Source: Sphingopyxis sp. H053 (GTDB lineage: Bacteria; Pseudomonadota; Alphaproteobacteria; Sphingomonadales; Sphingomonadaceae). From it: a DNA stretch of 64,000 nucleotides. The stretch covers positions 1 to 64,000 of the forward strand of contig NZ_LNRU01000002.1 of assembly GCF_001468225.1 (NCBI RefSeq), in the 5' to 3' direction. Below, piece by piece: positions 1-64,000 of the stretch; the stretch's first letter is position 1; each line of letters opens with the position of its first letter. Both the position numbers and the translations under genes were made by a program. The notes below the pieces were generated by a model that was not told the DNA's origin, did not search any database, and saw nothing but the letters and a program-made list of their open reading frames with translations.

Positions 1-27
1 ACCCCTCCCCATCCCTAAATCCCCATT

Positions 28-1071
28 ATGACCACCCCGCCGATCACCGAACTCACCACGCGCGCCCGCGACGTGTTCCGGCTGGTCGTCGACGCCTATC
101 TCGAAACCGGCCAGCCCGTCGGCTCGCGCACGCTGTCGAAGCTCGCCGCGCTCAACCTCTCGCCCGCATCGATCCGCAACGTGATGCAGGACCTCGAGGA
201 GTTCGGCCTGCTCGCCAGCCCGCATACCAGCGCCGGACGCCTGCCGACCGAGCAGGGGCTGCGCCTCTTCGTCGACGGGATGATGCAGGTCGCCGAACCC
301 AGCGCCGAGGACCGCGCGCAGATCGAGGCGAGCCTGTCCGACGCCGGCCCGATCGAAAGTGCGCTCGCACAGGCGACCTCGGCGCTGTCGGGGCTGTCGG
401 CGTGCGCGGGCCTTGTGCTCGTGCCCAAGCATGAGCGCGTGCTCAAACAGCTCGCCTTCGTGCCGCTGTCGGCGAACCAGTCGCTCGTCGTGCTCGTCGC
501 GGGCGACGGCGCGGTCGAGAACCGCGTCATCGACATTCCGCCGGGGCTCAACCCCTCGGCGCTCGTCGAGGCGGGCAATTATATCTCGTCGATGCTCGCC
601 GGACTCACGCTGACCGAGGCGATGGCACGCGTGCGGCATGAGATCGAGGCCGAGCGCATCGCGATCGACCGCGCGGCGCAGGATCTCGTCAGCCGCGGGC
701 TCGCGATCTGGTCCTCGGACGGCGCCGACCGCCCGGTGCTGATCGTGCGCGGACAGGCGAATCTGCTCGACGAGAGCGCGGTCGGCGACCTCGACCGCGT
801 GCGCCAGCTACTCGACGAGCTCGAAACCAAGCAGGATATCGCGCAGCTGCTCGACAGCGCGCGCGAGGGCGCCGCGACGCGAATTTTCATCGGGTCGGAA
901 AATAAATTATTCTCGCTTTCGGGCTCGTCCGTGATAGCGGCGCCCTATCGCGGATCGGACGGGCGCGTGGTCGGCGTGGTCGGGGTCATTGGTCCCACGC
1001 GCTTGAACTATGCCCGCATCGTTCCCATGGTGGATTTCACCGCACAATCGCTCTCCAGACTGATACGATAA
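28..1071 (+). CDS. hrcA: Heat-inducible transcription repressor HrcA
   Basis: HrcA represses chaperone operons by binding CIRCE operators and is itself kept active by GroEL. The N-terminal winged helix (about residues 8-90) carries the conserved SPASIRNVMQDLEE stretch from residue 45, and the rest is the GAF-like and dimerisation part. At 347 residues it has the family's full length. The ATG at 28 is in the expected place for the family N-terminus. The stop lies five bases before grpE, so the two form a heat shock operon. Only 27 bases precede the gene and no CIRCE palindrome is visible in them, so its own control region is outside the window. Confidence 0.97.
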   Translation: MTTPPITELTTRARDVFRLVVDAYLETGQPVGSRTLSKLAALNLSPASIRNVMQDLEEFGLLASPHTSAGRLPTEQGLRLFVDGMMQVAEPSAEDRAQIEASLSDAGPIESALAQATSALSGLSACAGLVLVPKHERVLKQLAFVPLSANQSLVVLVAGDGAVENRVIDIPPGLNPSALVEAGNYISSMLAGLTLTEAMARVRHEIEAERIAIDRAAQDLVSRGLAIWSSDGADRPVLIVRGQANLLDESAVGDLDRVRQLLDELETKQDIAQLLDSAREGAATRIFIGSENKLFSLSGSSVIAAPYRGSDGRVVGVVGVIGPTRLNYARIVPMVDFTAQSLSRLIR

Positions 1072-1076
1072 GGCTT

Positions 1077-1631
1077 ATGACGAACATTGAAAACGACACG
1101 CCGGTCGACGACGGCGCGAACCCCGAAGTTGAAACCGCCGAAGCGGCAAACCCCGCGCAAGGCGAAAATGAAGAGCTGGCGCAGCTCGCCGAACAGGTCG
1201 CGACGCTCCAGCAGGATCTGCTTTATGCGCGCGCCGAGACGCAGAATGTCACGCGCCGCAAGGACAAGGAAATCGCCGACGCGCACGCTTATGCCGCGAC
1301 CAAGTTCGCGCGCGACATCCTGTCGGTCGCCGACAATCTCGGCCGCGCACTCGCCGCGCTCAGCGACGAACAGCGCGCCGACGAGGCGATGAAGCCGATG
1401 ATTACCGGCCTCGAAGCCACCGAGCGCGAATTGCTCAGCGTCTTCGAACGCAACGGCATCACGCGCATCGCCGCGATCGGCCTGCCGCTCGACCCCAACC
1501 AGCATCAGGCGATGCTCGAAATCCCGAGCGACAAGACGCCGGGCACGATCGTGCAGGAAATGCAGGCGGGCTATATGCTGAAGGATCGCCTGCTGCGCCC
1601 CGCGATGGTGGGCGTCGCAAAGGCGGGGTAG
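1077..1631 (+). CDS. grpE: Nucleotide exchange factor GrpE
   Basis: GrpE releases ADP from DnaK in the DnaK-DnaJ-GrpE chaperone cycle in the cytoplasm. The first ~40 residues are acidic and low-complexity. A long coiled-coil helix follows (about 40-110, beginning EELAQLAEQVATLQQDLLYARAE), then the beta domain with the typical ending YMLKDRLLRPAMVGVAKAG. 184 residues is normal. ATAAGG just upstream of the ATG can serve as ribosome binding site. It is co-transcribed with hrcA. Confidence 0.97.
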   Translation: MTNIENDTPVDDGANPEVETAEAANPAQGENEELAQLAEQVATLQQDLLYARAETQNVTRRKDKEIADAHAYAATKFARDILSVADNLGRALAALSDEQRADEAMKPMITGLEATERELLSVFERNGITRIAAIGLPLDPNQHQAMLEIPSDKTPGTIVQEMQAGYMLKDRLLRPAMVGVAKAG

Positions 1632-1640
1632 TCGCTAATG

Positions 1641-1804
1641 CCCTCTCCCCTTGCGGGAGAGGGATGCGAAGCCTTGGCGGCTCGGCCGCCTAGGCGAAGC
1701 TGGGAGAGGGGTTCCGCCCTATCATAAGGGAGCAGCCCCCTCTCCCGCTGCGACTAGCCAGCAAGCTGGCAAGTCTCACTGCCCTCTCCCGCAAGGGGAG
1801 AGGG
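1641..1804. repeat. Family A palindromic intergenic repeat
   Basis: The 181-base gap between the convergent grpE and def genes is almost filled by a repeat bounded by ccctctccccttgcgggag at the left and its inverted counterpart at the right, with internal hairpins (ccttggcggctcggccgcc; gccagcaagctggc). A second copy with the same ends lies after fmt. It can fold into a large hairpin and may end transcription from both sides. Confidence 0.8.
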
Positions 1805-1812
1805 AATATCCA

Positions 1813-2346
1813 TCACGCCGCCTTGCGCATCTTCGCGAGCTTCTTCAGCACCATGTCGCGCTTCAACCGCGACAGATGGTCGATGAAGAGGATGCCTTCC
1901 AGATGGTCATGCTCGTGCTGGATGCACGTCGCCATCAGGCCGGTCATGCGTTCCTGATGATGCTTGCCGTCCTCGTCCTGCCAGTCGACGGTAACCTCGG
2001 CGGGGCGCGTCACATCGGCATATTGCTCGGGGACCGACAGGCAGCCTTCCGAATAGACGCTATGCTCTTCGCTCTCGTCCGAAAAGACGGGATTGATGAA
2101 CACGCGCGGCTCGCGGATGAGCCTTTTGCCCTCTTCGTCCTCGGGATCGGGTTCCTGCAGGTCGATGACGAGGATGCGCTTCGGCACCCCGACCTGAATC
2201 GCGGCCAGCCCGATGCCGGGGGCGTCGTACATCGTCTCGAACATATCGGCGATCAGCGTCTTCAGCTCGGCGTCGAAGGTCTCGACGGGCTTCGAAATGA
2301 TACGCAGCCGGGGATCCGGGGTCTCTATGATAGGGAGTAAGGCCAT
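1813..2346 (-). CDS. def: Peptide deformylase
   Basis: Removes the formyl group from the N-terminal methionine of new proteins and is an iron/zinc-dependent cytoplasmic enzyme. All three family motifs are present: GIGLAAIQ (residues 44-51), EGCLSVP (metal ligand Cys102) and QHEHDHLEG (metal ligands His144 and His148, catalytic Glu145). 177 residues is typical. The ATG at 2346 gives the usual MALLPI start. recR is upstream on the same strand 32 bases away, and fmt, whose product makes the substrate group, is next beyond it on the other strand. Confidence 0.97.
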   Translation of the reverse strand: MALLPIIETPDPRLRIISKPVETFDAELKTLIADMFETMYDAPGIGLAAIQVGVPKRILVIDLQEPDPEDEEGKRLIREPRVFINPVFSDESEEHSVYSEGCLSVPEQYADVTRPAEVTVDWQDEDGKHHQERMTGLMATCIQHEHDHLEGILFIDHLSRLKRDMVLKKLAKMRKAA

Positions 2347-2378
2347 GGGGGCTCAGGTATGAACTCGAACGCCCGACG

Positions 2379-2975
2379 TCAACCCACCGGCCGCCGCGCC
2401 CGCAGCGCCTGCGCCAGCGTCCCCTCGTCGAGATAATCAAGCTCGCCGCCAACAGGCAGACCGTGCGCAAGCTGGGTCAACCGCACCGGATAACCCTCAA
2501 GCCGTTCGGCGAGATAATGCGCCGTCGTTTGCCCCTCGAGCGTCGCGTTCATCGCGAGCACGACCTCGTCGATGCCGCCCGCGGCGACGCGCGCGACCAG
2601 CGCGTCGATCGCAAGGTCCTGCGGACGGATGCCCTCCAGCGCCGACAATCGCCCGCCGAGCACATGATATTTTCCGGGAAAGAGCCGCGACTTGTCGAGT
2701 GCCCACAGGTCCGACACCTCCTCGACGACGCACAAGGACCGCGCATCGCGGCGCGGGTCAGCGCAGATCGCGCAGGGATCGTGGGTGTCGACATTGCCGC
2801 AGATGCCGCAGGTGACGAGCCGTTCGGACACCGTCTGCAACGCCGCGAGCAGCGGCACAAACGCGCTCTCGCGCTTCTTCATCAGGTGCAGAACAGCACG
2901 CCGCGCCGAGCGCGGGCCGAGGCCCGGCAGGCGGGCGAGTTGCTGGACGAGCGCTTCGATTTCGGTGGACGCCAT
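2379..2975 (-). CDS. recR: Recombination mediator RecR
   Basis: RecR works with RecO (and RecF) to load RecA on gapped DNA during repair. The protein (198 residues from the chosen ATG) has an N-terminal helix-hairpin-helix ([14 protein letters not shown]), a four-cysteine zinc finger (CGICGN...CAIC) and a Toprim domain starting LCVVEEVSD and containing [12 protein letters not shown]. The frame stays open to a GTG at 3062, but that extension is read from a palindromic repeat, so the ATG at 2975, which gives the family-typical [14 protein letters not shown], is preferred. Confidence 0.96.
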
Positions 2976-3018
2976 TGGGCGGTGGTAGTGGTGTCTCGCA
3001 CCGTGCACAATAACCCCT

Positions 3019-3101
3019 TCGTCACCCCGGACTTGATCCGGGGTCCCGCTTCCTTTTCTCACTCCAAAAAGCGGGATGCCGGATCAAGTCCGGCATGACG
3101 A
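3019..3101. repeat. Family B palindromic repeat, copy B1
   Basis: Begins TCGTCAccccggacttgatc and ends with the inverted arm closing in TGACGA, with a short spacer (gctt...aagc) between arms. It lies in the divergent gap between recR and fmt, so it sits upstream of both genes. The same TCGTCA/TGACGA ends recur in copies B2-B7 and in most family C copies. Confidence 0.88.
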
Positions 3102-3155
3102 AGAAAGGGTGAGAGAGCCTTGCACGACGCCGCATCCTCCGCCAAAGCCCCGCCC

Positions 3156-4076
3156 ATGCGCATCGCCTTTATGGGAACGCCGCCCTTTGCGGTGCCGACG
3201 CTCGCCGCGCTTCATGCCGCGGGGCATGAGGTCGTGGCCGTGTATACGCAGCCGCCGCGCCCCGCGCAGCGCGGCAAGAAGGTACAGCAAAGCGCGGTGC
3301 ATGTCTGGGCCGAGAACCTTGGCCTGCCCGTGCGCACGCCGAAGAGCCTGAAGAGCGAGGAGGCCCAGGCCGAATTCGCGGCGCTCGACCTCGATGTCGC
3401 GGTGGTCGCGGCCTATGGCCTGATCCTGCCGAAGGCGATCCTCGATGCGCCGCGCGAAGGCTGCCTCAACGTCCATGGCTCGATCCTGCCGCGCTGGCGC
3501 GGCGCCGCGCCGGTGCAGCGCGCGATCCTGTCGGGCGATGCCGAGACCGGCGTGACGATCATGCAGATGGATGTCGGGCTCGACACCGGCGCGATGCGGC
3601 TGATCGGCCGGACCCCGACGGGCCACAAGACCGCGGGCGCATTGACCGTCGAGCTGGCGGCGATCGGCGCCGGGCTGATGGTCAAGGTTCTGAGCGACCT
3701 CCATGCCTTTGCCCCCGAAGCGCAGCCGGACGAAGGCGTCACTTATGCGGCCAAGATCGACAAGAGCGAAGCGCGGCTCGATTTCCTGACGAGCGCGGTG
3801 CAGGTCGAGCGCCAGATCCGCGCGTTCAATCCGATGCCCGGCGCCTTTTTCGAACTCGATGACGAACGCTACAAGATATTGGCCGCTGAGGTGGTGCACC
3901 CATCCGATACGGTCGCGGGCGCCACTCCCGGCGTCACGCTCGACGATGCGCTGGCCGTCGCCTGCAACCCCGGCGCGATCCGCGCGACGCGGGTCCAGCG
4001 CGCCGGCAAGCCCGCGATGGACGCCGGCGAGTTGCTGCGCGGCCGCGCGATCCCCAAAGGCACCCGACTGGCCTAA
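3156..4076 (+). CDS. fmt: Methionyl-tRNA formyltransferase
   Basis: Transfers a formyl group from 10-formyl-THF to Met-tRNAfMet for initiation of translation. The N-terminal formyltransferase fold begins [16 protein letters not shown], and the signature [15 protein letters not shown] gives the catalytic Asn105 and His107, with the catalytic Asp in QMDVGLDTG (Asp139). The C-terminal tRNA-binding domain runs from about residue 205. A TTG at 3120 would add 12 non-conserved residues, so the ATG at 3156 is chosen (306 residues, normal length). It is divergent from recR-def. Confidence 0.96.
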
Positions 4077-4079
4077 TCT

Positions 4080-4195
4080 CCCTCTCCCCTTGCGGGAGAG
4101 GGTTGCGCAAGCTTGGCAGCTCGCTGCCTAGCTGAAGCTGGGAGAGGGGTCGCCCTATCGATAGTACAAGCCCCCTCTCCCGCAAGGGGAGAGGG
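4080..4195. repeat. Family A palindromic intergenic repeat, second copy
   Basis: Lies between fmt and truA on the plus strand. It has the same outer arms as the copy at 1641-1804 (cctctccccttgcgggagag and its inverse) with internal hairpins such as cttggcagctcgctgcctagc. The spacer is shorter than in the first copy. Confidence 0.8.
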
Positions 4196-4204
4196 TCGCA
4201 ACGA

Positions 4205-4233
4205 CGTCTCGACTTCGCTCAACACGAACGGCT
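4205..4233. repeat. Family D half-repeat
   Basis: The stretch gtctcgacttcgctcaacac followed by gaacgg is a single arm of the repeat seen as a full inverted pair at 60399-60484. It directly precedes the truA leader. Confidence 0.6.
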
Positions 4234-4245
4234 AAGGGGGCGGCG

Positions 4246-4989
4246 ATGACAAGATTTGCCCTCACGATCGAATTTGACGGCCGCCCGTTCATGGGCTGGC
4301 AGCGGCAAGCGCACGGCCCGAGCGTCCAGCAGGCGATCGAGGAAGCAATCCACCGCTTCACCGCCGAGACGGTGCAGGTGTTCAGCGCCGGACGCACCGA
4401 CGCGGGTGTCCATGCCATCGCGATGCGCGCGCATGTCGACATCGAAAAACCGCTGACCCCGTTCAAGCTGACCGAGGCACTCAACGCGCAGTTGAGGCCC
4501 GCGCCGGTCGCGGTGGTGGCGTGCGAGATCGTCCCCGACGACTGGCACGCGCGCTTCGCCTGCATCGGCCGGTCGTACGAGTATCGCATCGTCAACCGCC
4601 GCGCGCCGCTGACGTGGGACAAGGGGTTGTCGTGGCAGGTCGCCAGGCCGCTCGATTCGGATGCGATGCACGCCGCGGCGCAGCAGCTGATCGGCCTTCA
4701 CGATTTCACGACCTTTCGCTCGGCGCATTGCCAGTCGCAAAGCCCGGTGAAGACGCTCGATAAACTGACCGTCAGCCGCCACGGCGATGAGTTGATTATC
4801 GAGGCCGCGGCGCGCAGCTTCCTGCACCATCAGGTACGCTCGATGGTCGGCTGCCTCGCGCTGGTTGGCTATGGCAAATGGTCGGCGCGCGATTTGAAGG
4901 GTGCGCTGGAGGCAGCGGATCGCAACGCGCTGGGGTTGAATGCGCCGCCTGACGGGCTTTATTTCGTCAGCGCAACCTATCCGGCCTGA
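4246..4989 (+). CDS. truA: tRNA pseudouridine(38-40) synthase TruA
   Basis: Converts uridines 38-40 in the tRNA anticodon stem to pseudouridine. The motif [10 protein letters not shown] holds the catalytic aspartate (Asp52). The N-terminus [20 protein letters not shown] and the region [12 protein letters not shown] are typical. 247 residues matches the family. The ATG at 4246 follows AAGGGGGCGGCG. It is preceded by repeats, so it may have its own promoter or read through from fmt. Confidence 0.97.
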
Positions 4990-4993
4990 TCTG

Positions 4994-5065
4994 CTCCCCG
5001 GCGAAAGCCGGGCCCAGATGGTCACCGCCGCGCTATACCGCATGGGCCCCGGCTTTCGCCGGGGT
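4994..5065. repeat. Family C-like palindromic repeat, copy C1
   Basis: Paired hairpin arms ccccggcgaaagccggg and ccccggctttcgccgggg are separated by about 35 bases, just after the truA stop. It follows the paired-arm plan of families B and C but lacks the TCGTCA/TGACGA ends. Confidence 0.7.
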
Positions 5066-5073
5066 GCACAACG

Positions 5074-5101
5074 AAAAAGGGCGGCCCTTTCGGACCGCCC
5101 C
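5074..5101 (-). terminator. Rho-independent terminator of carD
   Basis: Read on the minus strand, ggggcggtcc-gaaa-gggccgcccc-type pairing (9-bp stem with one G-U pair and a GAAA loop) is followed by a run of five T. It lies 26 bases past the carD stop. On the plus strand the A/T context is poor, so it acts mainly for carD. Confidence 0.8.
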
Positions 5102-5126
5102 TTCCTGTTATCGCTAAGCTGCGCGC

Positions 5127-5654
5127 TTACACCTTTTCGGCGTAGTACAGCGGCGCATGCTCGTTGAGGATCTGGAGGATCTTCGCCTGCGCCGTCTTTT
5201 CGTCGCTTTCTTCCATCGCGCCGAGTTCGCGCGCGAGGCGGCTCGATGCCGCTTCGAAGATCTGGCGCTCCGAATAGCTCTGCTCGGGCTGGTCGTCGGC
5301 GCGGAACAGGTCGCGGGTCACTTCGGCGATCGACACGAGGTCGCCCGAATTGATCTTCGCTTCATATTCCTGCGCACGGCGCGACCACATGGTGCGCTTG
5401 ACCTTCGGCTTGGTGGTCAGAACCTGCAGCGCTTCCTTCAGCGTCTTGTCCGACGACAGCTTGCGCATGCCCACGCCTTCGGCCTTGTTCGTCGGCACGC
5501 GAAGCGTCATTTTTTCCTTTTCGAAGCGCAGGACATAAAGTTCGAGCTGCATGCCGGCGATTTCCGACCGCTGCAGTTCGATGACGCGCCCCACGCCATG
5601 CTTGGGATAAACAACATAATCGCCGACTTCGAACAAGAGCGTGTTCACGGACAT
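5127..5654 (-). CDS. carD: CarD family transcriptional regulator
   Basis: CarD/CdnL proteins bind the RNA polymerase beta subunit and stabilise open complexes at many promoters. The N-terminal RNAP-interacting Tudor-like domain is clear (FEVGDYVVYPKHGVGRV, about residues 8-25; ELYVLRFEKEKMTLRVP), followed by an all-helical DNA-binding C-terminus. The frame is open upstream to 5702, but the ATG at 5654 follows GAAAGGAATTTGC at good spacing and starts MSVNTLLFEVGD, giving the usual ~175 residues. It is a single gene with its own terminator. Confidence 0.94.
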   Translation of the reverse strand: MSVNTLLFEVGDYVVYPKHGVGRVIELQRSEIAGMQLELYVLRFEKEKMTLRVPTNKAEGVGMRKLSSDKTLKEALQVLTTKPKVKRTMWSRRAQEYEAKINSGDLVSIAEVTRDLFRADDQPEQSYSERQIFEAASSRLARELGAMEESDEKTAQAKILQILNEHAPLYYAEKV

Positions 5655-5967
5655 GCAAATTCCTTTCTGTGCCTTGACCCTGACCGGAAACTGCGACAAC
5701 ACCGGGACATCCGGCCCTCCGTATTGAGGGGGATGAGCATTCGGGCGGCGCTAGCCAGTCAGAGTGACAAGGGATATGGCTCCATCGGAAACGCCGAATG
5801 TGCCCCAGCCCGAGCGGCGGGAAGAGGCAGGGTGTCGGCGTGTTGATATTTATTATAACAGATTCGCAACAAAATTGCCACCCCTGCGCGGAAATGCGTC
5901 GGTCGGCACCTTGACGGCTCCTCAGACCCGTTTCAGGTTGAAACGAAATCATAGATAGGGAGCCGGT
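5655..5967. other. Divergent promoter region of carD and an SDR gene
   Basis: 313 bases without a gene. A short AT-rich island (about 5840-5880) stands out from the GC-rich surroundings and contains a perfect TATAAT reading toward carD. The rest shows no palindrome or reading frame I would support. Confidence 0.5.
5852..5857 (-). promoter_or_regulatory. Candidate -10 box of carD
   Basis: TATAAT on the minus strand, about 200 bases upstream of the carD start. The hexamer 17 bases further upstream (tggcaa) is a weak -35. If it is the promoter, carD has a long leader. Confidence 0.35.
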
Positions 5968-6786
5968 ATGCAGGATCAAATTTGGTGGATCACGGGCGCC
6001 TCCTCGGGCATCGGCGCGGCGCTCGCTCGCGCGCTCGGGGCACGCGGCGCAAAGCTGATTCTGTCGGGCCGCAACGTCGCGGCGTTGGAAGCCGTCGCCG
6101 CCGATTGCGCCACCGAGACGCTGGTCCTGCCGTTCGAGGCGACCGATTATGCCGCCCTCCCCGCCATCGCCGAGCAGGCATGGGGCTGGCAGGGCCGCAT
6201 CGACGGGCTCGTCAACAACGCCGGCATCTCGCAGCGCAGCCTCGCGATCGAAACCGATTTTGCGGTTTATCAGCAAATCATCGGCGTCGACCTGCTCGCC
6301 CCGATCGCGCTGACCCAGCAACTCCTGCCGCGCATGGTCGGCGCGGGCGGCGGCCAGATTATCGCGATCTCGAGCGTCGCGGGGATCGCGGGGGTGCCGC
6401 TGCGCAGCGCTTACTCGGCCGCCAAGCATGGCCTGATCGGCTATCACGACAGCGTGCGCGCCGAGAATGCGCATCTGGGGTTGAAAGTCCTCGTCGTTGC
6501 GCCGGGTTCGGTGCGGACGAACGTCAGCCGCAACGCGCTCAACGCCGACGGCAGCACGCGCGGGGAAAGCGATGCCGCGATCGAGAACGGCCTGTCGCCC
6601 GACGACGCCGCGGCACAGATGCTCGCGGCGGTCGATGCCGGGACGCGCGAACTGGTCGTCGCCGAGGGCGCCGAAGCGATGATCGCCGGCCTCCGCCGCA
6701 GCGACCCCGATGCGCTGTTCGACCGGATGAGCGCGATGGTACAGGCGGGCTATGCACAGCAGATGAAAGCGACGAACACGACCTGA
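5968..6786 (+). CDS. SDR family NAD(P)-dependent oxidoreductase
   Basis: A short-chain dehydrogenase of unknown substrate. It has the cofactor motif TGASSGIG (residues 9-16), the NNAG motif (83-86), and the catalytic Ser in AISSVAG (about 135), Tyr149 and Lys153 in YSAAK. 272 residues is normal for the DHRS7/YqjQ-like group. GGGAGCCGGT precedes the ATG. No enzyme partner is adjacent (carD is divergent, hppA convergent), so the context does not suggest a substrate. Confidence 0.9.
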   Translation: MQDQIWWITGASSGIGAALARALGARGAKLILSGRNVAALEAVAADCATETLVLPFEATDYAALPAIAEQAWGWQGRIDGLVNNAGISQRSLAIETDFAVYQQIIGVDLLAPIALTQQLLPRMVGAGGGQIIAISSVAGIAGVPLRSAYSAAKHGLIGYHDSVRAENAHLGLKVLVVAPGSVRTNVSRNALNADGSTRGESDAAIENGLSPDDAAAQMLAAVDAGTRELVVAEGAEAMIAGLRRSDPDALFDRMSAMVQAGYAQQMKATNTT

Positions 6787-6821
6787 ACGGCTGCAACGAA
6801 CGGTCGCCGACTCCTACACTC

Positions 6822-6915
6822 TCGTCACCCCGGACTTGATCCGGGGTCCCGCTTGAGGTCGAAGCCTGCCGATGCATCACAAAAGCGGGATCCCGGATCA
6901 AGTCCGGGATGACGA
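6822..6915. repeat. Family B palindromic repeat, copy B2
   Basis: TCGTCAccccggacttgatc at the left and the inverse arm ending TGACGA at the right, separated by about 35 bases. It lies between the convergent SDR gene and hppA, before their shared terminator. Confidence 0.88.
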
Positions 6916-6966
6916 AGGGTAAGGAAGCAACGACGACTTCCCACCCCAAGCCGTCACTATGAAAAA

Positions 6967-6997
6967 GCCCCGCCGGATCGTTCCGGCGGGGCTTTTC
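6967..6997. terminator. Bidirectional terminator between SDR gene and hppA
   Basis: A perfect 11-bp stem (gccccgccgga and its complement) with a four-base loop, followed by TTTTCTTTT on the plus strand and TTTTTC on the minus strand. It can stop transcription from both convergent genes. Confidence 0.88.
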
Positions 6998-7019
6998 TTT
7001 TGCCCGCAGGCAGCGCAGC

Positions 7020-9146
7020 TTACGCCGCGCCGTGCGCCAGCGCCGCGAGGAGCAGGATCGCCACGATATTGGTGATCTTGATCATCGGGTTGACCGCCGG
7101 GCCCGCGGTATCCTTGTACGGATCGCCCACGGTGTCGCCGGTCACCGCGGCCTTATGGGCCTCACTGCCCTTGCCGCCGTGGTTGCCGTCTTCGATATAT
7201 TTCTTGGCATTGTCCCATGCGCCGCCGCCCGAGGTCATCGAGATGGCGACGAACAGCCCGCCGACGATGACGCCGAGCAGGAGTGCGCCGAGCGCTTCCA
7301 ATGCCGCGGCTGGTCCCGCCACCGCACGGATCACAAAGAACACGACGATCGGCGCGAGCACCGGAAGCAGCGACGGAATGATCATTTCCTTAATCGCCGC
7401 CTTGGTGACGAGGTCGACCGTGCGCGCATAGTCGGGCTTCGATTCATAGGTCATGATGCCCGGGTTGTTCTTGAACTGGTCGCGGACGTCCTTGACCACC
7501 TCGCCCGCCGCGCGGCCAACCGCGGTCATCCCCATCGCACCGAACAGATACGGCAACAGCGCGCCGAGCAGCAGCCCGACGATGACATAGGGCGACGACA
7601 GCGAGAAGGTCAGCGGCTCGGTCAGCCCGAGCTTCGCCGAATATTCGGTGATGTCGGCCGTATAAGTACCGAACAGCACCAGCGCCGCGAGACCCGCCGA
7701 CCCGATCGCATAGCCCTTCGTGACCGCCTTGGTCGTATTGCCCACGGCGTCGAGCAGGTCGGTCTTTTCACGCACCGAATCGTCGAGGCCTGCCATTTCG
7801 GCAATGCCGCCGGCGTTGTCGGTGACGGGACCATAAGCGTCGAGCGCAACAACCATGCCGGCGAGCGCCAGCATTGCGGTAGCGGCAAAGGCGATACCGA
7901 CGATGCCCGCGGTCTGGAACGCGACGACGATACCGACGCAAATCACGAGCGTCGGCAGCGCGGTCGATTCAAGGCTGACCGCGAGACCCTGGATCACGTT
8001 GGTGCCGTGACCCGTTTCCGAAGCCTTGGCGATCGAACGCACCGGACGAAAATTGGTGCCGGTGTAATATTCGGTGATCCAGATGATCAGCCCGGTGATG
8101 ACGAGCCCGAGCAGCGAGCAATAGAAAAGGTCGCTGCCGTTGAACGCCTTGCCACCAACCTCGGCGATCGTCGTCGTCATGTCGCCCTTCAGCACATAGC
8201 TGGTCGCGAACCAGATCGCCGGGATCGAGAGCACCGCGGTGACGAGGAAGCCCTTGTACATCGCGCCCATGACGTTCGTCCCGCTGCCGAGACGAACGAA
8301 ATAGGTGCCGATGATCGAGGTGATGATGCACACGCCGCCCATGAGCAGCGGCAGCGTCATCAGCGGGAGCAGCATATCGCCTGTGCCCTTCAGCAGCAGC
8401 GCGATCAGCACCATGGTGGCGCCGACGGTGACGACATAGGTTTCGAACAGGTCGGCCGCCATACCGGCGCAGTCGCCGACATTGTCACCGACGTTATCGG
8501 CGATCACCGCCGGATTGCGCGGATCGTCCTCGGGAATTCCGGCCTCGACCTTGCCGACAAGGTCGGCGCCGACGTCCGCGGCCTTGGTAAAGATGCCGCC
8601 GCCGAGACGCGCGAAGATCGAGATCAGCGAAGCGCCGAAGGCGAGCGCGACAAGCGCGTCGACGACGGTGCGATCTTCACCGCCGACGGTGAAGCCACCC
8701 GGGCCGGTCAGATACCAGAAGAAGACCGAGATCGCGAGCAAGGCGAGCCCCGCCACCAGCATGCCGGTGATCGCGCCGGCGCGGAACGCCATGGTCAGGC
8801 CCGCCTGCAGCCCGGTCTGCGCCGCGGCTGCGGTGCGGACGTTGGCTTTGACCGAGATGTTCATGCCGACGAAACCGGCAACCCCCGACAGCACGGCGCC
8901 GATGACGAAGCCGGTCGCCGAGATTCGGCCAAGGAACAGCCCGACAAGAATGGCGACAACGACGCCGACGATGGCGATGGTACGATATTGGCGGCCGAGA
9001 TAGGCCTTGGCGCCTTCCTGAATGGCGGCGGCGATTTCCTGCATCTTTTCATTACCGGCGGAGGCGCTGAGCACCTGCCGCGAGGTAATGAACCCATAGA
9101 GTACGGCCAACAGGCCGCACGCTATCGCGATCAAAACCGGATTCAT
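7020..9146 (-). CDS. hppA: K+-independent proton-translocating pyrophosphatase
   Basis: Integral membrane enzyme that hydrolyses pyrophosphate and pumps protons out of the cytoplasm. The 708-residue protein has about 16 membrane helices. It shows the family core [20 protein letters not shown] with the pyrophosphate- and Mg-binding aspartates, then [18 protein letters not shown], and near the end [17 protein letters not shown]. The subtype-deciding segment reads [16 protein letters not shown]: lysine in place of the alanine of K+-dependent enzymes marks it as K+-independent. GGGAAGGA precedes the ATG. It ends at a strong terminator and follows the Sel1 gene on the same strand. Confidence 0.96.
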
Positions 9147-9208
9147 GCGTGACTATTCCTTCCCATTGAGAAGGGCGACGCAGAAGATAGCAGTCGAGCA
9201 CGTCCGAC

Positions 9209-10378
9209 TTATTGATGCCGGTTCGCTCTCTCCCCTGATGCGACCGCCCCAAATTTGGACGCCGATTTATGGGAAGAAAGAAAGCGACACGCAACCCCGC
9301 TTATTCGGGAGTTTCCCGTGATTTCCGCCGCACGAGCGGCCGCCGGCGAAGCGGCTTCGTCGCGTGCGGCCTTCAGCGCCCTTTGCGCGTCGGCAGCGGA
9401 TTCGGTGTCGGGGTCGAGCTTCAGCGCCCGCTCGAGCAGCTCGATCGCGCGCGCATTATCGCGTTCGATGCCCTTGCCCGTCTGATAGGCGCGCCCGAGC
9501 GTGAAGCAGCTTTCGGCCTCACCCAGTGCGCACGCCTTGTCGAACAGTTCGAGGGCGCGCTGGCGGTTCCGGCGCACACCGCGCCCGTCGTCGACCAGCG
9601 TCGCCAGATTGCCGCAGGCCGATGCGTCGTCGACGCGGCAGCTTTGTTCGAACAGCGCGGCGGCTCTCTTTTCGTCGCGCGGCATGCCGAGCCCGTCGCG
9701 GTGGAGGACGCCGAGATTATAGCAGGCGTGCTGATCTTCCGCCTTGCAGGCGCGCTCGAAGATCCGCGCTGCCTGACGCTGGTCCGGTGCGACGCCCTTG
9801 CCCAGCGAATAGGATGCGCCAAGGTTCGCGCATCCCGACACGCTGCCCAGATCGCAGGCCTTTGCGAACAGCTGGGTGGCGCGTCGCGGATCCTTGGCAA
9901 CTCCGTCTCCGCCCACATAGGCGAGGCCAAGGTTCGAGCATGCCGTCGCCTCGTCGCCGTGGCACGCGAAGGCGTAATAGGCGGCGGCGAACTCGCGCGA
10001 GCGTTCGACGCCACTCCCTTCGCTATAGGCATAACCTGCCATCGTGCAGCCCGTCATGTCGCCGAGATGGCAGGCCCGGGCAAACAGCGGTGTGGCGCGG
10101 GCGTCATCCCTCGGAACGCCATCGCCCTCGTGATGGACATAGCCAAGCCGCGTGCACGCCTCGGCATCGTCCGCCGTGCAGTCAGTCGCAAGCGTCGTGA
10201 CTTGATCGGGTGGTTCGTCGGCTTCGGGAGGCTCGGGATCGGTCGCGACCGTCTGCGCCTGCATGTCTTCTGCCGGGTCCGGGGTGCCGGCGCCCTGCGC
10301 GGGATGACAGAAACATACGAAACAGATCGCGAGAAGCGCCCGGGCAAAGCCTTGACGCCCGCTTTTTCGGTCGACCAT
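9209..10378 (-). CDS. Secreted Sel1-repeat (cysteine-rich) protein
   Basis: 389 residues from the ATG at 10378, which follows AGAAGGA at good spacing; the open frame to 10435 is not needed. Residues 1-30 form a signal peptide (RALLAICFVCFCHPAQGA). From about residue 65 there are seven Sel1-like repeats of ~36 residues, each with a cysteine pair (such as CHLGDMTGC, CDLGSVSGC, CALGEAESC), as in the disulfide-bridged Hcp proteins of Helicobacter. Such repeats make an alpha-solenoid for protein binding. Exported location and the cysteine pairs suggest a periplasmic scaffold; the exact role is unknown. It lies between thiL and hppA on the same strand. Confidence 0.88.
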   Translation of the reverse strand: MVDRKSGRQGFARALLAICFVCFCHPAQGAGTPDPAEDMQAQTVATDPEPPEADEPPDQVTTLATDCTADDAEACTRLGYVHHEGDGVPRDDARATPLFARACHLGDMTGCTMAGYAYSEGSGVERSREFAAAYYAFACHGDEATACSNLGLAYVGGDGVAKDPRRATQLFAKACDLGSVSGCANLGASYSLGKGVAPDQRQAARIFERACKAEDQHACYNLGVLHRDGLGMPRDEKRAAALFEQSCRVDDASACGNLATLVDDGRGVRRNRQRALELFDKACALGEAESCFTLGRAYQTGKGIERDNARAIELLERALKLDPDTESAADAQRALKAARDEAASPAAARAAEITGNSRISGVACRFLSSHKSASKFGAVASGERANRHQ

Positions 10379-10506
10379 TCCCGGTCCTTCTGATTCACCG
10401 CACCTGCCGGGGCGGACGGTTCCACCCGAGCGCATCGCTTTGCCATCAAACGGATTTCAAAGCAAAATATCCCGTTGCCGATCCAGGGCGCAGGCGGGAA
10501 TGGGGG

Positions 10507-11439
10507 CTAGTGCATGAAGCCAAGGCGATCGGGCAGCGCAATGCGTTGTGCCCGGTGTGTCAGCGTGATTCCCTCACCGACCCCGGCGTGACCAAGAAGT
10601 GTGACGGTGACATTCAACCCGGCCGCGGTCTCGCGGATCGTCGCGGCGGCCGAGGGATCGGCGGTAAACAGCAGCTGATAATCGTCGCCCGCACTCGCCG
10701 CCGCGAGCCGCGTGTCGAGTATGTCGGGGCGCACCGCGAGCAGCGCGGCCGAGAGCGGCACCGATTCCAGCATGATGCCAAGCTCGCATCCGCTCGCCCC
10801 GGCCATGCGCTGCGCATCGATCAGCAGGCCGTCGGACACGTCCATCATCGCATGGACGTGCGGCGCCACCGCTTGCCCGAAGGCCAGTTGGGGCTCGGGA
10901 CGGCAATAGGCGGCGAGGCAGGTTTCGTTCGGATCGACCTGCCCGAGCCGCATCGCAAGGCCGAGCCCCGCATTGCCGATCGTTCCCGTGATCCAGATCT
11001 GGTCGCCCGGCCGGACGCCGCTTCGTGCGGGGGCGCCGGTCGCGGGCGCCTTGCCGATCGCGGTGAGCCCGAATGTGCGCGGCGCACCTCCCGGGATGCC
11101 CACCGTGTCGCCCCCGAGCAGCGGCACCTCGTACCGGCGCAGCACCTCGCCCAGACCGCGAACGAAGGCGGCGTCCCACAGCTCGTCACCGGTCAGGCTG
11201 TAGCCGACGAGCACGCCGAGCGGCGCCGCGCCCTTGGCCGCCAGATCCGAAAGATTCACCGCAACGAGCTTCCACGCAACATCCTGCGGCCGATCGTCGG
11301 GAAGGAAATGAACGCCCTCGACGATCATGTCGTGAGTGAGGACAAGGTCGCCGAGCACCGCGGCGTCGTCGGCCAGCCCGCGCGCGGCGGGATCGGTCGC
11401 GATGGCACGCAGGCGGGCGATGAAGTCGGCTTCGCTCAT
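10507..11439 (-). CDS. thiL: Thiamine-phosphate kinase
   Basis: ThiL phosphorylates thiamine monophosphate to the active cofactor thiamine pyrophosphate. The 310-residue protein has the AIRS/PurM-like fold, with metal-binding aspartates in GLADDAAVL and the segments DMIVEGVHFL, AVNLSDLAAKGAAPLG and LLGGDTVG, plus SDGLLIDAQRMA in the C-terminal half. It lies downstream of nusB, an order often seen in bacteria, though a family E repeat separates them here. Confidence 0.96.
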   Translation of the reverse strand: MSEADFIARLRAIATDPAARGLADDAAVLGDLVLTHDMIVEGVHFLPDDRPQDVAWKLVAVNLSDLAAKGAAPLGVLVGYSLTGDELWDAAFVRGLGEVLRRYEVPLLGGDTVGIPGGAPRTFGLTAIGKAPATGAPARSGVRPGDQIWITGTIGNAGLGLAMRLGQVDPNETCLAAYCRPEPQLAFGQAVAPHVHAMMDVSDGLLIDAQRMAGASGCELGIMLESVPLSAALLAVRPDILDTRLAAASAGDDYQLLFTADPSAAATIRETAAGLNVTVTLLGHAGVGEGITLTHRAQRIALPDRLGFMH

Positions 11440-11483
11440 GCGGGGAAGCCTAGAGGATAGCGGTGCGGTATAAAAGATACCGA

Positions 11484-11618
11484 TCCTCCCTGTCGCGCAG
11501 CGATGGGGAGGTGGCAGCGCGAAGCGCTGACGGAGGGGCTATTGGCGCAACATCGCCGCCCCTCCACCACGCCCTTCGGGCGCGGTCCCCCTCCCCATGG
11601 CTACGCCACAGGGAGGAC
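11484..11618. repeat. Family E intergenic repeat, copy E1
   Basis: Begins cctccctgtcgc, carries atggggaggtggcagcgcg and gctgacggagggg, then cccctccaccac and the inverted arm ending cagggaggac. It lies between nusB and thiL. Copies E2-E4 share the same ends. Confidence 0.85.
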
Positions 11619-11623
11619 CTTGA

Positions 11624-12073
11624 TTACTTCGCCCGCACATCCTTGCCGATCGCATCGAGCAGGCCGTTGGCAAACCCTGCCTCGCGCGTATCGAAGAACG
11701 CCTTTGCGACATCGACATATTCGCTAACCACCGCGCCGACGGGCACATCGCCGCGCGCCATCAGTTCGTAGCAGCCCGCGCGCAGGATCGCCTTCATCGT
11801 GCGGTCGAGCCGCTCCATCGACCAGCCGCTCGCGAGCCGCGCGACGATCGCCGCGTCGATTTCTTCGATGCGCGCGAGCGTGCCCTTGACGATGTCGTCG
11901 AAGAAGGCGGTGTCGGCGTCGGCATATTCCTCGTCCTCGATCGTCGCGCCGATGCGATGCTGATGGAATTCGTGGATCAGCTTGGGCACGGGCGTGCCCT
12001 CCATCTCATGCTGATAGAGCGCCTGGACGGCGGCGAGACGGGCGGCGGAGCGGGACTGGGAACGTTTGTTCAT
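11624..12073 (-). CDS. nusB: Transcription antitermination factor NusB
   Basis: With NusE (S10), NusB binds boxA RNA in rRNA operons and allows antitermination. The 149-residue protein is all-helical and has the family segments RLAAVQALYQHEME and MERLDRTMKAILRAGCYELMA, ending VDVAKAFFDTREAGFANGLLDAI. The ATG at 12073 gives MNKRSQSRSAARLAA; the longer open frame to 12172 overlaps hisD and is not used. hisD ends 10 bases upstream, so it is cotranscribed with hisG-hisD. Confidence 0.95.
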   Translation of the reverse strand: MNKRSQSRSAARLAAVQALYQHEMEGTPVPKLIHEFHQHRIGATIEDEEYADADTAFFDDIVKGTLARIEEIDAAIVARLASGWSMERLDRTMKAILRAGCYELMARGDVPVGAVVSEYVDVAKAFFDTREAGFANGLLDAIGKDVRAK

Positions 12074-12083
12074 GACTCTTTTC

Positions 12084-13376
12084 TTAGCTGAGACGCTGGC
12101 TGACCGAAAGCGCGTGGGCGGGAAGCCCCTCGGCCCCCGCGAGCGCGACCGCGGCCGGGCCGATCGCGGCAAGGCTCGTTTCGTCGAGCGCGAGGAAGCT
12201 GGTGCGCTTCATGAAGTCGCTGACCGACAGCCCGCTCGAAAAGCGCGCGCGGCGGCCGGTCGGCAGCACATGGTTCGGACCCGCGACATAATCGCCGATC
12301 GCTTCTGGGGTCTGGCGGCCGAGAAAGACCGAGCCGGCATGGCGCACCTTGGCAAAGAGCGCGTCGGCCTCGGCGGCGTCGACCGCGAGTTCGAGATGCT
12401 CGGGCGCGAGCCGGTCGCAGAGCGGGATCGCGTCGGCAAGGCTGCGCACGACGATGATCGCGCCGTTGGCGTCCCAGCTTTCGCGCATTGTGGCTGCGGT
12501 GCCGAGTGTCGGGATGATCGCATCGACCGCCGCCGCAACCGCATCGGCAAAAGCCGCGTCGTCGGTGAACAGGATCGACTGGCTCGTCGGGTCATGCTCG
12601 GCCTGGCTGAGCAGGTCGGCGGCGATGACATGCGGCATGTTCCGATTGTCGGCGACGACGACGATCTCGCTCGGCCCCGCGACCATGTCGATGCCGACAA
12701 CGCCATAGACCTGCCGCTTCGCCTCGGCGACCCACGCGTTGCCCGGGCCGGTGACGACGTCGACCGGCGCGATCCTGTCGGTGCCATAGGCGAGCGCGGC
12801 GACGGCCTGCGCGCCGCCGATGCGCCAGATCTCATCGACCCCGCCGATATGCGCCGCCGCCATCACCACGGGATTGGTTTCACCGCCCGGCGTGGGTGTC
12901 ATCATCACGATGCGTTCGACCCCAGCGACCTTCGCGGGGAGGATGTTCATCAAGACCGACGAGGGATAGGCGGCACGCCCGCCGGGGACGTAGACCCCCG
13001 CCGCATCGACCGCATTCCAGCGCGCGCCGAGCCGCGCACCCGTGGCGTCGCGATAGTCGCGATTCTCGGGGAGCTGCGCCGCATGATAGGCGCGGATACG
13101 GTCGGCGGCGAGGTTCAGCGCATCGCGAAGCTCGGGCGCCAGCGCCTCATAGGCCGCGGCGCATTCCGCCTTCGAAATGCTCCACCCGCTCGCGTCCAAA
13201 TCGAAGCGATCGAACTTCGCGGTATAATCGGCGAGCGCGACGTCGCCCTCGGCCTTCACCCGCGCGATGATCGCGGCGACGTCAGCGGAAACGTCGGAAT
13301 CGCTCTCACGCCGATCGTTGACCAGCGCGTCGAACTCGGCGGCGAAGCCGGGTTCGGAAGCATCAAGCCGCCGCAT
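12084..13376 (-). CDS. hisD: Histidinol dehydrogenase
   Basis: Catalyses the last two NAD-dependent steps of histidine synthesis, histidinol to histidine, with a bound zinc. The 430-residue length fits. Visible family blocks are [67 protein letters not shown] (zinc/catalytic region) and APEHLEL with the catalytic His. Its start overlaps the hisG end by 14 bases, which implies translational coupling. Confidence 0.97.
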
Positions 13377-14025
13377 CGCCCTGCCCTACTGCCTGACGGA
13401 AGCGTTCGACGAGCGCCGGCACCTCGGCCGAACGCAGCTTGAACGCCGCGCGGTTGACGATCAGCCGCGCCGACACCTCGCTGATGATCTTCTGTTCGGC
13501 GAGCGCATTTTCGACCAGCGTGCGCCCGGTCGAAACCAGATCGACGATGTGCGAGGCCAGCCCCAGCTTCGGCGCGATTTCCATCGCGCCGTTCAGCTTG
13601 ATGCATTCGGCCTGGATGCCCTGCGCCTCGAACCAGCGGCGTGTCGTTCCGGGATATTTGGTCGCGACGCGGATATGGCTTTCGCCCAGCCCCGGCGGCG
13701 CGCTGCCTTCCGGCCCGGCGAGCGACAGGCGGCAGTGGCCGATGCCAAGGTCCACCGGCGCGTAAAGCTCGCTATAATCGAACTCGTCGACGACGTCCGA
13801 GCCGACGATGCCGAGCTGCGCCGCGCCATGCGCGACGAAGGTCGCGACGTCGAACGCGCGGACGCGGATCAGCGAGATGTGCGGCTGATTTGTCCCAAAA
13901 ACTAACGCCCTGCTTTTCTTATCGAAAAACTCGTCCGACGGCTCTATCCCGACGCGCGCAAGCAGGGGCAGCGCCTCGTCGAGGATGCGCCCCTTCGGGA
14001 TGGCAAAGATGATCGGTTCGGGCAT
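13363..14025 (-). CDS. hisG: ATP phosphoribosyltransferase, short form HisG
   Basis: First enzyme of histidine synthesis, joining PRPP to ATP. It has [21 protein letters not shown] at the N-terminus, the [10 protein letters not shown] block and the PRPP-binding [12 protein letters not shown] motif. At 220 residues it lacks the C-terminal ACT-like regulatory domain, so it is the short form that, in known systems, needs the HisZ subunit; hisZ is not in the window. The ATG at 14025 is the family start, while the longer frame to 14445 runs over the divergent neighbour and is rejected. Confidence 0.96.
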
Positions 14026-14064
14026 AAGCTTGCGCGCCCATAAGCGGCGAGAGGAAAAAGGGCA

Positions 14065-15144
14065 ATGAGCGAGCGCTACGAGTTCATCGACATGGCCGAG
14101 ACCGGCCCGAAGGCCGTCCGCACCGCTTTCGCCAATCAGGTCGCCTATTGCCGCGCCAACGATGCGCGCGTCACCGCGCGCGTCGTCGCTGCGCTTGGCG
14201 CGCTGCTCGACAAGCCGGCGAGCGAATTCGCGCGCCGTATCGCCGGCTGGCAGGGTCCGCCGCTCGCCGACGCGCTGCCGCTGCGCGCCGCCGGCGGCAT
14301 CCACGCGCTGCACCTGACGGGAACCGCGCACGAACTCGCGCCCATCTATGCCGATTCGGAGGATATCAACGACGCCACAATCATCGCCGCGGTTGTCGCG
14401 CGGCATGAGGCGGCGCTGCTGCCCTGGCTCGACGGCCCGCCGCAAACGAACGAAGCGGGACGCTCGTCAAACTTTATCGCGGCGATGCTCTGGCTCGCCG
14501 ACCGCGGCCTGCCGCCGCTTTTCGACTGCCGCGAAATCGGGTCGAGCGGCGGGATCAACCTGATGATCGACCGCTATCATTACGACCTTGGCGGCGTGCA
14601 CGTCGGGCCGCAGCCCGGCGCGATCGCCTTCACCCCCCAATGGCGCGGCGACCATCCGCCGCAGCATGCGATCGAATTCGCCGGCCTCAAGGGCTGCGAT
14701 GTCGCCCCCGTCGACCTGACCGATCCTGCGCAGGCGCTGCGGCTCAAAGCCTATATCTGGCCCGAGCATCATATCCGCTTCGCGCGCATCGAGGCGGCGA
14801 TTGCGGCGGCGACCGAGGACCCACCGCAACTGATCCGTGCGACCGCTGCAGATTTCGTCGAGGCCGAACTCGCGAAACCGCAAGCAAAAGGGACGACCCG
14901 CGTGCTGATGCATTCGGTCGTCTGGCAATATGTCCCCACCAACCAGCAAGCGCGCGTCACCGCCGCGATGGAGGACGCCGGCAAGCGCGCGACCGCCGAG
15001 CGACCGCTCGCGTGGGTGGCGCTCGAGGCGAACCGCACGGTGCATCATCATGAACTGGTCGTGCGCTATTGGCCGGGCGGCGAGGCGCCGAGGAAAATCG
15101 GGCAAGCGCACGCACATGGCGCGTGGATCGAGTGGCTGGGTTAG
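14065..15144 (+). CDS. DUF2332 family protein
   Basis: 359 residues, matching DUF2332, an uncharacterised bacterial family. Recognisable blocks are [20 protein letters not shown] near the start, [19 protein letters not shown] in the middle, and [17 protein letters not shown] and [23 protein letters not shown] near the end. The glycine-rich block resembles a methyltransferase-like nucleotide site, but that is only a resemblance. AGAGGAAAAAGGGC precedes the ATG. It is divergent from hisG with a 39-base gap. Confidence 0.88.
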
Positions 15145-15196
15145 CTGGATAGCTGACGTCCACTTAGGGGTGGGAAGCAGCGTTGCTCATTTTCCT

Positions 15197-15290
15197 TCGT
15201 CATCCCGGACTTGATCCGGGATCCCGCTTTTTTGAGGGATCGACCGGCTCTGATATCAAGCGGGACCCCGGATCAAGTCCGGGGTGACGA
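15197..15290. repeat. Family B palindromic repeat, copy B3
   Basis: TCGTCAtcccggacttgatc to an inverse arm ending TGACGA, with a ~30-base spacer. It lies between the convergent DUF2332 and DUF1465 genes and is the only clear structure in that gap. Confidence 0.88.
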
Positions 15291-15348
15291 TGAATGAAGA
15301 GTCTGCTTCCAATCGAAAGCGCTGTATCGTTGACCGGCGGCTACCGGT

Positions 15349-15795
15349 TCAAAGCCGCGCCTCCAACCGCGCCAGCAATTGCTGCACCGGGGTCACCGCC
15401 GGCGCTTCCCAGCCGGCCTCCAGCATCGCGATCCGCTCGAACAATCGCTCGCTCGCCGAAACAATCCGGCGCACCGACACATCGAAGCTCGCGCAGATAT
15501 CCCAGTCGGCCGCGACGGCCTCGCCGATCCGCGCCGCGCTGTCGTGCGGCCCCGCCCCAGGGTCGCCCGCGAACATCGCGCGGCGATGGAGCAGCCAGGC
15601 GATGACGTGCATCAGCCGCGTCGTCGTCTTCAACGATTCGCACGCAAGGCCGATCTGCGCCGCCGCGTCGCCGCCGGCCCGCCCGAGGTCGCGCTGCACG
15701 GCAAAAGCGGCGTGCGCCTCATCGGCGAGCAGCATCGCCTCGACATAGAGATTTTCGACCTGTGCGCGCTGCACCGGCACATCGATTGCCATCAT
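15349..15795 (-). CDS. DUF1465 family protein
   Basis: A small helical protein of a family confined to alphaproteobacteria. The motif VENLYVEAMLLADEAHAAF and the block RLMHVIAWLLHRRAMFAGD are the family hallmarks. Function is unknown, although family members are often near dksA and DUF465 genes, as here. Start is uncertain: the ATG at 15795 gives 148 residues, while one at 15816 would add seven. Confidence 0.85.
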   Translation of the reverse strand: MMAIDVPVQRAQVENLYVEAMLLADEAHAAFAVQRDLGRAGGDAAAQIGLACESLKTTTRLMHVIAWLLHRRAMFAGDPGAGPHDSAARIGEAVAADWDICASFDVSVRRIVSASERLFERIAMLEAGWEAPAVTPVQQLLARLEARL

Positions 15796-15957
15796 GTTCG
15801 TTCGCCCACCGACCATGACGCGCGAGATGCCATGCCGACCATCGGGTCCGCAACGTCGGTAACCATGAAAATACGGGCGCCGGCCGTCCCGTTTTGATTC
15901 AGGCGTTTAGGATCGGTCGCCATTTGCAGGCCGGCATGGGCCGAATGTCGGCCGGTC

Positions 15958-16155
15958 CTAGGCGATGATGTCGGGAAGCAGCTGGTCCTCGCACCAGGAG
16001 ATCTCGTCGCGGAGGCGCAGCTTGCGTTTTTTCAGGCGCGCAAGCTGCAGCTGGTCGGGAACCGCCGCGGTGCCGAGCGCAATGATCGCCGCATCGAGGT
16101 CGCGATGCTCGATGCGAAGCAGTTCCAGGCGCTGGGTAATTTCCTCGGGGTTCAC
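15958..16155 (-). CDS. YdcH family protein (DUF465)
   Basis: 65 residues forming a helical hairpin, with the family pattern RLELLRIEHRDLDAAI followed by the basic block LARLKKRKLRLRDEI. The start is a GTG at 16155 preceded by AGGGAGGCGAT; an ATG two bases upstream is out of frame. Function is unknown. A second DUF465 gene is transcribed in the opposite direction 124 bases away. Confidence 0.85.
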   Translation of the reverse strand: MNPEEITQRLELLRIEHRDLDAAIIALGTAAVPDQLQLARLKKRKLRLRDEISWCEDQLLPDIIA

Positions 16156-16278
16156 ATCGCCTCCCTGCCACGTTCACCACTGGTCCGCAACGGGGACCGC
16201 TTGGCCGAATCGGCACGACATCGGGGAGGTTTCGTGATTTAATTCGCCTTGCCCATCGAGTCGAAAAGGAGAATGCCA

Positions 16279-16437
16279 ATGAGCACGTCGCACCTTTCCA
16301 CCCTGAAGTCCCGTCACGCGGACCTCGATGCGAAAATTGCGAATGAAGAGCGCCGTCCCGCCCCCGATACCGGAGTCGTCGCGCAGCTCAAGAAGCAGAA
16401 ACTGAAACTCAAGGAGGAAATGCTGACGATCGCCTGA
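16279..16437 (+). CDS. YdcH family protein (DUF465), second copy
   Basis: 52 residues with STLKSRHADLDAKIANEERRP and the basic end VAQLKKQKLKLKEEM, the DUF465 pattern. The ATG at 16279 lies eight bases after AAGGAG, so it is preferred to earlier in-frame codons. It is divergent from the longer DUF465 gene and probably arose from it or a common ancestor. Confidence 0.82.
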   Translation: MSTSHLSTLKSRHADLDAKIANEERRPAPDTGVVAQLKKQKLKLKEEMLTIA

Positions 16438-16482
16438 TCGCCAGCGCTATCGCCCCGCTGATGCCACCCTGTGAAGGACGCA

Positions 16483-16872
16483 TCAGCGCCGGCGATAGAG
16501 GGGCCCTTTCTCGAGGCCCGTGCGCCGAAGATGCGGCGGTAAATCGGACTGCGAAACCACCTGACGACGCACAGCCTGCGGGTCGACCTGACGGTCGAAC
16601 GCAATACCGAACTTGCCCTCACCCACCCAGATCACGCGGCCCGCGACCGGGCCGACGTTGCGCAGGTCGACCTCGACCGCCGCGCCCTGCGCGACCTTGA
16701 CGTTCGCCTCGGCCAGCATGCCGCCGGGCGACAGGTTGCGCACGCGCACGGTAACGGGGTCCGGGCTGCCGGGCAGGATCAGGCCGGCCTGCAGGAACAG
16801 GCTGTCGCGATCGGCACCGCGCGACAGCGCCGCGACTTCCTCGTCGACCGATCTGGGTCCTAGTGAATCCAT
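16483..16872 (-). CDS. PilZ domain protein
   Basis: 129 residues with a PilZ fold. The segments TVRVRNLSPGGMLAEA and GRVIWVGEGKFGIAFD correspond to the second c-di-GMP motif ((D/N)xSxxG, here NLSPGG) and the closing strand. The RxxxR motif normally before the domain is not obvious, so c-di-GMP binding is uncertain. The family acts in motility, surface or cell cycle control. It stands alone between dksA and the DUF465 pair. Confidence 0.85.
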   Translation of the reverse strand: MDSLGPRSVDEEVAALSRGADRDSLFLQAGLILPGSPDPVTVRVRNLSPGGMLAEANVKVAQGAAVEVDLRNVGPVAGRVIWVGEGKFGIAFDRQVDPQAVRRQVVSQSDLPPHLRRTGLEKGPLYRRR

Positions 16873-16956
16873 TGCGCCCCGTTCCTCTTGTGATTGAGGA
16901 GCGGAATCTAGGGCCGGGTCGTTGCGGAATCGTAAATGGACCGCGGTCCTCTACGA

Positions 16957-17418
16957 CTAATCTTCGCGTGAAATCCGTTCGTTGCGCTCGTGGCGCTCCT
17001 GCGCCTCCAGCGTCATCGTCGCGATCGGGCGGGCCTGCAGGCGCGCGAGCGAGATCGGCTCGCCAGTGACCGCGCAATAGCCATATTCGCCTTCGTCGAT
17101 GCGGCGAATCGCCGAATCGATCTTGGCGATCAGCTTGCGCTGGCGGTCGCGGGTGCGAAGTTCGATCGCCCAGTCGGTTTCGCTCGACGCGCGGTCGGCG
17201 AGGTCGGGTTCGCGCAGCGGGCCGTCCTGAAGATGCGCCAGCGTCGATTCGGATTCGGAGAGGATCGATTTTTTCCAGGCGCGCAGCAGACCGCGGAAAT
17301 AATCCTGCTGCCGCTCGTTCATAAACTCTTCGTCGTCGCTGGGGACATAATCCGAATCGAGATTGGATTTGGCTTCGCGAAGCGCGTCAGCGCCAACGTC
17401 GGCAATCTTGGTCGGCAT
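16957..17418 (-). CDS. dksA: RNA polymerase-binding protein DksA
   Basis: DksA enters the RNA polymerase secondary channel and, with ppGpp, mediates the stringent response. The coiled-coil tip has the essential DxxDxA motif (DLADRA), and the globular part reads RRIDEGEYGYCAVTGEPIS followed by RLQARPIATMTLEAQERHE. Only one of the four cysteines of the E. coli zinc finger remains (others are Thr, Thr, Ala), the usual alphaproteobacterial form. 153 residues is typical. Confidence 0.95.
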   Translation of the reverse strand: MPTKIADVGADALREAKSNLDSDYVPSDDEEFMNERQQDYFRGLLRAWKKSILSESESTLAHLQDGPLREPDLADRASSETDWAIELRTRDRQRKLIAKIDSAIRRIDEGEYGYCAVTGEPISLARLQARPIATMTLEAQERHERNERISRED

Positions 17419-17853
17419 GAGGGGCTCTCGCGTCCTTTCCTGTCACCTTACGGGCTGTTAAACAGCTCGGGGAGTGGCGCGCCTATACCCAGCCGCTGGC
17501 AACGATACAAGCGCCAAGCTGCCGATAGCGACGACCCGTGAAGCGGCGATGAACCGGCATCGTGTCGGGGGCGATTCTGCCGCCCGGTGACGACCCGCCG
17601 GACGCCATAGCGCGACGCGACTTAGGTCCGAAGGTTAACCAATTGCATAGAATTGTTACATAATCCGTTCTGTTTTGGGACAGATACCGGGATTTTTGTT
17701 GATTCCGCATGGCATTTCCCGCTCTCGGACAGGTGAACGCGGTTAACACAATTGCCGCGTTCATAAAGCTTTGGCCTTTTGAGTTATAGCGAAGGTGACG
17801 GGGGTGCTGGTCGATGGCGCTTCGCACCTGCAACGGGAAAGAAAGAAAAGCCT
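17419..17853. other. Gene-free divergent region between dksA and the poly-Ser gene
   Basis: 435 bases without a supported gene. A palindrome gctgttaaacagc (17454-17466) lies about 36 bases upstream of dksA. An AT-rich zone at about 17636-17770, with two ggttaac stretches, is the likely promoter area of the plus-strand gene. A small hairpin (ggtgc...gcacc, about 17805-17830) lies in its leader. Confidence 0.5.
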
Positions 17854-18996
17854 ATGTCTGTCCGAATGGCCCTTGCCAAGCTTTGCGCCTGCACCTGCGG
17901 CGGGGCGATCATCGGTAGCGGCGCGATGCAGATCGCCGACGTGCCGAAGGCGCGCGCCCAGACAGTCCAGTCCTGCTCGCCGTGCGCCGGCAAGAAGGTG
18001 GTGCGCAAGCGCCATGCCGCCCGCAAGCCCGTAAAGCGCGTGCGCCGCGTCGTTACGACGAAGCGCATCATTCGCACCGCGACCCCGCAGACGCAGGTCG
18101 TGACGCAGACGATCCCGCTGCCCCCCATCCCCTACGCGCCCTTCCCGCGCGGGGGCTTCGAAGGCGGCAGCAGCGGCGGCGGCGTGACCGTGATCGGCGG
18201 CGGCTTTGGCGGCGGTTTCGGCGGCGGCTTCTTCGGCGGTTTCTTCGGTGGCAGCAGCGGCGGCGGCAGCAGCGGCAGCATCGTCGTCACCTCGACGACG
18301 ACCGGCGGCCTCAGCACGACGTCCAGCACCTCATCGGGTGTCTCGACCTCGACCGGCGGCGTCTCGACGTCCACCGGCGGGGTGTCGACCTCGACGGGCG
18401 GTGTCTCGACGTCCACGGGCGGCGTGTCGACCTCGACGGGCGGCGTTTCGACTTCGACGTCGACGGGCGGTGTCTCGACCTCGACCGGCAGCGTCAGCAC
18501 TTCGACCTCGTCGGGCAATGTTTCGACCTCTTCGGGCAACGTCAGCACCTCCTCGTCGAGCAGCAGCTCGTCGTCGAGCTCGTCCTCTTCCTCTTCGTCG
18601 TCGAGCTCGTCCTCTTCGGGCGGCAGCTCTTCGAAGGGCAGCTCGGGTTGGGGCAGTTCGTCGCACGGCAGTTCGGGCGGCTCCAGCAGCTCGTCGTCCA
18701 GCTCGTCCTCGTCGTCGTCCAGCAGCACGTCGAGCGGCGCAACCTCGTCGGGCGCGACCGGCAGCACCAGCAGCTTTGGTTCGACCGGCAGCACGAGCTC
18801 GTCATCCTCGTCGAGCAGCAGTTCCTCGTCGTCTTCGTCGAGTTCGGGCGGCAGCAGCAGCCATGGTAGCTCGTCGGGTGACCCGACCCCTGTTCCTGCA
18901 CCGCCGATGATGCTATTGTTCGGCGCTGCAGCCGCTGCGCTTGTCGCGCGGCGCCGCGCGGCGAACCGCAACGACGACAACGCCAACGCGGCTTGA
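17854..18996 (+). CDS. Secreted poly-serine repeat protein with PEP-CTERM-like tail
   Basis: 380 residues of very low complexity. A signal sequence (residues 1-37, ending ARA) is followed by a basic stretch (KKVVRKRHAARKPVKRVRR), a proline patch, a glycine/phenylalanine-rich segment, about ten VSTSTGG-type heptads, and long serine runs. The end, DPTPVPAPP, a hydrophobic helix (MMLLFGAAAAALVA) and RRR match the three-part PEP-CTERM sorting signal in its PxPAP variant. This suggests export, proteolytic sorting and perhaps glycosylation at the cell surface. AAAGAAAAG precedes the ATG at 17854; the in-frame extension to 17779 is unlikely. Function unknown. Confidence 0.85.
   Translation: MSVRMALAKLCACTCGGAIIGSGAMQIADVPKARAQTVQSCSPCAGKKVVRKRHAARKPVKRVRRVVTTKRIIRTATPQTQVVTQTIPLPPIPYAPFPRGGFEGGSSGGGVTVIGGGFGGGFGGGFFGGFFGGSSGGGSSGSIVVTSTTTGGLSTTSSTSSGVSTSTGGVSTSTGGVSTSTGGVSTSTGGVSTSTGGVSTSTSTGGVSTSTGSVSTSTSSGNVSTSSGNVSTSSSSSSSSSSSSSSSSSSSSSSSGGSSSKGSSGWGSSSHGSSGGSSSSSSSSSSSSSSSTSSGATSSGATGSTSSFGSTGSTSSSSSSSSSSSSSSSSSGGSSSHGSSSGDPTPVPAPPMMLLFGAAAAALVARRRAANRNDDNANAA
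18340..18560 (+). repeat. Tandem 21-bp repeats coding VSTSTGG heptads
   Basis: About ten imperfect tandem units of 21 bases (or 27 where STS is doubled), such as gtctcgacctcgaccggcgg, code VSTSTGG, VSTSTGS and VSTSSGN. Synonymous changes alternate between units (tcgacctcgac versus tcgacgtccac), so the protein repeat is kept while the DNA diverges. Confidence 0.8.
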
Positions 18997-19042
18997 GAAA
19001 TCCACTGGCGGTCCGGGGGGCTAACCCAGACCACCGAACTAA

Positions 19043-19074
19043 GGGCTGCCCCTTCGGGGGCGGCCCTTTTTTAT
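19043..19074 (+). terminator. Rho-independent terminator of the poly-Ser gene
   Basis: gggctgcccc-ttcg-ggggcggccc forms a 10-bp stem (one G-T) with a TTCG loop, followed by TTTTTTAT. It lies 46 bases after the stop. Confidence 0.85.
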
Positions 19075-19091
19075 GCGCGACGAGAATCAGT

Positions 19092-19119
19092 TTGCCATAT
19101 GGGAAACTATTAATATAGT
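19092..19119 (+). promoter_or_regulatory. Promoter/operator of the ArsR gene, leaderless arrangement
   Basis: TTGCCA (19092-19097), a 16-base spacer and TATAGT (19114-19119) stand only seven bases before the ATG at 19127, so transcription would start at or next to the start codon. The region also contains aactat-taat-atagtt and a direct repeat of the form TTxGCCAxATGG (about 19091 and 19119), which are plausible autoregulatory sites for the ArsR protein. Confidence 0.5.
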
Positions 19120-19126
19120 TCGCCAC

Positions 19127-19471
19127 ATGGTGAACCAACAAGCCGCGCTCGATTCGCTCTTCCACGCGCTCGCCGACCCGACGCGCCGCGCGGTCGTCAG
19201 CCGCCTGCTCAAAGGCGCCGCGCCGGTAAAGCGGCTGTCCGAGCCCTTCGAGATGGGCCTCCCCGCCTTCCTCAAACATCTGTCGGTGCTCGAGCTGTCG
19301 GGCCTGATCCGCACCGAAAAGCACGGCCGCGTCCGCACCTGCCGCATCGATGCCGAGCGGCTCGCGGCGGCGGAAGGCTGGCTCTCGCAGCAACGCGCGA
19401 TCTGGCAGGGCCGCACCGACCGCCTCGCCGATTTCGTCGAATCGCAAAATCCCCCGGAGCAAAACGCATGA
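19127..19471 (+). CDS. ArsR family transcriptional regulator
   Basis: 114-residue winged-helix repressor of the SdpR/YgaV type. It has ALADPTRRAVVSRLL near the start and the recognition helix region MGLPAFLKHLSVLELSGLI, followed by the wing TEKHGRVRTCRID. No metal-binding CxC motif is visible, so it is probably not a metal sensor. The ATG at 19127 is chosen because it starts MVNQQAALDSLF as homologs do; there is no ribosome binding site, in line with a leaderless mRNA. It overlaps the next gene by four bases (ATGA), the usual pairing with an SRPBCC protein. Confidence 0.9.
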   Translation: MVNQQAALDSLFHALADPTRRAVVSRLLKGAAPVKRLSEPFEMGLPAFLKHLSVLELSGLIRTEKHGRVRTCRIDAERLAAAEGWLSQQRAIWQGRTDRLADFVESQNPPEQNA

Positions 19472-19929
19472 GCAAAAGCGAACTCACCATTTCCCGCCAC
19501 ATCGCCGCGCCGCCATCGGCGGTATGGGACGCATGGAGCGTGCCGGAGAATCTCGCAAAATGGTGGATCCCCGCGCCGATCGAATGTCAGGTCGTCAAAC
19601 TCGACCTCCGGCCCGGCGGCGGGTTCGTGACGCGGATGCGCGAGGCGGGCGCTGCCGATTTCCAGCCGCATGTCGATGGCTGCTTCCTCGAGGCGGTCCC
19701 GAACGAGCGCCTCGTCTTCACCACCGTGCTGACCGAAGGCTGGCAGCCCGCCGAACCATGGCTCGCGCTGACCGCGATCCTGACCTTCGAAGCGCAGGAC
19801 GGCGGCACCCTCTATTCGGCGCGGGTGCTCCACAAGACCCCCGAGGACAGCGCCAAGCATGAGGAGATGGGTTTCCACGAAGGCTGGGGCACGGCGATTA
19901 GCCAGCTGGCGGGAATGCTGGAGAAATGA
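19468..19929 (+). CDS. SRPBCC domain protein (AHSA1-like)
   Basis: 153 residues with the START-like fold. It opens with LTISRHIAAPPSAVWDAWSVPENLAKWW, the hallmark of the AHSA1 family, and closes with HEEMGFHEGWGTAISQLAGML. Members bind hydrophobic ligands, but the substrate is unknown here. It is translationally coupled to the ArsR gene, a pairing found in many bacteria. Confidence 0.9.
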   Translation: MSKSELTISRHIAAPPSAVWDAWSVPENLAKWWIPAPIECQVVKLDLRPGGGFVTRMREAGAADFQPHVDGCFLEAVPNERLVFTTVLTEGWQPAEPWLALTAILTFEAQDGGTLYSARVLHKTPEDSAKHEEMGFHEGWGTAISQLAGMLEK

Positions 19930-19931
19930 GA

Positions 19932-20060
19932 TCCTCCCTGTGGCCGCAGGCCATGGGGAGGGGGACCGCTCGCGTAGCGAGTGGTGGAGGGGCCGCGCCA
20001 TAGCCCCTCCGTCAGCGCTTCGCGCTGCCACCTCCCCATCGCTTCGCGACAGGGAGGACC
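19932..20060. repeat. Family E intergenic repeat, copy E2
   Basis: Same ends as E1 (cctccctg ... cagggagga) but the interior lies in the opposite orientation: the ggggaccgct/gtggtggagggg part comes first and gctgccacctccccat last. It lies between the SRPBCC gene and serS. Confidence 0.85.
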
Positions 20061-20111
20061 GGGCGAACGTCAGACTTGCACCTTGCAACCCGCAACGCCA
20101 TAGCGCGGCGC

Positions 20112-21392
20112 ATGCACGATATCCGCCTGATCCGGGAAAATCCCGAAGCGTTCGACGCCGGCCTCGCGCGCCGCGGCCTCGAACCCCTGTCTGCCCAGAT
20201 CGTGGCGGCCGACGCGTCGCTGCGCGCGTTGCAGACCGAAATCCAGACATCGCTCGCACGCCGTAACGAGGCGTCGAAGCTGATCGGCCAGGCGATGGCC
20301 AGCGGCGACAAGGACAAGGCCGAGGCGCTGAAGGCAGAGGTCGCCGACCTCAAGACCGCCCTCCCCGCCAAGGAAGACGCCGAGCGCGAACAACTCGCCG
20401 CGCTGCAGGATATCCTCGCCGCGATCCCGAACATCCCGCTCGCCGACGTCCCCGCGGGCGAGGACGAGGACGGCAATGTCGAGATCGCGCGCTGGGGCAC
20501 GCCGCGCACGTTTGATTTCACGCCGCAGGAACATGCCGATTTCGCCCCCGCGCTCGGCCTCGACTTCGAGACCGCAGCGAAGATGTCGGGCGCGCGGTTC
20601 GCCTTCCTGAAGGGCCAGATGGCACGCCTCGAACGCGCGATCGGCCAGTTCATGATCGACCGCCAGACGATCGACGCAGGCTACACCGAATGCGCGACCC
20701 CGCTGATGGTCCGCGACGAAGCTGCGTATGGCACGACGCAGCTCCCGAAGTTCCGCGAGGATCTGTTCCAGACCACCGACGGCCGCTGGCTGATTTCGAC
20801 CTCGGAGATGAGCCTGACCAACGCGGTGCGCGAGGAAATCCTGCCCGAAGCCGATCTGCCGATCCGCATGACCGCGCTCACCCCCTGCTTCCGCTCCGAA
20901 GCCGGGTCGGCGGGGCGCGACACGCGCGGTTATATCCGCCAGCACCAGTTCTGGAAGGTCGAGCTCGTCTCGATCGTCCGCCCCGAGGACAGCGACGCCG
21001 AACTCGAACGCAAGACGCGCGCCGCCGAGGTGATCCTTGAGGCGCTCGAACTCCCCTATCGCAAGATGCTGCTGTGCAGCGGCGACATGGGCTTTTCGGC
21101 ACGCAAGACCTATGACCTCGAAGTCTGGTTGCCCGGCCAGAACGCCTATCGCGAAATTTCGAGCTGCTCGACTTGCGGCGATTTTCAGGCGCGGCGCATG
21201 AACGCGCGCTTCCGCCGCGAGGGCGCGAAGAGCAACGAGTTCGTCCATACGCTGAACGGCTCGGGGCTTGCCGTGGGCCGAACGCTCGTCGCGATCCTCG
21301 AAAATTACCAGCAAGCCGACGGCGGCGTCACTATTCCGCAGGCGCTGCTGCCGTACATGGGCGGCATCACTCGCCTCACCCCGGCCAACTAA
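20112..21392 (+). CDS. serS: Serine--tRNA ligase
   Basis: Class II synthetase charging tRNA-Ser (and tRNA-Sec where present). The 426-residue protein starts [18 protein letters not shown], has the N-terminal coiled-coil arm (about 25-105) that grips the long variable arm of the tRNA, motif 2 [15 protein letters not shown], and motif 3 [20 protein letters not shown]. The ATG at 20112 is preferred to codons further upstream that would lie near the family E repeat. Confidence 0.97.
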
Positions 21393-21396
21393 CCCC

Positions 21397-21473
21397 CGTC
21401 ACCCCGGACTTGATCCGGGGTCCCGCTCAGCGACGTCGAAAAGCGGGACCCCGGATCAAGTCCGGGGTGACGA
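21397..21473. repeat. Family B palindromic repeat, copy B4
   Basis: CGTCAccccggacttgatcc to an inverse arm ending TGACGA, between serS and surE, which read in the same direction. The arms enclose about 20 bases (tcagcgacgtcgaaa). Confidence 0.88.
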
Positions 21474-21490
21474 AGAGAGAAAGAGTCCGA

Positions 21491-22255
21491 ATGCGCATCC
21501 TCCTCACCAACGACGACGGCTATCACGCCCCCGGCATGGCGGTGCTCGAAGCGATCGCGCGCGAGCTTTCGGACGACATCTGGGTCTGCGCGCCCGCCGA
21601 GGAACAGTCGGGCGCCGGCCACTCGCTCACCCTCTCGCGCCCTGTTCGCATCCGCCAGCACGAAGAGCGTCGCTGGTCGTGCAGCGGCACGCCGACCGAT
21701 TCGGTGATGATGGCGATCGGCAAGCTGATGCCCGAAAAGCCCGACCTGATCCTCTCGGGCGTCAACCGCGGCGCCAACCTCGGCGACGACGTCACTTATT
21801 CGGGCACCGTCTCGGCGGCGATCGAGGGCGCGCTCGCGGGCATCCCTTCGATCGCGCTCAGCCAGGTGTACGCCAGGGAAGGCATGGGCGACAGCGTGCC
21901 CTTCGAAGCCGCCGCGGCGTGGGGCGCGAAAGTGCTGCGCCCGCTCCTCGCCATGGAGATGGCGCCGCGCACGCTGATCAACATCAATTTCCCCGCGATC
22001 CCCGCCGAAGAGGTGAAGGGCATCCGCGTCACGCGGCAGGGCTTCCATGACTATGGCCGCGGCTCGATCGTCGAGGGCACCGACCCGCGCGGCTATCGCT
22101 ATTTCTGGTTCGGGCTTCACGGTATCGAACACAGCCTCGGCCACGACAGCGACCTCGAGGCGATCGACGACAACTATATCTCGGTCACCCCGCTCCAGCT
22201 CGACCTGACCCACGACGCGTCGCTCGCCGCGTTGCGCGGTGCGTACGGCGCGTAA
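21491..22255 (+). CDS. surE: 5'/3'-nucleotidase SurE
   Basis: Metal-dependent phosphatase acting on nucleoside monophosphates and short polyphosphate, linked to stationary phase survival. The metal site is clear: MRILLTNDDGYHAPG (Asp8, Asp9), PAEEQSGAGHSLT (Ser) and LILSGVNRGANLGDDVTYSGTV (Asn). 254 residues is normal. The ATG at 21491 gives the family start MRILLTNDDG; the much longer open frame runs into serS and is not used. It is followed by an nlpD-like gene, as in the widespread surE-pcm-nlpD order, but no pcm is present here. Confidence 0.96.
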   Translation: MRILLTNDDGYHAPGMAVLEAIARELSDDIWVCAPAEEQSGAGHSLTLSRPVRIRQHEERRWSCSGTPTDSVMMAIGKLMPEKPDLILSGVNRGANLGDDVTYSGTVSAAIEGALAGIPSIALSQVYAREGMGDSVPFEAAAAWGAKVLRPLLAMEMAPRTLININFPAIPAEEVKGIRVTRQGFHDYGRGSIVEGTDPRGYRYFWFGLHGIEHSLGHDSDLEAIDDNYISVTPLQLDLTHDASLAALRGAYGA

Positions 22256-22263
22256 ATAACCAT

Positions 22264-22334
22264 TCGTCATTCCCGCGAAAGCGGGAACCCAGCAGCAACG
22301 CCGGACTGGGTTCCCGCTTTCGCGGGAATGACGA
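22264..22334. repeat. Family C palindromic repeat, copy C2
   Basis: TCGTCAttcccgcgaaagcg at the left, inverse arm ending TGACGA at the right, with arms extended by gggaaccca/tgggttccc. It lies between surE and the nlpD-like gene, so it is inside a likely operon. Confidence 0.88.
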
Positions 22335-22404
22335 AAGTGGGAATTCCGTCTCATCCCGAGACAGAAGTCTAGCCACCGCCGCTTTGCTTTGGCAAAGGGA
22401 GCGC

Positions 22405-23457
22405 ATGGGGGATTTCAGACATCATATCGCGGCCTTACTGTGCGCTGCATCGCTCGCCGGCTGCATTCCGGCGACACCCGCTCCGCCTTCGCCGCCCGTT
22501 CCGGCACCAGACTTCGAACGCCGCCCGATCGGCGAAGCGACTGGTGTCTATGAGCGCCCGACCTGGACGCTCAAGTCGGTCACAACCAACGCTGTCCGCG
22601 TGAATGCAGGCGTCTATTCGGTCCGCCCCGGCGAGACGCTCCGCGCGGTCGGCGAGAAAACCGGGGCGGGCTCCGAGGCGCTCGCGATCGAGAACGACCT
22701 CGTGCCGCCCTATACGCTCCGCTTCGGGCAAGAGCTGCGCATCCCCGCCGGCCTCTACCACCGTGTCGGCGCTGGCGAGACGGGGATCGGCATCGCCGCG
22801 GCCTATGGCGTGGACTGGGGGGAGATCATCACGGTCAACGCGCTGTCCGAACCCTATATATTGCGCGTCGGCCAGCGCCTGCGCCTGCCCTCCGACGCGC
22901 GCGTCCTTCCGCGCGGTCCGGTCGATGTCGGCGCGCGCGCCGCCGCTTTCCGCCTCAACATCGATGACATCCTGACGGGCAGCCAGCCCGCGCTCGCCGA
23001 AGCGGCCCGACCGACCGCTGGCAGCGCCACCCCGCGCCCGCCCGTCACCACCGCGATCGCCGAGCCCGCCTACTTCGCCGGCCGCTTCGAATGGCCGCTC
23101 AATGGGCCGATCCTCGCGCGCTTCGGCCCGATCGCGCCGGGCAGGGTCAGTGACGGCATCAACATCGCCGCCGCGGCGGGCACTCCGATCCGCGCGACCG
23201 CAGGCGGCGTCGTCGCCTATGCCGGCGACCAGGTCGGCATCTATGGCGGGCTGATCCTGATCAACCACGGCGGCGGCTGGGTCAGCGCCTATGGCCACGC
23301 GGGCCGGATCGACGTCAAGCGCGGCCAGAGCGTGCGCATGGGCGACGTCATCGGCCGCGCCGGCGCGACCGGACAGGTCCAGACGTCGCAACTCCATTTC
23401 CAGCTGCGCAAAAATCGCATACCAGTCGATCCGATGAAGCAGTTGCCGCCCCGATGA
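22405..23457 (+). CDS. nlpD: NlpD-like lipoprotein with LysM and degenerate LytM domains
   Basis: 350 residues. A lipoprotein signal with lipobox LAGC (Cys20), two LysM-type peptidoglycan-binding segments (about 75-118, GVYSVRPGETLRAVGEKTG, and 120-165), a linker, and a C-terminal LytM/M23 fold (about 225-345). The zinc site is degenerate: the usual HxxxD is SDGIN, and the HxH is QLH. It is therefore unlikely to cut peptidoglycan and more likely activates amidases, as NlpD and EnvC do. Position after surE supports this. The ATG at 22405 follows AAGGGAG. It overlaps the channel gene by four bases (ATGA). Confidence 0.88.
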   Translation: MGDFRHHIAALLCAASLAGCIPATPAPPSPPVPAPDFERRPIGEATGVYERPTWTLKSVTTNAVRVNAGVYSVRPGETLRAVGEKTGAGSEALAIENDLVPPYTLRFGQELRIPAGLYHRVGAGETGIGIAAAYGVDWGEIITVNALSEPYILRVGQRLRLPSDARVLPRGPVDVGARAAAFRLNIDDILTGSQPALAEAARPTAGSATPRPPVTTAIAEPAYFAGRFEWPLNGPILARFGPIAPGRVSDGINIAAAAGTPIRATAGGVVAYAGDQVGIYGGLILINHGGGWVSAYGHAGRIDVKRGQSVRMGDVIGRAGATGQVQTSQLHFQLRKNRIPVDPMKQLPPR

Positions 23458-24509
23458 GCCGTCGGCCCTCCGACAAGCTGAAAATGCCGCACATCTTTCG
23501 CCCGCTGAAGCGCGCGAGCAAATGGCCGATCTGGGCCGATGTCATCACACGGCTCGGCGTCGCCTTCTCCCTGATCGCGATCGTCGTGCTTGTCCACTGG
23601 GTCGACCGCGCGGGGCTGAAGGACAGCCACGACGGCCAGATCAGCTTCCTCGACGTCGTTTATTTCACGATGATCTCGGTCACCACGACGGGCTTTGGCG
23701 ATATCGCGCCGGTGTCCGACCGCTCGCGCCTGATCGAGGCGGTGATCGTCACCCCGATCCGCATCATGGTGCTCTTCATCTTCGTCGGCACAGCCTATAA
23801 TTTCGTCCTCAAACGCACATGGGAAAAATGGCGCATGGCCCGCATCCAGGCAAAGCTCACCGATCATTATGTCGTGCTCGGTTACGGCACCAGCGGCGCG
23901 GAGGCGGTTCGCGAACTCATCGCGCGCGGCACCGACCCCGCGTGCATCGTCGTGATCGACCAGTCGGGCCCGCGCATCCAGGCGGCCGAGGCAGTCGGCT
24001 GTAACGTGCTTCAGGGCGACGCGTCGAACGACGACACGCTGATCGACGTCCAGATCGCCAAGGCGCACACCGTCCTTGTTTCGGCGGGACGCGACGACAG
24101 TTCGATCCTCATCGTGCTCACCGTCCGTCATCTTGCCCCGAATGTCCCGATCAGCGTCGTCATCCGCGCGCAGGACAATGAACTGCTCGCGCGCCAGGCG
24201 GGGGCGACGAACGTCATCAACCCGGTCAGCTTCACCGGCCTGCTCCTCGCGGGTTCGGCGCAGGGCGAACATGTCGCCGACTATATGGCCGACCTTGCCG
24301 CGATCGGCGGCAAGGTGCAGCTGCGCGAACGCCCGGTCCGCGGCGAAGAAATCGGCAAAAGCCTCGATCAACTCGCGAGCGGCGGGCGCGGCCTGCGCAT
24401 CTACCGCTGCGGCAAACCCTATGGTTTCTGGGAAGACGAAGCGAGCAAGCTGCAGGCGGGCGACATGATCGTCGAGGTCGTCAACAGCGAAACCTGCGAA
24501 GCCGACTAA
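23454..24509 (+). CDS. Two-helix potassium channel with RCK (TrkA-N) domain
   Basis: 351 residues. Two membrane helices (about 33-50 and 95-117) flank a pore loop with the selectivity filter TTTGFGD (about 77-83). A cytoplasmic RCK domain begins VVLGYGTSGAEAVREL with the Rossmann GxGxxG and ends with a C-terminal RCK_C-like part. This is the plan of Kch/MthK-type K+ channels, tetrameric and gated by ligands at the RCK ring. The GFG filter is as in several bacterial channels. Translation is coupled to the nlpD-like gene. Confidence 0.92.
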   Translation: MSRRPSDKLKMPHIFRPLKRASKWPIWADVITRLGVAFSLIAIVVLVHWVDRAGLKDSHDGQISFLDVVYFTMISVTTTGFGDIAPVSDRSRLIEAVIVTPIRIMVLFIFVGTAYNFVLKRTWEKWRMARIQAKLTDHYVVLGYGTSGAEAVRELIARGTDPACIVVIDQSGPRIQAAEAVGCNVLQGDASNDDTLIDVQIAKAHTVLVSAGRDDSSILIVLTVRHLAPNVPISVVIRAQDNELLARQAGATNVINPVSFTGLLLAGSAQGEHVADYMADLAAIGGKVQLRERPVRGEEIGKSLDQLASGGRGLRIYRCGKPYGFWEDEASKLQAGDMIVEVVNSETCEAD

Positions 24510-24774
24510 GGGTCAGAACCGGCTAAAAGTGCGATCGAGGTTTGAAGCGATTTTGTTCAGTGCGAGGAGGCAAGGCGCAGGAATATGTCGATATTTCCAG
24601 ACTTGCCGACGACGCAATGGACAAAATCGGTCAAATCCCGAAGGGACGCCGAAATGGCTTCGATCTCAGGCCCGTGCGGCCTTGCGGGTAGCGGTGCTAC
24701 CCGCGGCGGTCCACCCGAACCCGATATCTTCGCCATTTCGACGCCTCGATCGCGCTTTTAGCCGGTTCTGACCC
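24510..24774. mobile_element. 265-bp MITE-like element with 31-bp terminal inverted repeats
   Basis: The left terminus (24510-24540, starting gggtcagaaccggctaaaag) and the right terminus (24744-24774) are inverted repeats matching at 30 of 31 positions. Inside are a second imperfect inverted pair (gattttgttca near 24549 versus tggacaaaatc near 24617) and hairpins ggaatatgtcgatatttcc and gcgggtagcggtgctacccgc. The element fills the gap between the stop codons of the K+ channel and DUF423 genes exactly. No protein is coded. It could be a miniature transposon, a structured RNA, or both. Confidence 0.7.
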
Positions 24775-25100
24775 TAACCCCGCCAGTAAAGCCAGCCGGC
24801 CCAGAGCCAGCCGACAATCAGCAACGTCCCGCCAATCGGTGTCACCGCCCCCAGCCACCGCGGCCCGCCGAGCGCCATCGCATAAAGCGTGACCGCAAAC
24901 AGCGCCGCGCCGACGAGCAGCATGATCGCGGGTCCGCGCGCGGTGCCCATGATCGCGATCGCCGCGACCGCATGGATCAGCTGGTACAGTCCGCCGGTGC
25001 GCAGCCATTCGGCCTCCTGCGGTCCCGCCGCACCATGCGCGCCGAACGCGCCCGCCGCCACGGCCACCGCCGCCGAAATCGCTGCGAATACGCCAATCAT
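24774..25100 (-). CDS. DUF423 family membrane protein
   Basis: 108-residue protein with four membrane helices, of the YgdD/DUF423 family with unknown function. The start IGVFAAISAAVAVAAGAFGAHG and end TPIGGTLLIVGWLWAGWLYW are typical. AGGGTGGTGAAC before the ATG at 25100 supports this start; the open frame to 25250 crosses the divergent hydrolase gene and is rejected. Its stop abuts the end of the 265-bp element. Confidence 0.9.
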   Translation of the reverse strand: MIGVFAAISAAVAVAAGAFGAHGAAGPQEAEWLRTGGLYQLIHAVAAIAIMGTARGPAIMLLVGAALFAVTLYAMALGGPRWLGAVTPIGGTLLIVGWLWAGWLYWRG

Positions 25101-25164
25101 GTTCACCACCCTTGCAATGCCGTGCCGATGCGGCGAGCTATAGGGCGACAGGAGGGAGAAGGCG

Positions 25165-25884
25165 ATGCCCCGCGACACCCCGCTTCCCACGGATTTGAAG
25201 CCGCCGAGCCGCCTTGCGACGCTCGGCGAGTTGGCCCTGCCGCTCGACATGCTCCGCTACGGCCTGTCGGGCTATCACCTGATTGGAGCGCCGCGCGGCG
25301 ACGGGCGCCCGGTCGCCCTCCTCCCCGGCTATGGCGCGAGCGAACTCTCGATGCGGCCCCTGGAGGCGTATCTCCGCCACCTCGGCTATCATGTCCGCGA
25401 CTGGGGCATGGGCCGCAACCAGGGCCGCGTCGCCGCCGACGTCGAACGCTTCGCGAGCCAAGCCGCCGCATGGGTCAAGGCCGACGGCGCGCCGCTCACC
25501 CTGATCGGCTGGAGCCTCGGCGGCGTCATCGCCCGCGAAACCGCGCGCGCCTACCCGCACCTCGTCCGCGAGATCATCACGATGGGCACGCCGATCATCG
25601 GCGGCCCCAAATATACCGCGCTCGCACAGCGCTTCGCGGGGCGCGATTTCGATGCGATCGAGCGCGAGATTCATGCGCGAAACCTGAAGGGGCTGACGCA
25701 GCCGCTCACCATCATCTACTCCGACCGCGACGGCATCGTCGGCCCCGACATCGCGGTCGACATCTACAATCCGCAGGCGCGGAACATCAAAGTCGACAGC
25801 ACGCACCTCGGCCTAGGCATCAACCCGCGCGTGTGGCGAATCGTCGCGGACACATTGGCAGGCGTGACAAACCCCGAAAAATAG
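25165..25884 (+). CDS. Alpha/beta hydrolase
   Basis: 239 residues with an alpha/beta hydrolase fold. An oxyanion-side motif [14 protein letters not shown] and the nucleophile elbow GWSLGG (Ser at about 115) are visible, with likely acid YSDRDGIVG and histidine STHLGLG. It resembles the esterase/lipase group of PGAP1-like or permease-like sphingomonad hydrolases; the substrate is unknown. GGAGGGAGAAGGCG is a strong ribosome binding site. rimO follows 19 bases later in the same direction. Confidence 0.9.
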
Positions 25885-25903
25885 ACTAGGGGCGCCGCCA
25901 ATC

Positions 25904-27271
25904 ATGACAGTCAAAACCCTCCCCACCCAGCCGAAGGTCGGCATGGTTTCGCTCGGCTGCCCCAAGGCACTCGTCGACAGCGAACGGATTCTGACCAAGC
26001 TCCGCGCCGACGGCTATGGCCTGTCGCCCGATTATGCGGGCGCCGACGTCGTGCTCGTCAACACTTGCGGCTTCCTCGACTCGGCGAAGGAAGAAAGCCT
26101 CGAGGCGATCGGCGAGGCGATGGCAGAGAATGGCCGCGTCATCGTCACCGGCTGCATGGGCAACGAGGCCGAGGTCATCCGCGCGCGCTTCCCGAACGTG
26201 CTCGCGGTCACCGGCGCGCATCAATATGAGCAGGTCGTCGACGCGGTCCACGACGCCGCGCCGCCGACGCAGGGTCCCTTCGTCGACCTCGTTCCCGAAG
26301 GCGGGCTAAAGCTGACGCCGCGCCACTACAGCTATCTGAAGATCAGCGAAGGCTGCAACCACAGCTGCTCCTTCTGCATCATCCCCGACCTTCGCGGCAA
26401 ACTCGTCAGCCGCCGCATCGACGCGGTGCTGCGCGAGGCCGAAAAGCTCGTCGCCGCGGGGACCAAGGAACTGCTGGTGATCAGCCAGGACACCTCGGCC
26501 TATGGCGTCGACATCCGCCACGACCCGCGTCCGTGGCACGGGCGCGAAGTCCGTGCGCACATGACCGACCTCGCGCGCGAACTCGGCCAGCTCCAGACGA
26601 GCGAAGGCCGCGCCCCATGGGTGCGCCTCCACTATGTCTATCCCTATCCGCACGTCGACGCGGTGATCCCGCTGATGGCCGAAGGGCTGCTGACGCCTTA
26701 TCTCGACATCCCCTTCCAGCACGCGGCGCCGAGCGTCCTCAAGCGCATGAAGCGCCCCGCGAACGAAGCGAAGGTGCTCGAACGCCTCAAGAACTGGCGC
26801 GCGATCGCCCCCGACATTTCGATCCGCTCGAGCTTCGTCGTCGGCTTCCCCGGCGAGACCGAAGCCGATTTCCAATATCTCCTCGACTGGCTCGACGAAG
26901 CCCAGCTCGACCGCGTCGGCGCCTTCCGCTTCGAACCCGTGGCAGGTGCGCAGGCGAATGCGCTCGACGATCAGGTCCCCGAAGAGGTCAAGGAAGAGCG
27001 CTACCAGCGCATCATGGACAAGACCGCCGCGATCAGCGCCGCGAAACTCGAAGCCAAAATCGGCCGCACGCTGCCGGTGATCATCGACGAGGTCGGCGAG
27101 GCCGACGAGGACGGTAGCATCGGCGCAACGGGGCGCTCACAGGCGGATGCGCCCGAGATCGATGGCCACGTCTACCTCCGCGACGTCGCGGCGACGCTGA
27201 AGGCCGGCGACATCGTCGATGTCGCAATCGAGGATGCCGACGAGCATGATCTGTTCGGGGTGGTCGCGTAG
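25904..27271 (+). CDS. rimO: Ribosomal protein S12 methylthiotransferase RimO
   Basis: Radical SAM enzyme that adds a methylthio group to Asp89 (E. coli numbering) of ribosomal protein S12. The 455-residue protein has the N-terminal UPF0004 domain with three cluster cysteines ([31 protein letters not shown]), the radical SAM motif CNHSCSFC (about 150-157), and a C-terminal TRAM domain. The aspartate-rich GEADEDGS insert lies before TRAM. RimO rather than MiaB is indicated by KALVDSE and the [13 protein letters not shown] block. Confidence 0.96.
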
Positions 27272-27354
27272 CGCCACCTGCGAAAAATCGCTGTCCTACA
27301 TTATTTGGCTCGCATAGCCTTGCGGAATGACCTCGGAATGCCGCACCATACAGC

Positions 27355-27392
27355 GAATCCAGCGTAAAGTTGCGCAGTTTTCTGCGCTTTCG
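27355..27392 (+). repeat. Family F direct repeat, copy F1
   Basis: gaatccagcgtaaagttgcg followed by cagttttctgcgctttcg. It is the left partner of F2 and the two flank family B copy B5. The core aagttgcgcagtt is identical in both. Confidence 0.75.
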
Positions 27393-27417
27393 GCGACAAG
27401 CCCCCGCTCCCCCTCCT

Positions 27418-27494
27418 TCGTCACCCCGGACTTGATCCGGGTCCCGCTTTTCAACGTCGCTCAGCGGGACCCCGGATCAAGTCCGGGGTGACGA
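27418..27494. repeat. Family B palindromic repeat, copy B5
   Basis: TCGTCAccccggacttgatc to an inverse arm ending TGACGA, in the 370-base gap between rimO and the DUF4403 gene. The left arm is one base shorter (cgggtcccg). It is enclosed by direct copies F1 and F2. Confidence 0.88.
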
Positions 27495-27525
27495 GGCTTG
27501 GTAGTACAGAATTTGCACCGAAGGT

Positions 27526-27565
27526 GAATTCAGTGTGAAGTTGCGCAGTTCTCCGCCACTTTTCG
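27526..27565 (+). repeat. Family F direct repeat, copy F2
   Basis: gaattcagtgtgaagttgcg followed by cagttctccgccacttttcg, in the same orientation as F1. The rest of the gap (27566-27641) holds the leader of the DUF4403 gene, with no further structure I would claim. Confidence 0.75.
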
Positions 27566-27641
27566 TTCCAGGCTTTTTCGCAAGGAACGGCTTAACATAT
27601 CCGATGTTATAAAGAGCAGATACCGCATCAGGGGGCACCGC

Positions 27642-29120
27642 ATGCGAATAGTCCAGCTGGCGACCGCCACATTGCTGCTGTCCACCGCGCTCACCGGCTG
27701 CGACCGCCGCACCGACGTCGAAGCGCCGCCGCGCGCGACCGACAAAGCGCCCTCCCCGACGCAGAAATCGCTGATCGCGGTGCCGATCAACGCCAACACC
27801 GCCTCGCTCAAGCAGGCGCTCGAACGCGCGGTGCCCAAGACGCTGTGGACGATCAACCAGCGCGAACGCGCCTGCGTCCAGCCTCAGCGGGTGAAAGTCT
27901 TCGGCAAGAAGGTCAAGGCCACCCCGCCGATCGCCTGCACGATCGTTGGTCAGGTGACGCGCGGGCCGCTGCGGCTGCGCGGCGACGGGAGCGAGATCGT
28001 CGTCGACGTGCCGCTTCGGGCCACGATCGCCGCGCGCGACGTTGGCGGGGTGCTGAAGGGCGAGACCGCGACGGGCGCGGCGATGGCGCATGCGCGGATC
28101 CGCATCGAGCTCACCCCCGACTGGCGCACAGAGGGCAAGGCACGCATCACCTATGGCTGGACCAAGGCGCCGGGCATCGATTTTCTCGGGCGCCGGATCA
28201 CCTTCACCGATCAGGCCGACGCGAAGCTGAAACCCGTCGTGGCGGGTGTCGAGCGCGAGGTGACGCGCGAGATCGCGAAGATCGACATCCGCAAACAGGC
28301 GGCCGACGTGTGGCGGCAGAGCTTCACATCGCTCGAACTCAACCGCGAAAATCCGCCGGTGTGGATGCGCGTCACGCCGCAGCGCATCCTCTACGGCGGC
28401 TACCGGATCGAGGGGGATCGCTTGAACCTCAACCTCGGACTCGAGGCGATCACCGAAACCTTCGTCTCGGGGCGGCCGAACGACCCCGCGCCGACCCCGC
28501 TGCCGCGGCTGGTCCGCGAAATCCCCAAACCGCATCTCGACGTGCGCGTGCCGGTGATCGCCGACTATGCGCAGCTTCAACCGGTGGTCGACCGCGCGCT
28601 CGCCAAGCGGTCGCAGCGGCCTTTCGTGCTGCCGAAACTCGGCTCGATGATGGTCAAATTCGGCAAGTCGGCGATCTACGGCGCGGAGGGCGGCCGGATC
28701 GCGGTGGGCGTCGACGTGGAGGCGAAGCTGGAGATGCGATCGGGCGCCCCGACGCGCGGGCGCATCTGGATGACCGCCATCCCGGCCAACAAGCCGGGAT
28801 CGGCCGAGGTTCATTTCACCGACCTTGTCATCAACGGCGACACCAACGGGGTCGGCGGCGACCTCCTCATCCTCCTTGGCCGCAGCGAGGGTTTCGCGCC
28901 ATTGATCGCCGACGCGCTGACCCAGAATTTCACCAACGACCTCGGCAAGCTGCAAGGCAAGATCAAGCGGGCGGTCGACCAGCGGCGCGAAGGCGCCTTT
29001 GTCATCCGCACCCGCGTCGACCGTTTCGAAACCGGCGAGATCAAGGCTTATGGCAACGGCCTCTACCTCCCGGTGCGGATGGTCGGCGGCGCCAGCGTCG
29101 ATTACCGTCCGGCGCGGTGA
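27642..29120 (+). CDS. DUF4403 family lipoprotein
   Basis: 492 residues. A lipoprotein signal (LLLSTALTGC, Cys20) precedes a large beta-rich protein matching DUF4403, an uncharacterised family of Gram-negative envelope proteins that in predictions form repeated lipid-binding BPI/SMP-like barrels. Visible blocks are TASLKQALERAVPKTLWTI, WRTEGKARITYGWTKAPGID, the central RPLVREIPKP-like part, and VDRFETGEIKAYGNGLYLPV near the end. The ATG at 27642 follows a weak purine stretch. No partner gene is adjacent. Confidence 0.82.
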   Translation: MRIVQLATATLLLSTALTGCDRRTDVEAPPRATDKAPSPTQKSLIAVPINANTASLKQALERAVPKTLWTINQRERACVQPQRVKVFGKKVKATPPIACTIVGQVTRGPLRLRGDGSEIVVDVPLRATIAARDVGGVLKGETATGAAMAHARIRIELTPDWRTEGKARITYGWTKAPGIDFLGRRITFTDQADAKLKPVVAGVEREVTREIAKIDIRKQAADVWRQSFTSLELNRENPPVWMRVTPQRILYGGYRIEGDRLNLNLGLEAITETFVSGRPNDPAPTPLPRLVREIPKPHLDVRVPVIADYAQLQPVVDRALAKRSQRPFVLPKLGSMMVKFGKSAIYGAEGGRIAVGVDVEAKLEMRSGAPTRGRIWMTAIPANKPGSAEVHFTDLVINGDTNGVGGDLLILLGRSEGFAPLIADALTQNFTNDLGKLQGKIKRAVDQRREGAFVIRTRVDRFETGEIKAYGNGLYLPVRMVGGASVDYRPAR

Positions 29121-29124
29121 TCGG

Positions 29125-29586
29125 TCAGCGGCGGGTAAAATCCATCGTCCAGTTCACTTCCCAGCTTTCCCCGCCGTCGGCCGACATCGCCTGCTCCCAG
29201 CGCGGGGTCGCGGTGTCGGTGCGGCTCCAGATGAAGCGCAACCGGATCGGCCGATCGCCCAGCACGTCGTCGGCATAGAAATGGCCGACGCCATCCTCGA
29301 ACCGGCCGATCACCGGAACGTCGAGCGCATGCGGGCTGCGCGCATCGAGCCACCATATCGCCCAGTTACCTTGCACCGGATCATAGGATCGCAGCGCGAT
29401 CGCGCGGTAGGTTCCGCCGGGGATATGGAGGACATTGTCCTCGACATTGCCGTCGCCGCCCAGGATCGGCCGCATGTCGGAGGTCCCGTCGAATTCCTCC
29501 CAATCGTAGCAACCGGCAAGCCGCTCTTTCAGCCGGCGGTGCCGCACCTGCCAGCTGCCAATCTGGAAATCGAAATCGCCGGCCAT
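29125..29586 (-). CDS. Conserved small beta-barrel protein (DUF1579-like)
   Basis: 153 residues, no signal peptide. The start FDFQIGSWQVRHRRLKERLAG, the middle NVEDNVLHIPGGTYRAIALRSYDP and the end PRWEQAMSADGGESWEVNWTMDF are those of a conserved bacterial family that resembles DUF1579 and other lipocalin-like barrels. I cannot name a substrate. It is convergent with the DUF4403 gene, stop codons four bases apart. Confidence 0.75.
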   Translation of the reverse strand: MAGDFDFQIGSWQVRHRRLKERLAGCYDWEEFDGTSDMRPILGGDGNVEDNVLHIPGGTYRAIALRSYDPVQGNWAIWWLDARSPHALDVPVIGRFEDGVGHFYADDVLGDRPIRLRFIWSRTDTATPRWEQAMSADGGESWEVNWTMDFTRR

Positions 29587-29658
29587 GACGGACGCTCCCC
29601 TTATTTATCAAGCGGAGCGTTCTTATTACGTTCTCATTCAAACGCAACCCCGCCCGGT

Positions 29659-30672
29659 TCAGAACAGGCGAGTGATCGCATAGAAGACCGCCGCCACCGC
29701 CGCGCTCGCCGGAATGGTGATGAACCACGCCGCGACGACATTGCCCGCCACCCCCCAGCGCACCGCGGTCGTCCGGCGCGCGACGCCGGCGCCGATGATG
29801 CTGCCGGTGATCGTGTGCGTCGTCGACACCGGGATGCCGAGCAGGCTGGCGGTGAACACCATGATCGACCCGCCGGTCGACGCGGCAAAGCCCTGATGGT
29901 GCGACAGCTTGGTGATGCGGCCGCCCATCGTCTCGATGATCTTCCACCCACCCGACAGCGTGCCGAGCGCGATCGCGATGTAGCAGCTGAACGCCACCCA
30001 GTGCGGCACATGAAATTCGCCGCCGAGATAGCCGGTCGAATAGAGGAGCACGGTGATGATCCCCATCGTCTTTTGTGCGTCGTTCAGCCCGTGGCTGATC
30101 GAATAGGCAGCGGACGAAAAAAGGTGGAGGTGGCGGAAGGTCTTCTCGGCGAAGCTGGCGGTCGACCGGCGGAGCGCCCAGCTGCTGACCAGCATCACAA
30201 GCATCGCGAGCATCATGCCGAGCAGCGGCGACAGGAAGATTGCGATGACGGTCTTGTTGAGCCCCGTCCACTCGATCCCCTCGAACCCCGCATGCGCGAC
30301 GCCCGCACCGACGATCCCGCCGACCAGCGCGTGGCTCGACGACGACGGAATTCCCTTGAGCCAGGTCACGACGTTCCAGAACATCGCGCCGACGAGCGCG
30401 CCGAAGACGACCGCTGGCGTGACCAGATCCTTGTCGATGATGCCCTTGCCGATCGTCTCGGCGACCTTGTGCAGTTCGGGAAAGATGACCGACAGGAAAT
30501 AAGCGGCAAAGTTAAAGAAGGCGGCGAACAGCACCGCCTGCACCGGCCGCAGCAGCCGCGTCGCGACGACGGTCGCGATGCTGTTCGCGGCGTCGTGCAG
30601 GCCGTTGAGGAAGTCGAACGCCAGCGCGAGGATGACGAGGCCGACGAGGAGGGGAAAAGCGAGTTCGTGCAT
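29659..30672 (-). CDS. pit: Low-affinity phosphate transporter, PiT family
   Basis: 337 residues with about ten membrane helices. The first PiT repeat reads LAFDFLNGLHDAANSIATVVATR, and the characteristic KGIPSSSSHALVGGIVGAG and second-half FTASLLGIPVSTTHTITGSIIGAG are the paired signatures. It imports metal-phosphate with protons across the inner membrane. The regulator-like Nudix-DUF47 gene ends 15 bases upstream, the usual PhoU-like/Pit operon, and a Pho box lies ahead of it. Confidence 0.94.
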   Translation of the reverse strand: MHELAFPLLVGLVILALAFDFLNGLHDAANSIATVVATRLLRPVQAVLFAAFFNFAAYFLSVIFPELHKVAETIGKGIIDKDLVTPAVVFGALVGAMFWNVVTWLKGIPSSSSHALVGGIVGAGVAHAGFEGIEWTGLNKTVIAIFLSPLLGMMLAMLVMLVSSWALRRSTASFAEKTFRHLHLFSSAAYSISHGLNDAQKTMGIITVLLYSTGYLGGEFHVPHWVAFSCYIAIALGTLSGGWKIIETMGGRITKLSHHQGFAASTGGSIMVFTASLLGIPVSTTHTITGSIIGAGVARRTTAVRWGVAGNVVAAWFITIPASAAVAAVFYAITRLF

Positions 30673-30687
30673 GGTGGACGCCCCCGC

Positions 30688-31812
30688 TTATGCGTGGTCG
30701 ATGACCAGGCCGTCGATTTCGTTCGCGACATCCTCGAAGCTGTCGGTGACGCGCTCGAGATGGCGGAAGAGTTCGCGCGTGATCAGGAAGCGGGTCGGGT
30801 TCGATTCGCCATGCTCGCGGAACAGGCGCTTGAGCCCTGCGGCGTGGATTTCGTCGGCATGCCCCTCCATCCGCACCAGCCGTTCGGTCAGCTCGTGGAG
30901 CCGCGGGCCGTTGGCGCCGATGTTGCGAAGCAGCGGCAGCGCTTCCGCGGTCAGGCGCGCCGCGTCGACGATGATGCCCGCAATGTCGCGCATCTCGGGT
31001 TCGAATTCGGTGACGTCGTACAGGTCGACGGCGCCCGCGGTCTTCTGCATCTCGTCGATCGCATCGTCCATCGAGGCGATCAGGTCGGTGATCGCGCTGC
31101 GGTCGAACGGGGTAAGGAAAGTGCGGCGCACGGTCTGGAGCACTTCGCGGGTGATCGCGTCGGCGTCATGCTCGCGCTCGATGACTTCCTGGATATGGTC
31201 GGCGATGCCCTCGCCGCCCTGCAACATGCGCGACAAGGCATTTGCCCCGGCGACGAGCGTCGCAGCGTGGCTTTCGAACAATTCGAAGAAATTTCCCTGT
31301 CGCGGCAGCAAACGCTGAAACCATGCGAACATCCAGCTAACCCCTGTCTTGTCTGCTACGTTTTCGACGACCCCGCGCGGCTGGGCGACGGCGCGGAAAC
31401 CGCCATCGCCGAACGAGCGGATGAGCGCCTGCAAATCGGGTTCCTCGACCGCCGACGCGGCGTCGCGGAACGAGAACCATTTGCGGTCGCGTTCGTCCAT
31501 TTCCTTCCAGTCTTCGAGCTCGTTCGTCACCGCGAGCGGGAAGACTTCGACATTATACATGATCGACGCGCCGTTAGCGCGGCGCTTCCGATATTCATAG
31601 CTGCCGATCGGCGTCGGGCACACCGCACCGATCACCCCCGCCTCTTCCTCGGCCTCGATCGCGGCGGCGGCGTGACGCGTGATGCCGGTCAGCGGATTGC
31701 CCTTTGGCACCACCCAACGCTTTGTCTCGCGCGACGTGATCAGCAGGATTTCGGTCGGGCCGTCCTGCGCGGGACCCCCGAATCGATAGGGAAGGACAGC
31801 GATCTGACGCAT
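30688..31812 (-). CDS. Nudix hydrolase-DUF47 (PhoU-like) fusion protein
   Basis: 374 residues in one frame. Residues 1-140 form a Nudix domain (KRWVVPKGNPLTG...EAEEEAGV) in which the box is partly degenerate: the Glu of GX5E is Ile and the Arg of REUXEE is Ile. From MFAWFQRLLPRQGNFFELFESHAATL (about 161) to the end is a full DUF47 domain, the PhoU-like helical regulator of Pit transporters. An internal ATG at 31332 preceded by AGGGG could also start DUF47 alone, so both a fusion and a separate product are possible. The Nudix part resembles the diphosphoinositol/RNA pyrophosphohydrolase-like group; its substrate is unknown. Confidence 0.85.
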   Translation of the reverse strand: MRQIAVLPYRFGGPAQDGPTEILLITSRETKRWVVPKGNPLTGITRHAAAAIEAEEEAGVIGAVCPTPIGSYEYRKRRANGASIMYNVEVFPLAVTNELEDWKEMDERDRKWFSFRDAASAVEEPDLQALIRSFGDGGFRAVAQPRGVVENVADKTGVSWMFAWFQRLLPRQGNFFELFESHAATLVAGANALSRMLQGGEGIADHIQEVIEREHDADAITREVLQTVRRTFLTPFDRSAITDLIASMDDAIDEMQKTAGAVDLYDVTEFEPEMRDIAGIIVDAARLTAEALPLLRNIGANGPRLHELTERLVRMEGHADEIHAAGLKRLFREHGESNPTRFLITRELFRHLERVTDSFEDVANEIDGLVIDHA

Positions 31813-31879
31813 GAGGCTTTCATCCTTTCCGGCGATTTCGGGCGCGCGAGGCCATGGGTGACAAAGAGGTTACGCCCCT

Positions 31880-31897
31880 ATGACAATAATGTGACAG
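31880..31897 (-). promoter_or_regulatory. Pho box (PhoB binding site) ahead of the Nudix-DUF47/pit operon
   Basis: On the minus strand the sequence reads CTGTCAC-ATTA-TTGTCAT, two seven-base repeats at an 11-base step, which is the PhoB consensus pattern (CTGTCAT N4 CTGTCAT). It lies 68 bases before the start of the operon, the right distance for a -35 substitute. The divergent monooxygenase gene is 105 bases away on the other side. Confidence 0.65.
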
Positions 31898-32001
31898 CGA
31901 CAAGGACGCTTCATCGCCGCCGCACTTTCCGTAAACGTCAATTCGATTGCAAAATGAAACGCGGTGCGTAATCTACCCATCAAACATAGTCGGGAGACAG
32001 G

Positions 32002-33543
32002 ATGATGGCAGGCACGGCGACGACGGAACGTCCCGCGGACGCGAAAGCTGCACCGGTCGATCAGGATGTGCTGATCGTCGGCGCGGGGATTTCGGGCATC
32101 GGCATGGCCGTGCATTTGCAGATGAATTCTCCCGACCGCAGCTTCGGCCTTGTCGAGCGCCGCGAACAGCTTGGCGGCACCTGGGATCTGTTCCGTTACC
32201 CCGGCATCCGTTCGGACAGCGACATGCACACGCTCGGGTTCGTCTTCGAACCGTGGAAGCATGAAAAGTCGATCGCCGACGGGCCGTCGATCCTCGAATA
32301 TCTTAATCGCATCGTCGACGAACGCCATATCCGCGAACGCATCCGCTTCGACAGCAAAGTCGTCGGCGCCGACTGGGACAGCGCAGCGGCGCGCTGGACG
32401 GTGACGATGGAGAACAGCGAGGGCGCGAGGTCGACCACGACCGCGCGCTGGCTCTACCTCGGCTCGGGCTATTACGACTATGACGAGCCCTTCGACGCGC
32501 AGTTCGCGGGCCGCGACGATTTCCAGGGCCAGATCATCCACCCGCAATTCTGGCCGAAGGATCTCGATTACAAGGGCAAGAAAGTCGTCGTGATCGGATC
32601 GGGCGCGACCGCGGTCACCATTGTCCCGTCGTTAAAAGAAGCCGCGCACGTCACGATGCTCCAGCGCACCCCGACCTGGTATTTCATCCGGCCCGCCAAG
32701 GACGCGTTCGCCAACTTCCTTCGCAAATTCCTGCCCGAGACGCTCGCGTACAAGATCACACGCTTCAAGAATGTCCGGCTACAGGACATCGCCTTTCGCC
32801 GTGCGCGCGAGAAGCCCGAGAAGGTCAAGGAGTTCCTGACGAAGAAGCTGCAAGAGAGCCTTGGCGACCGCTACGACGCCGAAGCTTTCACCCCGCCCTA
32901 TAACCCGTGGGACCAGCGCCTCTGCCTCGTCCCCGACGCCGATTTCTTCGAGGCGATGAAAGCCGACAAGGCGTCGGTCGTGACCGATCATATCGAGAAG
33001 TTCGATACGACCGGCATCCAGCTGAAATCGGGCAAGCATCTCGACGCCGACGTCATCGTCACCGCGACGGGCCTGAAGCTCGCCGTCGCGGGCAAGATTC
33101 CGGTGCGCGTCGACGGTGCGCCCGTCGATTGGCACGACCATTTCTATTACAAGGCGTGCATGTTCTCGAACGTGCCGAACTTCTCAGCGGTGTTCGGTTA
33201 TCTCAACGCAAGCTGGACGCTGCGCGCCGACATCGTGTCCGAATATGTCTGCCGCGTGCTCAACCATATGCGCGACACCGGCACCACGGTCGCCACTCCG
33301 GCGCTCGCCGACCCGTCGAGCCTCGAAGAGGAAAATGTCTTCGACTTCTCGTCGGGCTATATCCAGCGGTCGCTGCACATCATGCCGAAGAGCACGGTCG
33401 CGCTGCCCTGGCGGCTCAGCCAGAATTATGTCCAGGACCGGATCGACATGCGCACCGGCGCGATTGCCGACGGGGTACTGACCTTCTCCAACGCGAAGGC
33501 CAAGGTTGCGGCGGCACCGGCGGAGCTGGAAGCCGCGGAGTAG
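32002..33543 (+). CDS. Flavin-containing monooxygenase, Baeyer-Villiger (EtaA-like)
   Basis: 513 residues. The FAD Rossmann motif GAGISGIG (about 27-34), the Baeyer-Villiger fingerprint FQGQIIHPQFWP (174-185, matching FxGxxxHxxxWP) and the NADPH motif GSGATA are all present. It oxidises ketones to esters or sulfides to sulfoxides using NADPH and O2; the closest recognisable type is the EtaA/ethionamide monooxygenase group. Two ATG codons occur in tandem at 32002 and 32005 after GGGAGACAGG. The physiological substrate is unknown. Confidence 0.9.
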   Translation: MMAGTATTERPADAKAAPVDQDVLIVGAGISGIGMAVHLQMNSPDRSFGLVERREQLGGTWDLFRYPGIRSDSDMHTLGFVFEPWKHEKSIADGPSILEYLNRIVDERHIRERIRFDSKVVGADWDSAAARWTVTMENSEGARSTTTARWLYLGSGYYDYDEPFDAQFAGRDDFQGQIIHPQFWPKDLDYKGKKVVVIGSGATAVTIVPSLKEAAHVTMLQRTPTWYFIRPAKDAFANFLRKFLPETLAYKITRFKNVRLQDIAFRRAREKPEKVKEFLTKKLQESLGDRYDAEAFTPPYNPWDQRLCLVPDADFFEAMKADKASVVTDHIEKFDTTGIQLKSGKHLDADVIVTATGLKLAVAGKIPVRVDGAPVDWHDHFYYKACMFSNVPNFSAVFGYLNASWTLRADIVSEYVCRVLNHMRDTGTTVATPALADPSSLEEENVFDFSSGYIQRSLHIMPKSTVALPWRLSQNYVQDRIDMRTGAIADGVLTFSNAKAKVAAAPAELEAAE

Positions 33544-33552
33544 GGTCAGAGA

Positions 33553-33631
33553 TCGTCGCCCCCGCGAAGGCGGGGGCCGCCGTCGGCCTTGCGTTACCTC
33601 TCCAGCGGCCCCCGCCTTCGCGGGGGCGACG
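33553..33631. repeat. Family C palindromic repeat, copy C3
   Basis: TCGTCGcccccgcgaaggcg to the inverse arm ending GCGACG, between the monooxygenase and DUF3008 genes. The TCGTCA end is changed to TCGTCG in both arms in a compensating way. The same variant is seen cut off at the window end. Confidence 0.85.
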
Positions 33632-33655
33632 TGAAACGACTTACCCTTTTATCTA

Positions 33656-33838
33656 TCAATCCGCGTGTTCAGGCTTGCCCTTGGTCGAGCCCTTGGCGAA
33701 ATCCTCGAGCTGCTTTTCGGTCATACTCTCGGCCATCTCTTTCGATGCGCCTTTGAGTTTCGACTTGGGCGTGTCGCCGCGCCTGGCGCTGAGCGCGGCG
33801 CCGGCGGCTCTCTGCTGTGCTTTCGATTTGGCTGGCAT
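33656..33838 (-). CDS. DUF3008 family small basic protein
   Basis: 60 residues matching DUF3008: MPAKSKAQQRAAGAALSARRG, then SKLKGASKEMAESMTEKQLEDFA and a short lysine/glycine tail. The family is small, basic and hydrophilic, and frequently found with stress-related genes. Function is unknown. It follows the SDR gene on the same strand by 24 bases, so they may be cotranscribed. Confidence 0.85.
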   Translation of the reverse strand: MPAKSKAQQRAAGAALSARRGDTPKSKLKGASKEMAESMTEKQLEDFAKGSTKGKPEHAD

Positions 33839-33862
33839 GGCGTTTCTCCGTGCCCCGCCCCG

Positions 33863-34798
33863 CTAGCCATTAACGATCGTACCGCCGTTGGGATGCAGCA
33901 CCTGACCCGACATATAGCTGCTGTCGTCGCACGCGAGGAACAGGAAGCAGGGCGCAACTTCATTGGGCTCGCCGGGGCGTTTCATCGGGGTACTCTCGCC
34001 AAAGGTCGCCACTTTCTCGGCGGGCGCGCCCCCGCGCGGGTTCAGCGGGGTCCAGATCGGTCCGGGTGCGACGCCGTTCACGCGAATGCCCTTCCCCACC
34101 AGATTCTCGCTGAGCGAGCGAGTGAAGGCCGTGATAGCGCCCTTGGTGGCGCTGTAATCGAGCAGACCCTTTGAGCCCTGATACATGGTGACGCTGGTGC
34201 AATTGACGATCGCCGCGCCCTTTTTTAGGTGCGGCAAAGCCGCCTGCACCAGATAGAACATGCCAAAGATGTTGGTGGCGAAGGTACGCTGCAGCTGGTC
34301 CTCGCTGATGTCGCGGATATCGGCCGCCGGATGCTGTTCGCCGGCATTGTTGACGAGGATGTCGAGGCGGCCGAGCTTGCCGACCGTCTGTGCGACGATC
34401 TTTTCGCCCGCCTTCGCCTTGCCGACGTCGGCCTTGATCGCGATCGCACGTCGCCCCTCGGCCGCGACGATCGCCGCGGTTTCGACGGCGTCGGCCTTGT
34501 TGTCGAGATAGACGATCGCAATGTCGGCGCCCTCGCGCGCGAACAGCGCACACACCGCGCGACCGATCCCGCTGTCGCCGCCGGTGACGATCGCGACCTT
34601 GCCCTCGAGCCGGCCCGAGCCCGGATAGCGCGGCTCCCACTTGGGCGCGCGATCAAGATCGGCTTCGCGGTCGGATGGCGGCTCGGCGATCGTTTTGCCC
34701 GACCCAACCGCGTGGCGCAGTTTCGTCGCGGCGCTCCGCTTGCCCTTCTTCTCTTTCGCACTTTCGCCAACCTTGCCGGCTTTGGGCTGCTTCGCCAT
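33863..34798 (-). CDS. SDR oxidoreductase, YghA/general-stress type
   Basis: 311 residues. A ~50-residue basic N-terminal extension precedes a classical SDR domain with VTGGDSGIGRAVC, LVNNAGEQHP, catalytic Ser in NCTSVTMYQG, YSATKGA (Tyr and Lys), and the end YMSGQVLHPNGG. This arrangement is that of YghA/GsiB-like glucose/ribitol-type dehydrogenases. The ATG at 34798 lies after CGAAGGACAAGCTC, while the extension to 34849 runs into the next gene. It is likely linked with DUF3008 in a stress response. Confidence 0.9.
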   Translation of the reverse strand: MAKQPKAGKVGESAKEKKGKRSAATKLRHAVGSGKTIAEPPSDREADLDRAPKWEPRYPGSGRLEGKVAIVTGGDSGIGRAVCALFAREGADIAIVYLDNKADAVETAAIVAAEGRRAIAIKADVGKAKAGEKIVAQTVGKLGRLDILVNNAGEQHPAADIRDISEDQLQRTFATNIFGMFYLVQAALPHLKKGAAIVNCTSVTMYQGSKGLLDYSATKGAITAFTRSLSENLVGKGIRVNGVAPGPIWTPLNPRGGAPAEKVATFGESTPMKRPGEPNEVAPCFLFLACDDSSYMSGQVLHPNGGTIVNG

Positions 34799-34814
34799 GA
34801 GCTTGTCCTTCGGT

Positions 34815-35648
34815 TCAGTTGATGGGGAGGAAGTCGCGCGCATATTCATCCTTCACGGCTTTGACGAGCGCACCCGTTACCGGCACGTTGATCTTGTAGC
34901 TCCCCTCGGCGTATGGGCCGACCTCATAGGGCGCGATCGCGATTGTCATGCGGTCGAGGTAGCGGCCGTCCGAAGAGCCGAGCCACACCGTCTGTGCCGA
35001 CGCCGGCGGGCATTTGCCGAACGGGCTGTCGGGCGCCTCGTCGGCCATTATCCCCTTCGCGGCCTTCGCGCGCTTGATGCCGGCGCAGAATGGCTCGCGG
35101 ATCGCGGTGTCGAACGCCTCACTGCTTTGAAACAGGTCGAGCGGCTTCAGCTGCTTGCGCCGGTTGCGGTCCCAGATCAGCGTGTCGAAGGTCTGCATGC
35201 CGTGTGCGCCGCCGGTATAGGTCTCGATCTCGGCCGAGAGGCTGAGGAAACGCGGTGTGCTGGTCACGCGTTGCCAAGTCTGGCGATGGCTATGCGCGCG
35301 ATACGGATAGTCGCCTTTCTCGGCGGCCGCCTCGTCGCGCTGCGCGGCGGCGATCAACGCCTCACGCTTCGCCTCCCGGTCGCTGTCGAGCGCCTTGGCG
35401 AGTTCGGGGATCTGGGCGGCTTCTTTAGGATAAGCATAAACGAACTCGATCAGGTCGTTGCTTTCGGTGACGTTCGACGCGGGCGCACCCTTCGCCGCTT
35501 CGTCGGCGGCGGCGCTGGACGGCGCGCCGGGCACCGACGCGGCCGCCACTTTTTCCGCCTTCGTCGGCTTGTCGTCGGAACAACCCGCCAGCAGCAGCGC
35601 GCCGGCAAGGATCGAAGTGGCATTTCGCCAGGATGCGTTGATCGTCAT
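34815..35648 (-). CDS. DUF3298/DUF4163 (RsiV-like) lipoprotein
   Basis: 277 residues. A lipoprotein signal (LAGALLLAGC) is followed by an Ala/Ser-rich linker and a DUF4163-DUF3298 domain pair, shown by ETYTGGAHGMQTFDTLIWD and YEVGPYAEGSYKINVP. This domain type occurs in PdaC and in RsiV-like lysozyme-binding proteins of the envelope. The ATG at 35648 is the start used; it diverges from the aminopeptidase gene 55 bases away. Role unknown. Confidence 0.85.
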   Translation of the reverse strand: MTINASWRNATSILAGALLLAGCSDDKPTKAEKVAAASVPGAPSSAAADEAAKGAPASNVTESNDLIEFVYAYPKEAAQIPELAKALDSDREAKREALIAAAQRDEAAAEKGDYPYRAHSHRQTWQRVTSTPRFLSLSAEIETYTGGAHGMQTFDTLIWDRNRRKQLKPLDLFQSSEAFDTAIREPFCAGIKRAKAAKGIMADEAPDSPFGKCPPASAQTVWLGSSDGRYLDRMTIAIAPYEVGPYAEGSYKINVPVTGALVKAVKDEYARDFLPIN

Positions 35649-35703
35649 CCAGACATAACGCCGGGAATCGACAAAATATCCCGCGCGGCCTAGCACCGCG
35701 TGC

Positions 35704-37107
35704 ATGACCGACTATTCCGATCTGATCCAGCCCGACAAGGGACAGGACGCGCGCCCGATCCATCTCGTCGACAAGAAGGGCTATGACGAGTGGCTGAAGG
35801 GCCGCAGCGCCCGCGAACGCGCGCATCTTGCCGCGGTCGGTTTCAAACCCGATGCCTTTGTCCACGCGATCCTGCCGGGGGACGATCCCGAAAAATGGGC
35901 GGTCGTCACCACCGTGACGAATACCGAAAGCCTGTCGGCCTGGTGCCTCGCCAAGCTCGGGCAGATCCTGCCCGAAGGCCGTTACCGCCTCGAAGGCCAG
36001 CAGCCGGGCAAGGCTCTGTTCGGGTGGATGAGCGCGCAATATCGCTTCGACACCTATAAATCGAATCCGCCGACTAAAGGCCCGCGCGTCCTACTGACGA
36101 CCGATGTCGGTGCGATCGCGCCGATGGTTGCGGAAATGCGCGCGGTTGCGCTCGTCCGCGATCTCGTCAACACGCCCGCCGCCGACATGGGGCCCGCGGC
36201 GATCGAAAAGGCGGCCGAACGCATCGCGAAGGCGCATGGGGGCAAGCTGACCGTCACCAAGGGCGAGGCGCTCGAACAGGGCTATCCGATGATCCATGCG
36301 GTCGGCCGCGCGGCCGCCAAGCATCACGCGCCGCGGCTGATCGAGATCGAGTGGGGCAAGGACGACCATCCGCGCGTCGCGCTGGTCGGCAAGGGGATCA
36401 GCTTCGACAGCGGCGGGCTCGACATCAAGCCCGCGGCGGGAATGCGGCTCATGAAGAAGGATATGGGCGGCGCCGCGCATGTGCTCGCGCTCGCCGAACT
36501 GGTGATGGCGAGCGGGCTGCCGGTTCGCCTTCACTGCCTTGTCGCCGCGGCCGAAAATGCGATCTCGGCCGATGCTTTCCGTCCCGGAGATGTGCTGAAG
36601 AGCCGCCTGGGGCTGACGGTCGAGATCGGCAACACTGACGCGGAGGGACGGTTGGTGCTCGGCGACGCGCTCGCGAAGGCGGGCGAAGGCAAGCCCGAGC
36701 TGATCGTCGATTTCGCGACGCTGACCGGCGCCGCGCGGGTTGCGCTCGGCCCCGACCTGCCGCCGCTCTTCGCCAATGACGACACGCTTGCGGAAGCGAT
36801 GCTCGCGGGTGGGATCGACCGCGACGATCCGCTGTGGCGGATGCCGCTGTGGGATGGCTACGCCGACCTGCTCGAAACCGACATCGCCGACCTTGGCAAT
36901 GCGGGTAGTTCGCCCTTCGCCGGGACGATCACCGCGGCGCTGTTCCTGAAGCGTTTTGTCCCCGAGGGCGCCCTATGGGCGCATCTCGACACCTTCGCCT
37001 GGCGCCCTTCGGCGAAGCCGGGGCGGCCGAAAGGCGGCGCCGCGCTTGGCCTCCGCGCCGCATGGGCGATGCTCCAGGCACGCTATGACCGGCGCGGGAA
37101 AGCCTGA
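35704..37107 (+). CDS. Leucyl aminopeptidase family protein (M17)
   Basis: 467-residue M17 metallopeptidase. It contains GKGISFDSGGLDIKP with the two-metal ligands, the active loop MKKDMGGAA, and the family signature NTDAEGRLVL at about residue 310. M17 enzymes form cytoplasmic hexamers that release N-terminal residues from peptides. The N-terminal domain differs from E. coli PepA, as in the shorter alphaproteobacterial branch. The NlpC/P60 gene follows 85 bases later on the same strand. Confidence 0.94.
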   Translation: MTDYSDLIQPDKGQDARPIHLVDKKGYDEWLKGRSARERAHLAAVGFKPDAFVHAILPGDDPEKWAVVTTVTNTESLSAWCLAKLGQILPEGRYRLEGQQPGKALFGWMSAQYRFDTYKSNPPTKGPRVLLTTDVGAIAPMVAEMRAVALVRDLVNTPAADMGPAAIEKAAERIAKAHGGKLTVTKGEALEQGYPMIHAVGRAAAKHHAPRLIEIEWGKDDHPRVALVGKGISFDSGGLDIKPAAGMRLMKKDMGGAAHVLALAELVMASGLPVRLHCLVAAAENAISADAFRPGDVLKSRLGLTVEIGNTDAEGRLVLGDALAKAGEGKPELIVDFATLTGAARVALGPDLPPLFANDDTLAEAMLAGGIDRDDPLWRMPLWDGYADLLETDIADLGNAGSSPFAGTITAALFLKRFVPEGALWAHLDTFAWRPSAKPGRPKGGAALGLRAAWAMLQARYDRRGKA

Positions 37108-37192
37108 ACTTTCTTGATCAAGAGGGTCCTGCTGGTCTAATGGCGCGCGATTGCCCGCGGCCCGCGGAACCCAGCTTTTTACAGGACGGCAA

Positions 37193-38137
37193 GTGACATC
37201 AGAAAGTGGCGATAATTCAGCGGCAAGCCGCGTGCGCATGGGGCGTCCCGGCGCCGCGGGCGCGGGCCGCGATCGCTTTGGCCTGACCGGCACGTCGCAG
37301 AGCTTCGATCCGCGCGTCGTCGCGATCCGTCCCGATCTGGCCGATATCGCCGTCGCCGGCACGCATTTCGCGCCGCACTACGCCGCGCCGATGATGCGCA
37401 GCGGCGTGCTGCCCGGCGCATCGCTGCGCGCATCGCCGTCGGTCGACGCCGACCAGACGAGCGAGTTGCTGTTCGGCGAAGGCTTTGCCCTGCTTGACCT
37501 CACCGGCGGCTGGGCATGGGGCTATTGCCTCGCCGACCATTATGTCGGCTATCTCGCCGCCGAGGCGCTCGCCGCGCCGATCGCGCCGACGCACCGCGTC
37601 GCGATGATCGAGGCGATGCTGCACAGCGCGCCCGATGCCGCGAGCGGCGGCCCCGCCGTCCTGCCGCGCGGCGCGCTGGTGATGGGCGAGCCCGAGGGCG
37701 AATGGCTTGCGACGTCGCACGGCTATCTGCCGCTCGCGTCGCTCGTCGAAGTCGGCGTAGAGGACAACGACCCCGCCGAACTCGCCGAGCAGATGATCGG
37801 CACGCCCTATGTCTGGGGCGGCCGCACCGCGAAGGGGATCGACTGTTCGGGCCTCGCCCAGCTCGTATGGGCTGCCGCGGGGATCCAGCTGCCGCGCGAC
37901 AGCGACCTCCAGCTTGCGTCGCTCGGTGCCGACAAGGATGTCGATCCGGCGGCGCTCGCGCGCGGCGACCTCGTCTTTTTCCCCGGCCACGTCGGCATCA
38001 TGGCGGACAGCCAGACGATCATTCACGCCAGCCGACGATGGATGGCGGTGAACAGCGAACCGCTGGCCGACGTCATCGCGCGATCGGCCGCAAAGGATCA
38101 TGATCCGCCGGTGAGCGGATATAAAAGACTGCGATAA
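37193..38137 (+). CDS. NlpC/P60 cell wall hydrolase
   Basis: 314 residues from a GTG at 37193, which follows AGGACGGCAA; an ATG at 37238 is an alternative. SH3-like domains occupy about 70-190, and the NlpC/P60 cysteine peptidase domain starts at about 200 with GTPYVWGGRTAKGIDCSGLAQ (nucleophile Cys) and GHVGIM (His). Members cut gamma-D-Glu-mDAP peptide bonds in peptidoglycan. No signal peptide is clear, so it may work on recycled wall peptides in the cytoplasm, in keeping with the adjacent M17 peptidase. Confidence 0.88.
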   Translation: MTSESGDNSAASRVRMGRPGAAGAGRDRFGLTGTSQSFDPRVVAIRPDLADIAVAGTHFAPHYAAPMMRSGVLPGASLRASPSVDADQTSELLFGEGFALLDLTGGWAWGYCLADHYVGYLAAEALAAPIAPTHRVAMIEAMLHSAPDAASGGPAVLPRGALVMGEPEGEWLATSHGYLPLASLVEVGVEDNDPAELAEQMIGTPYVWGGRTAKGIDCSGLAQLVWAAAGIQLPRDSDLQLASLGADKDVDPAALARGDLVFFPGHVGIMADSQTIIHASRRWMAVNSEPLADVIARSAAKDHDPPVSGYKRLR

Positions 38138-38141
38138 CATT

Positions 38142-39068
38142 ATGACGAAAACGGTTTTCATCGACGGCGCGGCGGGTACGACGGGCCTCGAAATCGCCGA
38201 ACGCCTTGCGGGGCGGAACGAGTTCACGCTGATTGCGCTCGACGATGCGCGGCGCAAGGATGCGGCGGCGCGGCGCGAGGCGCTGAACGACGCCGATTTC
38301 GTGATCCTCTGTCTTCCCGACGATGCGGCGCGCGAGGCGGTCGCGATGATCGGCAATGATCGCACCCGGGTCATCGACGCATCGACCGCGCATCGTGTCG
38401 CGCCGGGCTGGGTTTATGGCTTCCCCGAAGTCAGCGGCCACGACGCCGTTGCGGAGGCCGCGCGCGTGTCGAACCCGGGCTGCTATTCGACGGGCTTCAT
38501 CGCGCTGGTCGCACCGCTCGTGCAGGCGGGCCTGCTTCCCGCCGACTGGCCCTATATCTGCCATGCGGTCAGCGGCTATTCGGGCGGCGGCAAGGCGCTG
38601 ATCGAGCGCTTCGAGGAGGACCCGGACATCGCGTGGCGCGGCTATGCGCTGGCACTCGGCCACAAACATGTGCCCGAGATGCAGGCTCGGTGCGGGCTTG
38701 CGATCGGTCCGCTGTTTTCGCCCGCGGTGATCGCGGCGCATCGCGGGATGGTGGTCGAGGTTCCGTTGCCGCTGAATGCCATGCCCGGTGCCGCGTCGCC
38801 CGACGCGCTGCGCGCGGCGCTCGCCGATTTCTATGGCGCGAGCCCGATCGTCGTTATGGGCGAGGCGCCGGCGGACGGCGAAATCCTCCTCCGCGCATCG
38901 GATGCGGGCGATGACCGGATCGAGCTGTTCGTCTTCGCCAATGGCGATGCCAGCCAGGCACGCCTCGTCGCGCGGCTCGACAATCTGGGCAAGGGCGCGA
39001 GCGGCGCGTGCGTCCAGAATCTCAATATCATGGCGGGATTGCCCGAAACCGCGGGCCTGCGAATCTAG
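38142..39068 (+). CDS. argC: N-acetyl-gamma-glutamyl-phosphate reductase (short type)
   Basis: Third step of arginine synthesis: NADPH reduction of N-acetylglutamyl phosphate. 308 residues places it in the shorter ArgC type 2 group. It has VFIDGAAGTTGLEIAERL at the start, catalytic Cys114 in SNPGCYSTGFIAL, and HAVSGYSGGGKALIE. It starts four bases after the NlpC/P60 stop and could be cotranscribed, though the functions are unrelated. Confidence 0.95.
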   Translation: MTKTVFIDGAAGTTGLEIAERLAGRNEFTLIALDDARRKDAAARREALNDADFVILCLPDDAAREAVAMIGNDRTRVIDASTAHRVAPGWVYGFPEVSGHDAVAEAARVSNPGCYSTGFIALVAPLVQAGLLPADWPYICHAVSGYSGGGKALIERFEEDPDIAWRGYALALGHKHVPEMQARCGLAIGPLFSPAVIAAHRGMVVEVPLPLNAMPGAASPDALRAALADFYGASPIVVMGEAPADGEILLRASDAGDDRIELFVFANGDASQARLVARLDNLGKGASGACVQNLNIMAGLPETAGLRI

Positions 39069-39071
39069 GAC

Positions 39072-39287
39072 TCAGTGCACCGTGTCGAGGATGTCCTCGA
39101 TCGACAAATAGGTGATCAGCCGCTCGATCTGGCGCCAGCGGGCGAAATGGACGTGGTTGCCGAGCACGCGATACTGCTCGGCGCGCGCTGCGGCGGCAAA
39201 GCCCGCTTCTTCGCCATGCATGCTGATCAGCGCATGGGCATCCTCGACCGCATCGCGGTCGGTGAGAAAGGGTGCTGGCAGGTGCAT
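39072..39287 (-). CDS. Small conserved protein, DUF6961-like
   Basis: 71 residues with the pattern DRDAVEDAHALISMHGEEAGFAAAARA and NHVHFARWRQIERLI. It is a small sphingomonad family of unknown function, which I believe is DUF6961. It is convergent with argC, stop codons three bases apart. Confidence 0.75.
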   Translation of the reverse strand: MHLPAPFLTDRDAVEDAHALISMHGEEAGFAAAARAEQYRVLGNHVHFARWRQIERLITYLSIEDILDTVH

Positions 39288-39460
39288 CGAATTCCTGGTC
39301 CGTTACGTCGAGTGCATCTCCTAACGCACGCCCCTCACTGCGTCGTTCCCAACCGTGATGAACAATTGGGTAAGGTTAATTCAAAAGGCTCGACGGTTAA
39401 CCCTTCGCGTGCCGATTCAAGCCCCTTTGACGCCGCGCTTTGCCCGTGTAGACAGGCGCC

Positions 39461-40804
39461 ATGCGCAAGATCCTGAAATATGCCGCCCTCGCCCTGTTGC
39501 TGCTGCTGATTGTCGGCGGCATCACATTATACGTCATGTCGCGCCCTGATGTGGCGCGCTTCTCGACCGCCGAGCTCAGCGGGCGGGTGCCGGTGATGGC
39601 GTCGCAAAAGACCGAGAGCTTCCCGACGGTGAACGTACCCGAGGCGACGAGCTGGCCCGCAGGCCAGGCGCCGCGCGCGGCGCAGGGGCTGACGGTCGCC
39701 CGCTTTGCCGAAGGGCTCGACCATCCGCGGACGATGCTGGTGCTGCCGAACGGCGATGTCCTCGTGGCGGAATCGCAGAGCCCGCCGCGCAAGGATGGCG
39801 GCGTGCAGGGCGCGGTCATGAAGAATCTGATGGGCAAGGGCGGCACGGGCCGGAAACCTTCGGCGAACCGCATCACCCTGCTCCGCGACGCCGATGGCGA
39901 CGGCAAGGCCGAGGTGAAGACGGCCTATATCACGGGGCTCAATTCGCCTTATGGCATGGCGCTGGTCGGCAGCACGCTGTACGTCGCGAACACCGACGCG
40001 CTGCTCGCCTTCCCCTATGTGGCGGGCGAGACGAAGATGAGCGGCAAGCCCACCAAGCTCGTCGACCTGCCCGCGAAGGGCACCAACCGCCATTGGACCA
40101 AGAGCCTCGCGGTTGCACCCAACGGATGGCTCTACATCGGCGTCGGCGCGGATTCCAATATCGGCGAAGCGGGCATGAACCGCGAGTTCCGCCGCGCCAG
40201 CGTGCTCGAGGTGCGGCCCGAGAATAAATATATGCGCACCTTCGCGGCGGGCATCCGCAACCCCGTCGGCCTCAATTTCTATCCCGGCAGCGACCGGCTG
40301 TGGACCGTCGTCAACGAGCGTGACATGCTCGGCAGCGATCTGGTCCCCGACTATCTGACTGACGTCACCGAAGGCGATTTTTATGGCTGGCCCTGGTATT
40401 ATTGGGGCGGTTACGTCGACCCGCGGGTCGAGCCCGAGGCCGAGGATCGGCGCCAGTACGTCAAGCGTCCCGAATATGGGCTGGGGGCGCATACCGCGCC
40501 GCTCGGCTTCACCTTTACCCAGGGCCTCGACCTTGGCGATCGTTGGGCGAACGGTGCGTTGATCGCGCTGCACGGGTCGTGGAACCGCGAGCCCGTTGCG
40601 GGGTACAGCGTCGTGTTCGTCAAGTTCGGTGCCAATGGCAAGCCGGTCGACGCACTGCCCGTCACCTTGCTCGACCAGTTCCTCGGCAAGGACGGCAAGA
40701 CGACGCGTGGCCGCCCGGCCGACGTCAAGGTCGCGAAGGACGGCAGCGCGCTGGTCGCCGACGACACCGGCGGGGTGATCTGGCGGGTCGCGAAGGCGGG
40801 GTAG
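39461..40804 (+). CDS. PQQ-type sorbosone dehydrogenase family protein
   Basis: 447 residues with one N-terminal membrane anchor (about 7-27). The rest is a six-bladed propeller of the soluble glucose/sorbosone dehydrogenase family: GLDHPRTMLVLPNGDVLVAES, GLNSPYGMAL, GTNRHWTKSLAVAPNGWLYIGVGADSN, and FAAGIRNPVGLNF followed by LIALHGSWNREPV. The enzymes oxidise sugars or aldoses with PQQ in the periplasm. Sugar substrate and true PQQ use are not shown by the sequence. It stands alone, followed by a family C repeat. Confidence 0.9.
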   Translation: MRKILKYAALALLLLLIVGGITLYVMSRPDVARFSTAELSGRVPVMASQKTESFPTVNVPEATSWPAGQAPRAAQGLTVARFAEGLDHPRTMLVLPNGDVLVAESQSPPRKDGGVQGAVMKNLMGKGGTGRKPSANRITLLRDADGDGKAEVKTAYITGLNSPYGMALVGSTLYVANTDALLAFPYVAGETKMSGKPTKLVDLPAKGTNRHWTKSLAVAPNGWLYIGVGADSNIGEAGMNREFRRASVLEVRPENKYMRTFAAGIRNPVGLNFYPGSDRLWTVVNERDMLGSDLVPDYLTDVTEGDFYGWPWYYWGGYVDPRVEPEAEDRRQYVKRPEYGLGAHTAPLGFTFTQGLDLGDRWANGALIALHGSWNREPVAGYSVVFVKFGANGKPVDALPVTLLDQFLGKDGKTTRGRPADVKVAKDGSALVADDTGGVIWRVAKAG

Positions 40805-40810
40805 CTGATT

Positions 40811-40887
40811 TCGTCATCCCAGCGAAAGCTGGGATCGCCAACGGTCAAACGGAACGATAGCGGCCCCAGCTTTCGCTGGGGCGACGA
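40811..40887. repeat. Family C palindromic repeat, copy C4
   Basis: TCGTCAtcccagcgaaagct to the inverse arm ending GCGACGA, between the convergent dehydrogenase gene and dnaN. The core uses agcgaaagct/agctttcgct instead of the usual gcgaaagc arms. Confidence 0.85.
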
Positions 40888-40890
40888 AAA

Positions 40891-42006
40891 CTACACCCGC
40901 ATCGGCATCAGCACGTAGAGCGCCGGGCTCTTTTCGCTTTCGCGGATCAGCGTCGGGGCGTTGGCGTCGGCGAGGTGGAGTTCGACCGTGTCGCCGTCGA
41001 CCTGGCCGAGGATGTCGCTGAGGTAGCGGGCGTTGAAGCCGATCTCCATCGCGTCGCTGTCATAAGACGCCGCAACCTCTTCGGCGGCGGTGCCGTTTTC
41101 GGGGCTGGTCACCGACAGGGTGATGCGGTCCTTGTCGAGGCCGACCTTGACCGCGCGGGTCTTTTCGCTGGCGATCGTCGAGACGCGGTCGACGCCCTGG
41201 TACAGGCTCTTCGGATCGACCTTGAGCAGCTTGTCGTTCGCGGTCGGGATGACGCGGCTGTAGTCGGGGAAGGTTCCGTCGATCAGCTTCGAGGTCAGGA
41301 TCGCGTTGCCGAGCTGGAAGCGGACCTTCGACGCCGACAGGCTGATTTCGACATTGCCTTCGGCCTCGTCGAGCAGCTTGCGGATTTCGGTGACGCATTT
41401 GCGCGGCACGATGACGTCGGGCATCGACGACGCGCCGTCGGGGCGCGTGACGGTGTAGCGCGCGAGGCGGTGGCCGTCGGTCGCCGCGGCCTTGAGCACC
41501 GGACCCGACGCATCCTCGGCCACGTGCAGGAAGATGCCGTTGAGGTAGTAGCGTGTTTCCTCGGTCGAGATCGCGAAGCGCGTCTTGTCGATGATCTGGA
41601 TCAGCTCGGCGACGGGCAGTTCGAAATTGGTCGGCAGGTCGCCTTCGGCGATCACCGGGAAATCGTCGCGCGGCAACGTCGGCAGGTTGAAGTTCGAGCG
41701 GCCGGCCTTGACCTGCATCTTGCCCTCGGCCGCGGCGAGGCTGACCTCGGCGCCTTCGGGCAGCTTGCGGGCGATTTCGAAGAGGGTGTGCGCCGACACG
41801 GTGGTCGTGCCCGCCGTCTCGACCTTGGCCGCGATCGTTTCGACGACCTGCAAGTCGAGGTCGGTCGCCATCAATTTCAGCTGGCCCGACGCATCGGCTT
41901 CGATCAGCACGTTCGAGAGGATCGGGATGGTATTGCGCCGTTCGACCACCGACTGGACGTGGCCGAGGCTCTTCAACAACACTGCGCGTTCGATCGTCGC
42001 TTTCAT
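40891..42006 (-). CDS. dnaN: DNA polymerase III subunit beta (sliding clamp)
   Basis: The ring-shaped clamp that tethers DNA polymerase III to DNA. 371 residues in three similar domains, with typical blocks MKATIERAVLLKSLGHVQSVVERR at the start, GRSNFNLPTLPRDDFP, ATDGHRLARY and the end PTLIRESEKSPALYVLMPMRV. The ATG at 42006 is the family start; the open frame continues upstream over the divergent gene. As in many alphaproteobacteria, dnaN is not next to dnaA or recF. Confidence 0.97.
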   Translation of the reverse strand: MKATIERAVLLKSLGHVQSVVERRNTIPILSNVLIEADASGQLKLMATDLDLQVVETIAAKVETAGTTTVSAHTLFEIARKLPEGAEVSLAAAEGKMQVKAGRSNFNLPTLPRDDFPVIAEGDLPTNFELPVAELIQIIDKTRFAISTEETRYYLNGIFLHVAEDASGPVLKAAATDGHRLARYTVTRPDGASSMPDVIVPRKCVTEIRKLLDEAEGNVEISLSASKVRFQLGNAILTSKLIDGTFPDYSRVIPTANDKLLKVDPKSLYQGVDRVSTIASEKTRAVKVGLDKDRITLSVTSPENGTAAEEVAASYDSDAMEIGFNARYLSDILGQVDGDTVELHLADANAPTLIRESEKSPALYVLMPMRV

Positions 42007-42176
42007 TCTAAATCCGCCATCCCTGTGTTTCGCGGGAAAAGTCCCTTGGGGACAGACCATCGGAGGCGATTCGCACCCCGATTCCGGCCCCTGAAAATGT
42101 CCACCTTCCTTAACGCACGGTGCGGCACGTGCAAGCCATGCTTGCAATGCTCCCCCAATCGCGCAAACGAGGATCG

Positions 42177-42674
42177 ATGCGGCGCTGGGCCTCCTTTTTC
42201 CTGATAGCGACGGCGATGCCCGCGGTGGCGCTGGCGGCCAGCCCCACGGCGCTCGGCATTTTCGATGGCTGGGGCGCGTTTCGCGATCCGGCGACCCCGC
42301 GCTGCTACGCGCTCGCCGCGCCGTCGGCGACGATCGGGACGCCAAAGGTCAAAGCCTATGCCAGCGTCGGATATTGGCCAAAGTCGCGCATTCGCGGGCA
42401 ATTTTACGTCCGCCTGTCGAAAGAGCGTGCGCCCGGACGCGAACTGCGCCTGACGATCGGCGGTCGCCGCTTCATCCTGACCGGCAACGGCGCGCACGGC
42501 TGGGCCGGCGACCCGCGCATGGACGCCGCGATCGTCGCCGCGATGCGATCGGCACCGAGCATGAGCATCGAGAGCGGGACCGCGACGGGCGGCGCGATCG
42601 CCGACACCTACCGGCTGCGCGGCGCCGCAACCGCGATTGACGCGGCGGCGCTGGGGTGTGCCAAGCTGCGCTGA
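42177..42674 (+). CDS. Secreted protein with IalB-like pattern
   Basis: 165 residues. A signal peptide (RRWASFFLIATAMPAVALAA) is followed by GIFDGWGAFRDPATPRCYALAAP and KAYASVGYWP, which recall the invasion associated locus B (IalB) family fold. The resemblance is weak in the C-terminal half, so this is a hypothetical secreted protein with low-confidence family assignment. It is divergent from dnaN; GAGG precedes the ATG at 42177. Confidence 0.65.
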   Translation: MRRWASFFLIATAMPAVALAASPTALGIFDGWGAFRDPATPRCYALAAPSATIGTPKVKAYASVGYWPKSRIRGQFYVRLSKERAPGRELRLTIGGRRFILTGNGAHGWAGDPRMDAAIVAAMRSAPSMSIESGTATGGAIADTYRLRGAATAIDAAALGCAKLR

Positions 42675-42682
42675 GGCGGTTT

Positions 42683-42722
42683 GAAGAAGTGGCGGATTTC
42701 TGCGCAACTTCACTCGCGATTC
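42683..42722 (-). repeat. Family F direct repeat, copy F3
   Basis: Read on the minus strand, gaatcgcgagtgaagttgcg followed by cagaaatccgccacttcttc, matching F1 and F2. It flanks family B copy B6. Confidence 0.75.
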
Positions 42723-42730
42723 GCAAATCT

Positions 42731-42808
42731 TCGTCATCCCGGACTTGATCCGGGATCCATGCGAGGCATCTGCGGAAGCTGGACCCCGGATCAAGTCCGG
42801 GGTGACGA
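42731..42808. repeat. Family B palindromic repeat, copy B6
   Basis: TCGTCAtcccggacttgatc to an inverse arm ending TGACGA, in the 332-base gap between the IalB-like and racemase genes. It is flanked on both sides by family F copies in direct orientation, the same layout as at 27.4 kb. Nothing else is evident in the gap. Confidence 0.88.
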
Positions 42809-42831
42809 AGTAAGAGGAAAAGGCGTTTCCG

Positions 42832-42869
42832 CGAAACGGCGGAAAACTGCGCAACTTCACTCGCAAATC
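42832..42869 (-). repeat. Family F direct repeat, copy F4
   Basis: Read on the minus strand, gatttgcgagtgaagttgcg followed by cagttttccgccgtttcg. Same orientation as F3, on the other side of B6. Confidence 0.75.
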
Positions 42870-43006
42870 GCATTTCATCGCGCGCGTTGGAGGGCGCGGA
42901 AGGGTGCCTGTAGCGGTTAGGAGGAAAGCTGCGTCGCTGGTCATCGCCCGGCACGCTAAATCGGCGCAATATTGTAGGACAGCGGTTTATGGATGGAGCT
43001 GACAAG

Positions 43007-43696
43007 ATGAAGACAATCGGCCTGATTGGCGGTTTGAGCTGGGAAAGCTCGGCCCAATATTACCGGCTGCTCAACGAGGGCGTGCGGGCGCGGCTGGGCG
43101 GGCTGCATTCGGCGCGCATCCTGCTGCTGTCGCTCGATTTCGCGCCCATCGCCGAATTGCAGGCGAGCGGCGACTGGGATGTGCTCGATCGCCAGATGGC
43201 GGACGCCGCCCGTTCCTTGACGGCGGGCGGAGCCGAACTGCTCTTGATCTGCGCGAATACAATGCACCTGTGCGCCGAGGCGGTCGAGGCGGCGGCGCCG
43301 GTGCCGCTTCTCCACATCGCCGACCCCGCGATCGCAGCGGTCCAGGCGGCGGGCTTTTCGCGCGTCGGGTTGCTCGGCACGGCCTTCACGATGGAAAAGC
43401 CCTTCTATACCGCGCGCATGGCGGCGGCGGGTATCGAGGCGATGATCCCCGGCGACGCCGATCGCGCGATCGTCCACAGCATCATCTATGACGAGCTGGT
43501 GCAGGGCGTGGTCCGCGACGCATCGCGCGCCGAATATCGGCGGATCATCGCCGCGCTGATTGCAGACGGCGCCGAGGCGATCGTCCTTGGGTGTACCGAA
43601 ATCATGCTGCTGGTCGGCGAAGCGGGCAGCGCGGTGCCGCTGTTCGACACGCTGGCGTTGCATGTTGATGCGGCGGTCGAGGCCGCGCTCACCTAG
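43007..43696 (+). CDS. Aspartate/glutamate racemase family protein
   Basis: 229 residues starting MKTIGLIGGLSWESSAQYYRLLNE, the typical Asp/Glu racemase opening. The two catalytic cysteines lie in LLLICANTMHLCAE and VLGCTEIMLLV, on opposite sides of the substrate. This type converts L- and D-amino acids without PLP; aspartate is the likeliest substrate by similarity to YgeA-like proteins. The ATG at 43007 lies nine bases after GGAG and is preferred to one at 42989. Confidence 0.9.
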   Translation: MKTIGLIGGLSWESSAQYYRLLNEGVRARLGGLHSARILLLSLDFAPIAELQASGDWDVLDRQMADAARSLTAGGAELLLICANTMHLCAEAVEAAAPVPLLHIADPAIAAVQAAGFSRVGLLGTAFTMEKPFYTARMAAAGIEAMIPGDADRAIVHSIIYDELVQGVVRDASRAEYRRIIAALIADGAEAIVLGCTEIMLLVGEAGSAVPLFDTLALHVDAAVEAALT

Positions 43697-43713
43697 GCTC
43701 TGGCTCTGCGATT

Positions 43714-43867
43714 CCGTCATTCCCGCGAAGGCGGGAATCCCGCTTTGACTCCGTTGGCGCTAGCAGACCGTCTTCGCGTCTTCGCGCGAAACGCTGAAAA
43801 AGCCTCAAGCAAAGGCGCGAAGAGAAGGAAGGAAAAAGCGGGATTCCCGCCTGCGCGGGAATGACGA
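43714..43867. repeat. Family C palindromic repeat with long spacer, copy C5
   Basis: CCGTCAttcccgcgaaggcg and an inverse arm ending TGACGA are separated by about 95 bases instead of the usual 15-30. The spacer contains cttcgcgtcttcgcgcgaaa and ggcgcgaagagaagg and codes for no protein. It lies between the racemase and the convergent LysR gene. Confidence 0.8.
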
Positions 43868-43891
43868 GATAAAAATCGAGAGGTGCTGACC

Positions 43892-44773
43892 CTAGCTGCG
43901 CGCGAGCTTTGTCAGTTCGGTCGCGAGGAAATCGAGGACGAGGCGGACGCGCGGGACGTGGCGCAGCCGTTCGTGGGTCAGCAGCCACAGCCCCGTCGTA
44001 TCCTCGGTCTTCGGCGGGATGCAGCGGATCAGGTCGGGTTCGCGATCGGCGATGAAGGCGGGCAGGATGGTGAGCCCCATGCCCGAGCGCACGCCTGCGA
44101 GCAGCCCCGATCCCGTGTCATATTGCATCACCACCGACTCTTCGAGCCCGTGCTGGCGCAGCCACGCCTGATAGGGTTCCCAGACGCCGCCGCCGCCGCC
44201 GATGAACGGATGCGTCGCAAGCTCAGCACGCCCGTGCGGAATGCCGTGGAGATCGGCATAGGCGCGGCTGCAATAGACGGTCCAGGGATTGTCGGCGATG
44301 CGGCGCCCGACGAGCCCCGCGCCCGCGGGCTGCTTGCTGCTGCGGATCGCGATGTCCGCAGCGCCCGCGGCGAGGTCGCGCGGCTCGTCCGACGTGTCGA
44401 GATGGATATGGATGCCCGGATGCGCGGCGCGAAGGTCACGCAGGATCGGCGGCAGGACGGTGACCGCGAAGATTTCCATCGTCGTCAGGCTGACCGTGCC
44501 GCCTGCATCGCGCGAGCGCGCGCCCGCCGCGTCGCCGAAGCGGTCGGCCGCATCGCGCACCGCGACAGCGCTTGCCACCATCGCCTCGCCCACCGGGGTC
44601 AGCGCATAGCCCGCCTGCCGCCGCTCGAACAGGTTGAGGCCCGTCGCCTCCTCGAGCGCCGCGATCCGCCGCGCGACGGTCGTCTGGCTGACGCGCATCG
44701 ATTGCGCGGCCGACAGCGTGCTGCCGGTCTCGGCAACGGCCAGAAAGGCCTTCAGGTCGTTCCAATCATACAT
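43892..44773 (-). CDS. LysR family transcriptional regulator
   Basis: 293 residues. The N-terminal winged helix reads DWNDLKAFLAVAETGSTLSAAQ, with the recognition helix SQTTVARRIAALEEATGLNLFERR, and the effector-binding periplasmic-like domain occupies the rest (TMEIFAVTVLPPILRDLRA onward). It is divergent from an UrcA gene and very likely controls the shared region, where a perfect palindrome lies 32 bases upstream of its start. Confidence 0.92.
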   Translation of the reverse strand: MYDWNDLKAFLAVAETGSTLSAAQSMRVSQTTVARRIAALEEATGLNLFERRQAGYALTPVGEAMVASAVAVRDAADRFGDAAGARSRDAGGTVSLTTMEIFAVTVLPPILRDLRAAHPGIHIHLDTSDEPRDLAAGAADIAIRSSKQPAGAGLVGRRIADNPWTVYCSRAYADLHGIPHGRAELATHPFIGGGGGVWEPYQAWLRQHGLEESVVMQYDTGSGLLAGVRSGMGLTILPAFIADREPDLIRCIPPKTEDTTGLWLLTHERLRHVPRVRLVLDFLATELTKLARS

Positions 44774-44804
44774 GACGCCTTGTGCGACATAATGGCCCCG
44801 CCCT

Positions 44805-44826
44805 CATTCTGCAATTTTGCAGAATG
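44805..44826. promoter_or_regulatory. Palindromic LysR-type operator
   Basis: Perfect inverted repeat cattctgcaa-tt-ttgcagaatg. It contains the T-N11-A pattern of LysR sites. Being 32 bases before the LysR start and about 100 before UrcA, it suits autoregulation and control of the divergent gene. Confidence 0.6.
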
Positions 44827-44924
44827 GCCGCGCAACATCGTTGCTCCTTTCGGCCGCAGCGATCGATTATTTCTGTCCCACCGGCTTCCTCCCCTCCTCC
44901 CAAGCCGGCCGATGGAGACTCAAG

Positions 44925-45254
44925 ATGCAAAAGCTTCTGATCCTCGCCGCCCTCGCTGCCGTATCGATCGGCCAGCCCGTATCGGCGCAAACCACACCCG
45001 CGAACCCGAGCGTCGCCGTGGCGCACCGCGACCTCGATCTTCGGACCGAGGCCGGCACCAAGGCGCTCGACCGCCGCATCTGGCGCGCCGTCGTCGAAGT
45101 GTGCGGCACCGCCCCCGATTTCGATATCGCGGGCAAGAATGACGTGCGGCAATGCCGCCGCGACACAAAGCGCGTCGCCTCGGCGCAGGCCGATGTGGTG
45201 GTCGCCAATGCGTCGCGCGGCGAGCCGATCCAGGTCAGCTCGATCCGCAACTGA
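44925..45254 (+). CDS. UrcA family protein
   Basis: 109 residues with signal peptide (LLILAALAAVSIGQPVSAQ). It has the UrcA pattern VAHRDLDLRTEAGTKALDRRIWRAVVEVCGTAPD, ending in a second short cysteine region (VRQCRRD). UrcA proteins are small periplasmic proteins of sphingomonads and Caulobacter with unknown function, often under control of metal or redox regulators. GATGGAGACTCAAG precedes the ATG. It is divergent from LysR. Confidence 0.85.
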   Translation: MQKLLILAALAAVSIGQPVSAQTTPANPSVAVAHRDLDLRTEAGTKALDRRIWRAVVEVCGTAPDFDIAGKNDVRQCRRDTKRVASAQADVVVANASRGEPIQVSSIRN

Positions 45255-45284
45255 CCGGCGGACCCAAGTTGCAGGGCCCGTCAA

Positions 45285-45328
45285 AGCCGGGGCCATGATT
45301 CGGGCACGATCATGGTCCCGGCTTTTCT
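45285..45328 (+). terminator. Rho-independent terminator of the UrcA gene
   Basis: agccggggccatgat and atcatggtcccggct pair as a 15-bp stem (one G-T pair) around an eight-base loop, followed by TTTTCTTT. It starts 30 bases past the stop. Confidence 0.85.
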
Positions 45329-45373
45329 TTAGGGGGTGCCTGCTGTTGGAGGTGGGCAGCTATTGTTGCCTCT

Positions 45374-45770
45374 TCGTCATCCCGGGCTTGACCCGGGACC
45401 CGCCTTCATTCTTCCCAACGGCAGCGGATCGAAACCGAGATCCTCGGCCAGATCGCGCCACGTCGGGTTCATCGCGTGGATCAGTTCATATTTCCACGGC
45501 CGTAACCATCGCTTGATGCGTTTTTCGCGCAGGATTGCCGAGTCCATTGCCTCGTGGCGTTCGAACCAAACGAGCCGCTTGATTTCATAGTCCTTGGTAT
45601 AGCCTTCGAACGTCTCTTCCCGATGCTGATAGATGCGCTGGACGAGATTCGACGTGACCCCGGTGTAAAGCGTGCCGTGGGAAGAACGCGCCAGAATGTA
45701 GACGCAGGGATAGCGTTCCATCGTCGCATGAAAAGACAAGGCAGGCCCCGGGTCAAGCCCGGGGTGACGA
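45374..45770. repeat. Family B element split by a GIY-YIG gene, copy B7
   Basis: The left arm (45374-45402, TCGTCAtcccgggcttgacc) and the right arm (45742-45770, ending TGACGA) are the two inverse arms of a family B element. Instead of the usual 20-30 bases they enclose a whole GIY-YIG gene. Confidence 0.82.
45377..45721 (-). CDS. GIY-YIG nuclease-domain protein (UPF0213-like)
   Basis: 114 residues of the small YhbQ-like GIY-YIG type. The domain is shown by CVYILARSSHGTLYTGVTSNLVQRIYQHR (G/C-V-Y, LYTG, Arg) and the glutamate in REKRIKRW. Catalytic residues look complete, so DNA cleavage is possible, but family members' roles are little known. The stop TGA is formed by the left repeat end, and the last residues GPGSSPG are read from the repeat. 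An ATG at 45721 lies 20 bases inside the right arm. This unusual position suggests the gene moves with, or acts on, the repeats. Confidence 0.87.
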   Translation of the reverse strand: MERYPCVYILARSSHGTLYTGVTSNLVQRIYQHREETFEGYTKDYEIKRLVWFERHEAMDSAILREKRIKRWLRPWKYELIHAMNPTWRDLAEDLGFDPLPLGRMKAGPGSSPG

Positions 45771-45822
45771 TGGGGACTGGCTGCTTTCGTTCAACAGCCT
45801 CCGGCGCAAACTTGCCCCGCCT

Positions 45823-46215
45823 TCACCCCCGCGCGTCGAACGCCATCCGCGCCCTTGCGACCTGTTCCAGATTGGCTTCAGCCCATACCCATACGCCGCA
45901 AAAGGCTTCGCCGAGACTGTGGCCGAGGTCGGTCAGGCAATATTCGACCTTCGGCGGGACGACGGGGTGGACCGTCCGCACCACCAGCCCGTCGCGCTCC
46001 ATCTGGCGCAAGGTTTGCGTCAGCATCTTCTGACTGATGCCGGGGACGCGGCGCGACAATTCAGTGAAGCGGCAGGTTCCGTGATCCTCCAGCTCCTCGA
46101 GAACGAGTAGAGTCCATTTGTCGGCGACTCGGCCGATCAGTTCGTTGACGAGCGTTTCGACGCGCGGATCGACCGGCGCATTCGGATCATAGGCGATTTT
46201 TTCGGGCGTGGGCAT
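45823..46215 (-). CDS. HxlR family transcriptional regulator
   Basis: 130 residues. The winged helix reads LIGRVADKWTLLVLEELEDHGTCRFTELSRRVPGISQKMLTQTLRQMERDGLVVR, the standard HxlR signature, with a basic wing VVPPKVEYCLTDLG. HxlR proteins respond to aldehydes, thiols or quinones and commonly repress a divergent reductase. The ATG at 46215 is preferred over longer frames. The divergent SDR gene starts 113 bases away. Confidence 0.93.
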   Translation of the reverse strand: MPTPEKIAYDPNAPVDPRVETLVNELIGRVADKWTLLVLEELEDHGTCRFTELSRRVPGISQKMLTQTLRQMERDGLVVRTVHPVVPPKVEYCLTDLGHSLGEAFCGVWVWAEANLEQVARARMAFDARG

Positions 46216-46236
46216 GGCGGAAAATTCAAATCTCTC

Positions 46237-46269
46237 TTTTGGGTAACTACGGCACTTTCGGGTGCCTAC
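46237..46269. promoter_or_regulatory. Candidate HxlR operator with two direct 14-mers
   Basis: tttTGGGTAACTAC (46237-46250) and tttcGGGTGCCTAC (46256-46269) match at 11 of 14 positions at a 19-base step, roughly two helical turns. They lie in the divergent gap of HxlR and its likely target. Spacing and partial symmetry suit binding of HxlR dimers. Confidence 0.4.
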
Positions 46270-46328
46270 TTTCTTTTGGAGAGTGTAGAGATATCTTTGC
46301 CTTCTCACCACCCCCTAAGGAGGCAAAT

Positions 46329-47072
46329 ATGAAAACCACAGGCAACACCATCCTCGTCACCGGCGGGGGTTCGGGCATCGGACTGGCGCTCGCGCAGCGT
46401 TGGCACGACGCGGGCAACAAGGTCATCGTCACCGGGCGCAATGCCGCGAAACTGGAAGCGGCGATCGCGGGGCGGCCGAACATGGCGGCGGTCGCGCTCG
46501 ACGTCACCGATGCCGATGCGATCGCGGCTTTCGCGAAGGAGATCGTCGCAAAATTCCCGAGCCTCAATGTGCTGGTCAACAATGCCGGGATCATGAACGC
46601 CGAGGATGCAAGCACGAAGCGCGACTTGTCGCAGGCCGAGGCGACGGTCGTGACCAACATCCTCGGTCCGATCCGGCTGATCGACGCACTGGTCGATCAT
46701 CTGGCGACGCAGGCGGACAGCGCGATCGTCAATGTGACGTCGGGGCTGGCGTTCGTCCCCTTCCCCAAGGCGCCGACCTATTCGGCGACCAAGGCGGCGA
46801 TCCACAGCTACTCGGTCGCGCTGCGCATCCAGCTCGCGGGCAAGGTCGAGGTGATCGAGCTGGCCCCGCCTGCGGTGCGCACCGACCTGACCCCCGGCCA
46901 GTCGACGCGCGAGGGCTATATGCCGCTGGACGAGTTCGCCGATGAGGTGATGGCGCTGTTCGCGGTCGAGCCAACCCCCGAGGAAATCCTGGTGCAGAAC
47001 GTCCTGCCGCTACGCAATGCCGAGGCGAGCGGGACGGTGCCGCAGGTGCTGGCGATGCTCGCGTCGCTTTAA
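46329..47072 (+). CDS. SDR family oxidoreductase, DltE-like
   Basis: 247 residues from the ATG at 46329, right after AAGGAGGCAAAT. The cofactor motif VTGGGSGIGLALAQRW, LVNNAGIMNAED, Ser in NVTSGLAF and YSATKAA (Tyr, Lys) are present. The closest type is the DltE-like group of SDR enzymes. It is divergent from a HxlR regulator, a pairing typical of repressor and inducible reductase, so it may handle a reactive carbonyl. Confidence 0.9.
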   Translation: MKTTGNTILVTGGGSGIGLALAQRWHDAGNKVIVTGRNAAKLEAAIAGRPNMAAVALDVTDADAIAAFAKEIVAKFPSLNVLVNNAGIMNAEDASTKRDLSQAEATVVTNILGPIRLIDALVDHLATQADSAIVNVTSGLAFVPFPKAPTYSATKAAIHSYSVALRIQLAGKVEVIELAPPAVRTDLTPGQSTREGYMPLDEFADEVMALFAVEPTPEEILVQNVLPLRNAEASGTVPQVLAMLASL

Positions 47073-47078
47073 TTGGCG

Positions 47079-47205
47079 ATCCTCCCGGTTGCACAGCAAT
47101 GGGGAGGTGGCAGCGCGAAGCGCTGACGGAGGGGCCATGACGCGGCCTCTCCACCACCCGCTTCGCGGGCGGTCCCCCTCCCCACGCTTTCAGCGCAGGG
47201 AGGAT
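47079..47205. repeat. Family E intergenic repeat, copy E3
   Basis: cctcccggttgc... to ...cagggaggat, interior in the same orientation as E1 (gaggtggcagcgcgaagcgc first). Lies between the SDR gene and rlmN. Confidence 0.85.
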
Positions 47206-47257
47206 CAACGGCGGAAGATTGCGCTTTTGCGCCTTCCCCACTATATGGCCGCGCATC

Positions 47258-48502
47258 ATGCAGATTCCCGGCCACATCGACCCCGTCACGACGGGCACCG
47301 TTCCCTTGCGCGGCGGCAACCGCATCGACCTGATCGGGCTGACGCGCGACGCGATCGGCGGCGTGCTGGTCGAGGCGGGCCTCGACGCCAAGGCCGCGAA
47401 GCTGCGCGCCAAGCAGATCTGGCACTGGATGTACCATCGCGGCGTCACCGATTTCGAGGCGATGACCGACATCGCAAAGGCGATGCGCCCCTGGCTGACC
47501 GACCGCTTCATCATCGGCCGCCCGACGGTGCGCGAGGCGCAGGTGTCGAGCGACGGCACGCGCAAATGGCTGCTCGCCGCCGCCGACGGCCAGGAATATG
47601 AGATGGTCTTTATCCCCGACGCCGATCGGGGAACCTTGTGCGTGTCGAGCCAGGTCGGCTGCACATTGAATTGCCGCTTCTGCCACACCGGCACGATGCG
47701 CCTCGTCCGCAACCTCGCCGCGGGCGAGATCGTCGGACAGGTGATGCTGGCGCGCGACGAACTCGGCGAATGGCCGAAGGGCACGATGGCAGGCTTTGGC
47801 CCCGATCCCGAGGATGACGATGACGAGGAAGGCGGCAACTACACCGCCGACGGACGCATCCTGACCAACATCGTGATGATGGGCATGGGCGAGCCGCTGT
47901 ATAATTTCGACGAGGTCAAGGGCGCGCTGAAGATCGTCATGGATGGCGACGGGCTTGCGCTGTCGCGCCGCCGCATCACGCTGTCGACGAGCGGCGTCGT
48001 CCCGATGATGGCGCGCGCGGGCGAAGAGATCGGCGTCAACCTCGCGGTCTCGCTCCATGCGGTGTCGAAGGAAATTCGCGACGAGATCGTGCCGCTCAAC
48101 CGCAAATATGGCATCGACGAACTGCTGAAGGCCTGCGCCGATTATCCCGGTGCGGGCAATTCGCGGCGCATCACCTTCGAATATGTGATGCTGAAGGACA
48201 AGAATGACAGCGACGACGATGCGCGCGAGCTTGTCCGGCTGATTCGCGAATATGGCCTGCACGCGAAGGTCAATTTGATCCCGTTCAACCCCTGGCCCGG
48301 CGCGATGTACGAATGTTCGTCGCCCGAGCGGGTGCGCGCGTTCAGCAACCTGATTTTCAAGGCCGGGATTTCGGCGCCGGTGCGCACCCCGCGCGGGCGC
48401 GACATCATGGCGGCGTGCGGGCAATTGAAGAGCGCGGCGACCAAGCCGAGTCGCGCCGAACTCGACCGGATCGCCGAGGAAAAGCAGGCCGCGCTCGGCT
48501 AA
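47258..48502 (+). CDS. rlmN: Dual-specificity 23S rRNA/tRNA adenine C2-methyltransferase RlmN
   Basis: Radical SAM enzyme methylating A2503 of 23S rRNA and A37 of some tRNAs. 414 residues. The cluster motif CTLNCRFC holds Cys135, Cys139 and Cys142, and the segments [17 protein letters not shown] and [19 protein letters not shown] are family hallmarks. An acidic insert [11 protein letters not shown] (about 187-197) lies before that, as in alphaproteobacterial RlmN. The ATG at 47258 is preferred over the earlier in-frame codon. Confidence 0.95.
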
Positions 48503-48504
48503 AT

Positions 48505-48524
48505 ACGCCTCCCGGCGTCTTTTT
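48505..48524 (+). terminator. Short terminator after rlmN
   Basis: acgcc-tccc-ggcgt (5-bp stem) followed by CTTTTT directly after the rlmN stop codon. Weak stem, so partial termination is likely. Confidence 0.5.
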
Positions 48525-48629
48525 CCCATCTTCGTAAGCGTCAGAAACCCGCGGATATGCGGGATTGCGACCGCATACCTATTCTATACTGTGTGGTAAA
48601 AATAACACAGGTAAGAAAATTGTCACATT

Positions 48630-48644
48630 CTGAACGATCCGTTC
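48630..48644. promoter_or_regulatory. Palindrome in the leader region of the outer membrane protein gene
   Basis: tgaacg-atc-cgttca, a perfect inverted repeat 83 bases upstream of the gene start. A looser pair, ctgtgt...acacag, lies just before it at about 48588-48609, overlapping a TATACT-like hexamer. Either could be an operator. Confidence 0.35.
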
Positions 48645-48726
48645 ATTGCAGCGACAGCCGCGAGCCCCATTTAGGGGGCGTCGCGACCCAAAGGGCGTGG
48701 CCGATTAAAAGCAGAAGGAAAAGAAC

Positions 48727-49179
48727 ATGAAGAAATTCGCAGTTGCAGCCGCTCTCCTGACGGCCATCGTTGCAACCCCCGCCATGGCCCAGGGCGAAGG
48801 CCGCGTCGAAGTGCGCGGCGGCTATGTCACGGGCAGCGGCCTCGACGACGCCACGCTTGGCGCCGCGGCCGGCTATGATTTCGACCTCGGCTCGACGGCA
48901 TTCGCCGGCGCCGAAATCGCGGGCGACAAGGTGCTGATCGACGGCGCCAAGGTCCAGTTCTCGGCCGGCGGCCGCGCGGGCGCCAAGGTCGGCGCCAACG
49001 GCAAGCTCTATGCCAACGCCGGTTACACCTTCGGCCAGATCGACGATCCCTATGTCGGTGCCGGCTACCAGCACAAGCTGGGCCAGAACCTCTACGCCAA
49101 GGCCGAATATCGCCACCAGTTCATCGAGAACTTCAGCGATTTCGACACCTTCGCGGTCGGCGTCGGCTTCGCTTTCTGA
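48727..49179 (+). CDS. Outer membrane beta-barrel (OmpA-like/opacity) protein
   Basis: 150 residues. Signal peptide VAAALLTAIVATPAMA, then eight amphipathic strands with alternating aromatic/glycine residues ending in the canonical C-terminal aromatic, VGVGFAF. It is a small eight-stranded barrel without the OmpA peptidoglycan domain. It carries its own leader and terminator. Ligand or role unknown. Confidence 0.88.
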   Translation: MKKFAVAAALLTAIVATPAMAQGEGRVEVRGGYVTGSGLDDATLGAAAGYDFDLGSTAFAGAEIAGDKVLIDGAKVQFSAGGRAGAKVGANGKLYANAGYTFGQIDDPYVGAGYQHKLGQNLYAKAEYRHQFIENFSDFDTFAVGVGFAF

Positions 49180-49209
49180 TCCTTTCGGAACAGCGAAACG
49201 AAACAAGAA

Positions 49210-49237
49210 GGGGCGGCCCGTCGGGCCGCCCCTTTTT
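49210..49237 (+). terminator. Rho-independent terminator of the outer membrane protein gene
   Basis: ggggcggccc-gtc-gggccgcccc, a perfect 10-bp stem followed by TTTTTATT, 30 bases after the stop. Confidence 0.9.
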
Positions 49238-49270
49238 ATTTGCCCTGTCGCTCAGCGACAGCGCGGATAT

Positions 49271-49984
49271 TCATTCCGCGTTCGGCAGCGCCTGTTCGAC
49301 CAGCGGCGCCAGCCCTGCGGCCACGACCGTCACCCCCTTGGCATTGGGATGCATATTGTCGCCGAGCATCAGCGCCTTGTCGGTAACGACATTGTCGAGG
49401 ATGAAGGGATAGAAGCTTGCGTCATATTTCGACGCGAGCTCGGGATAGATGGGGTTGAACTTCTTCGCATAGTCGCTGCCGAGATTGGGCGCGGCCATCA
49501 TGCCGGTGAGCAGCACCGGAATTTCGCGCTTTTTCAGTTCGGCGAGCATCGCGTCGAGATTGGCGCGCGTCTGGTCGGGGCCGATCCCGCGCAGCATGTC
49601 GTTGCCGCCGAGCCCGAGCACGACGAGCGCGGGCTTCGCCTTCGCATTATCGAGCACATAGGTCAGGCGCTGGCGCCCCGCGGCGGTGGTGTCGCCCGAA
49701 ACGCCGGCATTCTGGACGCGCGCGACGACGCCATCGTCGGCGAGCGCGGCCTGCAATTGCGGCGCGAGCCCTTCCTTCGGGCCAAGCTGGTAACCCGCGT
49801 AAAGCGAGTCACCAAAGGCGATCACGAGCGGCGCGTCGGCGGGGATTGCGGGCGCCGCTTTCGCCGCGACCTTGTCGTTGGTCGAAGCCGACGGGTTTTC
49901 CGCCGATCCGCACGCCGCGAGCGGTTGGCAAAGCGCGATTGCGCAACCATATATCAAGAAAGAGCGCCATCCGGCCGTTCTCAT
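49271..49984 (-). CDS. tesA: Arylesterase/lysophospholipase L1-like (TesA/SGNH)
   Basis: 237-residue lipoprotein (lipobox LAAC). SGNH hydrolase blocks are complete: FGDSLYAGYQL (Ser), QNAGVSGDT (Gly), LGGNDMLRG (Asn) and GDNMHPNAKG (Asp, His). Members hydrolyse acyl esters and thioesters in the periplasm. It starts 17 bases from the divergent ABC transporter ATPase, the widespread tesA/ybbA-ybbP layout. Confidence 0.93.
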   Translation of the reverse strand: MRTAGWRSFLIYGCAIALCQPLAACGSAENPSASTNDKVAAKAAPAIPADAPLVIAFGDSLYAGYQLGPKEGLAPQLQAALADDGVVARVQNAGVSGDTTAAGRQRLTYVLDNAKAKPALVVLGLGGNDMLRGIGPDQTRANLDAMLAELKKREIPVLLTGMMAAPNLGSDYAKKFNPIYPELASKYDASFYPFILDNVVTDKALMLGDNMHPNAKGVTVVAAGLAPLVEQALPNAE

Positions 49985-50001
49985 TTCAAAGGGTCCTCTC
50001 C

Positions 50002-50715
50002 TTGCCCGACGCCCAACGACCACTCGAGGCCTTGGCGCCCGAAGTGGCGATCGCCGCCCACAATGTGACGCTCACGCTTGGAAGCGACAAGGCCCCGGTT
50101 GAAATTTTGCGCGGCGTCGATCTGGAGGTTCCCGCGGGCGCCTCGGTCGCGCTGCTGGGACCGTCGGGGTCGGGGAAAAGCTCGCTGATGGCGGTACTGG
50201 CCGGGCTGGAACGCGCGAACGGCGGCAGCATCCGCGTCGCGGGCCTCGATTTCGGGGCGATGGACGAGGATGACCTCGCGAGGGCGCGACGCGGCCGGAT
50301 CGGCATCGTGTTGCAGGCGTTTCACCTGCTGCCGACGATGACCGCGCTCGAAAATGTCGCGGTGCCGCTGGAATTGGCCGGGATCGCCGATCCGTTCGGA
50401 CGTGCCGCGGCCGAGCTTGAAGCCGTCGGGCTCGGCCATCGCCTCACCCACTATCCCGCGCAGCTGTCGGGCGGCGAGCAGCAGCGCGTCGCAATTGCGC
50501 GCGCCATGGCAAGCTCGCCCGCGATCATCTTTGCCGACGAACCGACGGGCAATCTCGACACCGCGACCGGCCACGCGATCATCGACCTGATCTTCGCGCG
50601 CCGCGCCGCATTGGGCGCGACCTTGCTCATCATCACGCACGACCCCGAACTCGCCGAGCATTGCGACCGCGTCGTCGTGATGCACGACGGGAAAATCGAA
50701 GAGCGGGCCGCGTGA
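50002..50715 (+). CDS. ybbA: ABC transporter ATP-binding protein (YbbA-like)
   Basis: 237 residues from a TTG at 50002 preceded by AAAGGGTCC; no ATG is near, and the frame is closed to good starts further upstream by the divergent gene. Walker A GPSGSGKSS, Q-loop, signature LSGGEQQRVAIARAM, and Walker B IIFADEPTGNLD are complete, the LolD/FtsE type. It works with the downstream FtsX-like permease and with the TesA esterase across the divergent gap. Confidence 0.92.
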   Translation: MPDAQRPLEALAPEVAIAAHNVTLTLGSDKAPVEILRGVDLEVPAGASVALLGPSGSGKSSLMAVLAGLERANGGSIRVAGLDFGAMDEDDLARARRGRIGIVLQAFHLLPTMTALENVAVPLELAGIADPFGRAAAELEAVGLGHRLTHYPAQLSGGEQQRVAIARAMASSPAIIFADEPTGNLDTATGHAIIDLIFARRAALGATLLIITHDPELAEHCDRVVVMHDGKIEERAA

Positions 50716-50729
50716 GCGTGGCGAACCTG

Positions 50730-50867
50730 TCCTCCCTGCGGCGCAGCCATGGGGAGGTGGCAGCGGCGCAGCCGCTGACGGAGGGGCCTTGGCGCCGACG
50801 TCGCGGCCCCTCCACCATCTGCTTCGCAGACGGTCCCCCTCCCCACCGCTTCGCGGCAGGGAGGATT
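50730..50867. repeat. Family E intergenic repeat, copy E4
   Basis: cctccctgcggc... to ...cagggagga, lying inside the operon between ybbA and ybbP. The final agggaggat of the repeat serves as the ribosome binding site of ybbP. Confidence 0.87.
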
Positions 50868-50869
50868 TG

Positions 50870-53371
50870 ATGCTGCCGCTCGCCACGCTCTGGCGGATCG
50901 CGCGGCGCGACCTTGCGACGCGCATCCGCGGCCTCCGCCTGCTCGCGGTCTGCCTGTTCCTCGGCGTCGCGACGCTCGCGGCGATCGGCAGCCTGACGCG
51001 CGGCATCACCTCCGAACTCGAAGTGCGCGGGCAAACCATCCTCGGCGGCGACGTCGAATTCAGCCTGCCGCAGCGCGAGGCGACTGCGGAGGAGATGGCG
51101 GGCTTCCGCCGCGTCGGCACACCTTCGGCGACCGTGCGGCTGCGCGCGATGGCGAACGATCCCGACGGCGAGGCTTTGCTGTCCGAATTGAAGGCGGTCG
51201 ACGGCGTCTATCCGCTCTATGGCACGATGCGGCTCGACAGCGGCGCGCGCCGAGGTCCGCCGCCTCCGGGGGGTATCTGGATCGGCAAGGATCTCGTCTC
51301 GCGGCTGGGCCTCAAAGTCGGCGAACGCGTGAAGTTCGGCGAAAAAAGCTTCCTGATCGATGGCGTGATCGCCGAGGAGCCCGACCGGCTGGGCGAGGGC
51401 TTCACGCTCGGGCCCGTCGCGATCATCGGGCTGGCCGACCTGCCCGCGACGCAGCTGATCCAGCCGGGCAGCCTGTACGAGAGCAAATATCGCGTCCGCC
51501 TGCCCGAGAGCGCGAACCCCGAAGCGGTCGGCAAGGCGCTGACCGCCGAGTTCCCCGACGCGGGCTGGGACATCACCGACAGCAGCAATGGCGCGCCGGG
51601 AACGCGGCGCTTCATCGAGCGGATGGGGCAGTTCCTGTCGCTCGTCGGCCTCGCGGCGCTGGTGATCGCCGGGATCGGCGTCGGCAATGGCGTCGCGAGC
51701 TATCTTGCGGGCAAGCGCCCGGGCCTTGCGACGCTGAAGGTTCTCGGCGCCGACAGCGGCACGGTGGCACGTATCTATGGGCTGCAGATCCTCGCGGTCG
51801 CGGCGGTGTCGATCGCCCTCGGCCTGATCGTCGGCGCGCTTGCGCCCGCGATCATCGGCGCGATTGCGGGCGATGTTCTGCCCGTCAAACCCGGCGTCGC
51901 GATCTATCCGCTGCCGCTTGCGGTCAGCGCCGCCTATGGCCTGCTGATCGCCATCGCCTTTGCCCTGCCCCCGCTCGCGGCGACACGGCACGTTCCCGCC
52001 GCGGGGCTTTACCGCGCGACGGTGAGCGGCGCGGCGCGGGTCGACCGGCAGACGGTCGTCGCGGTCGCGGCGGCGCTGGCGGCGATCATCGCACTCGCGG
52101 TCGGCACCGCGCGCGAGCCCCTGTTCGCGCTCGGTTTCATCGGGGCGGCGATCGGGCTGCTGCTCATCCTCGTCGGCCTCGGCTGGCTGGTACGGCGCAC
52201 CGCGAGCCGCCTGCCGCGTCCCAAACGTCCGCTGTTCCGGCTGGCGCTCGCGAACCTCCACCGCCCCGGCGCCGCCACCGGCGCGCTCGTCGTCGCACTC
52301 GGGCTGGGCCTGACCTTGTTCGTGACGCTGGCGGCGATCCAGACGAGCATCACCGCCGAAATCCAGTCGACCGTGCCGCAGCGCGCGCCTAGCTTCTTCG
52401 TGCTCGACGTGCCGCGCACCGAGACCGCACGCTTTCAGACGATCGTGACGGGGGCCGACCCCAAAGCCGAGATCAACATGATCCCCGCGCTGCGCGGCAG
52501 CGTCACCGAATTTGCCGGCCAGCGCGTCAACGAGCTTGCCGAGCTGCCCGAGGGTGCCTGGGTGCTGCGCGGCGACCGCGGGCTCACCTACAGCCCGGTG
52601 TTGCCGAGCGGCAGCGAACTCGTTGGCGGCCAATGGTGGGCCGCCGATTACAAGGGACCGCCGCTGGTCAGCGTCGAGCAGGAGGTCGCCACGTCGCTCG
52701 GCCTCAAGATCGGCGACACGCTGTCGGTCAATGTGCTGGGGGTCGAAGTCCAGGCGAAGGTCGCCTCCTTCCGCACCGTCAACTGGGACAATTTCGGGCT
52801 GAACTATGTGCTCGTCTTCTCGCCCGGCACCTTCGACGCCGCGCCGCACAATATGGTGGCGACGGTTGCGGTCGGGCCCGAGGCCGAAGCCGCCCTGTCG
52901 CGCAGCATTCCGCGCGCCTTTCCGTCGGCGTCGCTGATCGCGGTGCGCGATGTCGTGTCGCAGGTGACGACGCTGCTGACGCAGATGAGCCAGGCGATCG
53001 CCGCCGCGGCGAGCATCGCGATCCTGGCGGGGATCGCAGTGCTGATCGGCGCGATTGCGGCGAGCCGCGAGCGGCGCGTTTACGACAGCGTGATCCTGAA
53101 ACTGCTTGGCGCTACGAGGGGCCAGATACTCGGCGCGCAGGGCATGGAATATGCGGTGCTCGCGGGCATTTTGGCAGTGCTCGCACTCGGGCTGGGGCTT
53201 GCGGGCGCCTGGTATGTCGTGACGCAGCTGTTCGAATTCGACTTCGCGCCCGACCCGCTGATCGTCGGGATGACCCTGCTCGGCGGCGCCGGCCTGTCCT
53301 TCCTGATCGGGATTGCGGGAAGCTGGCCCCTGCTGTCGGCGAAGCCCGCGCAGGCGCTGCGCAGCCTCTAG
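50870..53371 (+). CDS. ybbP: FtsX-like ABC transporter permease (YbbP-like)
   Basis: 833 residues with the YbbP plan: an N-terminal helix and a large periplasmic domain, then FtsX-type membrane segments, repeated once (about ten helices). Blocks such as LVGLAALVIAGIGVGNGVASYLAGKR and RRVYDSVILKLLGATRGQILGAQGMEYAVLAGI are characteristic. It probably extrudes or moves a lipid substrate using YbbA. The ATG at 50870 follows CAGGGAGGATTTG from the E4 repeat. It overlaps the convergent TauE/SafE gene by four bases. Confidence 0.9.
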   Translation: MLPLATLWRIARRDLATRIRGLRLLAVCLFLGVATLAAIGSLTRGITSELEVRGQTILGGDVEFSLPQREATAEEMAGFRRVGTPSATVRLRAMANDPDGEALLSELKAVDGVYPLYGTMRLDSGARRGPPPPGGIWIGKDLVSRLGLKVGERVKFGEKSFLIDGVIAEEPDRLGEGFTLGPVAIIGLADLPATQLIQPGSLYESKYRVRLPESANPEAVGKALTAEFPDAGWDITDSSNGAPGTRRFIERMGQFLSLVGLAALVIAGIGVGNGVASYLAGKRPGLATLKVLGADSGTVARIYGLQILAVAAVSIALGLIVGALAPAIIGAIAGDVLPVKPGVAIYPLPLAVSAAYGLLIAIAFALPPLAATRHVPAAGLYRATVSGAARVDRQTVVAVAAALAAIIALAVGTAREPLFALGFIGAAIGLLLILVGLGWLVRRTASRLPRPKRPLFRLALANLHRPGAATGALVVALGLGLTLFVTLAAIQTSITAEIQSTVPQRAPSFFVLDVPRTETARFQTIVTGADPKAEINMIPALRGSVTEFAGQRVNELAELPEGAWVLRGDRGLTYSPVLPSGSELVGGQWWAADYKGPPLVSVEQEVATSLGLKIGDTLSVNVLGVEVQAKVASFRTVNWDNFGLNYVLVFSPGTFDAAPHNMVATVAVGPEAEAALSRSIPRAFPSASLIAVRDVVSQVTTLLTQMSQAIAAAASIAILAGIAVLIGAIAASRERRVYDSVILKLLGATRGQILGAQGMEYAVLAGILAVLALGLGLAGAWYVVTQLFEFDFAPDPLIVGMTLLGGAGLSFLIGIAGSWPLLSAKPAQALRSL

Positions 53372-54129
53372 TTCAGGATCCGCACCACCGCCGACACCGC
53401 CGCGATGCCGAGGACGATCGCGACCATCGCCTGCCAAACATGCGGCGGGACACGGCCGAAATGGCGCGCGCCGACATGGTTTCCCAGCCACATCGGCACG
53501 AACAGGATCACCGCGAGCAGGAATAATCGCCACGTCGCGATCCCGACCCAGAGCGCGGCGAGTGTCCCCGCGATCGCGGTGCCAAAGAAGATCAGCAGCA
53601 TCGACGCGCGCGCGACCTTGGGCTCGAGATGGCGGCGGAGGTAAAAGGGCACGACCGGCGGTCCCGGCATCGCGGCAAAGCCGGTGAGAATGCCCGATGC
53701 GACCCCCGTCCCCGCAATCGCGCCGCGCCCCGGCCGGTGTCCCTCGGGCTGTTTGGGCAGCAGCACCGCGACAAAGGCACCGACCGCGACCAAGGTAATC
53801 AGCAGCCGCGCAATGTCGGGCGTCGTCGCATCGAGCGCGACCATGCCGACCGGCGTCGTCGCCATCGCGAGTAGCGCGATCGGCACCGCGGTCGCGCGGT
53901 CGGCGTCGGCCATGATGATCCCGATCCCGACCGGCCCGATCAGCAGTTGCAGCAATATGCCGAGCACCACCGCCTCTCCGGGGGCGATGATGAGCCCCAG
54001 GAGCGGTACGAGGATGATCGCCATGCCAAAGCCGGTGAGGCCGCGGACATAGGCGGCGGCGAAGGTCATCGCCGCCGCGCCGACGAGCGTCAGCGGCGCG
54101 ATGCCAACAAGCTGCGACAGGCCGGTCAA
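53368..54129 (-). CDS. Sulfite exporter TauE/SafE family permease
   Basis: 253 residues, about eight membrane helices, with the TauE/SafE blocks VRGLTGFGMAIILVPLLGLI near the start and MPGPPVVPFYLRR in the middle. The family transports sulfur-containing or other small anions across the inner membrane. The start is a TTG at 54129 with no strong ribosome binding site, so the true start could differ by a few residues. Convergent with ybbP. Confidence 0.88.
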   Translation of the reverse strand: MTGLSQLVGIAPLTLVGAAAMTFAAAYVRGLTGFGMAIILVPLLGLIIAPGEAVVLGILLQLLIGPVGIGIIMADADRATAVPIALLAMATTPVGMVALDATTPDIARLLITLVAVGAFVAVLLPKQPEGHRPGRGAIAGTGVASGILTGFAAMPGPPVVPFYLRRHLEPKVARASMLLIFFGTAIAGTLAALWVGIATWRLFLLAVILFVPMWLGNHVGARHFGRVPPHVWQAMVAIVLGIAAVSAVVRILN

Positions 54130-54252
54130 GCGGCGTGCGCCACGACGGGCGGGTGGAAGGCGGGATGGAAGGGCAGCGCTTGTTTCCCCGGCAGCGGATC
54201 GAACTGGCCCGGCCGATACCGCAGGAACGCCGAGGCGGCTAGCCCCCGCCGT

Positions 54253-55404
54253 TCAAGCCAGCGGCCAAAGCTTGTCGACCGGGCGTTCGAGCACGTGCGC
54301 GGCGATGCTGTGCAATTTTTGCGGTGCGAGGCGTCCGGTCTTTGCCGCGCCGGCAAGCCAGGTTTCGATCGATCCGCCGGTTTCGATCCATTTGTCCTGG
54401 CGCAGCATCCCGTAAAAGGCTCCCGCGAGAATATGGATGCCATCGTCCGATTTGCGCCAACGATCGGACGGATTGCGCGCAACCCCCAGTTCCTCCGCGA
54501 TCAGCTGGTCGAGCGCCTGCGCCAGATCCTCGTTCAGCAAGCCTTCGAGCGTCGTATAGCCCCATTTGGGGTCATGTTCGGCGACGACGCGCGGGATCAG
54601 CGGGTCTTTGGCGAGGATGGCGAGCGCGGCCTTTGCCGCGGGGCCGTCCATCACCACCGGCGGGTGGAGCATTTCATGCGCCGCGTTGCGCACGGTGATC
54701 GCGGTGTTCCAGTCTGCGGCCTGGAGGAAGGTCTGCCCCTGCACCTTGATCCCGTGCGGCTTGCAAAATTGCAGCAGCACCACCTCGATTTCGGGGTCGA
54801 ACGTCCGGCCGGTCAGCTTTTCGTGCAGGCGGATCACGTCATAGGCGCCGAGATCGGCCTGAAGCTGGATGATCCGCCCTTCGAGCGCGGCGATGCGTTC
54901 GGCGCGAAAGGCGGCGAAGCCCGCACCCTGCATCGCTTCGAGCACCGCTTTCACTCGCGGGGCGTGCGCGGCGAACCACGCCCAGTCCTTTTCGTTCCAA
55001 TGGCTGCTCGCGCGATAGGCGGGAAGCAAGCGCGTTTCGGGCGCGGCGGCGGCGGCGATCAGCGCGCCGAGGCTGCTGTCGTCGCCGCCCGAAAAGACGA
55101 GCGACAAGACCGGGCCGAGCAGCCCGAAACCCGCATCATTGGCCTCACGCGACAGCGACGGAATTTCGGCGCGGGCCGCGGCCGCAAGGCGCGGCGCGAA
55201 GGCGTCGACGTCGGCCTGATAATAGGGCAAATAAAGCTCTCCCCCCGCCAGCGGCCCCAGAAAGGCGAGCGCGTCGAAGCCTTCGGATGCGCGCACTTTC
55301 CATTGCGTGCGCATCGGCGGGCGCTGGTTTTGCGCTGAGGCGATGGTGGGAACAGCGAGGGCGGCGGTGCCGAGCGAGGCGGCAATGAAGAAGCGGCGAT
55401 CCAT
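54253..55404 (-). CDS. Exported protein with HExxH metallopeptidase-like motif
   Basis: 383 residues. MDRRFFIAASLGTAALAVPTIASAQ resembles a Tat/Sec signal ending ASA-Q. The block ITVRNAAHEMLHPPV (about 235-250) holds HEMLH, the HExxH zinc motif, with a possible third ligand among acidic residues of LLNEDLAQALDQ (about 289-300). This is the plan of gluzincin metallopeptidases, but I recognise no named family, so function is inferred. It is followed on its strand by the TauE gene. Confidence 0.75.
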   Translation of the reverse strand: MDRRFFIAASLGTAALAVPTIASAQNQRPPMRTQWKVRASEGFDALAFLGPLAGGELYLPYYQADVDAFAPRLAAAARAEIPSLSREANDAGFGLLGPVLSLVFSGGDDSSLGALIAAAAAPETRLLPAYRASSHWNEKDWAWFAAHAPRVKAVLEAMQGAGFAAFRAERIAALEGRIIQLQADLGAYDVIRLHEKLTGRTFDPEIEVVLLQFCKPHGIKVQGQTFLQAADWNTAITVRNAAHEMLHPPVVMDGPAAKAALAILAKDPLIPRVVAEHDPKWGYTTLEGLLNEDLAQALDQLIAEELGVARNPSDRWRKSDDGIHILAGAFYGMLRQDKWIETGGSIETWLAGAAKTGRLAPQKLHSIAAHVLERPVDKLWPLA

Positions 55405-55413
55405 GCCTCCGGT

Positions 55414-56100
55414 CTAACGGGGACCGGCGCGCCCGGCTTGAACGGACTTTGCCCGGTGCAGGATCGGTGGGGCGCCGGTTATCGCGGCGATCGACCGCGC
55501 CATATGCGCCTGGTCGGCGAACCCCTGGTCGGCGGCGAGATCGGCAAGACTGCCCTGCCAAGCATCGAGCGCAGTGAGCGCCTGCCGCGTCCGCGCCTCG
55601 AGCCGGAAACGCTTGGGGCTGACACCATAGGCTCGCGCGAAGCCGCGGCTGATCGACGCGGGGTTGAGCCCCATATGATCGGCCCAGTCGGCGAGCAATA
55701 TGTCGGGATCGGCGGCGAGGGCCGCGGCGAGCAGGTCGGGCCAATCGTCGCGGCGCGCCGTGCCTATGCGGAAATGATCGCGGACATAGTCGGCGGCCGC
55801 CTGCGGATCGCGTTCGGCGAGGCGCGCGGCGGTATCGGGGTCGGCGATATGCCCGGCCCCCCGCGTGAATCCCTTTGCCACCGGAAGATTGAGCACCTGC
55901 GCCCCGCGCGCGCCAAAACGGTCCTGATGCGCAGTCCAGTCGCCGTGCACGACGACTGTTCCAACGCTGGCCGCGAGCCGGCCCTGATCGCCCGCTTCTT
56001 CATATTCGCCGCCGATTACCAGCGCGACATAGCCAAAGGCATGGCGGTGGCGCGGCAGGCTTTCGCCCGCCGCATGCCGGCCGATGCCGATCCCGCTCAC
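55414..56100 (-). CDS. AraC family transcriptional regulator
   Basis: 228 residues. A cupin-type N-terminal sensing half ([24 protein letters not shown]) and a C-terminal AraC helix-turn-helix pair ([64 protein letters not shown]). It starts with a GTG overlapping the thrS stop by four bases, so it is coupled to thrS in translation. Target unknown; the HExxH gene ten bases downstream is a candidate. Confidence 0.88.
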
Positions 56101-58103
56101 CGCTCGCGAAGATCCGGCGGGGTTGCCTCGCCCTTCAGCATCGCGATCGCCTCGGCGAGCGGCATGATGCGCTGGCCGTCATGTCCGAGGGTGCGGATCG
56201 CGACGGTGCCTTCCTCGGCCTCGCGATTTCCGACGACGAGCAGGTACGGGACCTTCGCGAGGCTGTGTTCGCGGACCTTGTAGTTGATCTTCTCGTTGCG
56301 GACATCGATCTCGGCGCGGATGCCCGCGGCGACGAGCTGCGCCACCGCGTCCTTGGCGTAAGCGTCGGCGTCCGACACGATCGTCGCGACCACCGCCTGC
56401 ACCGGCGCGAGCCAGGTCGGGAAACGGCCCGCGAAATGCTCGATCAAAATGCCGATGAAGCGTTCATAGGTGCCGAGGATCGCGCGGTGGAGCATCACCG
56501 GGCGATGGCGCTCGCCATCCTCGCCGATATAGCTCGCGTCGAGGCGTTCGGGCATCACGCGGTCGGACTGGATCGTCCCGCACTGCCACGTCCGGCCGAT
56601 CGCGTCGGTCAGGTGGAATTCGAGCTTGGGTGCGTAGAAGGCGCCCTCACCCGGCAATTCTTCCCAGCCATATTCTTCGGTCGCCATACCTGCGCGTTCG
56701 ACCGCTTCGCGAAGCTCGGCCTCGGCCTTGTCCCACATCTCTTCGGTGCCGAAGCGCATGTCGGGGCGGAGCGCGAGCTTCACCGCATATTTCTCGAAGC
56801 CGAGCTGCTTGTAGACGCGGTCGAGCAAGGCGCAGAAATCGCGCACTTCGTCGACGATCTGGTCCTCGCGGCAGAAGATATGGCCGTCGTCCTGCGTGAA
56901 CTGGCGCACGCGCATGATCCCGTGCAGCGCGCCATGCGGCTCGTTGCGGTGGCAGCAGCCCATTTCGGCCATGCGCAGCGGCAGGTCGCGATAGCTCTTC
57001 ATGCCCTGACGGAAGATCAGGACGTGCGCGGGGCAGTTCATCGGCTTGAGCGCCATCCACTCGGCGTCGTCCGACACCAGCGGACCTTCACTCTCGATGT
57101 TCGGCACCTCGTCGGGAATGACGAACATATTCTCGCGATATTTGCCCCAGTGGCCCGATTGCTCCCACTGGCGCGCGTCCATCACCTGCGGAGTCTTGAC
57201 CTCCTGATAGCCCGAGCCGTCGATCGCGCGGCGCATATAGGCTTCGAGCTCGCGGTAGATGCGGTAGCCCTTGGGGTGCCAGAAGACGCTGCCGTGCGCC
57301 TCTTCCTGCAGGTGGAACAGGTCCATCTCGCGCCCGATCTTGCGGTGGTCGCGCTTCGCGGCCTCCTCCAGCCGGACGAGATGCTCGGCGAGCTGTTTCT
57401 TGTTGAGCCAGCCGGTGCCGTAGATACGGCTGAGCTGCGCATTCTTCTGGTCGCCGCGCCAATAAGCGCCCGAGACGCGCGTCAGCTTGAACGCGGCGGG
57501 GTCGAGCTTGCCCGTCGAGGCGAGGTGCGGGCCGCGGCACATGTCCATCCAGCCGTCGCCCGACCGATAAACGGTGAGTTCCTCGCCCTGCGGCAGTTCG
57601 GCGGCCCATTCGGCCTTGAACGTCTCGCCCTCGGCCGCCCATTTGGCGATGAGCTTGTCGCGCTCCCACACTTCCCTCGTGAGGGGAAGGTCGGCGGCGA
57701 TGATCTTGCGCATCTCCTCCTCGATCAGCGGCAGTTCGTCGTCGCGGAACGGGCCGCGATCGGCGGCGGGCGCGAAGTCGTAATAGAAGCCGTCGCCCGT
57801 CGACGGGCCGAAGGTGATCTGCGTGCCCGGAAACAGGTTCTGCACCGCTTCGGCGAGGACGTGCGCATAGTCGTGGCGGAAGAGTTCGAGCGCGTCGGCC
57901 TCGTCGCGGCTCGTCACCAGCGACAGGTTCGTGTCTTCCTCCAGCGGGCGCATGATGTCGCGCAGTTCGCCATCGATCTTCGCGGCGAGCGCGGCCTTGG
58001 CGAGGCCGGGTCCGATGTCGGCCGCGATCTGCAGCGCGGTAGTGCCGCGCACGACTTCACGGGCAGAGCCATCGGGAAGGGTGACGCGGATCATGTCGGA
58101 CAT
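56097..58103 (-). CDS. thrS: Threonine--tRNA ligase
   Basis: Class II synthetase charging tRNA-Thr. 668 residues. An N-terminal TGS domain ([13 protein letters not shown]), the editing (SAD) domain around [14 protein letters not shown] (zinc-like His residues) and the catalytic core with motif 2 [20 protein letters not shown] and the zinc-binding NCPAH. The C-terminal anticodon domain ends [14 protein letters not shown]. The ATG at 58103 or 58094 starts the gene; [12 protein letters not shown] is used here. Its stop overlaps the AraC gene. Confidence 0.96.
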
Positions 58104-58199
58104 CGAAAAATCGGCCTTTCTTGCGGGGTAGAACAGCGCCCCTTTGCCAGCATGCGATATGGGCGGCAAGGGGCGGATTCACAACAAAGCTTGCAATGA

Positions 58200-58216
58200 G
58201 ATAATGTATCATTATC
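58200..58216. promoter_or_regulatory. Zur/Fur-like palindromic operator
   Basis: gataatg-tat-cattatc, a perfect 7-3-7 inverted repeat in the divergent gap of thrS and merC, 34 bases before the merC start. Length and AT-rich halves resemble alphaproteobacterial Zur boxes. Confidence 0.5.
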
Positions 58217-58249
58217 TGCACAGCGAACCCCTCCCGCGAAAGAAACCCG

Positions 58250-58672
58250 ATGTGCCTTCCCGCCGCGCGCCCGCGCCTTGCCGACCTGACGGGACTTGCC
58301 CTGTCGTTCACTTGCCTGCTCCACTGCCTTGCCCTGCCGCTCCTCCTCCTTCTGGCCCCGGCGCTCAGCCGCTGGATCGCGCTTCCCGAAGGCGTACATG
58401 CGGCGATCCTGCTGCTGGCCGTGCCCGCCGCCGCGGTCGCGATGCGCGACGGCTGGCAGCGGCATCGGCGGATCATGCCCGCGATACTCGCGGCCATAGG
58501 GCTGGGCCTGCTCGCGCTCGGCCTGTCGGCGCACGAGGGGTGGATCGCCGCCGCCGATCCCGAGGCGGCCGACCGCCTGTTGACCTCGGCTGGCGCGCTC
58601 ACGCTTGCCGCCGCGCACCTCGTCAACTGGCGCTGGCGTCACCGGGGCGGCCCGCATAGACTGCGGGCATGA
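58250..58672 (+). CDS. MerC domain membrane protein
   Basis: 140 residues with four membrane helices and the cysteine motif TCLLHCLALP in the first, as in MerC transporters. Chromosomal MerC proteins without a mer operon are common in sphingomonads; transport of a divalent metal such as zinc fits the Zur-like palindrome upstream better than mercury resistance. It overlaps the following gene by four bases (ATGA). Confidence 0.82.
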   Translation: MCLPAARPRLADLTGLALSFTCLLHCLALPLLLLLAPALSRWIALPEGVHAAILLLAVPAAAVAMRDGWQRHRRIMPAILAAIGLGLLALGLSAHEGWIAAADPEAADRLLTSAGALTLAAAHLVNWRWRHRGGPHRLRA

Positions 58673-59049
58673 CCGACGCCCCGCCGCTTCACAGCATCGC
58701 CGCGATCCTGCCGTGCACCGACCTCGACGCCAGCACCGCCTTCTATGAAAAGCTCGGCCTGTCGGTCGTCGGCGACTATGGCAGCTATCGCCTGCTCGAG
58801 GATGGCAAGGGGTGGCAGCTTCACCTGACCAACGAGTCGCCCGAAGGGTGGCTGGTGCCGGGGCAGAATCCGTTCGGGCTGTACCTCTATACCGAGCGCG
58901 TCGCGGAATTGGCCGAGAGCGTGCGCGACGCGATCCTCGAACGCGAAAAGGCGCCGACGCACAAGCCGTGGGGCATGTATGAATTCGCGCTGTCCGACCC
59001 CGACGAAACGCTGGTCCGCATCGGCTGGCCGAGCGAGCTGATCGGCTGA
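58669..59049 (+). CDS. VOC (glyoxalase/bleomycin resistance) family protein
   Basis: 126 residues with a VOC fold of paired beta-alpha-beta-beta-beta modules (HSIAAILPCTDLDASTAFYEKLGL; GMYEFALSDPDETLVRIGWP). Substrate not evident. It overlaps merC by four bases and is translated with it. Confidence 0.87.
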   Translation: MTDAPPLHSIAAILPCTDLDASTAFYEKLGLSVVGDYGSYRLLEDGKGWQLHLTNESPEGWLVPGQNPFGLYLYTERVAELAESVRDAILEREKAPTHKPWGMYEFALSDPDETLVRIGWPSELIG

Positions 59050-59061
59050 ATCCTAATATTA

Positions 59062-59145
59062 CCGTCATTCCCGCGAAGGCGGGAATCCCGCTTTGGGCCC
59101 ACCCGCGTCAAGAAAGCGGGATCCCCGCCTTCGCGGGGATGACGG
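59062..59145. repeat. Family C palindromic repeat, copy C6
   Basis: CCGTCAttcccgcgaaggcg to inverse arm ending TGACGG, between the VOC gene and the membrane protein gene. Both ends changed together (CCGTCA/TGACGG). Confidence 0.87.
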
Positions 59146-59180
59146 AGAGAATTAGGCCCCTGCAGCCCTGTCAACGAAAC

Positions 59181-59215
59181 TTGACTTCGCGCTACCAATA
59201 ATGTAAAGCTAGCTT
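59181..59215 (+). promoter_or_regulatory. Candidate promoter and palindrome ahead of the membrane/XRE pair
   Basis: TTGACT (59181-59186), a 17-base spacer and the weak -10 TAAAGC (59204-59209). The -10 overlaps a perfect palindrome aagctagctt (59206-59215), a possible site for the XRE protein of the same operon. Confidence 0.4.
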
Positions 59216-59239
59216 GTCTATCAGATAAGGAAGTTTGAC

Positions 59240-59860
59240 ATGCCCCAGAAGGCTGCGAAGATCGAAACCGGCTTATCGGGCCGTCACCCGGCGTTGTGGG
59301 CGATCGCCTTCGCGGCGGCGCTGGCCGCCATCGCCTATTGCGAGTATCGCGGTTTTCTGGGCGGCTGGCGTTCGCTACCGTTTGTTGCAGCGGCGACACT
59401 GCTTCTCATTCCACTGACGAAGGCGGCGAACAATTGGCAAGCCGCTGCAGGCGCGCTGTCGCCGGCGACGCGGCGATATAATCGGCGCATGCTGATCTGG
59501 TCGGTCGGTTATGTTCTGTGCCTGGGAACGGCGATGACCGTTCGCAACTATCTCGACCCGCAAGGCGCCCTGCTGTGGGGGATCGCGGTGCTGCCGTCGG
59601 TGCCGATGCTTTTCTTCGTGTGGACGCTGGCCCGCTATGTGGTCGAGGAAGAGGATGAATATCTGCGATATCGCCAGACCAGCGCCGCCCTGATCGGCCT
59701 CGCGCTCGTCCTCCTGGCCGGAACATTGTGGGGCTTTCTGGAAACGTTCGGCGTTGCCCCGCATGTGCCCGCCTGGTGGGTGGTGCCCGTCTGGGCGATC
59801 GGCTTGGGGCTGGGCCAGATGATCATGACATCGGCCGAACGGCGCGCGGACCGCTCGTGA
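59240..59860 (+). CDS. Six-helix membrane protein of unknown function, paired with XRE regulator
   Basis: 206 residues with six predicted helices: about 19-37, 43-60, 84-104, 110-135, 147-168 and 176-197. A conserved acidic stretch VEEEDEYLRYRQT lies between helices 4 and 5. No family is named with confidence. It overlaps the XRE gene by four bases (GTGA). A membrane protein encoded with a minimal XRE repressor is common and may form a sensor-regulator pair. Confidence 0.8.
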   Translation: MPQKAAKIETGLSGRHPALWAIAFAAALAAIAYCEYRGFLGGWRSLPFVAAATLLLIPLTKAANNWQAAAGALSPATRRYNRRMLIWSVGYVLCLGTAMTVRNYLDPQGALLWGIAVLPSVPMLFFVWTLARYVVEEEDEYLRYRQTSAALIGLALVLLAGTLWGFLETFGVAPHVPAWWVVPVWAIGLGLGQMIMTSAERRADRS

Positions 59861-60048
59861 AGAACCGCCTGAAGGTCCTGCGCGCCGAACGCGACTGGAG
59901 CCAGGGCGACCTCGCCGAGCGGCTTCAAGTGTCGCGTCAGTCGGTCAACGCAATCGAGACGGGCAAATATGACCCCTCGCTGCCGCTCGCCTTTCGCATC
60001 GCCGACCTGTTCGACATGCGGATCGAAGAGATTTTTCTGCGCGACTGA
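59857..60048 (+). CDS. Minimal XRE-type helix-turn-helix regulator
   Basis: 63 residues starting with GTG: the whole protein is one HTH domain (LKVLRAERDWSQGDLAERLQVSRQSVNAIETGKYDPSLPLAFRIADLF, YozG-like). GTGA overlap with the membrane protein stop gives translational coupling. Likely autoregulates through the palindrome at 59206-59215. Confidence 0.9.
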   Translation: MKNRLKVLRAERDWSQGDLAERLQVSRQSVNAIETGKYDPSLPLAFRIADLFDMRIEEIFLRD

Positions 60049-60113
60049 CCGGCAACCTTGCTCCCCCGCCCCCGCCCCGCTAGGGCGGCGGCAGCCGGAA
60101 AGGAGCCTTCCCC

Positions 60114-60368
60114 ATGTTCAAGCGCCTGTTCGTCGACCATCCCAAGAGCGTCGATGAAAATTACATCGAGCATTTCGGCGTCGCGTCGAAATTCGGCGTG
60201 ACGATGATCTATGGCGGGCTGTGTGCGCTCGTCCACGCGGTTGTTCCCGGCTGGTGCATCACCACGGGCAGCGACACGATCCAGCGGCTGAACCATATCA
60301 TGGTCGAAAAGCGGCGCGCCAAGGGGCAGGCCGTGATGCAGATGAGCACGATCGACTGGGTCATCTGA
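60114..60368 (+). CDS. DUF6356 family protein
   Basis: 84 residues, one or two membrane segments. MFKRLFVDHPKSVDENYIEHFGVASKFG is the family pattern, followed by MIYGGLCALVHAVVPGWCITTGSDTI. I believe it is DUF6356; function unknown. AAAGGAGCCTTCCCC precedes the ATG. Confidence 0.8.
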   Translation: MFKRLFVDHPKSVDENYIEHFGVASKFGVTMIYGGLCALVHAVVPGWCITTGSDTIQRLNHIMVEKRRAKGQAVMQMSTIDWVI

Positions 60369-60398
60369 TCCGCGTGCGTTTCATCCACGCACTATATT

Positions 60399-60484
60399 CC
60401 CCGTTCGCATCGAGCGAAGTCGAGATGCCCCTCGGCTTGGCGCCATCTCGATGGGTGTCTCGACTTCGCTCGACACGAACGGGA
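60399..60484. repeat. Family D inverted repeat
   Basis: ccccgttcgcatcgagcgaa with the inverse arm gtgtctcgacttcgctcgac and gaacggg, about 23 bases apart. The single arm near 4205 is a relative. It lies in the gap between DUF6356 and the hydrolase gene. Confidence 0.75.
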
Positions 60485-60501
60485 ATGGAGGGCCGAGCGT
60501 C

Positions 60502-61263
60502 GTGAACGACCCTACCGCTCCCGATTATCTCGACCGTTCGGGCCGCCCGCGGCTCGCCTATCGCTATACGGCCGGCACCAAGCCGACGATCGTCTTCCTG
60601 CCCGGTTACATGTCCGACATGGCGGGCGGCAAGGCGACCGCGCTGTTCGACTGGGCGGCGGCCGAGGGCCATGCGTGCTTGCTGCTCGATTATGCCGGAT
60701 GCGGGCTGTCGGGCGGATTGTTCGCCGATCAGACTTTGCTCGACTGGCGCGGCGACGTGCTCGACTTGGTCGACGCGAAGGCCGAGGGCCCGGTCGTCAT
60801 CACCGGATCGTCGATGGGCGGGTGGCTGATGCTGCTTACCGCCTTGGCGCTGGTGCAGCGCGACGGGCCCGGCCGGGTGGCGGGGCTCGTCGGGATCGCC
60901 GCGGCGCCCGATTTCACCGACTGGGGCTTCAGCGACGCCGAAAAAGCGATCATCCTCGCCGAGGGCGCGCTGGTCGAGGAAACGCCGTATAGCGACCAGC
61001 CCTATGTGACGACGCGCGGTTTCTTTCAGTCGGGCGAGGCGAACCGTTTGCTCGATACCGAGATTCCCCTGACCTGCCCCGTCCGCCTGCTCCACGGCGA
61101 AGAGGATGGCGACGTGCCGTCCCACATCAGCCTGCGCCTGTCGGCGGCGCTCGCGAGCGCGGATGTGCAAGTGACGCTGGTCAAGGGCGGCGACCATCGC
61201 CTGTCGCGCGATACCGACATCGGGCTGCTGATCGACACCGTCGCGCGGCTCGCGACGAACTAG
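60502..61263 (+). CDS. Alpha/beta hydrolase (ABHD10-like)
   Basis: 253 residues. TIVFLPGYMSDMAGGKA, nucleophile elbow GSSMGGW and the final GGDHRLS with catalytic His and Asp candidates give a complete triad pattern. It resembles the ABHD10/palmitoyl-thioesterase group. The GTG at 60502 follows GGAGGG; an ATG at 60451 lies in the family D repeat and is rejected. The 4HBT gene follows nine bases later. Confidence 0.87.
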   Translation: MNDPTAPDYLDRSGRPRLAYRYTAGTKPTIVFLPGYMSDMAGGKATALFDWAAAEGHACLLLDYAGCGLSGGLFADQTLLDWRGDVLDLVDAKAEGPVVITGSSMGGWLMLLTALALVQRDGPGRVAGLVGIAAAPDFTDWGFSDAEKAIILAEGALVEETPYSDQPYVTTRGFFQSGEANRLLDTEIPLTCPVRLLHGEEDGDVPSHISLRLSAALASADVQVTLVKGGDHRLSRDTDIGLLIDTVARLATN

Positions 61264-61272
61264 AGGAACATC

Positions 61273-61710
61273 ATGGCCCGCAGCGACTTCAAATTCCACG
61301 TTACCAAGCGCGTCCGCTATGCCGAGATCGACGCGCAGGCGGTGGTGTTCAACAGCCGTTACCTCGAATATTTCGACATCGGGATCACCGAATATTGGCG
61401 CGGTGTCGGCGTTTACGACCGCTGGCCCGCGCACAGCAGTCCCGAGTTCCACGTCGCGCGCGCCGAAGTCAATTATCGCGCGCCGATCCTGCTCGACGAG
61501 GAAATCGACATTTGCGTGCGCGCCTCGCGCGTCGGCACCAGCTCGATGACCTATTTGTTCGAACTGCACGGCGCGGGGAAAGACGATCTGCGCGCCGACG
61601 GACAGCTGATCTATGTCCATGTCGCCGAGGCGCAGGGCGCACCCGCGCCAGTGCCGGACGAATTCCTATTCCTGTTCGAAGCGTTTGAAGCGCGCGCCCT
61701 TCGCGCCTAA
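61273..61710 (+). CDS. Acyl-CoA thioesterase, 4HBT family
   Basis: 145 residues with a hot-dog fold. VRYAEIDAQAVVFNSRYLEYFDIGITEYWR holds the catalytic aspartate of the 4-hydroxybenzoyl-CoA thioesterase family (the D of AEIDAQ). It hydrolyses an acyl-CoA in the cytoplasm; the substrate is not shown. Adjacent to the hydrolase gene, same strand. Confidence 0.9.
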   Translation: MARSDFKFHVTKRVRYAEIDAQAVVFNSRYLEYFDIGITEYWRGVGVYDRWPAHSSPEFHVARAEVNYRAPILLDEEIDICVRASRVGTSSMTYLFELHGAGKDDLRADGQLIYVHVAEAQGAPAPVPDEFLFLFEAFEARALRA

Positions 61711-61719
61711 TATGGTGCC

Positions 61720-62157
61720 ATGACCAAATATCTTCACACGATGATCCGCGTTTCGGATCCCGACGCGACCGTCGATTTCTTCAAGCTGATCGGGCTGGAG
61801 GAAACGCGCCGTTTCGACAATGAGGGCGGCCGCTTCACGCTGATCTTCCTCGCCGCCCCCGGACAGGGCGACGTGGCCGAGGTCGAGCTGACCTATAACT
61901 GGCCGCCCGCCGACGGCAGCGCGCCCGAAGACTATACGGGCGGCCGCAATTTCGGGCATCTCGCGTACCGCGTCGACGATATCTATGCGACCTGCCAGCG
62001 GCTGATGGACGCCGGGGTGACGATCAACCGCCCGCCGCGCGACGGCCATATGGCGTTCGTGCGCTCGCCCGACGGCATTTCGGTCGAGCTGCTGCAGGAA
62101 GGCCACCTGCCGCCGCAGGAACCCTGGGCCTCGATGCCCAACACCGGCGCCTGGTAG
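61720..62157 (+). CDS. gloA: Glyoxalase I-like (lactoylglutathione lyase) VOC protein
   Basis: 145 residues. The four metal ligands of glyoxalase I are placed as expected: His in YLHTMIRV, Glu in AEVELTYN, His in FGHLAYRV and Glu in SVELLQEG. It would join methylglyoxal and glutathione to S-lactoylglutathione, which GloB downstream then hydrolyses. The gene starts nine bases after the thioesterase stop. Confidence 0.9.
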
Positions 62158-62167
62158 GAGCCGCGCG

Positions 62168-62575
62168 ATGCCGGGCCTGTTGATCAACATCGACGTGCCC
62201 GACCTCGCCGCTGGAGAGCGTTTCTATACGCGGGCGCTCGGACTGACCGCGGCGCGGCGGTTCGACGACGACATCGTCGAACTGACCGGGTGCGAGGCGC
62301 CCATCTATCTGATCGTAAAACCCGCGGGGTCGGCGATCGGCCCCGGCGGCGGCGACTTTCGCCGCTACAACCGGCATTGGACGCCGGTGCATCCCGACTT
62401 TTCCGTCGCGAACCTCGACGATGCGGTCGCGCAGGCTTTGGCCGCGGGCGCGGTACAGGAAGGCGAGACATTGGCGCTGCCCTATGGCAGACAGGCGATG
62501 TTCGCCGATCCGTTCGGTAACGGATTCTGCCTGATCGAGTTCAACGCGCAGGGATATGACGCCCTTCTGACCTGA
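62168..62575 (+). CDS. VOC family protein
   Basis: 135 residues with VOC halves LLINIDVPDLAAGERFYTRALGL and WTPVHPDFSVANLDDAVAQALAAG, ending with ADPFGNGFCLIEF. It lacks the full GloA ligand set. It lies ten bases after gloA and before gloB, so it is part of the cluster. Substrate unknown. Confidence 0.87.
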   Translation: MPGLLINIDVPDLAAGERFYTRALGLTAARRFDDDIVELTGCEAPIYLIVKPAGSAIGPGGGDFRRYNRHWTPVHPDFSVANLDDAVAQALAAGAVQEGETLALPYGRQAMFADPFGNGFCLIEFNAQGYDALLT

Positions 62576-62643
62576 GCAGGCGGATCAAGGTACCGGCGTC
62601 GCCGCTCCGTCTTGAAGGGGTGGGACGCTGGAAAGGAGATATC

Positions 62644-63372
62644 ATGGCTGCGCTGGACATCGTCCGTATTCCCGTTCTCAGCGACAATTATGTCTGGCTG
62701 GTCCACGATCCCGCCAGCAAGGCGACGATGATCGTCGACCCCGCGGTCGCCGAGCCCGTGCTTGAGGCGGCCGCCGCGCGCGGCTGGACGATCACCGATA
62801 TCTGGAACACCCACTGGCACCCCGATCACACCGGCGGCAACGCCGCGATCAAGGAAGCGACGGGCTGTACGATCACCGGCCCCGCGGCCGAATATGCGCG
62901 CATCCCCACGCTCGATGTGCAGGTGAAAGGCGGCGACAAGGTGCGGCTCGGCCAGCATGTCGCCGACGTTTGGGACGTGCCCGCGCACACCGCGGGGCAT
63001 ATCGCGTATCATTTCGCGGAGGGCGCCGCGATCTTCGTCGGCGACACGATGTTCGCGATGGGCTGCGGCCGCCTGTTCGAAGGCACCGCCGAACAGATGT
63101 TCGCCAATATGCAGAAGCTCGGCACGCTCGACGATGCGACGCGCGTTTATTGCGCGCACGAATATACGCTGTCGAACGCGCGCTTTGCGGTGACGGTCGA
63201 GCCCGACAATGTCGCGCTGGCCGAACGGCTCGCCGCGGTCGAGTCCGCGCGCGCGGCGGGCGAGGCGACGGTGCCGACGAGCATCGGCGAAGAGCGCGCG
63301 ACCAACCCCTTTTTGCGTGCGCCGAGCGCGGCTGAACTCGGCCGTATCCGCGCGCTCAAGGATGCGGCATGA
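62644..63372 (+). CDS. gloB: Hydroxyacylglutathione hydrolase (glyoxalase II)
   Basis: 242 residues. The metallo-beta-lactamase motif THWHPDHTGG, downstream His in PAHTAGHIAY, Asp in VGDTMFAMGCGR and His in CAHEYTLSNARF form the binuclear metal site, and the C-terminal substrate-binding part follows. It hydrolyses S-lactoylglutathione to lactate and glutathione. The ATG at 62644 follows GGAAAGGAGATATC. With gloA it completes the glyoxalase pathway. Confidence 0.95.
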   Translation: MAALDIVRIPVLSDNYVWLVHDPASKATMIVDPAVAEPVLEAAAARGWTITDIWNTHWHPDHTGGNAAIKEATGCTITGPAAEYARIPTLDVQVKGGDKVRLGQHVADVWDVPAHTAGHIAYHFAEGAAIFVGDTMFAMGCGRLFEGTAEQMFANMQKLGTLDDATRVYCAHEYTLSNARFAVTVEPDNVALAERLAAVESARAAGEATVPTSIGEERATNPFLRAPSAAELGRIRALKDAA

Positions 63373-63433
63373 TGCCGCTTCAGCGCCCATTCATCTGTCC
63401 GGGCCATAATGGCCGATCTCAAGGAGCATATTC

Positions 63434-63880
63434 ATGGCGAAGCTGAACCTGATGGCTGCCGCGCTGTTGACCGCGGCCGCGCCGCTGGTCGCAAGCTGTG
63501 CGCCCGCCGGTTCGGGCGAGCCCGGCGCCGCAGCGCTTACCCCCAAACAGGCCGAACGGCTCGACAAGCAGCTCGCGGGCAAGGTTCCGGGCGAACCCGT
63601 CCGCTGCCTTCCGAATTACCGAAGTAATGATACGATCCGCGTGTCGGACAGCATCTTGCTCTATCGTTCCGGCGGCAATCTGGTATATCGTAATGACTTG
63701 AAGAGTAGTTGCCCGGGTCTTGCCCGTGACAGCGACATCATGGTGGTACGTCAGTTCGGGTCATCGACCTGCGAAGGCGATTTCTTCCACCTGGTCGACC
63801 GGTCGAGCGGAATCCGCGGCCCGACGTGCGTTTTTGGCGAATTCGTCCCCTATCGCAAACCGGCGGGGGACAAAGGCTGA
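63434..63880 (+). CDS. Lipoprotein of unknown function (DUF6491-like)
   Basis: 148 residues. Lipobox VASC (Cys22) after a signal sequence; then VRCLPNYRSNDTIRVSDSILLYRSGGNLVYRNDL and SSTCEGDFFHLVDR with paired cysteines, ending GPTCVFGEFVPY. The pattern recalls DUF6491, which I state with reserve. TCAAGGAGCATATTC precedes the ATG. Confidence 0.75.
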   Translation: MAKLNLMAAALLTAAAPLVASCAPAGSGEPGAAALTPKQAERLDKQLAGKVPGEPVRCLPNYRSNDTIRVSDSILLYRSGGNLVYRNDLKSSCPGLARDSDIMVVRQFGSSTCEGDFFHLVDRSSGIRGPTCVFGEFVPYRKPAGDKG

Positions 63881-63956
63881 GCCTCAGGTTCAGTCGTGGG
63901 CGGGGTCCGGTTTGCGCCGAGCTCTTCGGGTCGCACCCCCGCCTGCAATTGCAAAG

Positions 63957-64000
63957 CGTCGCCCCGCGAAGGCGGGGGCCGCTGGATATGTTGCGCTACA
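63957..64000. repeat. Family C palindromic repeat, cut by the window end
   Basis: cgtcgccccgcgaaggcggg is the left arm of the C3 type; the right arm would lie beyond base 64000. The 76 bases before it hold no gene. Confidence 0.7.

What the first reader, a model, noticed from the sequence alone, without database searches (positions are those of the whole stretch)
45374..45770. GIY-YIG nuclease gene enclosed within a palindromic repeat element
In all other family B copies the two inverse arms are 20-35 bases apart. Here a complete small GIY-YIG gene lies between them, its TGA stop is part of the TGACGA repeat end, its last residues are read from the repeat, and its start lies 20 bases inside the other arm. 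The domain has plausible catalytic residues. By analogy with REP-associated Y1 transposases (RAYTs), this nuclease might recognise or spread these repeats. Seen: position and arms. Inferred: functional link.
Basis: partly seen in the sequence, partly recalled or inferred. Interest (0 to 1): 0.72.

Follow-up and report, generated by a model that had tools for sequence, protein, structure and literature searches.

The report
GIY-YIG nuclease partner of palindromic repeats
A gene for a predicted DNA-cutting enzyme sits inside one of a sphingomonad genome's palindromic repeats, and 112 of the 117 such genes studied in its genus sit inside matching repeats of their own kind, so the enzyme is likely the long-missing partner that spreads these repeats.

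Summary
In detail: a 114-residue GIY-YIG gene (45377-45721, minus) lies between two inverted 33-nt palindromic arms (45374-45406, 45738-45770; 30 of 33 bases alike), and its stop is the TGA of the arm's TGACGA end. It is not an accident. All 8 small GIY-YIG genes of this genome, and 112 of 117 studied in its genus (probably Sphingopyxis), lie between matched inverted arms, against 0 of 464 control windows. In 1.26 Mb of the genome 57 head-out arm pairs were found: 54 are short repeats (60-159 bp), and the only 3 long ones each enclose a GIY-YIG gene. Arm type follows gene clade almost one to one; cognate repeat number tracks gene presence, with exceptions; catalytic residues are conserved, dN/dS is about 0.08; a 415-bp copy sits at two unrelated places in one genome. 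These are CGTC-type REPs, which a 2013 survey said 'apparently lack a dedicated transposase'. Best reading: the GIY-YIG nuclease is their dedicated enzyme, working like a RAYT with an unrelated catalytic domain. Cutting and mobilisation are inferred. Ten searches of an open library listed no paper making this link; preprints and closed journals were not searched.

The parts
45377..45721 (-). GIY-YIG nuclease gene, 114 aa from the likely ATG (ORF open to a TTG at 45739); TGA stop at 45377-45379 inside the arm's TGACGA end
   Evidence: start shared with L004
45374..45406 (+). arm downstream of the gene: CGTC-type REP, TCGTCA tag outward, 7-bp stem, 5-nt loop; encodes the gene's last residues
45738..45770 (-). 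arm upstream of the gene: matching inverted CGTC-type REP (30 of 33 bases alike)
45374..45770 (.). whole element (397 bp): an expanded REPIN with the nuclease gene in its spacer; the gene is absent from the orthologous site of 16 relatives
42732..42807 (.). example of an ordinary head-out REPIN of the window (76 bp) for comparison; others at 3020-3100, 6823-6914, 15198-15289, 21397-21472, 22265-22333, 27419-27493, 33554-33631, 40812-40886, 43715-43866, 59063-59144

Best explanation
The gene and its two inverted CGTC-type REP arms form one element whose predicted GIY-YIG nuclease is likely the dedicated enzyme of these REPs and would cut their cognate hairpins to copy or move them. SHOWN by computation: 112 of 117 such genes in the genus lie between matched arms; the arm sequence follows the gene clade; the block of homology between copies at unrelated places ends at or near the arms; the number of cognate repeats tracks the gene, with exceptions; the nuclease residues are kept under purifying selection. 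INFERRED: the protein recognises the arm as a hairpin or cruciform, nicks near the TCGTCA tag, and so lets the short REPINs (two arms, no gene) and, more rarely, the gene-bearing element be copied into intergenic DNA. It would work like a RAYT-REPIN pair but with an unrelated enzyme.
For: 8 of 8 small GIY-YIG genes of this genome lie between inverted arms, UvrC does not. 112 of 117 in 60 genomes of the genus against 0 of 464 control windows; the other 5 keep one cognate arm (0 to 2 of 233 control windows reach those scores). 57 head-out arm pairs in 1.26 Mb: 54 are 60-159 bp, and the only 3 of 391-402 bp all enclose GIY-YIG genes. Arm similarity against protein identity: Mantel r 0.64, and 0.35 for pairs under 60% identity, 0 of 2000 permutations each. 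11 arm types need 11 changes on the tree (least possible 10; shuffled mean 55.6). 52 same-clade pairs in unlike surroundings: identity drops from about 0.8 inside to about 0.3 outside the arm ends. A 415-bp block 99.3% alike at two unrelated places of one genome ends within 16 nt of the arms. Cognate REP number: type 3, 14 carriers median 42, 46 others 8 (p 1e-4; partial r 0.36 given total load and gene number, 11 of 2000 permutations); type 4, 8 carriers 27.5, 52 others 1 (p 1e-4; partial r 0.42, 0 of 5000). This genome's only exact copies of the type-4 core are the two arms of its type-4 gene, so the arms are not there because the repeat is common. Catalytic Tyr, Arg, His and Glu in 116-117 of 117; median dN/dS 0.08. 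Y1 transposases in 11 of 60 genomes, none here, none of 10 measured with arms. The gene is missing at the orthologous site in Azospirillum and Sphingobium relatives. In S. meliloti Ak57 an internally deleted copy with both arms (L290 1156-1316) lies beside a full element (1439-1813), a step towards a gene-free REPIN.
Against: No cutting, binding or movement is shown. Some genomes are rich in a REP type without its gene (type 4: G048 61, G043 46, G012 32 copies; type 3: G040 73, G002 57, G005 47); loss of the gene after spread is assumed; 8 of the 20 type-4 REPINs read come from such a genome, G053. The window's commonest REPINs (CCCGGACTTGATCCGGG) belong to a gene clade absent from this genome. 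Beyond the genus many relatives lack arms of score 14: 20 of 56 (where one control window reached 33), 28 of 76, 5 of 12 records (no controls run). 188 of 309 same-clade pairs lie in like surroundings, so elements are mostly inherited in place. No target-site duplication was found at 20 REPINs.
Confidence: 0.75

Rival explanations
1. Homing: the nuclease cuts gene-free REPINs and the gene is copied into them by repair through the arms; REPINs themselves were spread by something else.
For: GIY-YIG is a classic homing-endonuclease domain (recalled); gene-bearing and gene-free forms share the same outer arms and inner CCATGGCC in type 4.
Against: No relative was seen with a gene-free REPIN at exactly the place of a gene element; REPIN copy number tracks the cognate gene, which homing alone does not explain.
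Confidence: 0.13
2. Host upkeep: the nuclease resolves or prunes hairpins and cruciforms that REPs form, protecting replication, and travels with the repeats it polices.
Confidence: 0.08
3. Chance: REPs are so common that they happen to land beside a small gene, or the gene is a passenger.
For: REPs are abundant (140 arms found in 1.26 Mb).
Against: 0 of 464 and 0 of 284 control windows; no other long enclosed stretch in 1.26 Mb; a type whose only exact copies here are the gene's two arms; co-evolution.
Confidence: 0.02
4. A Y1 transposase (RAYT) elsewhere in the genome moves both REPINs and the gene element.
For: RAYTs are proposed to move their REPs (Nunvar 2010 abstract).
Against: Y1_Tnp found in 11 of 60 genomes and not in this one; none of 10 measured has arms; Di Nocera 2013 found no tyrosine transposase gene flanked by CGTC repeats (passages).
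Confidence: 0.02

Closest known systems
RAYT / TnpA-REP with GTAG REPs and REPINs (REPtrons)
   Same: gene flanked by two inverted REPs; gene and REP co-evolve; gene presence tracks cognate REP number; short gene-free REPINs (Nunvar 2010 and Bertels and Rainey 2011 abstracts)
   Different: enzyme is a GIY-YIG nuclease, not a Y1 HUH transposase; arms here carry CGTC or related tags, not GTAG; up to about 11 small genes per genome; in the genus mostly inside the REPIN itself
CGTC-tagged REPs (Di Nocera 2013), incl. Neisseria dRS3 and two Rickettsia RPE families
   Same: the window's arms and REPINs carry the CGTC tag, a short stem-loop and the head-to-head order described there
   Different: that paper says they apparently lack a dedicated transposase; here a nuclease gene is their constant companion
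GIY-YIG homing endonucleases (I-TevI type)
   Different: about 110 aa with little beyond the domain; bounded by REP arms
UPF0213 / stand-alone small GIY-YIG proteins
   Different: E only 0.17 by sequence; repeat association of UPF0213 not examined
SLX1 / ANKLE1 branched-DNA nucleases
   Same: GIY-YIG fold; cut branched DNA (abstracts)
   Different: eukaryotic repair enzymes, not known to me to be tied to repeats (recalled)

Membership tests
GIY-YIG nuclease superfamily | PF01541 match with catalytic Tyr, Tyr, Arg, Glu | tested here: met
   4.6e-14; GIY Tyr 116, YIG Tyr 117, Arg 117, His 117, Glu 117 of 117; Asn 89 of the 90 rows filled there
RAYT | Y1 HUH transposase domain | tested here: not met
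   the only Pfam match is GIY-YIG
RAYT-like behaviour | gene flanked by two inverted REPs | tested here: met
   112 of 117 in the genus; fewer outside it
RAYT-like behaviour | gene and flanking REP co-evolve | tested here: met
RAYT-like behaviour | cognate REP abundance follows the gene | tested here: met
   types 3 and 4, with listed exceptions
RAYT-like behaviour | enzyme binds and cleaves its REP | not testable with these tools
   needs purified protein
CGTC REP / REPIN | CGTC tag, short stem-loop, head-out doublets | tested here: met
   window arms and REPINs; type-4 REPINs; some gene clades have variant tags
Insertion sequence with target duplication | direct target repeats at insertion | tested here: not met
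   20 type-4 REPINs, no duplication above shuffles; gene elements not tested
Homing endonuclease | gene-free allele at exactly the same site is the cleavage target | tested here: inconclusive
   sites without the gene seen but none is a plain REPIN at the same base

The most novel reading that the evidence does not exclude
A GIY-YIG nuclease of about 110 residues is the sole transposition enzyme of a widespread bacterial element class: CGTC-tagged palindromes (including Neisseria dRS3 and the repeats of many alphaproteobacteria) are its miniature derivatives, each nuclease clade reading its own hairpin. This would be a mode of DNA mobility built on GIY-YIG chemistry and an independent counterpart of the RAYT-REPIN system.
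Probability: 0.55. Interest if true: 0.92.

Novelty: new variant of a known kind. Interest (0 to 1): 0.86.

Why it matters
CGTC repeats were found by a dedicated survey in all orders of alphaproteobacteria, and that survey closed with the open question of what mobilises them (PMC3733652, abstract and section 6). If the GIY-YIG protein does, the question becomes a one-enzyme assay, dozens of gene-repeat pairs give a ready-made recognition code to read, and a RAYT-REPIN-like partnership is seen to have arisen twice with unrelated enzymes.

Tried and rejected
Rfam: no match in the window at gathering scores. NCBIfam: no family for the protein. Sequence search of PDB: best E 0.17; Foldseek: no PDB match at E 0.001 or better, best UPF0213 at 1.4e-3. 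A tagged-hairpin detector alone was less sensitive than arm matching: a tagged hairpin on both sides in 53 of 117, 34 of 56, 19 of 76; controls 0 of 72, 2 of 105, 2 of 143. Target-site duplication: none. Phage records: no match. A base-exact empty site was sought: the HxlR site and the Azospirillum sufB-sufC and Sphingobium fnrL sites lack the gene in relatives, but intergenic divergence hides the exact junction.

Limits of the counts. The 117 genes are 117 of about 200 small matches (260 matches less one assumed UvrC per genome); listed matches on short contigs of G009 and others, and the unlisted weakest ones, were left out. In one search two of the 56 loci (L119, L154) repeat genes already among the 117, and its 213 controls have a 99th percentile of 14 and a maximum of 33, so that set is weaker. 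Of the 80 named loci four lay at contig edges and were skipped; L175 is probably the same gene as L093. One search has no controls. Type-3 carriers are the 14 genomes with a match of 79% identity or more, among them one with a stop codon and fragments; with the 10 intact ones alone the result is the same (medians 47.5 and 9.5, partial r 0.33, 14 of 2000). A wider set of 20, adding six matches of 61-67% identity of which I read arms for one only, gave medians 42 and 6.5 and partial r 0.54, 0 of 5000; I do not lean on it. In one search the arm patterns were written from arm types already seen, and the fourth GIY-YIG gene of that stretch (C1:492876: a REPIN, the gene, an arm) was missed by the pairing rule. 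The tree is a quick one without bootstrap; arm types came from single linkage at 0.75. One paper holds both GIY-YIG and RAYT (PMC9465073, Moraxella); the passages list the two as separate genes of one clade and draw no link.

Full report
WHAT IS THERE. On the minus strand at 45377-45721 lies a gene for a 114-residue protein whose only Pfam match is GIY-YIG (4.6e-14). It is enclosed by two inverted 33-nt arms, 45374-45406 and 45738-45770, 30 of 33 bases alike. Each arm is a CGTC-type REP: unpaired TCGTCA tag outward, 7-bp stem, 5-nt loop. The stop codon is the TGA of TGACGA. The window also holds eleven REPIN-like head-out pairs, 69-152 nt end to end, picked by eye from a detector's list.

IT IS A RULE, NOT AN ACCIDENT. 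This genome (5.13 Mb) has nine PF01541 matches: UvrC and eight small genes. All eight small genes sit between inverted arms, with seven different arm sequences (L004 and L005 share one), and UvrC does not. In 60 genomes of the genus, 50 carry small GIY-YIG matches beside the one that I assume to be UvrC. Of 117 small genes studied (of about 200; the window's own is one of them), 112 have matched inverted arms (score 14 or more) against 0 of 464 offset windows of the same loci (maximum 13); pairing left and right flanks of different genes gave 36 of 300. The other five each keep one arm of their nearest neighbour's type within 600 nt; 0, 0, 0, 0 and 2 of 233 distant windows reach the same scores. 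In 1.26 Mb of this genome I found 140 arms and 57 head-out pairs: 54 are 60-159 bp long and three are 391-402 bp; those three are exactly three GIY-YIG genes, and no other long stretch is enclosed (a fourth gene there has a REPIN on one side and was missed by the pairing rule).

GENE AND REPEAT CO-EVOLVE. Protein identity and arm similarity correlate over 112 genes (Mantel r 0.64; for pairs under 60% identity r 0.35; 0 of 2000 permutations each). On a quick tree of 117 proteins 11 arm types need 11 changes, the least possible being 10 and the shuffled mean 55.6. The deepest split separates 90 genes with CGTC-like arms (some clades with variant tags) from 27 genes, most of them with GTTCGT-type arms.

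REPEAT NUMBER FOLLOWS THE GENE. Over 60 genomes the number of small GIY-YIG matches correlates with REP number (Spearman 0.69); the ten genomes with none have a median of 14 REPs of the two scanned classes, the other fifty 174.5, though three of the ten have 91-180. For two single clades the cognate REP was counted: type 3, median 42 in 14 carriers against 8 in 46 others (p 1e-4; partial r given total REP load and gene number 0.36, 11 of 2000 permutations); type 4, 27.5 in 8 against 1 in 52 (p 1e-4; partial r 0.42, 0 of 5000). Crossed (type-4 REP by type-3 gene, type-3 REP by type-4 gene) the difference is weaker (p 0.04 and 0.13). Exceptions exist: ten non-carriers have 9-61 type-4 copies, and type-3 copies reach 73 in a non-carrier. 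Related genomes are not independent points. In this genome the only exact copies of the type-4 core are the two arms of its type-4 gene.

IT BEHAVES AS A UNIT. For 52 same-clade pairs in unlike surroundings identity falls from about 0.8 inside to about 0.3 outside the arm ends. In genome G023 a 415-bp block, 99.3% alike, sits at two unrelated places and ends within 16 nt of the arms on both sides. Most same-clade pairs (188 of 309) share surroundings, so the element is usually inherited in place. At the window's own site 16 of 29 relatives read keep both neighbouring genes and none has the gene; at least six hold ordinary REPINs there, by eye. In Azospirillum lipoferum 4B the gene and flanking REPINs split sufB from sufC, which adjoin in the four relatives read; in Sphingobium seven plasmid records carry the element between fnrL and a response regulator and the three others read (a fourth was not read) do not, one showing a single two-tagged palindrome instead. 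In Sinorhizobium meliloti Ak57 a full element (L290 1439-1813) stands beside a 161-nt copy with both arms and only the gene's end (1156-1316): a gene-free derivative in the making.

REPINS. Twenty type-4 REPINs from three genomes (11, 8 and 1; the 8 from a genome without the gene) are 105-bp units (18 of 20; two are one base longer) between TCGTCA-like and TGACG ends in unrelated flanks, without target duplication. Four of four type-4 gene elements have their arm cores 362 bp apart and share the REPIN's inner CCATGGCC. One REPIN read as a single strand folds end to end (z -9.2).

BREADTH. The profile matches in 76 of 190 genomes of the class and 157 of 299 of the phylum at E 0.001; the weakest matches are likely other GIY-YIG families. 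Arms of score 14 or more: 36 of 56 of the loci taken from these (two repeat earlier genes; controls less clean) and 48 of 76 named loci against 0 of 284 controls, from Sphingomonas, Brevundimonas, Methylopila and Massilia to a Chloroflexi and a Zixibacteria bin. Of 12 annotated records 7 have them (no controls); in Neisseria gonorrhoeae the homologue lies among dRS3-type repeats whose nearest arms have tags inward, that is between two REPINs. By eye, Planktothrix and Spirosoma plasmid copies lie among TGTCAT-tagged palindromes, the Photobacterium copy has CGTC repeats on one side, and two near-identical Rhizobium plasmids show at most one CCTC-tagged palindrome on one side.

NOT A RAYT. Y1 transposases occur in 11 of 60 genomes, not here, and the 10 of 12 loci measured have no arms. 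[quoted passage not shown] Ten searches of the open-access library listed no paper that links GIY-YIG genes with REPs; for several only the top of a long list was shown, but no paper at all holds both 'GIY-YIG' and 'repetitive extragenic palindromic'. RepRanger 2025 does not use words beginning with nuclease, transposase or RAYT, and the one Moraxella paper with GIY-YIG and RAYT draws no link (passages). Preprints and closed journals were not searched, so prior report is possible.

VERDICT. Association, specificity and co-evolution are shown by computation. That the nuclease cuts its REP and spreads it is the best-supported inference (0.75); homing into REPINs is the main rival. The genus is probably Sphingopyxis: a contig of G041 has the same length (371389) as the Sphingopyxis record NZ_JAEULM010000019.1.

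Noticed in passing
L256, L258, L259, L261, L262, L266 (site orthologous to window 45255-45822): In relatives the same intergenic site holds different stretches, some perhaps single small genes, that seem, by eye, bounded by an inverted GCGGAC...GTCCGC repeat followed by a GGTCG motif; the G023 copies L097/L098 also have GCGGACGT beside one arm. It looks like a cargo hot spot.
   Followed up: no
window 3020-3100, 6823-6914, 15198-15289, 21397-21472, 27419-27493, 42732-42807: The window's commonest REPINs have CCCGGACTTGATCCGGG-like arms, whose own gene clade (L100, L105, L113) is absent from this genome; either the gene was lost or the related clade of L004/L005 serves them.
   Followed up: partly
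L301 380-580 (Sphingobium TomTYG64): Where relatives carry the element, a single 29-nt palindrome with a CGTC tag at both ends remains, as if the two arms had collapsed into one.
   Followed up: no
L290 1156-1316 and 1439-1813 (Sinorhizobium meliloti Ak57 pSymB): An internally deleted copy with both arms beside a full GIY-YIG element between gltA and lpxB, where strain K101 has only repeats.
   Followed up: partly
L308-L327: By eye 18 of 20 type-4 REPINs pair a TCGTCATG-like arm with a TCGTCACC-like arm; the two arms are kept unlike, perhaps because perfect long palindromes are unstable.
   Followed up: no
L010-L018, L020, L028, L041, L045, L046, L057 and others (27 of 117 genes): A second, deeply split GIY-YIG subfamily in the genus goes mostly with GTTCGT-tagged repeats (TCGAGCGAAGTCGAG, CTGAGCTTGTCGAAG types), a second system of the same design.
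   Followed up: partly
L293 (Planktothrix agardhii plasmid p1): GIY-YIG gene among TGTCATTCTGAG palindromes between an MmeI-type restriction gene and a DISARM drmA gene.
   Followed up: no
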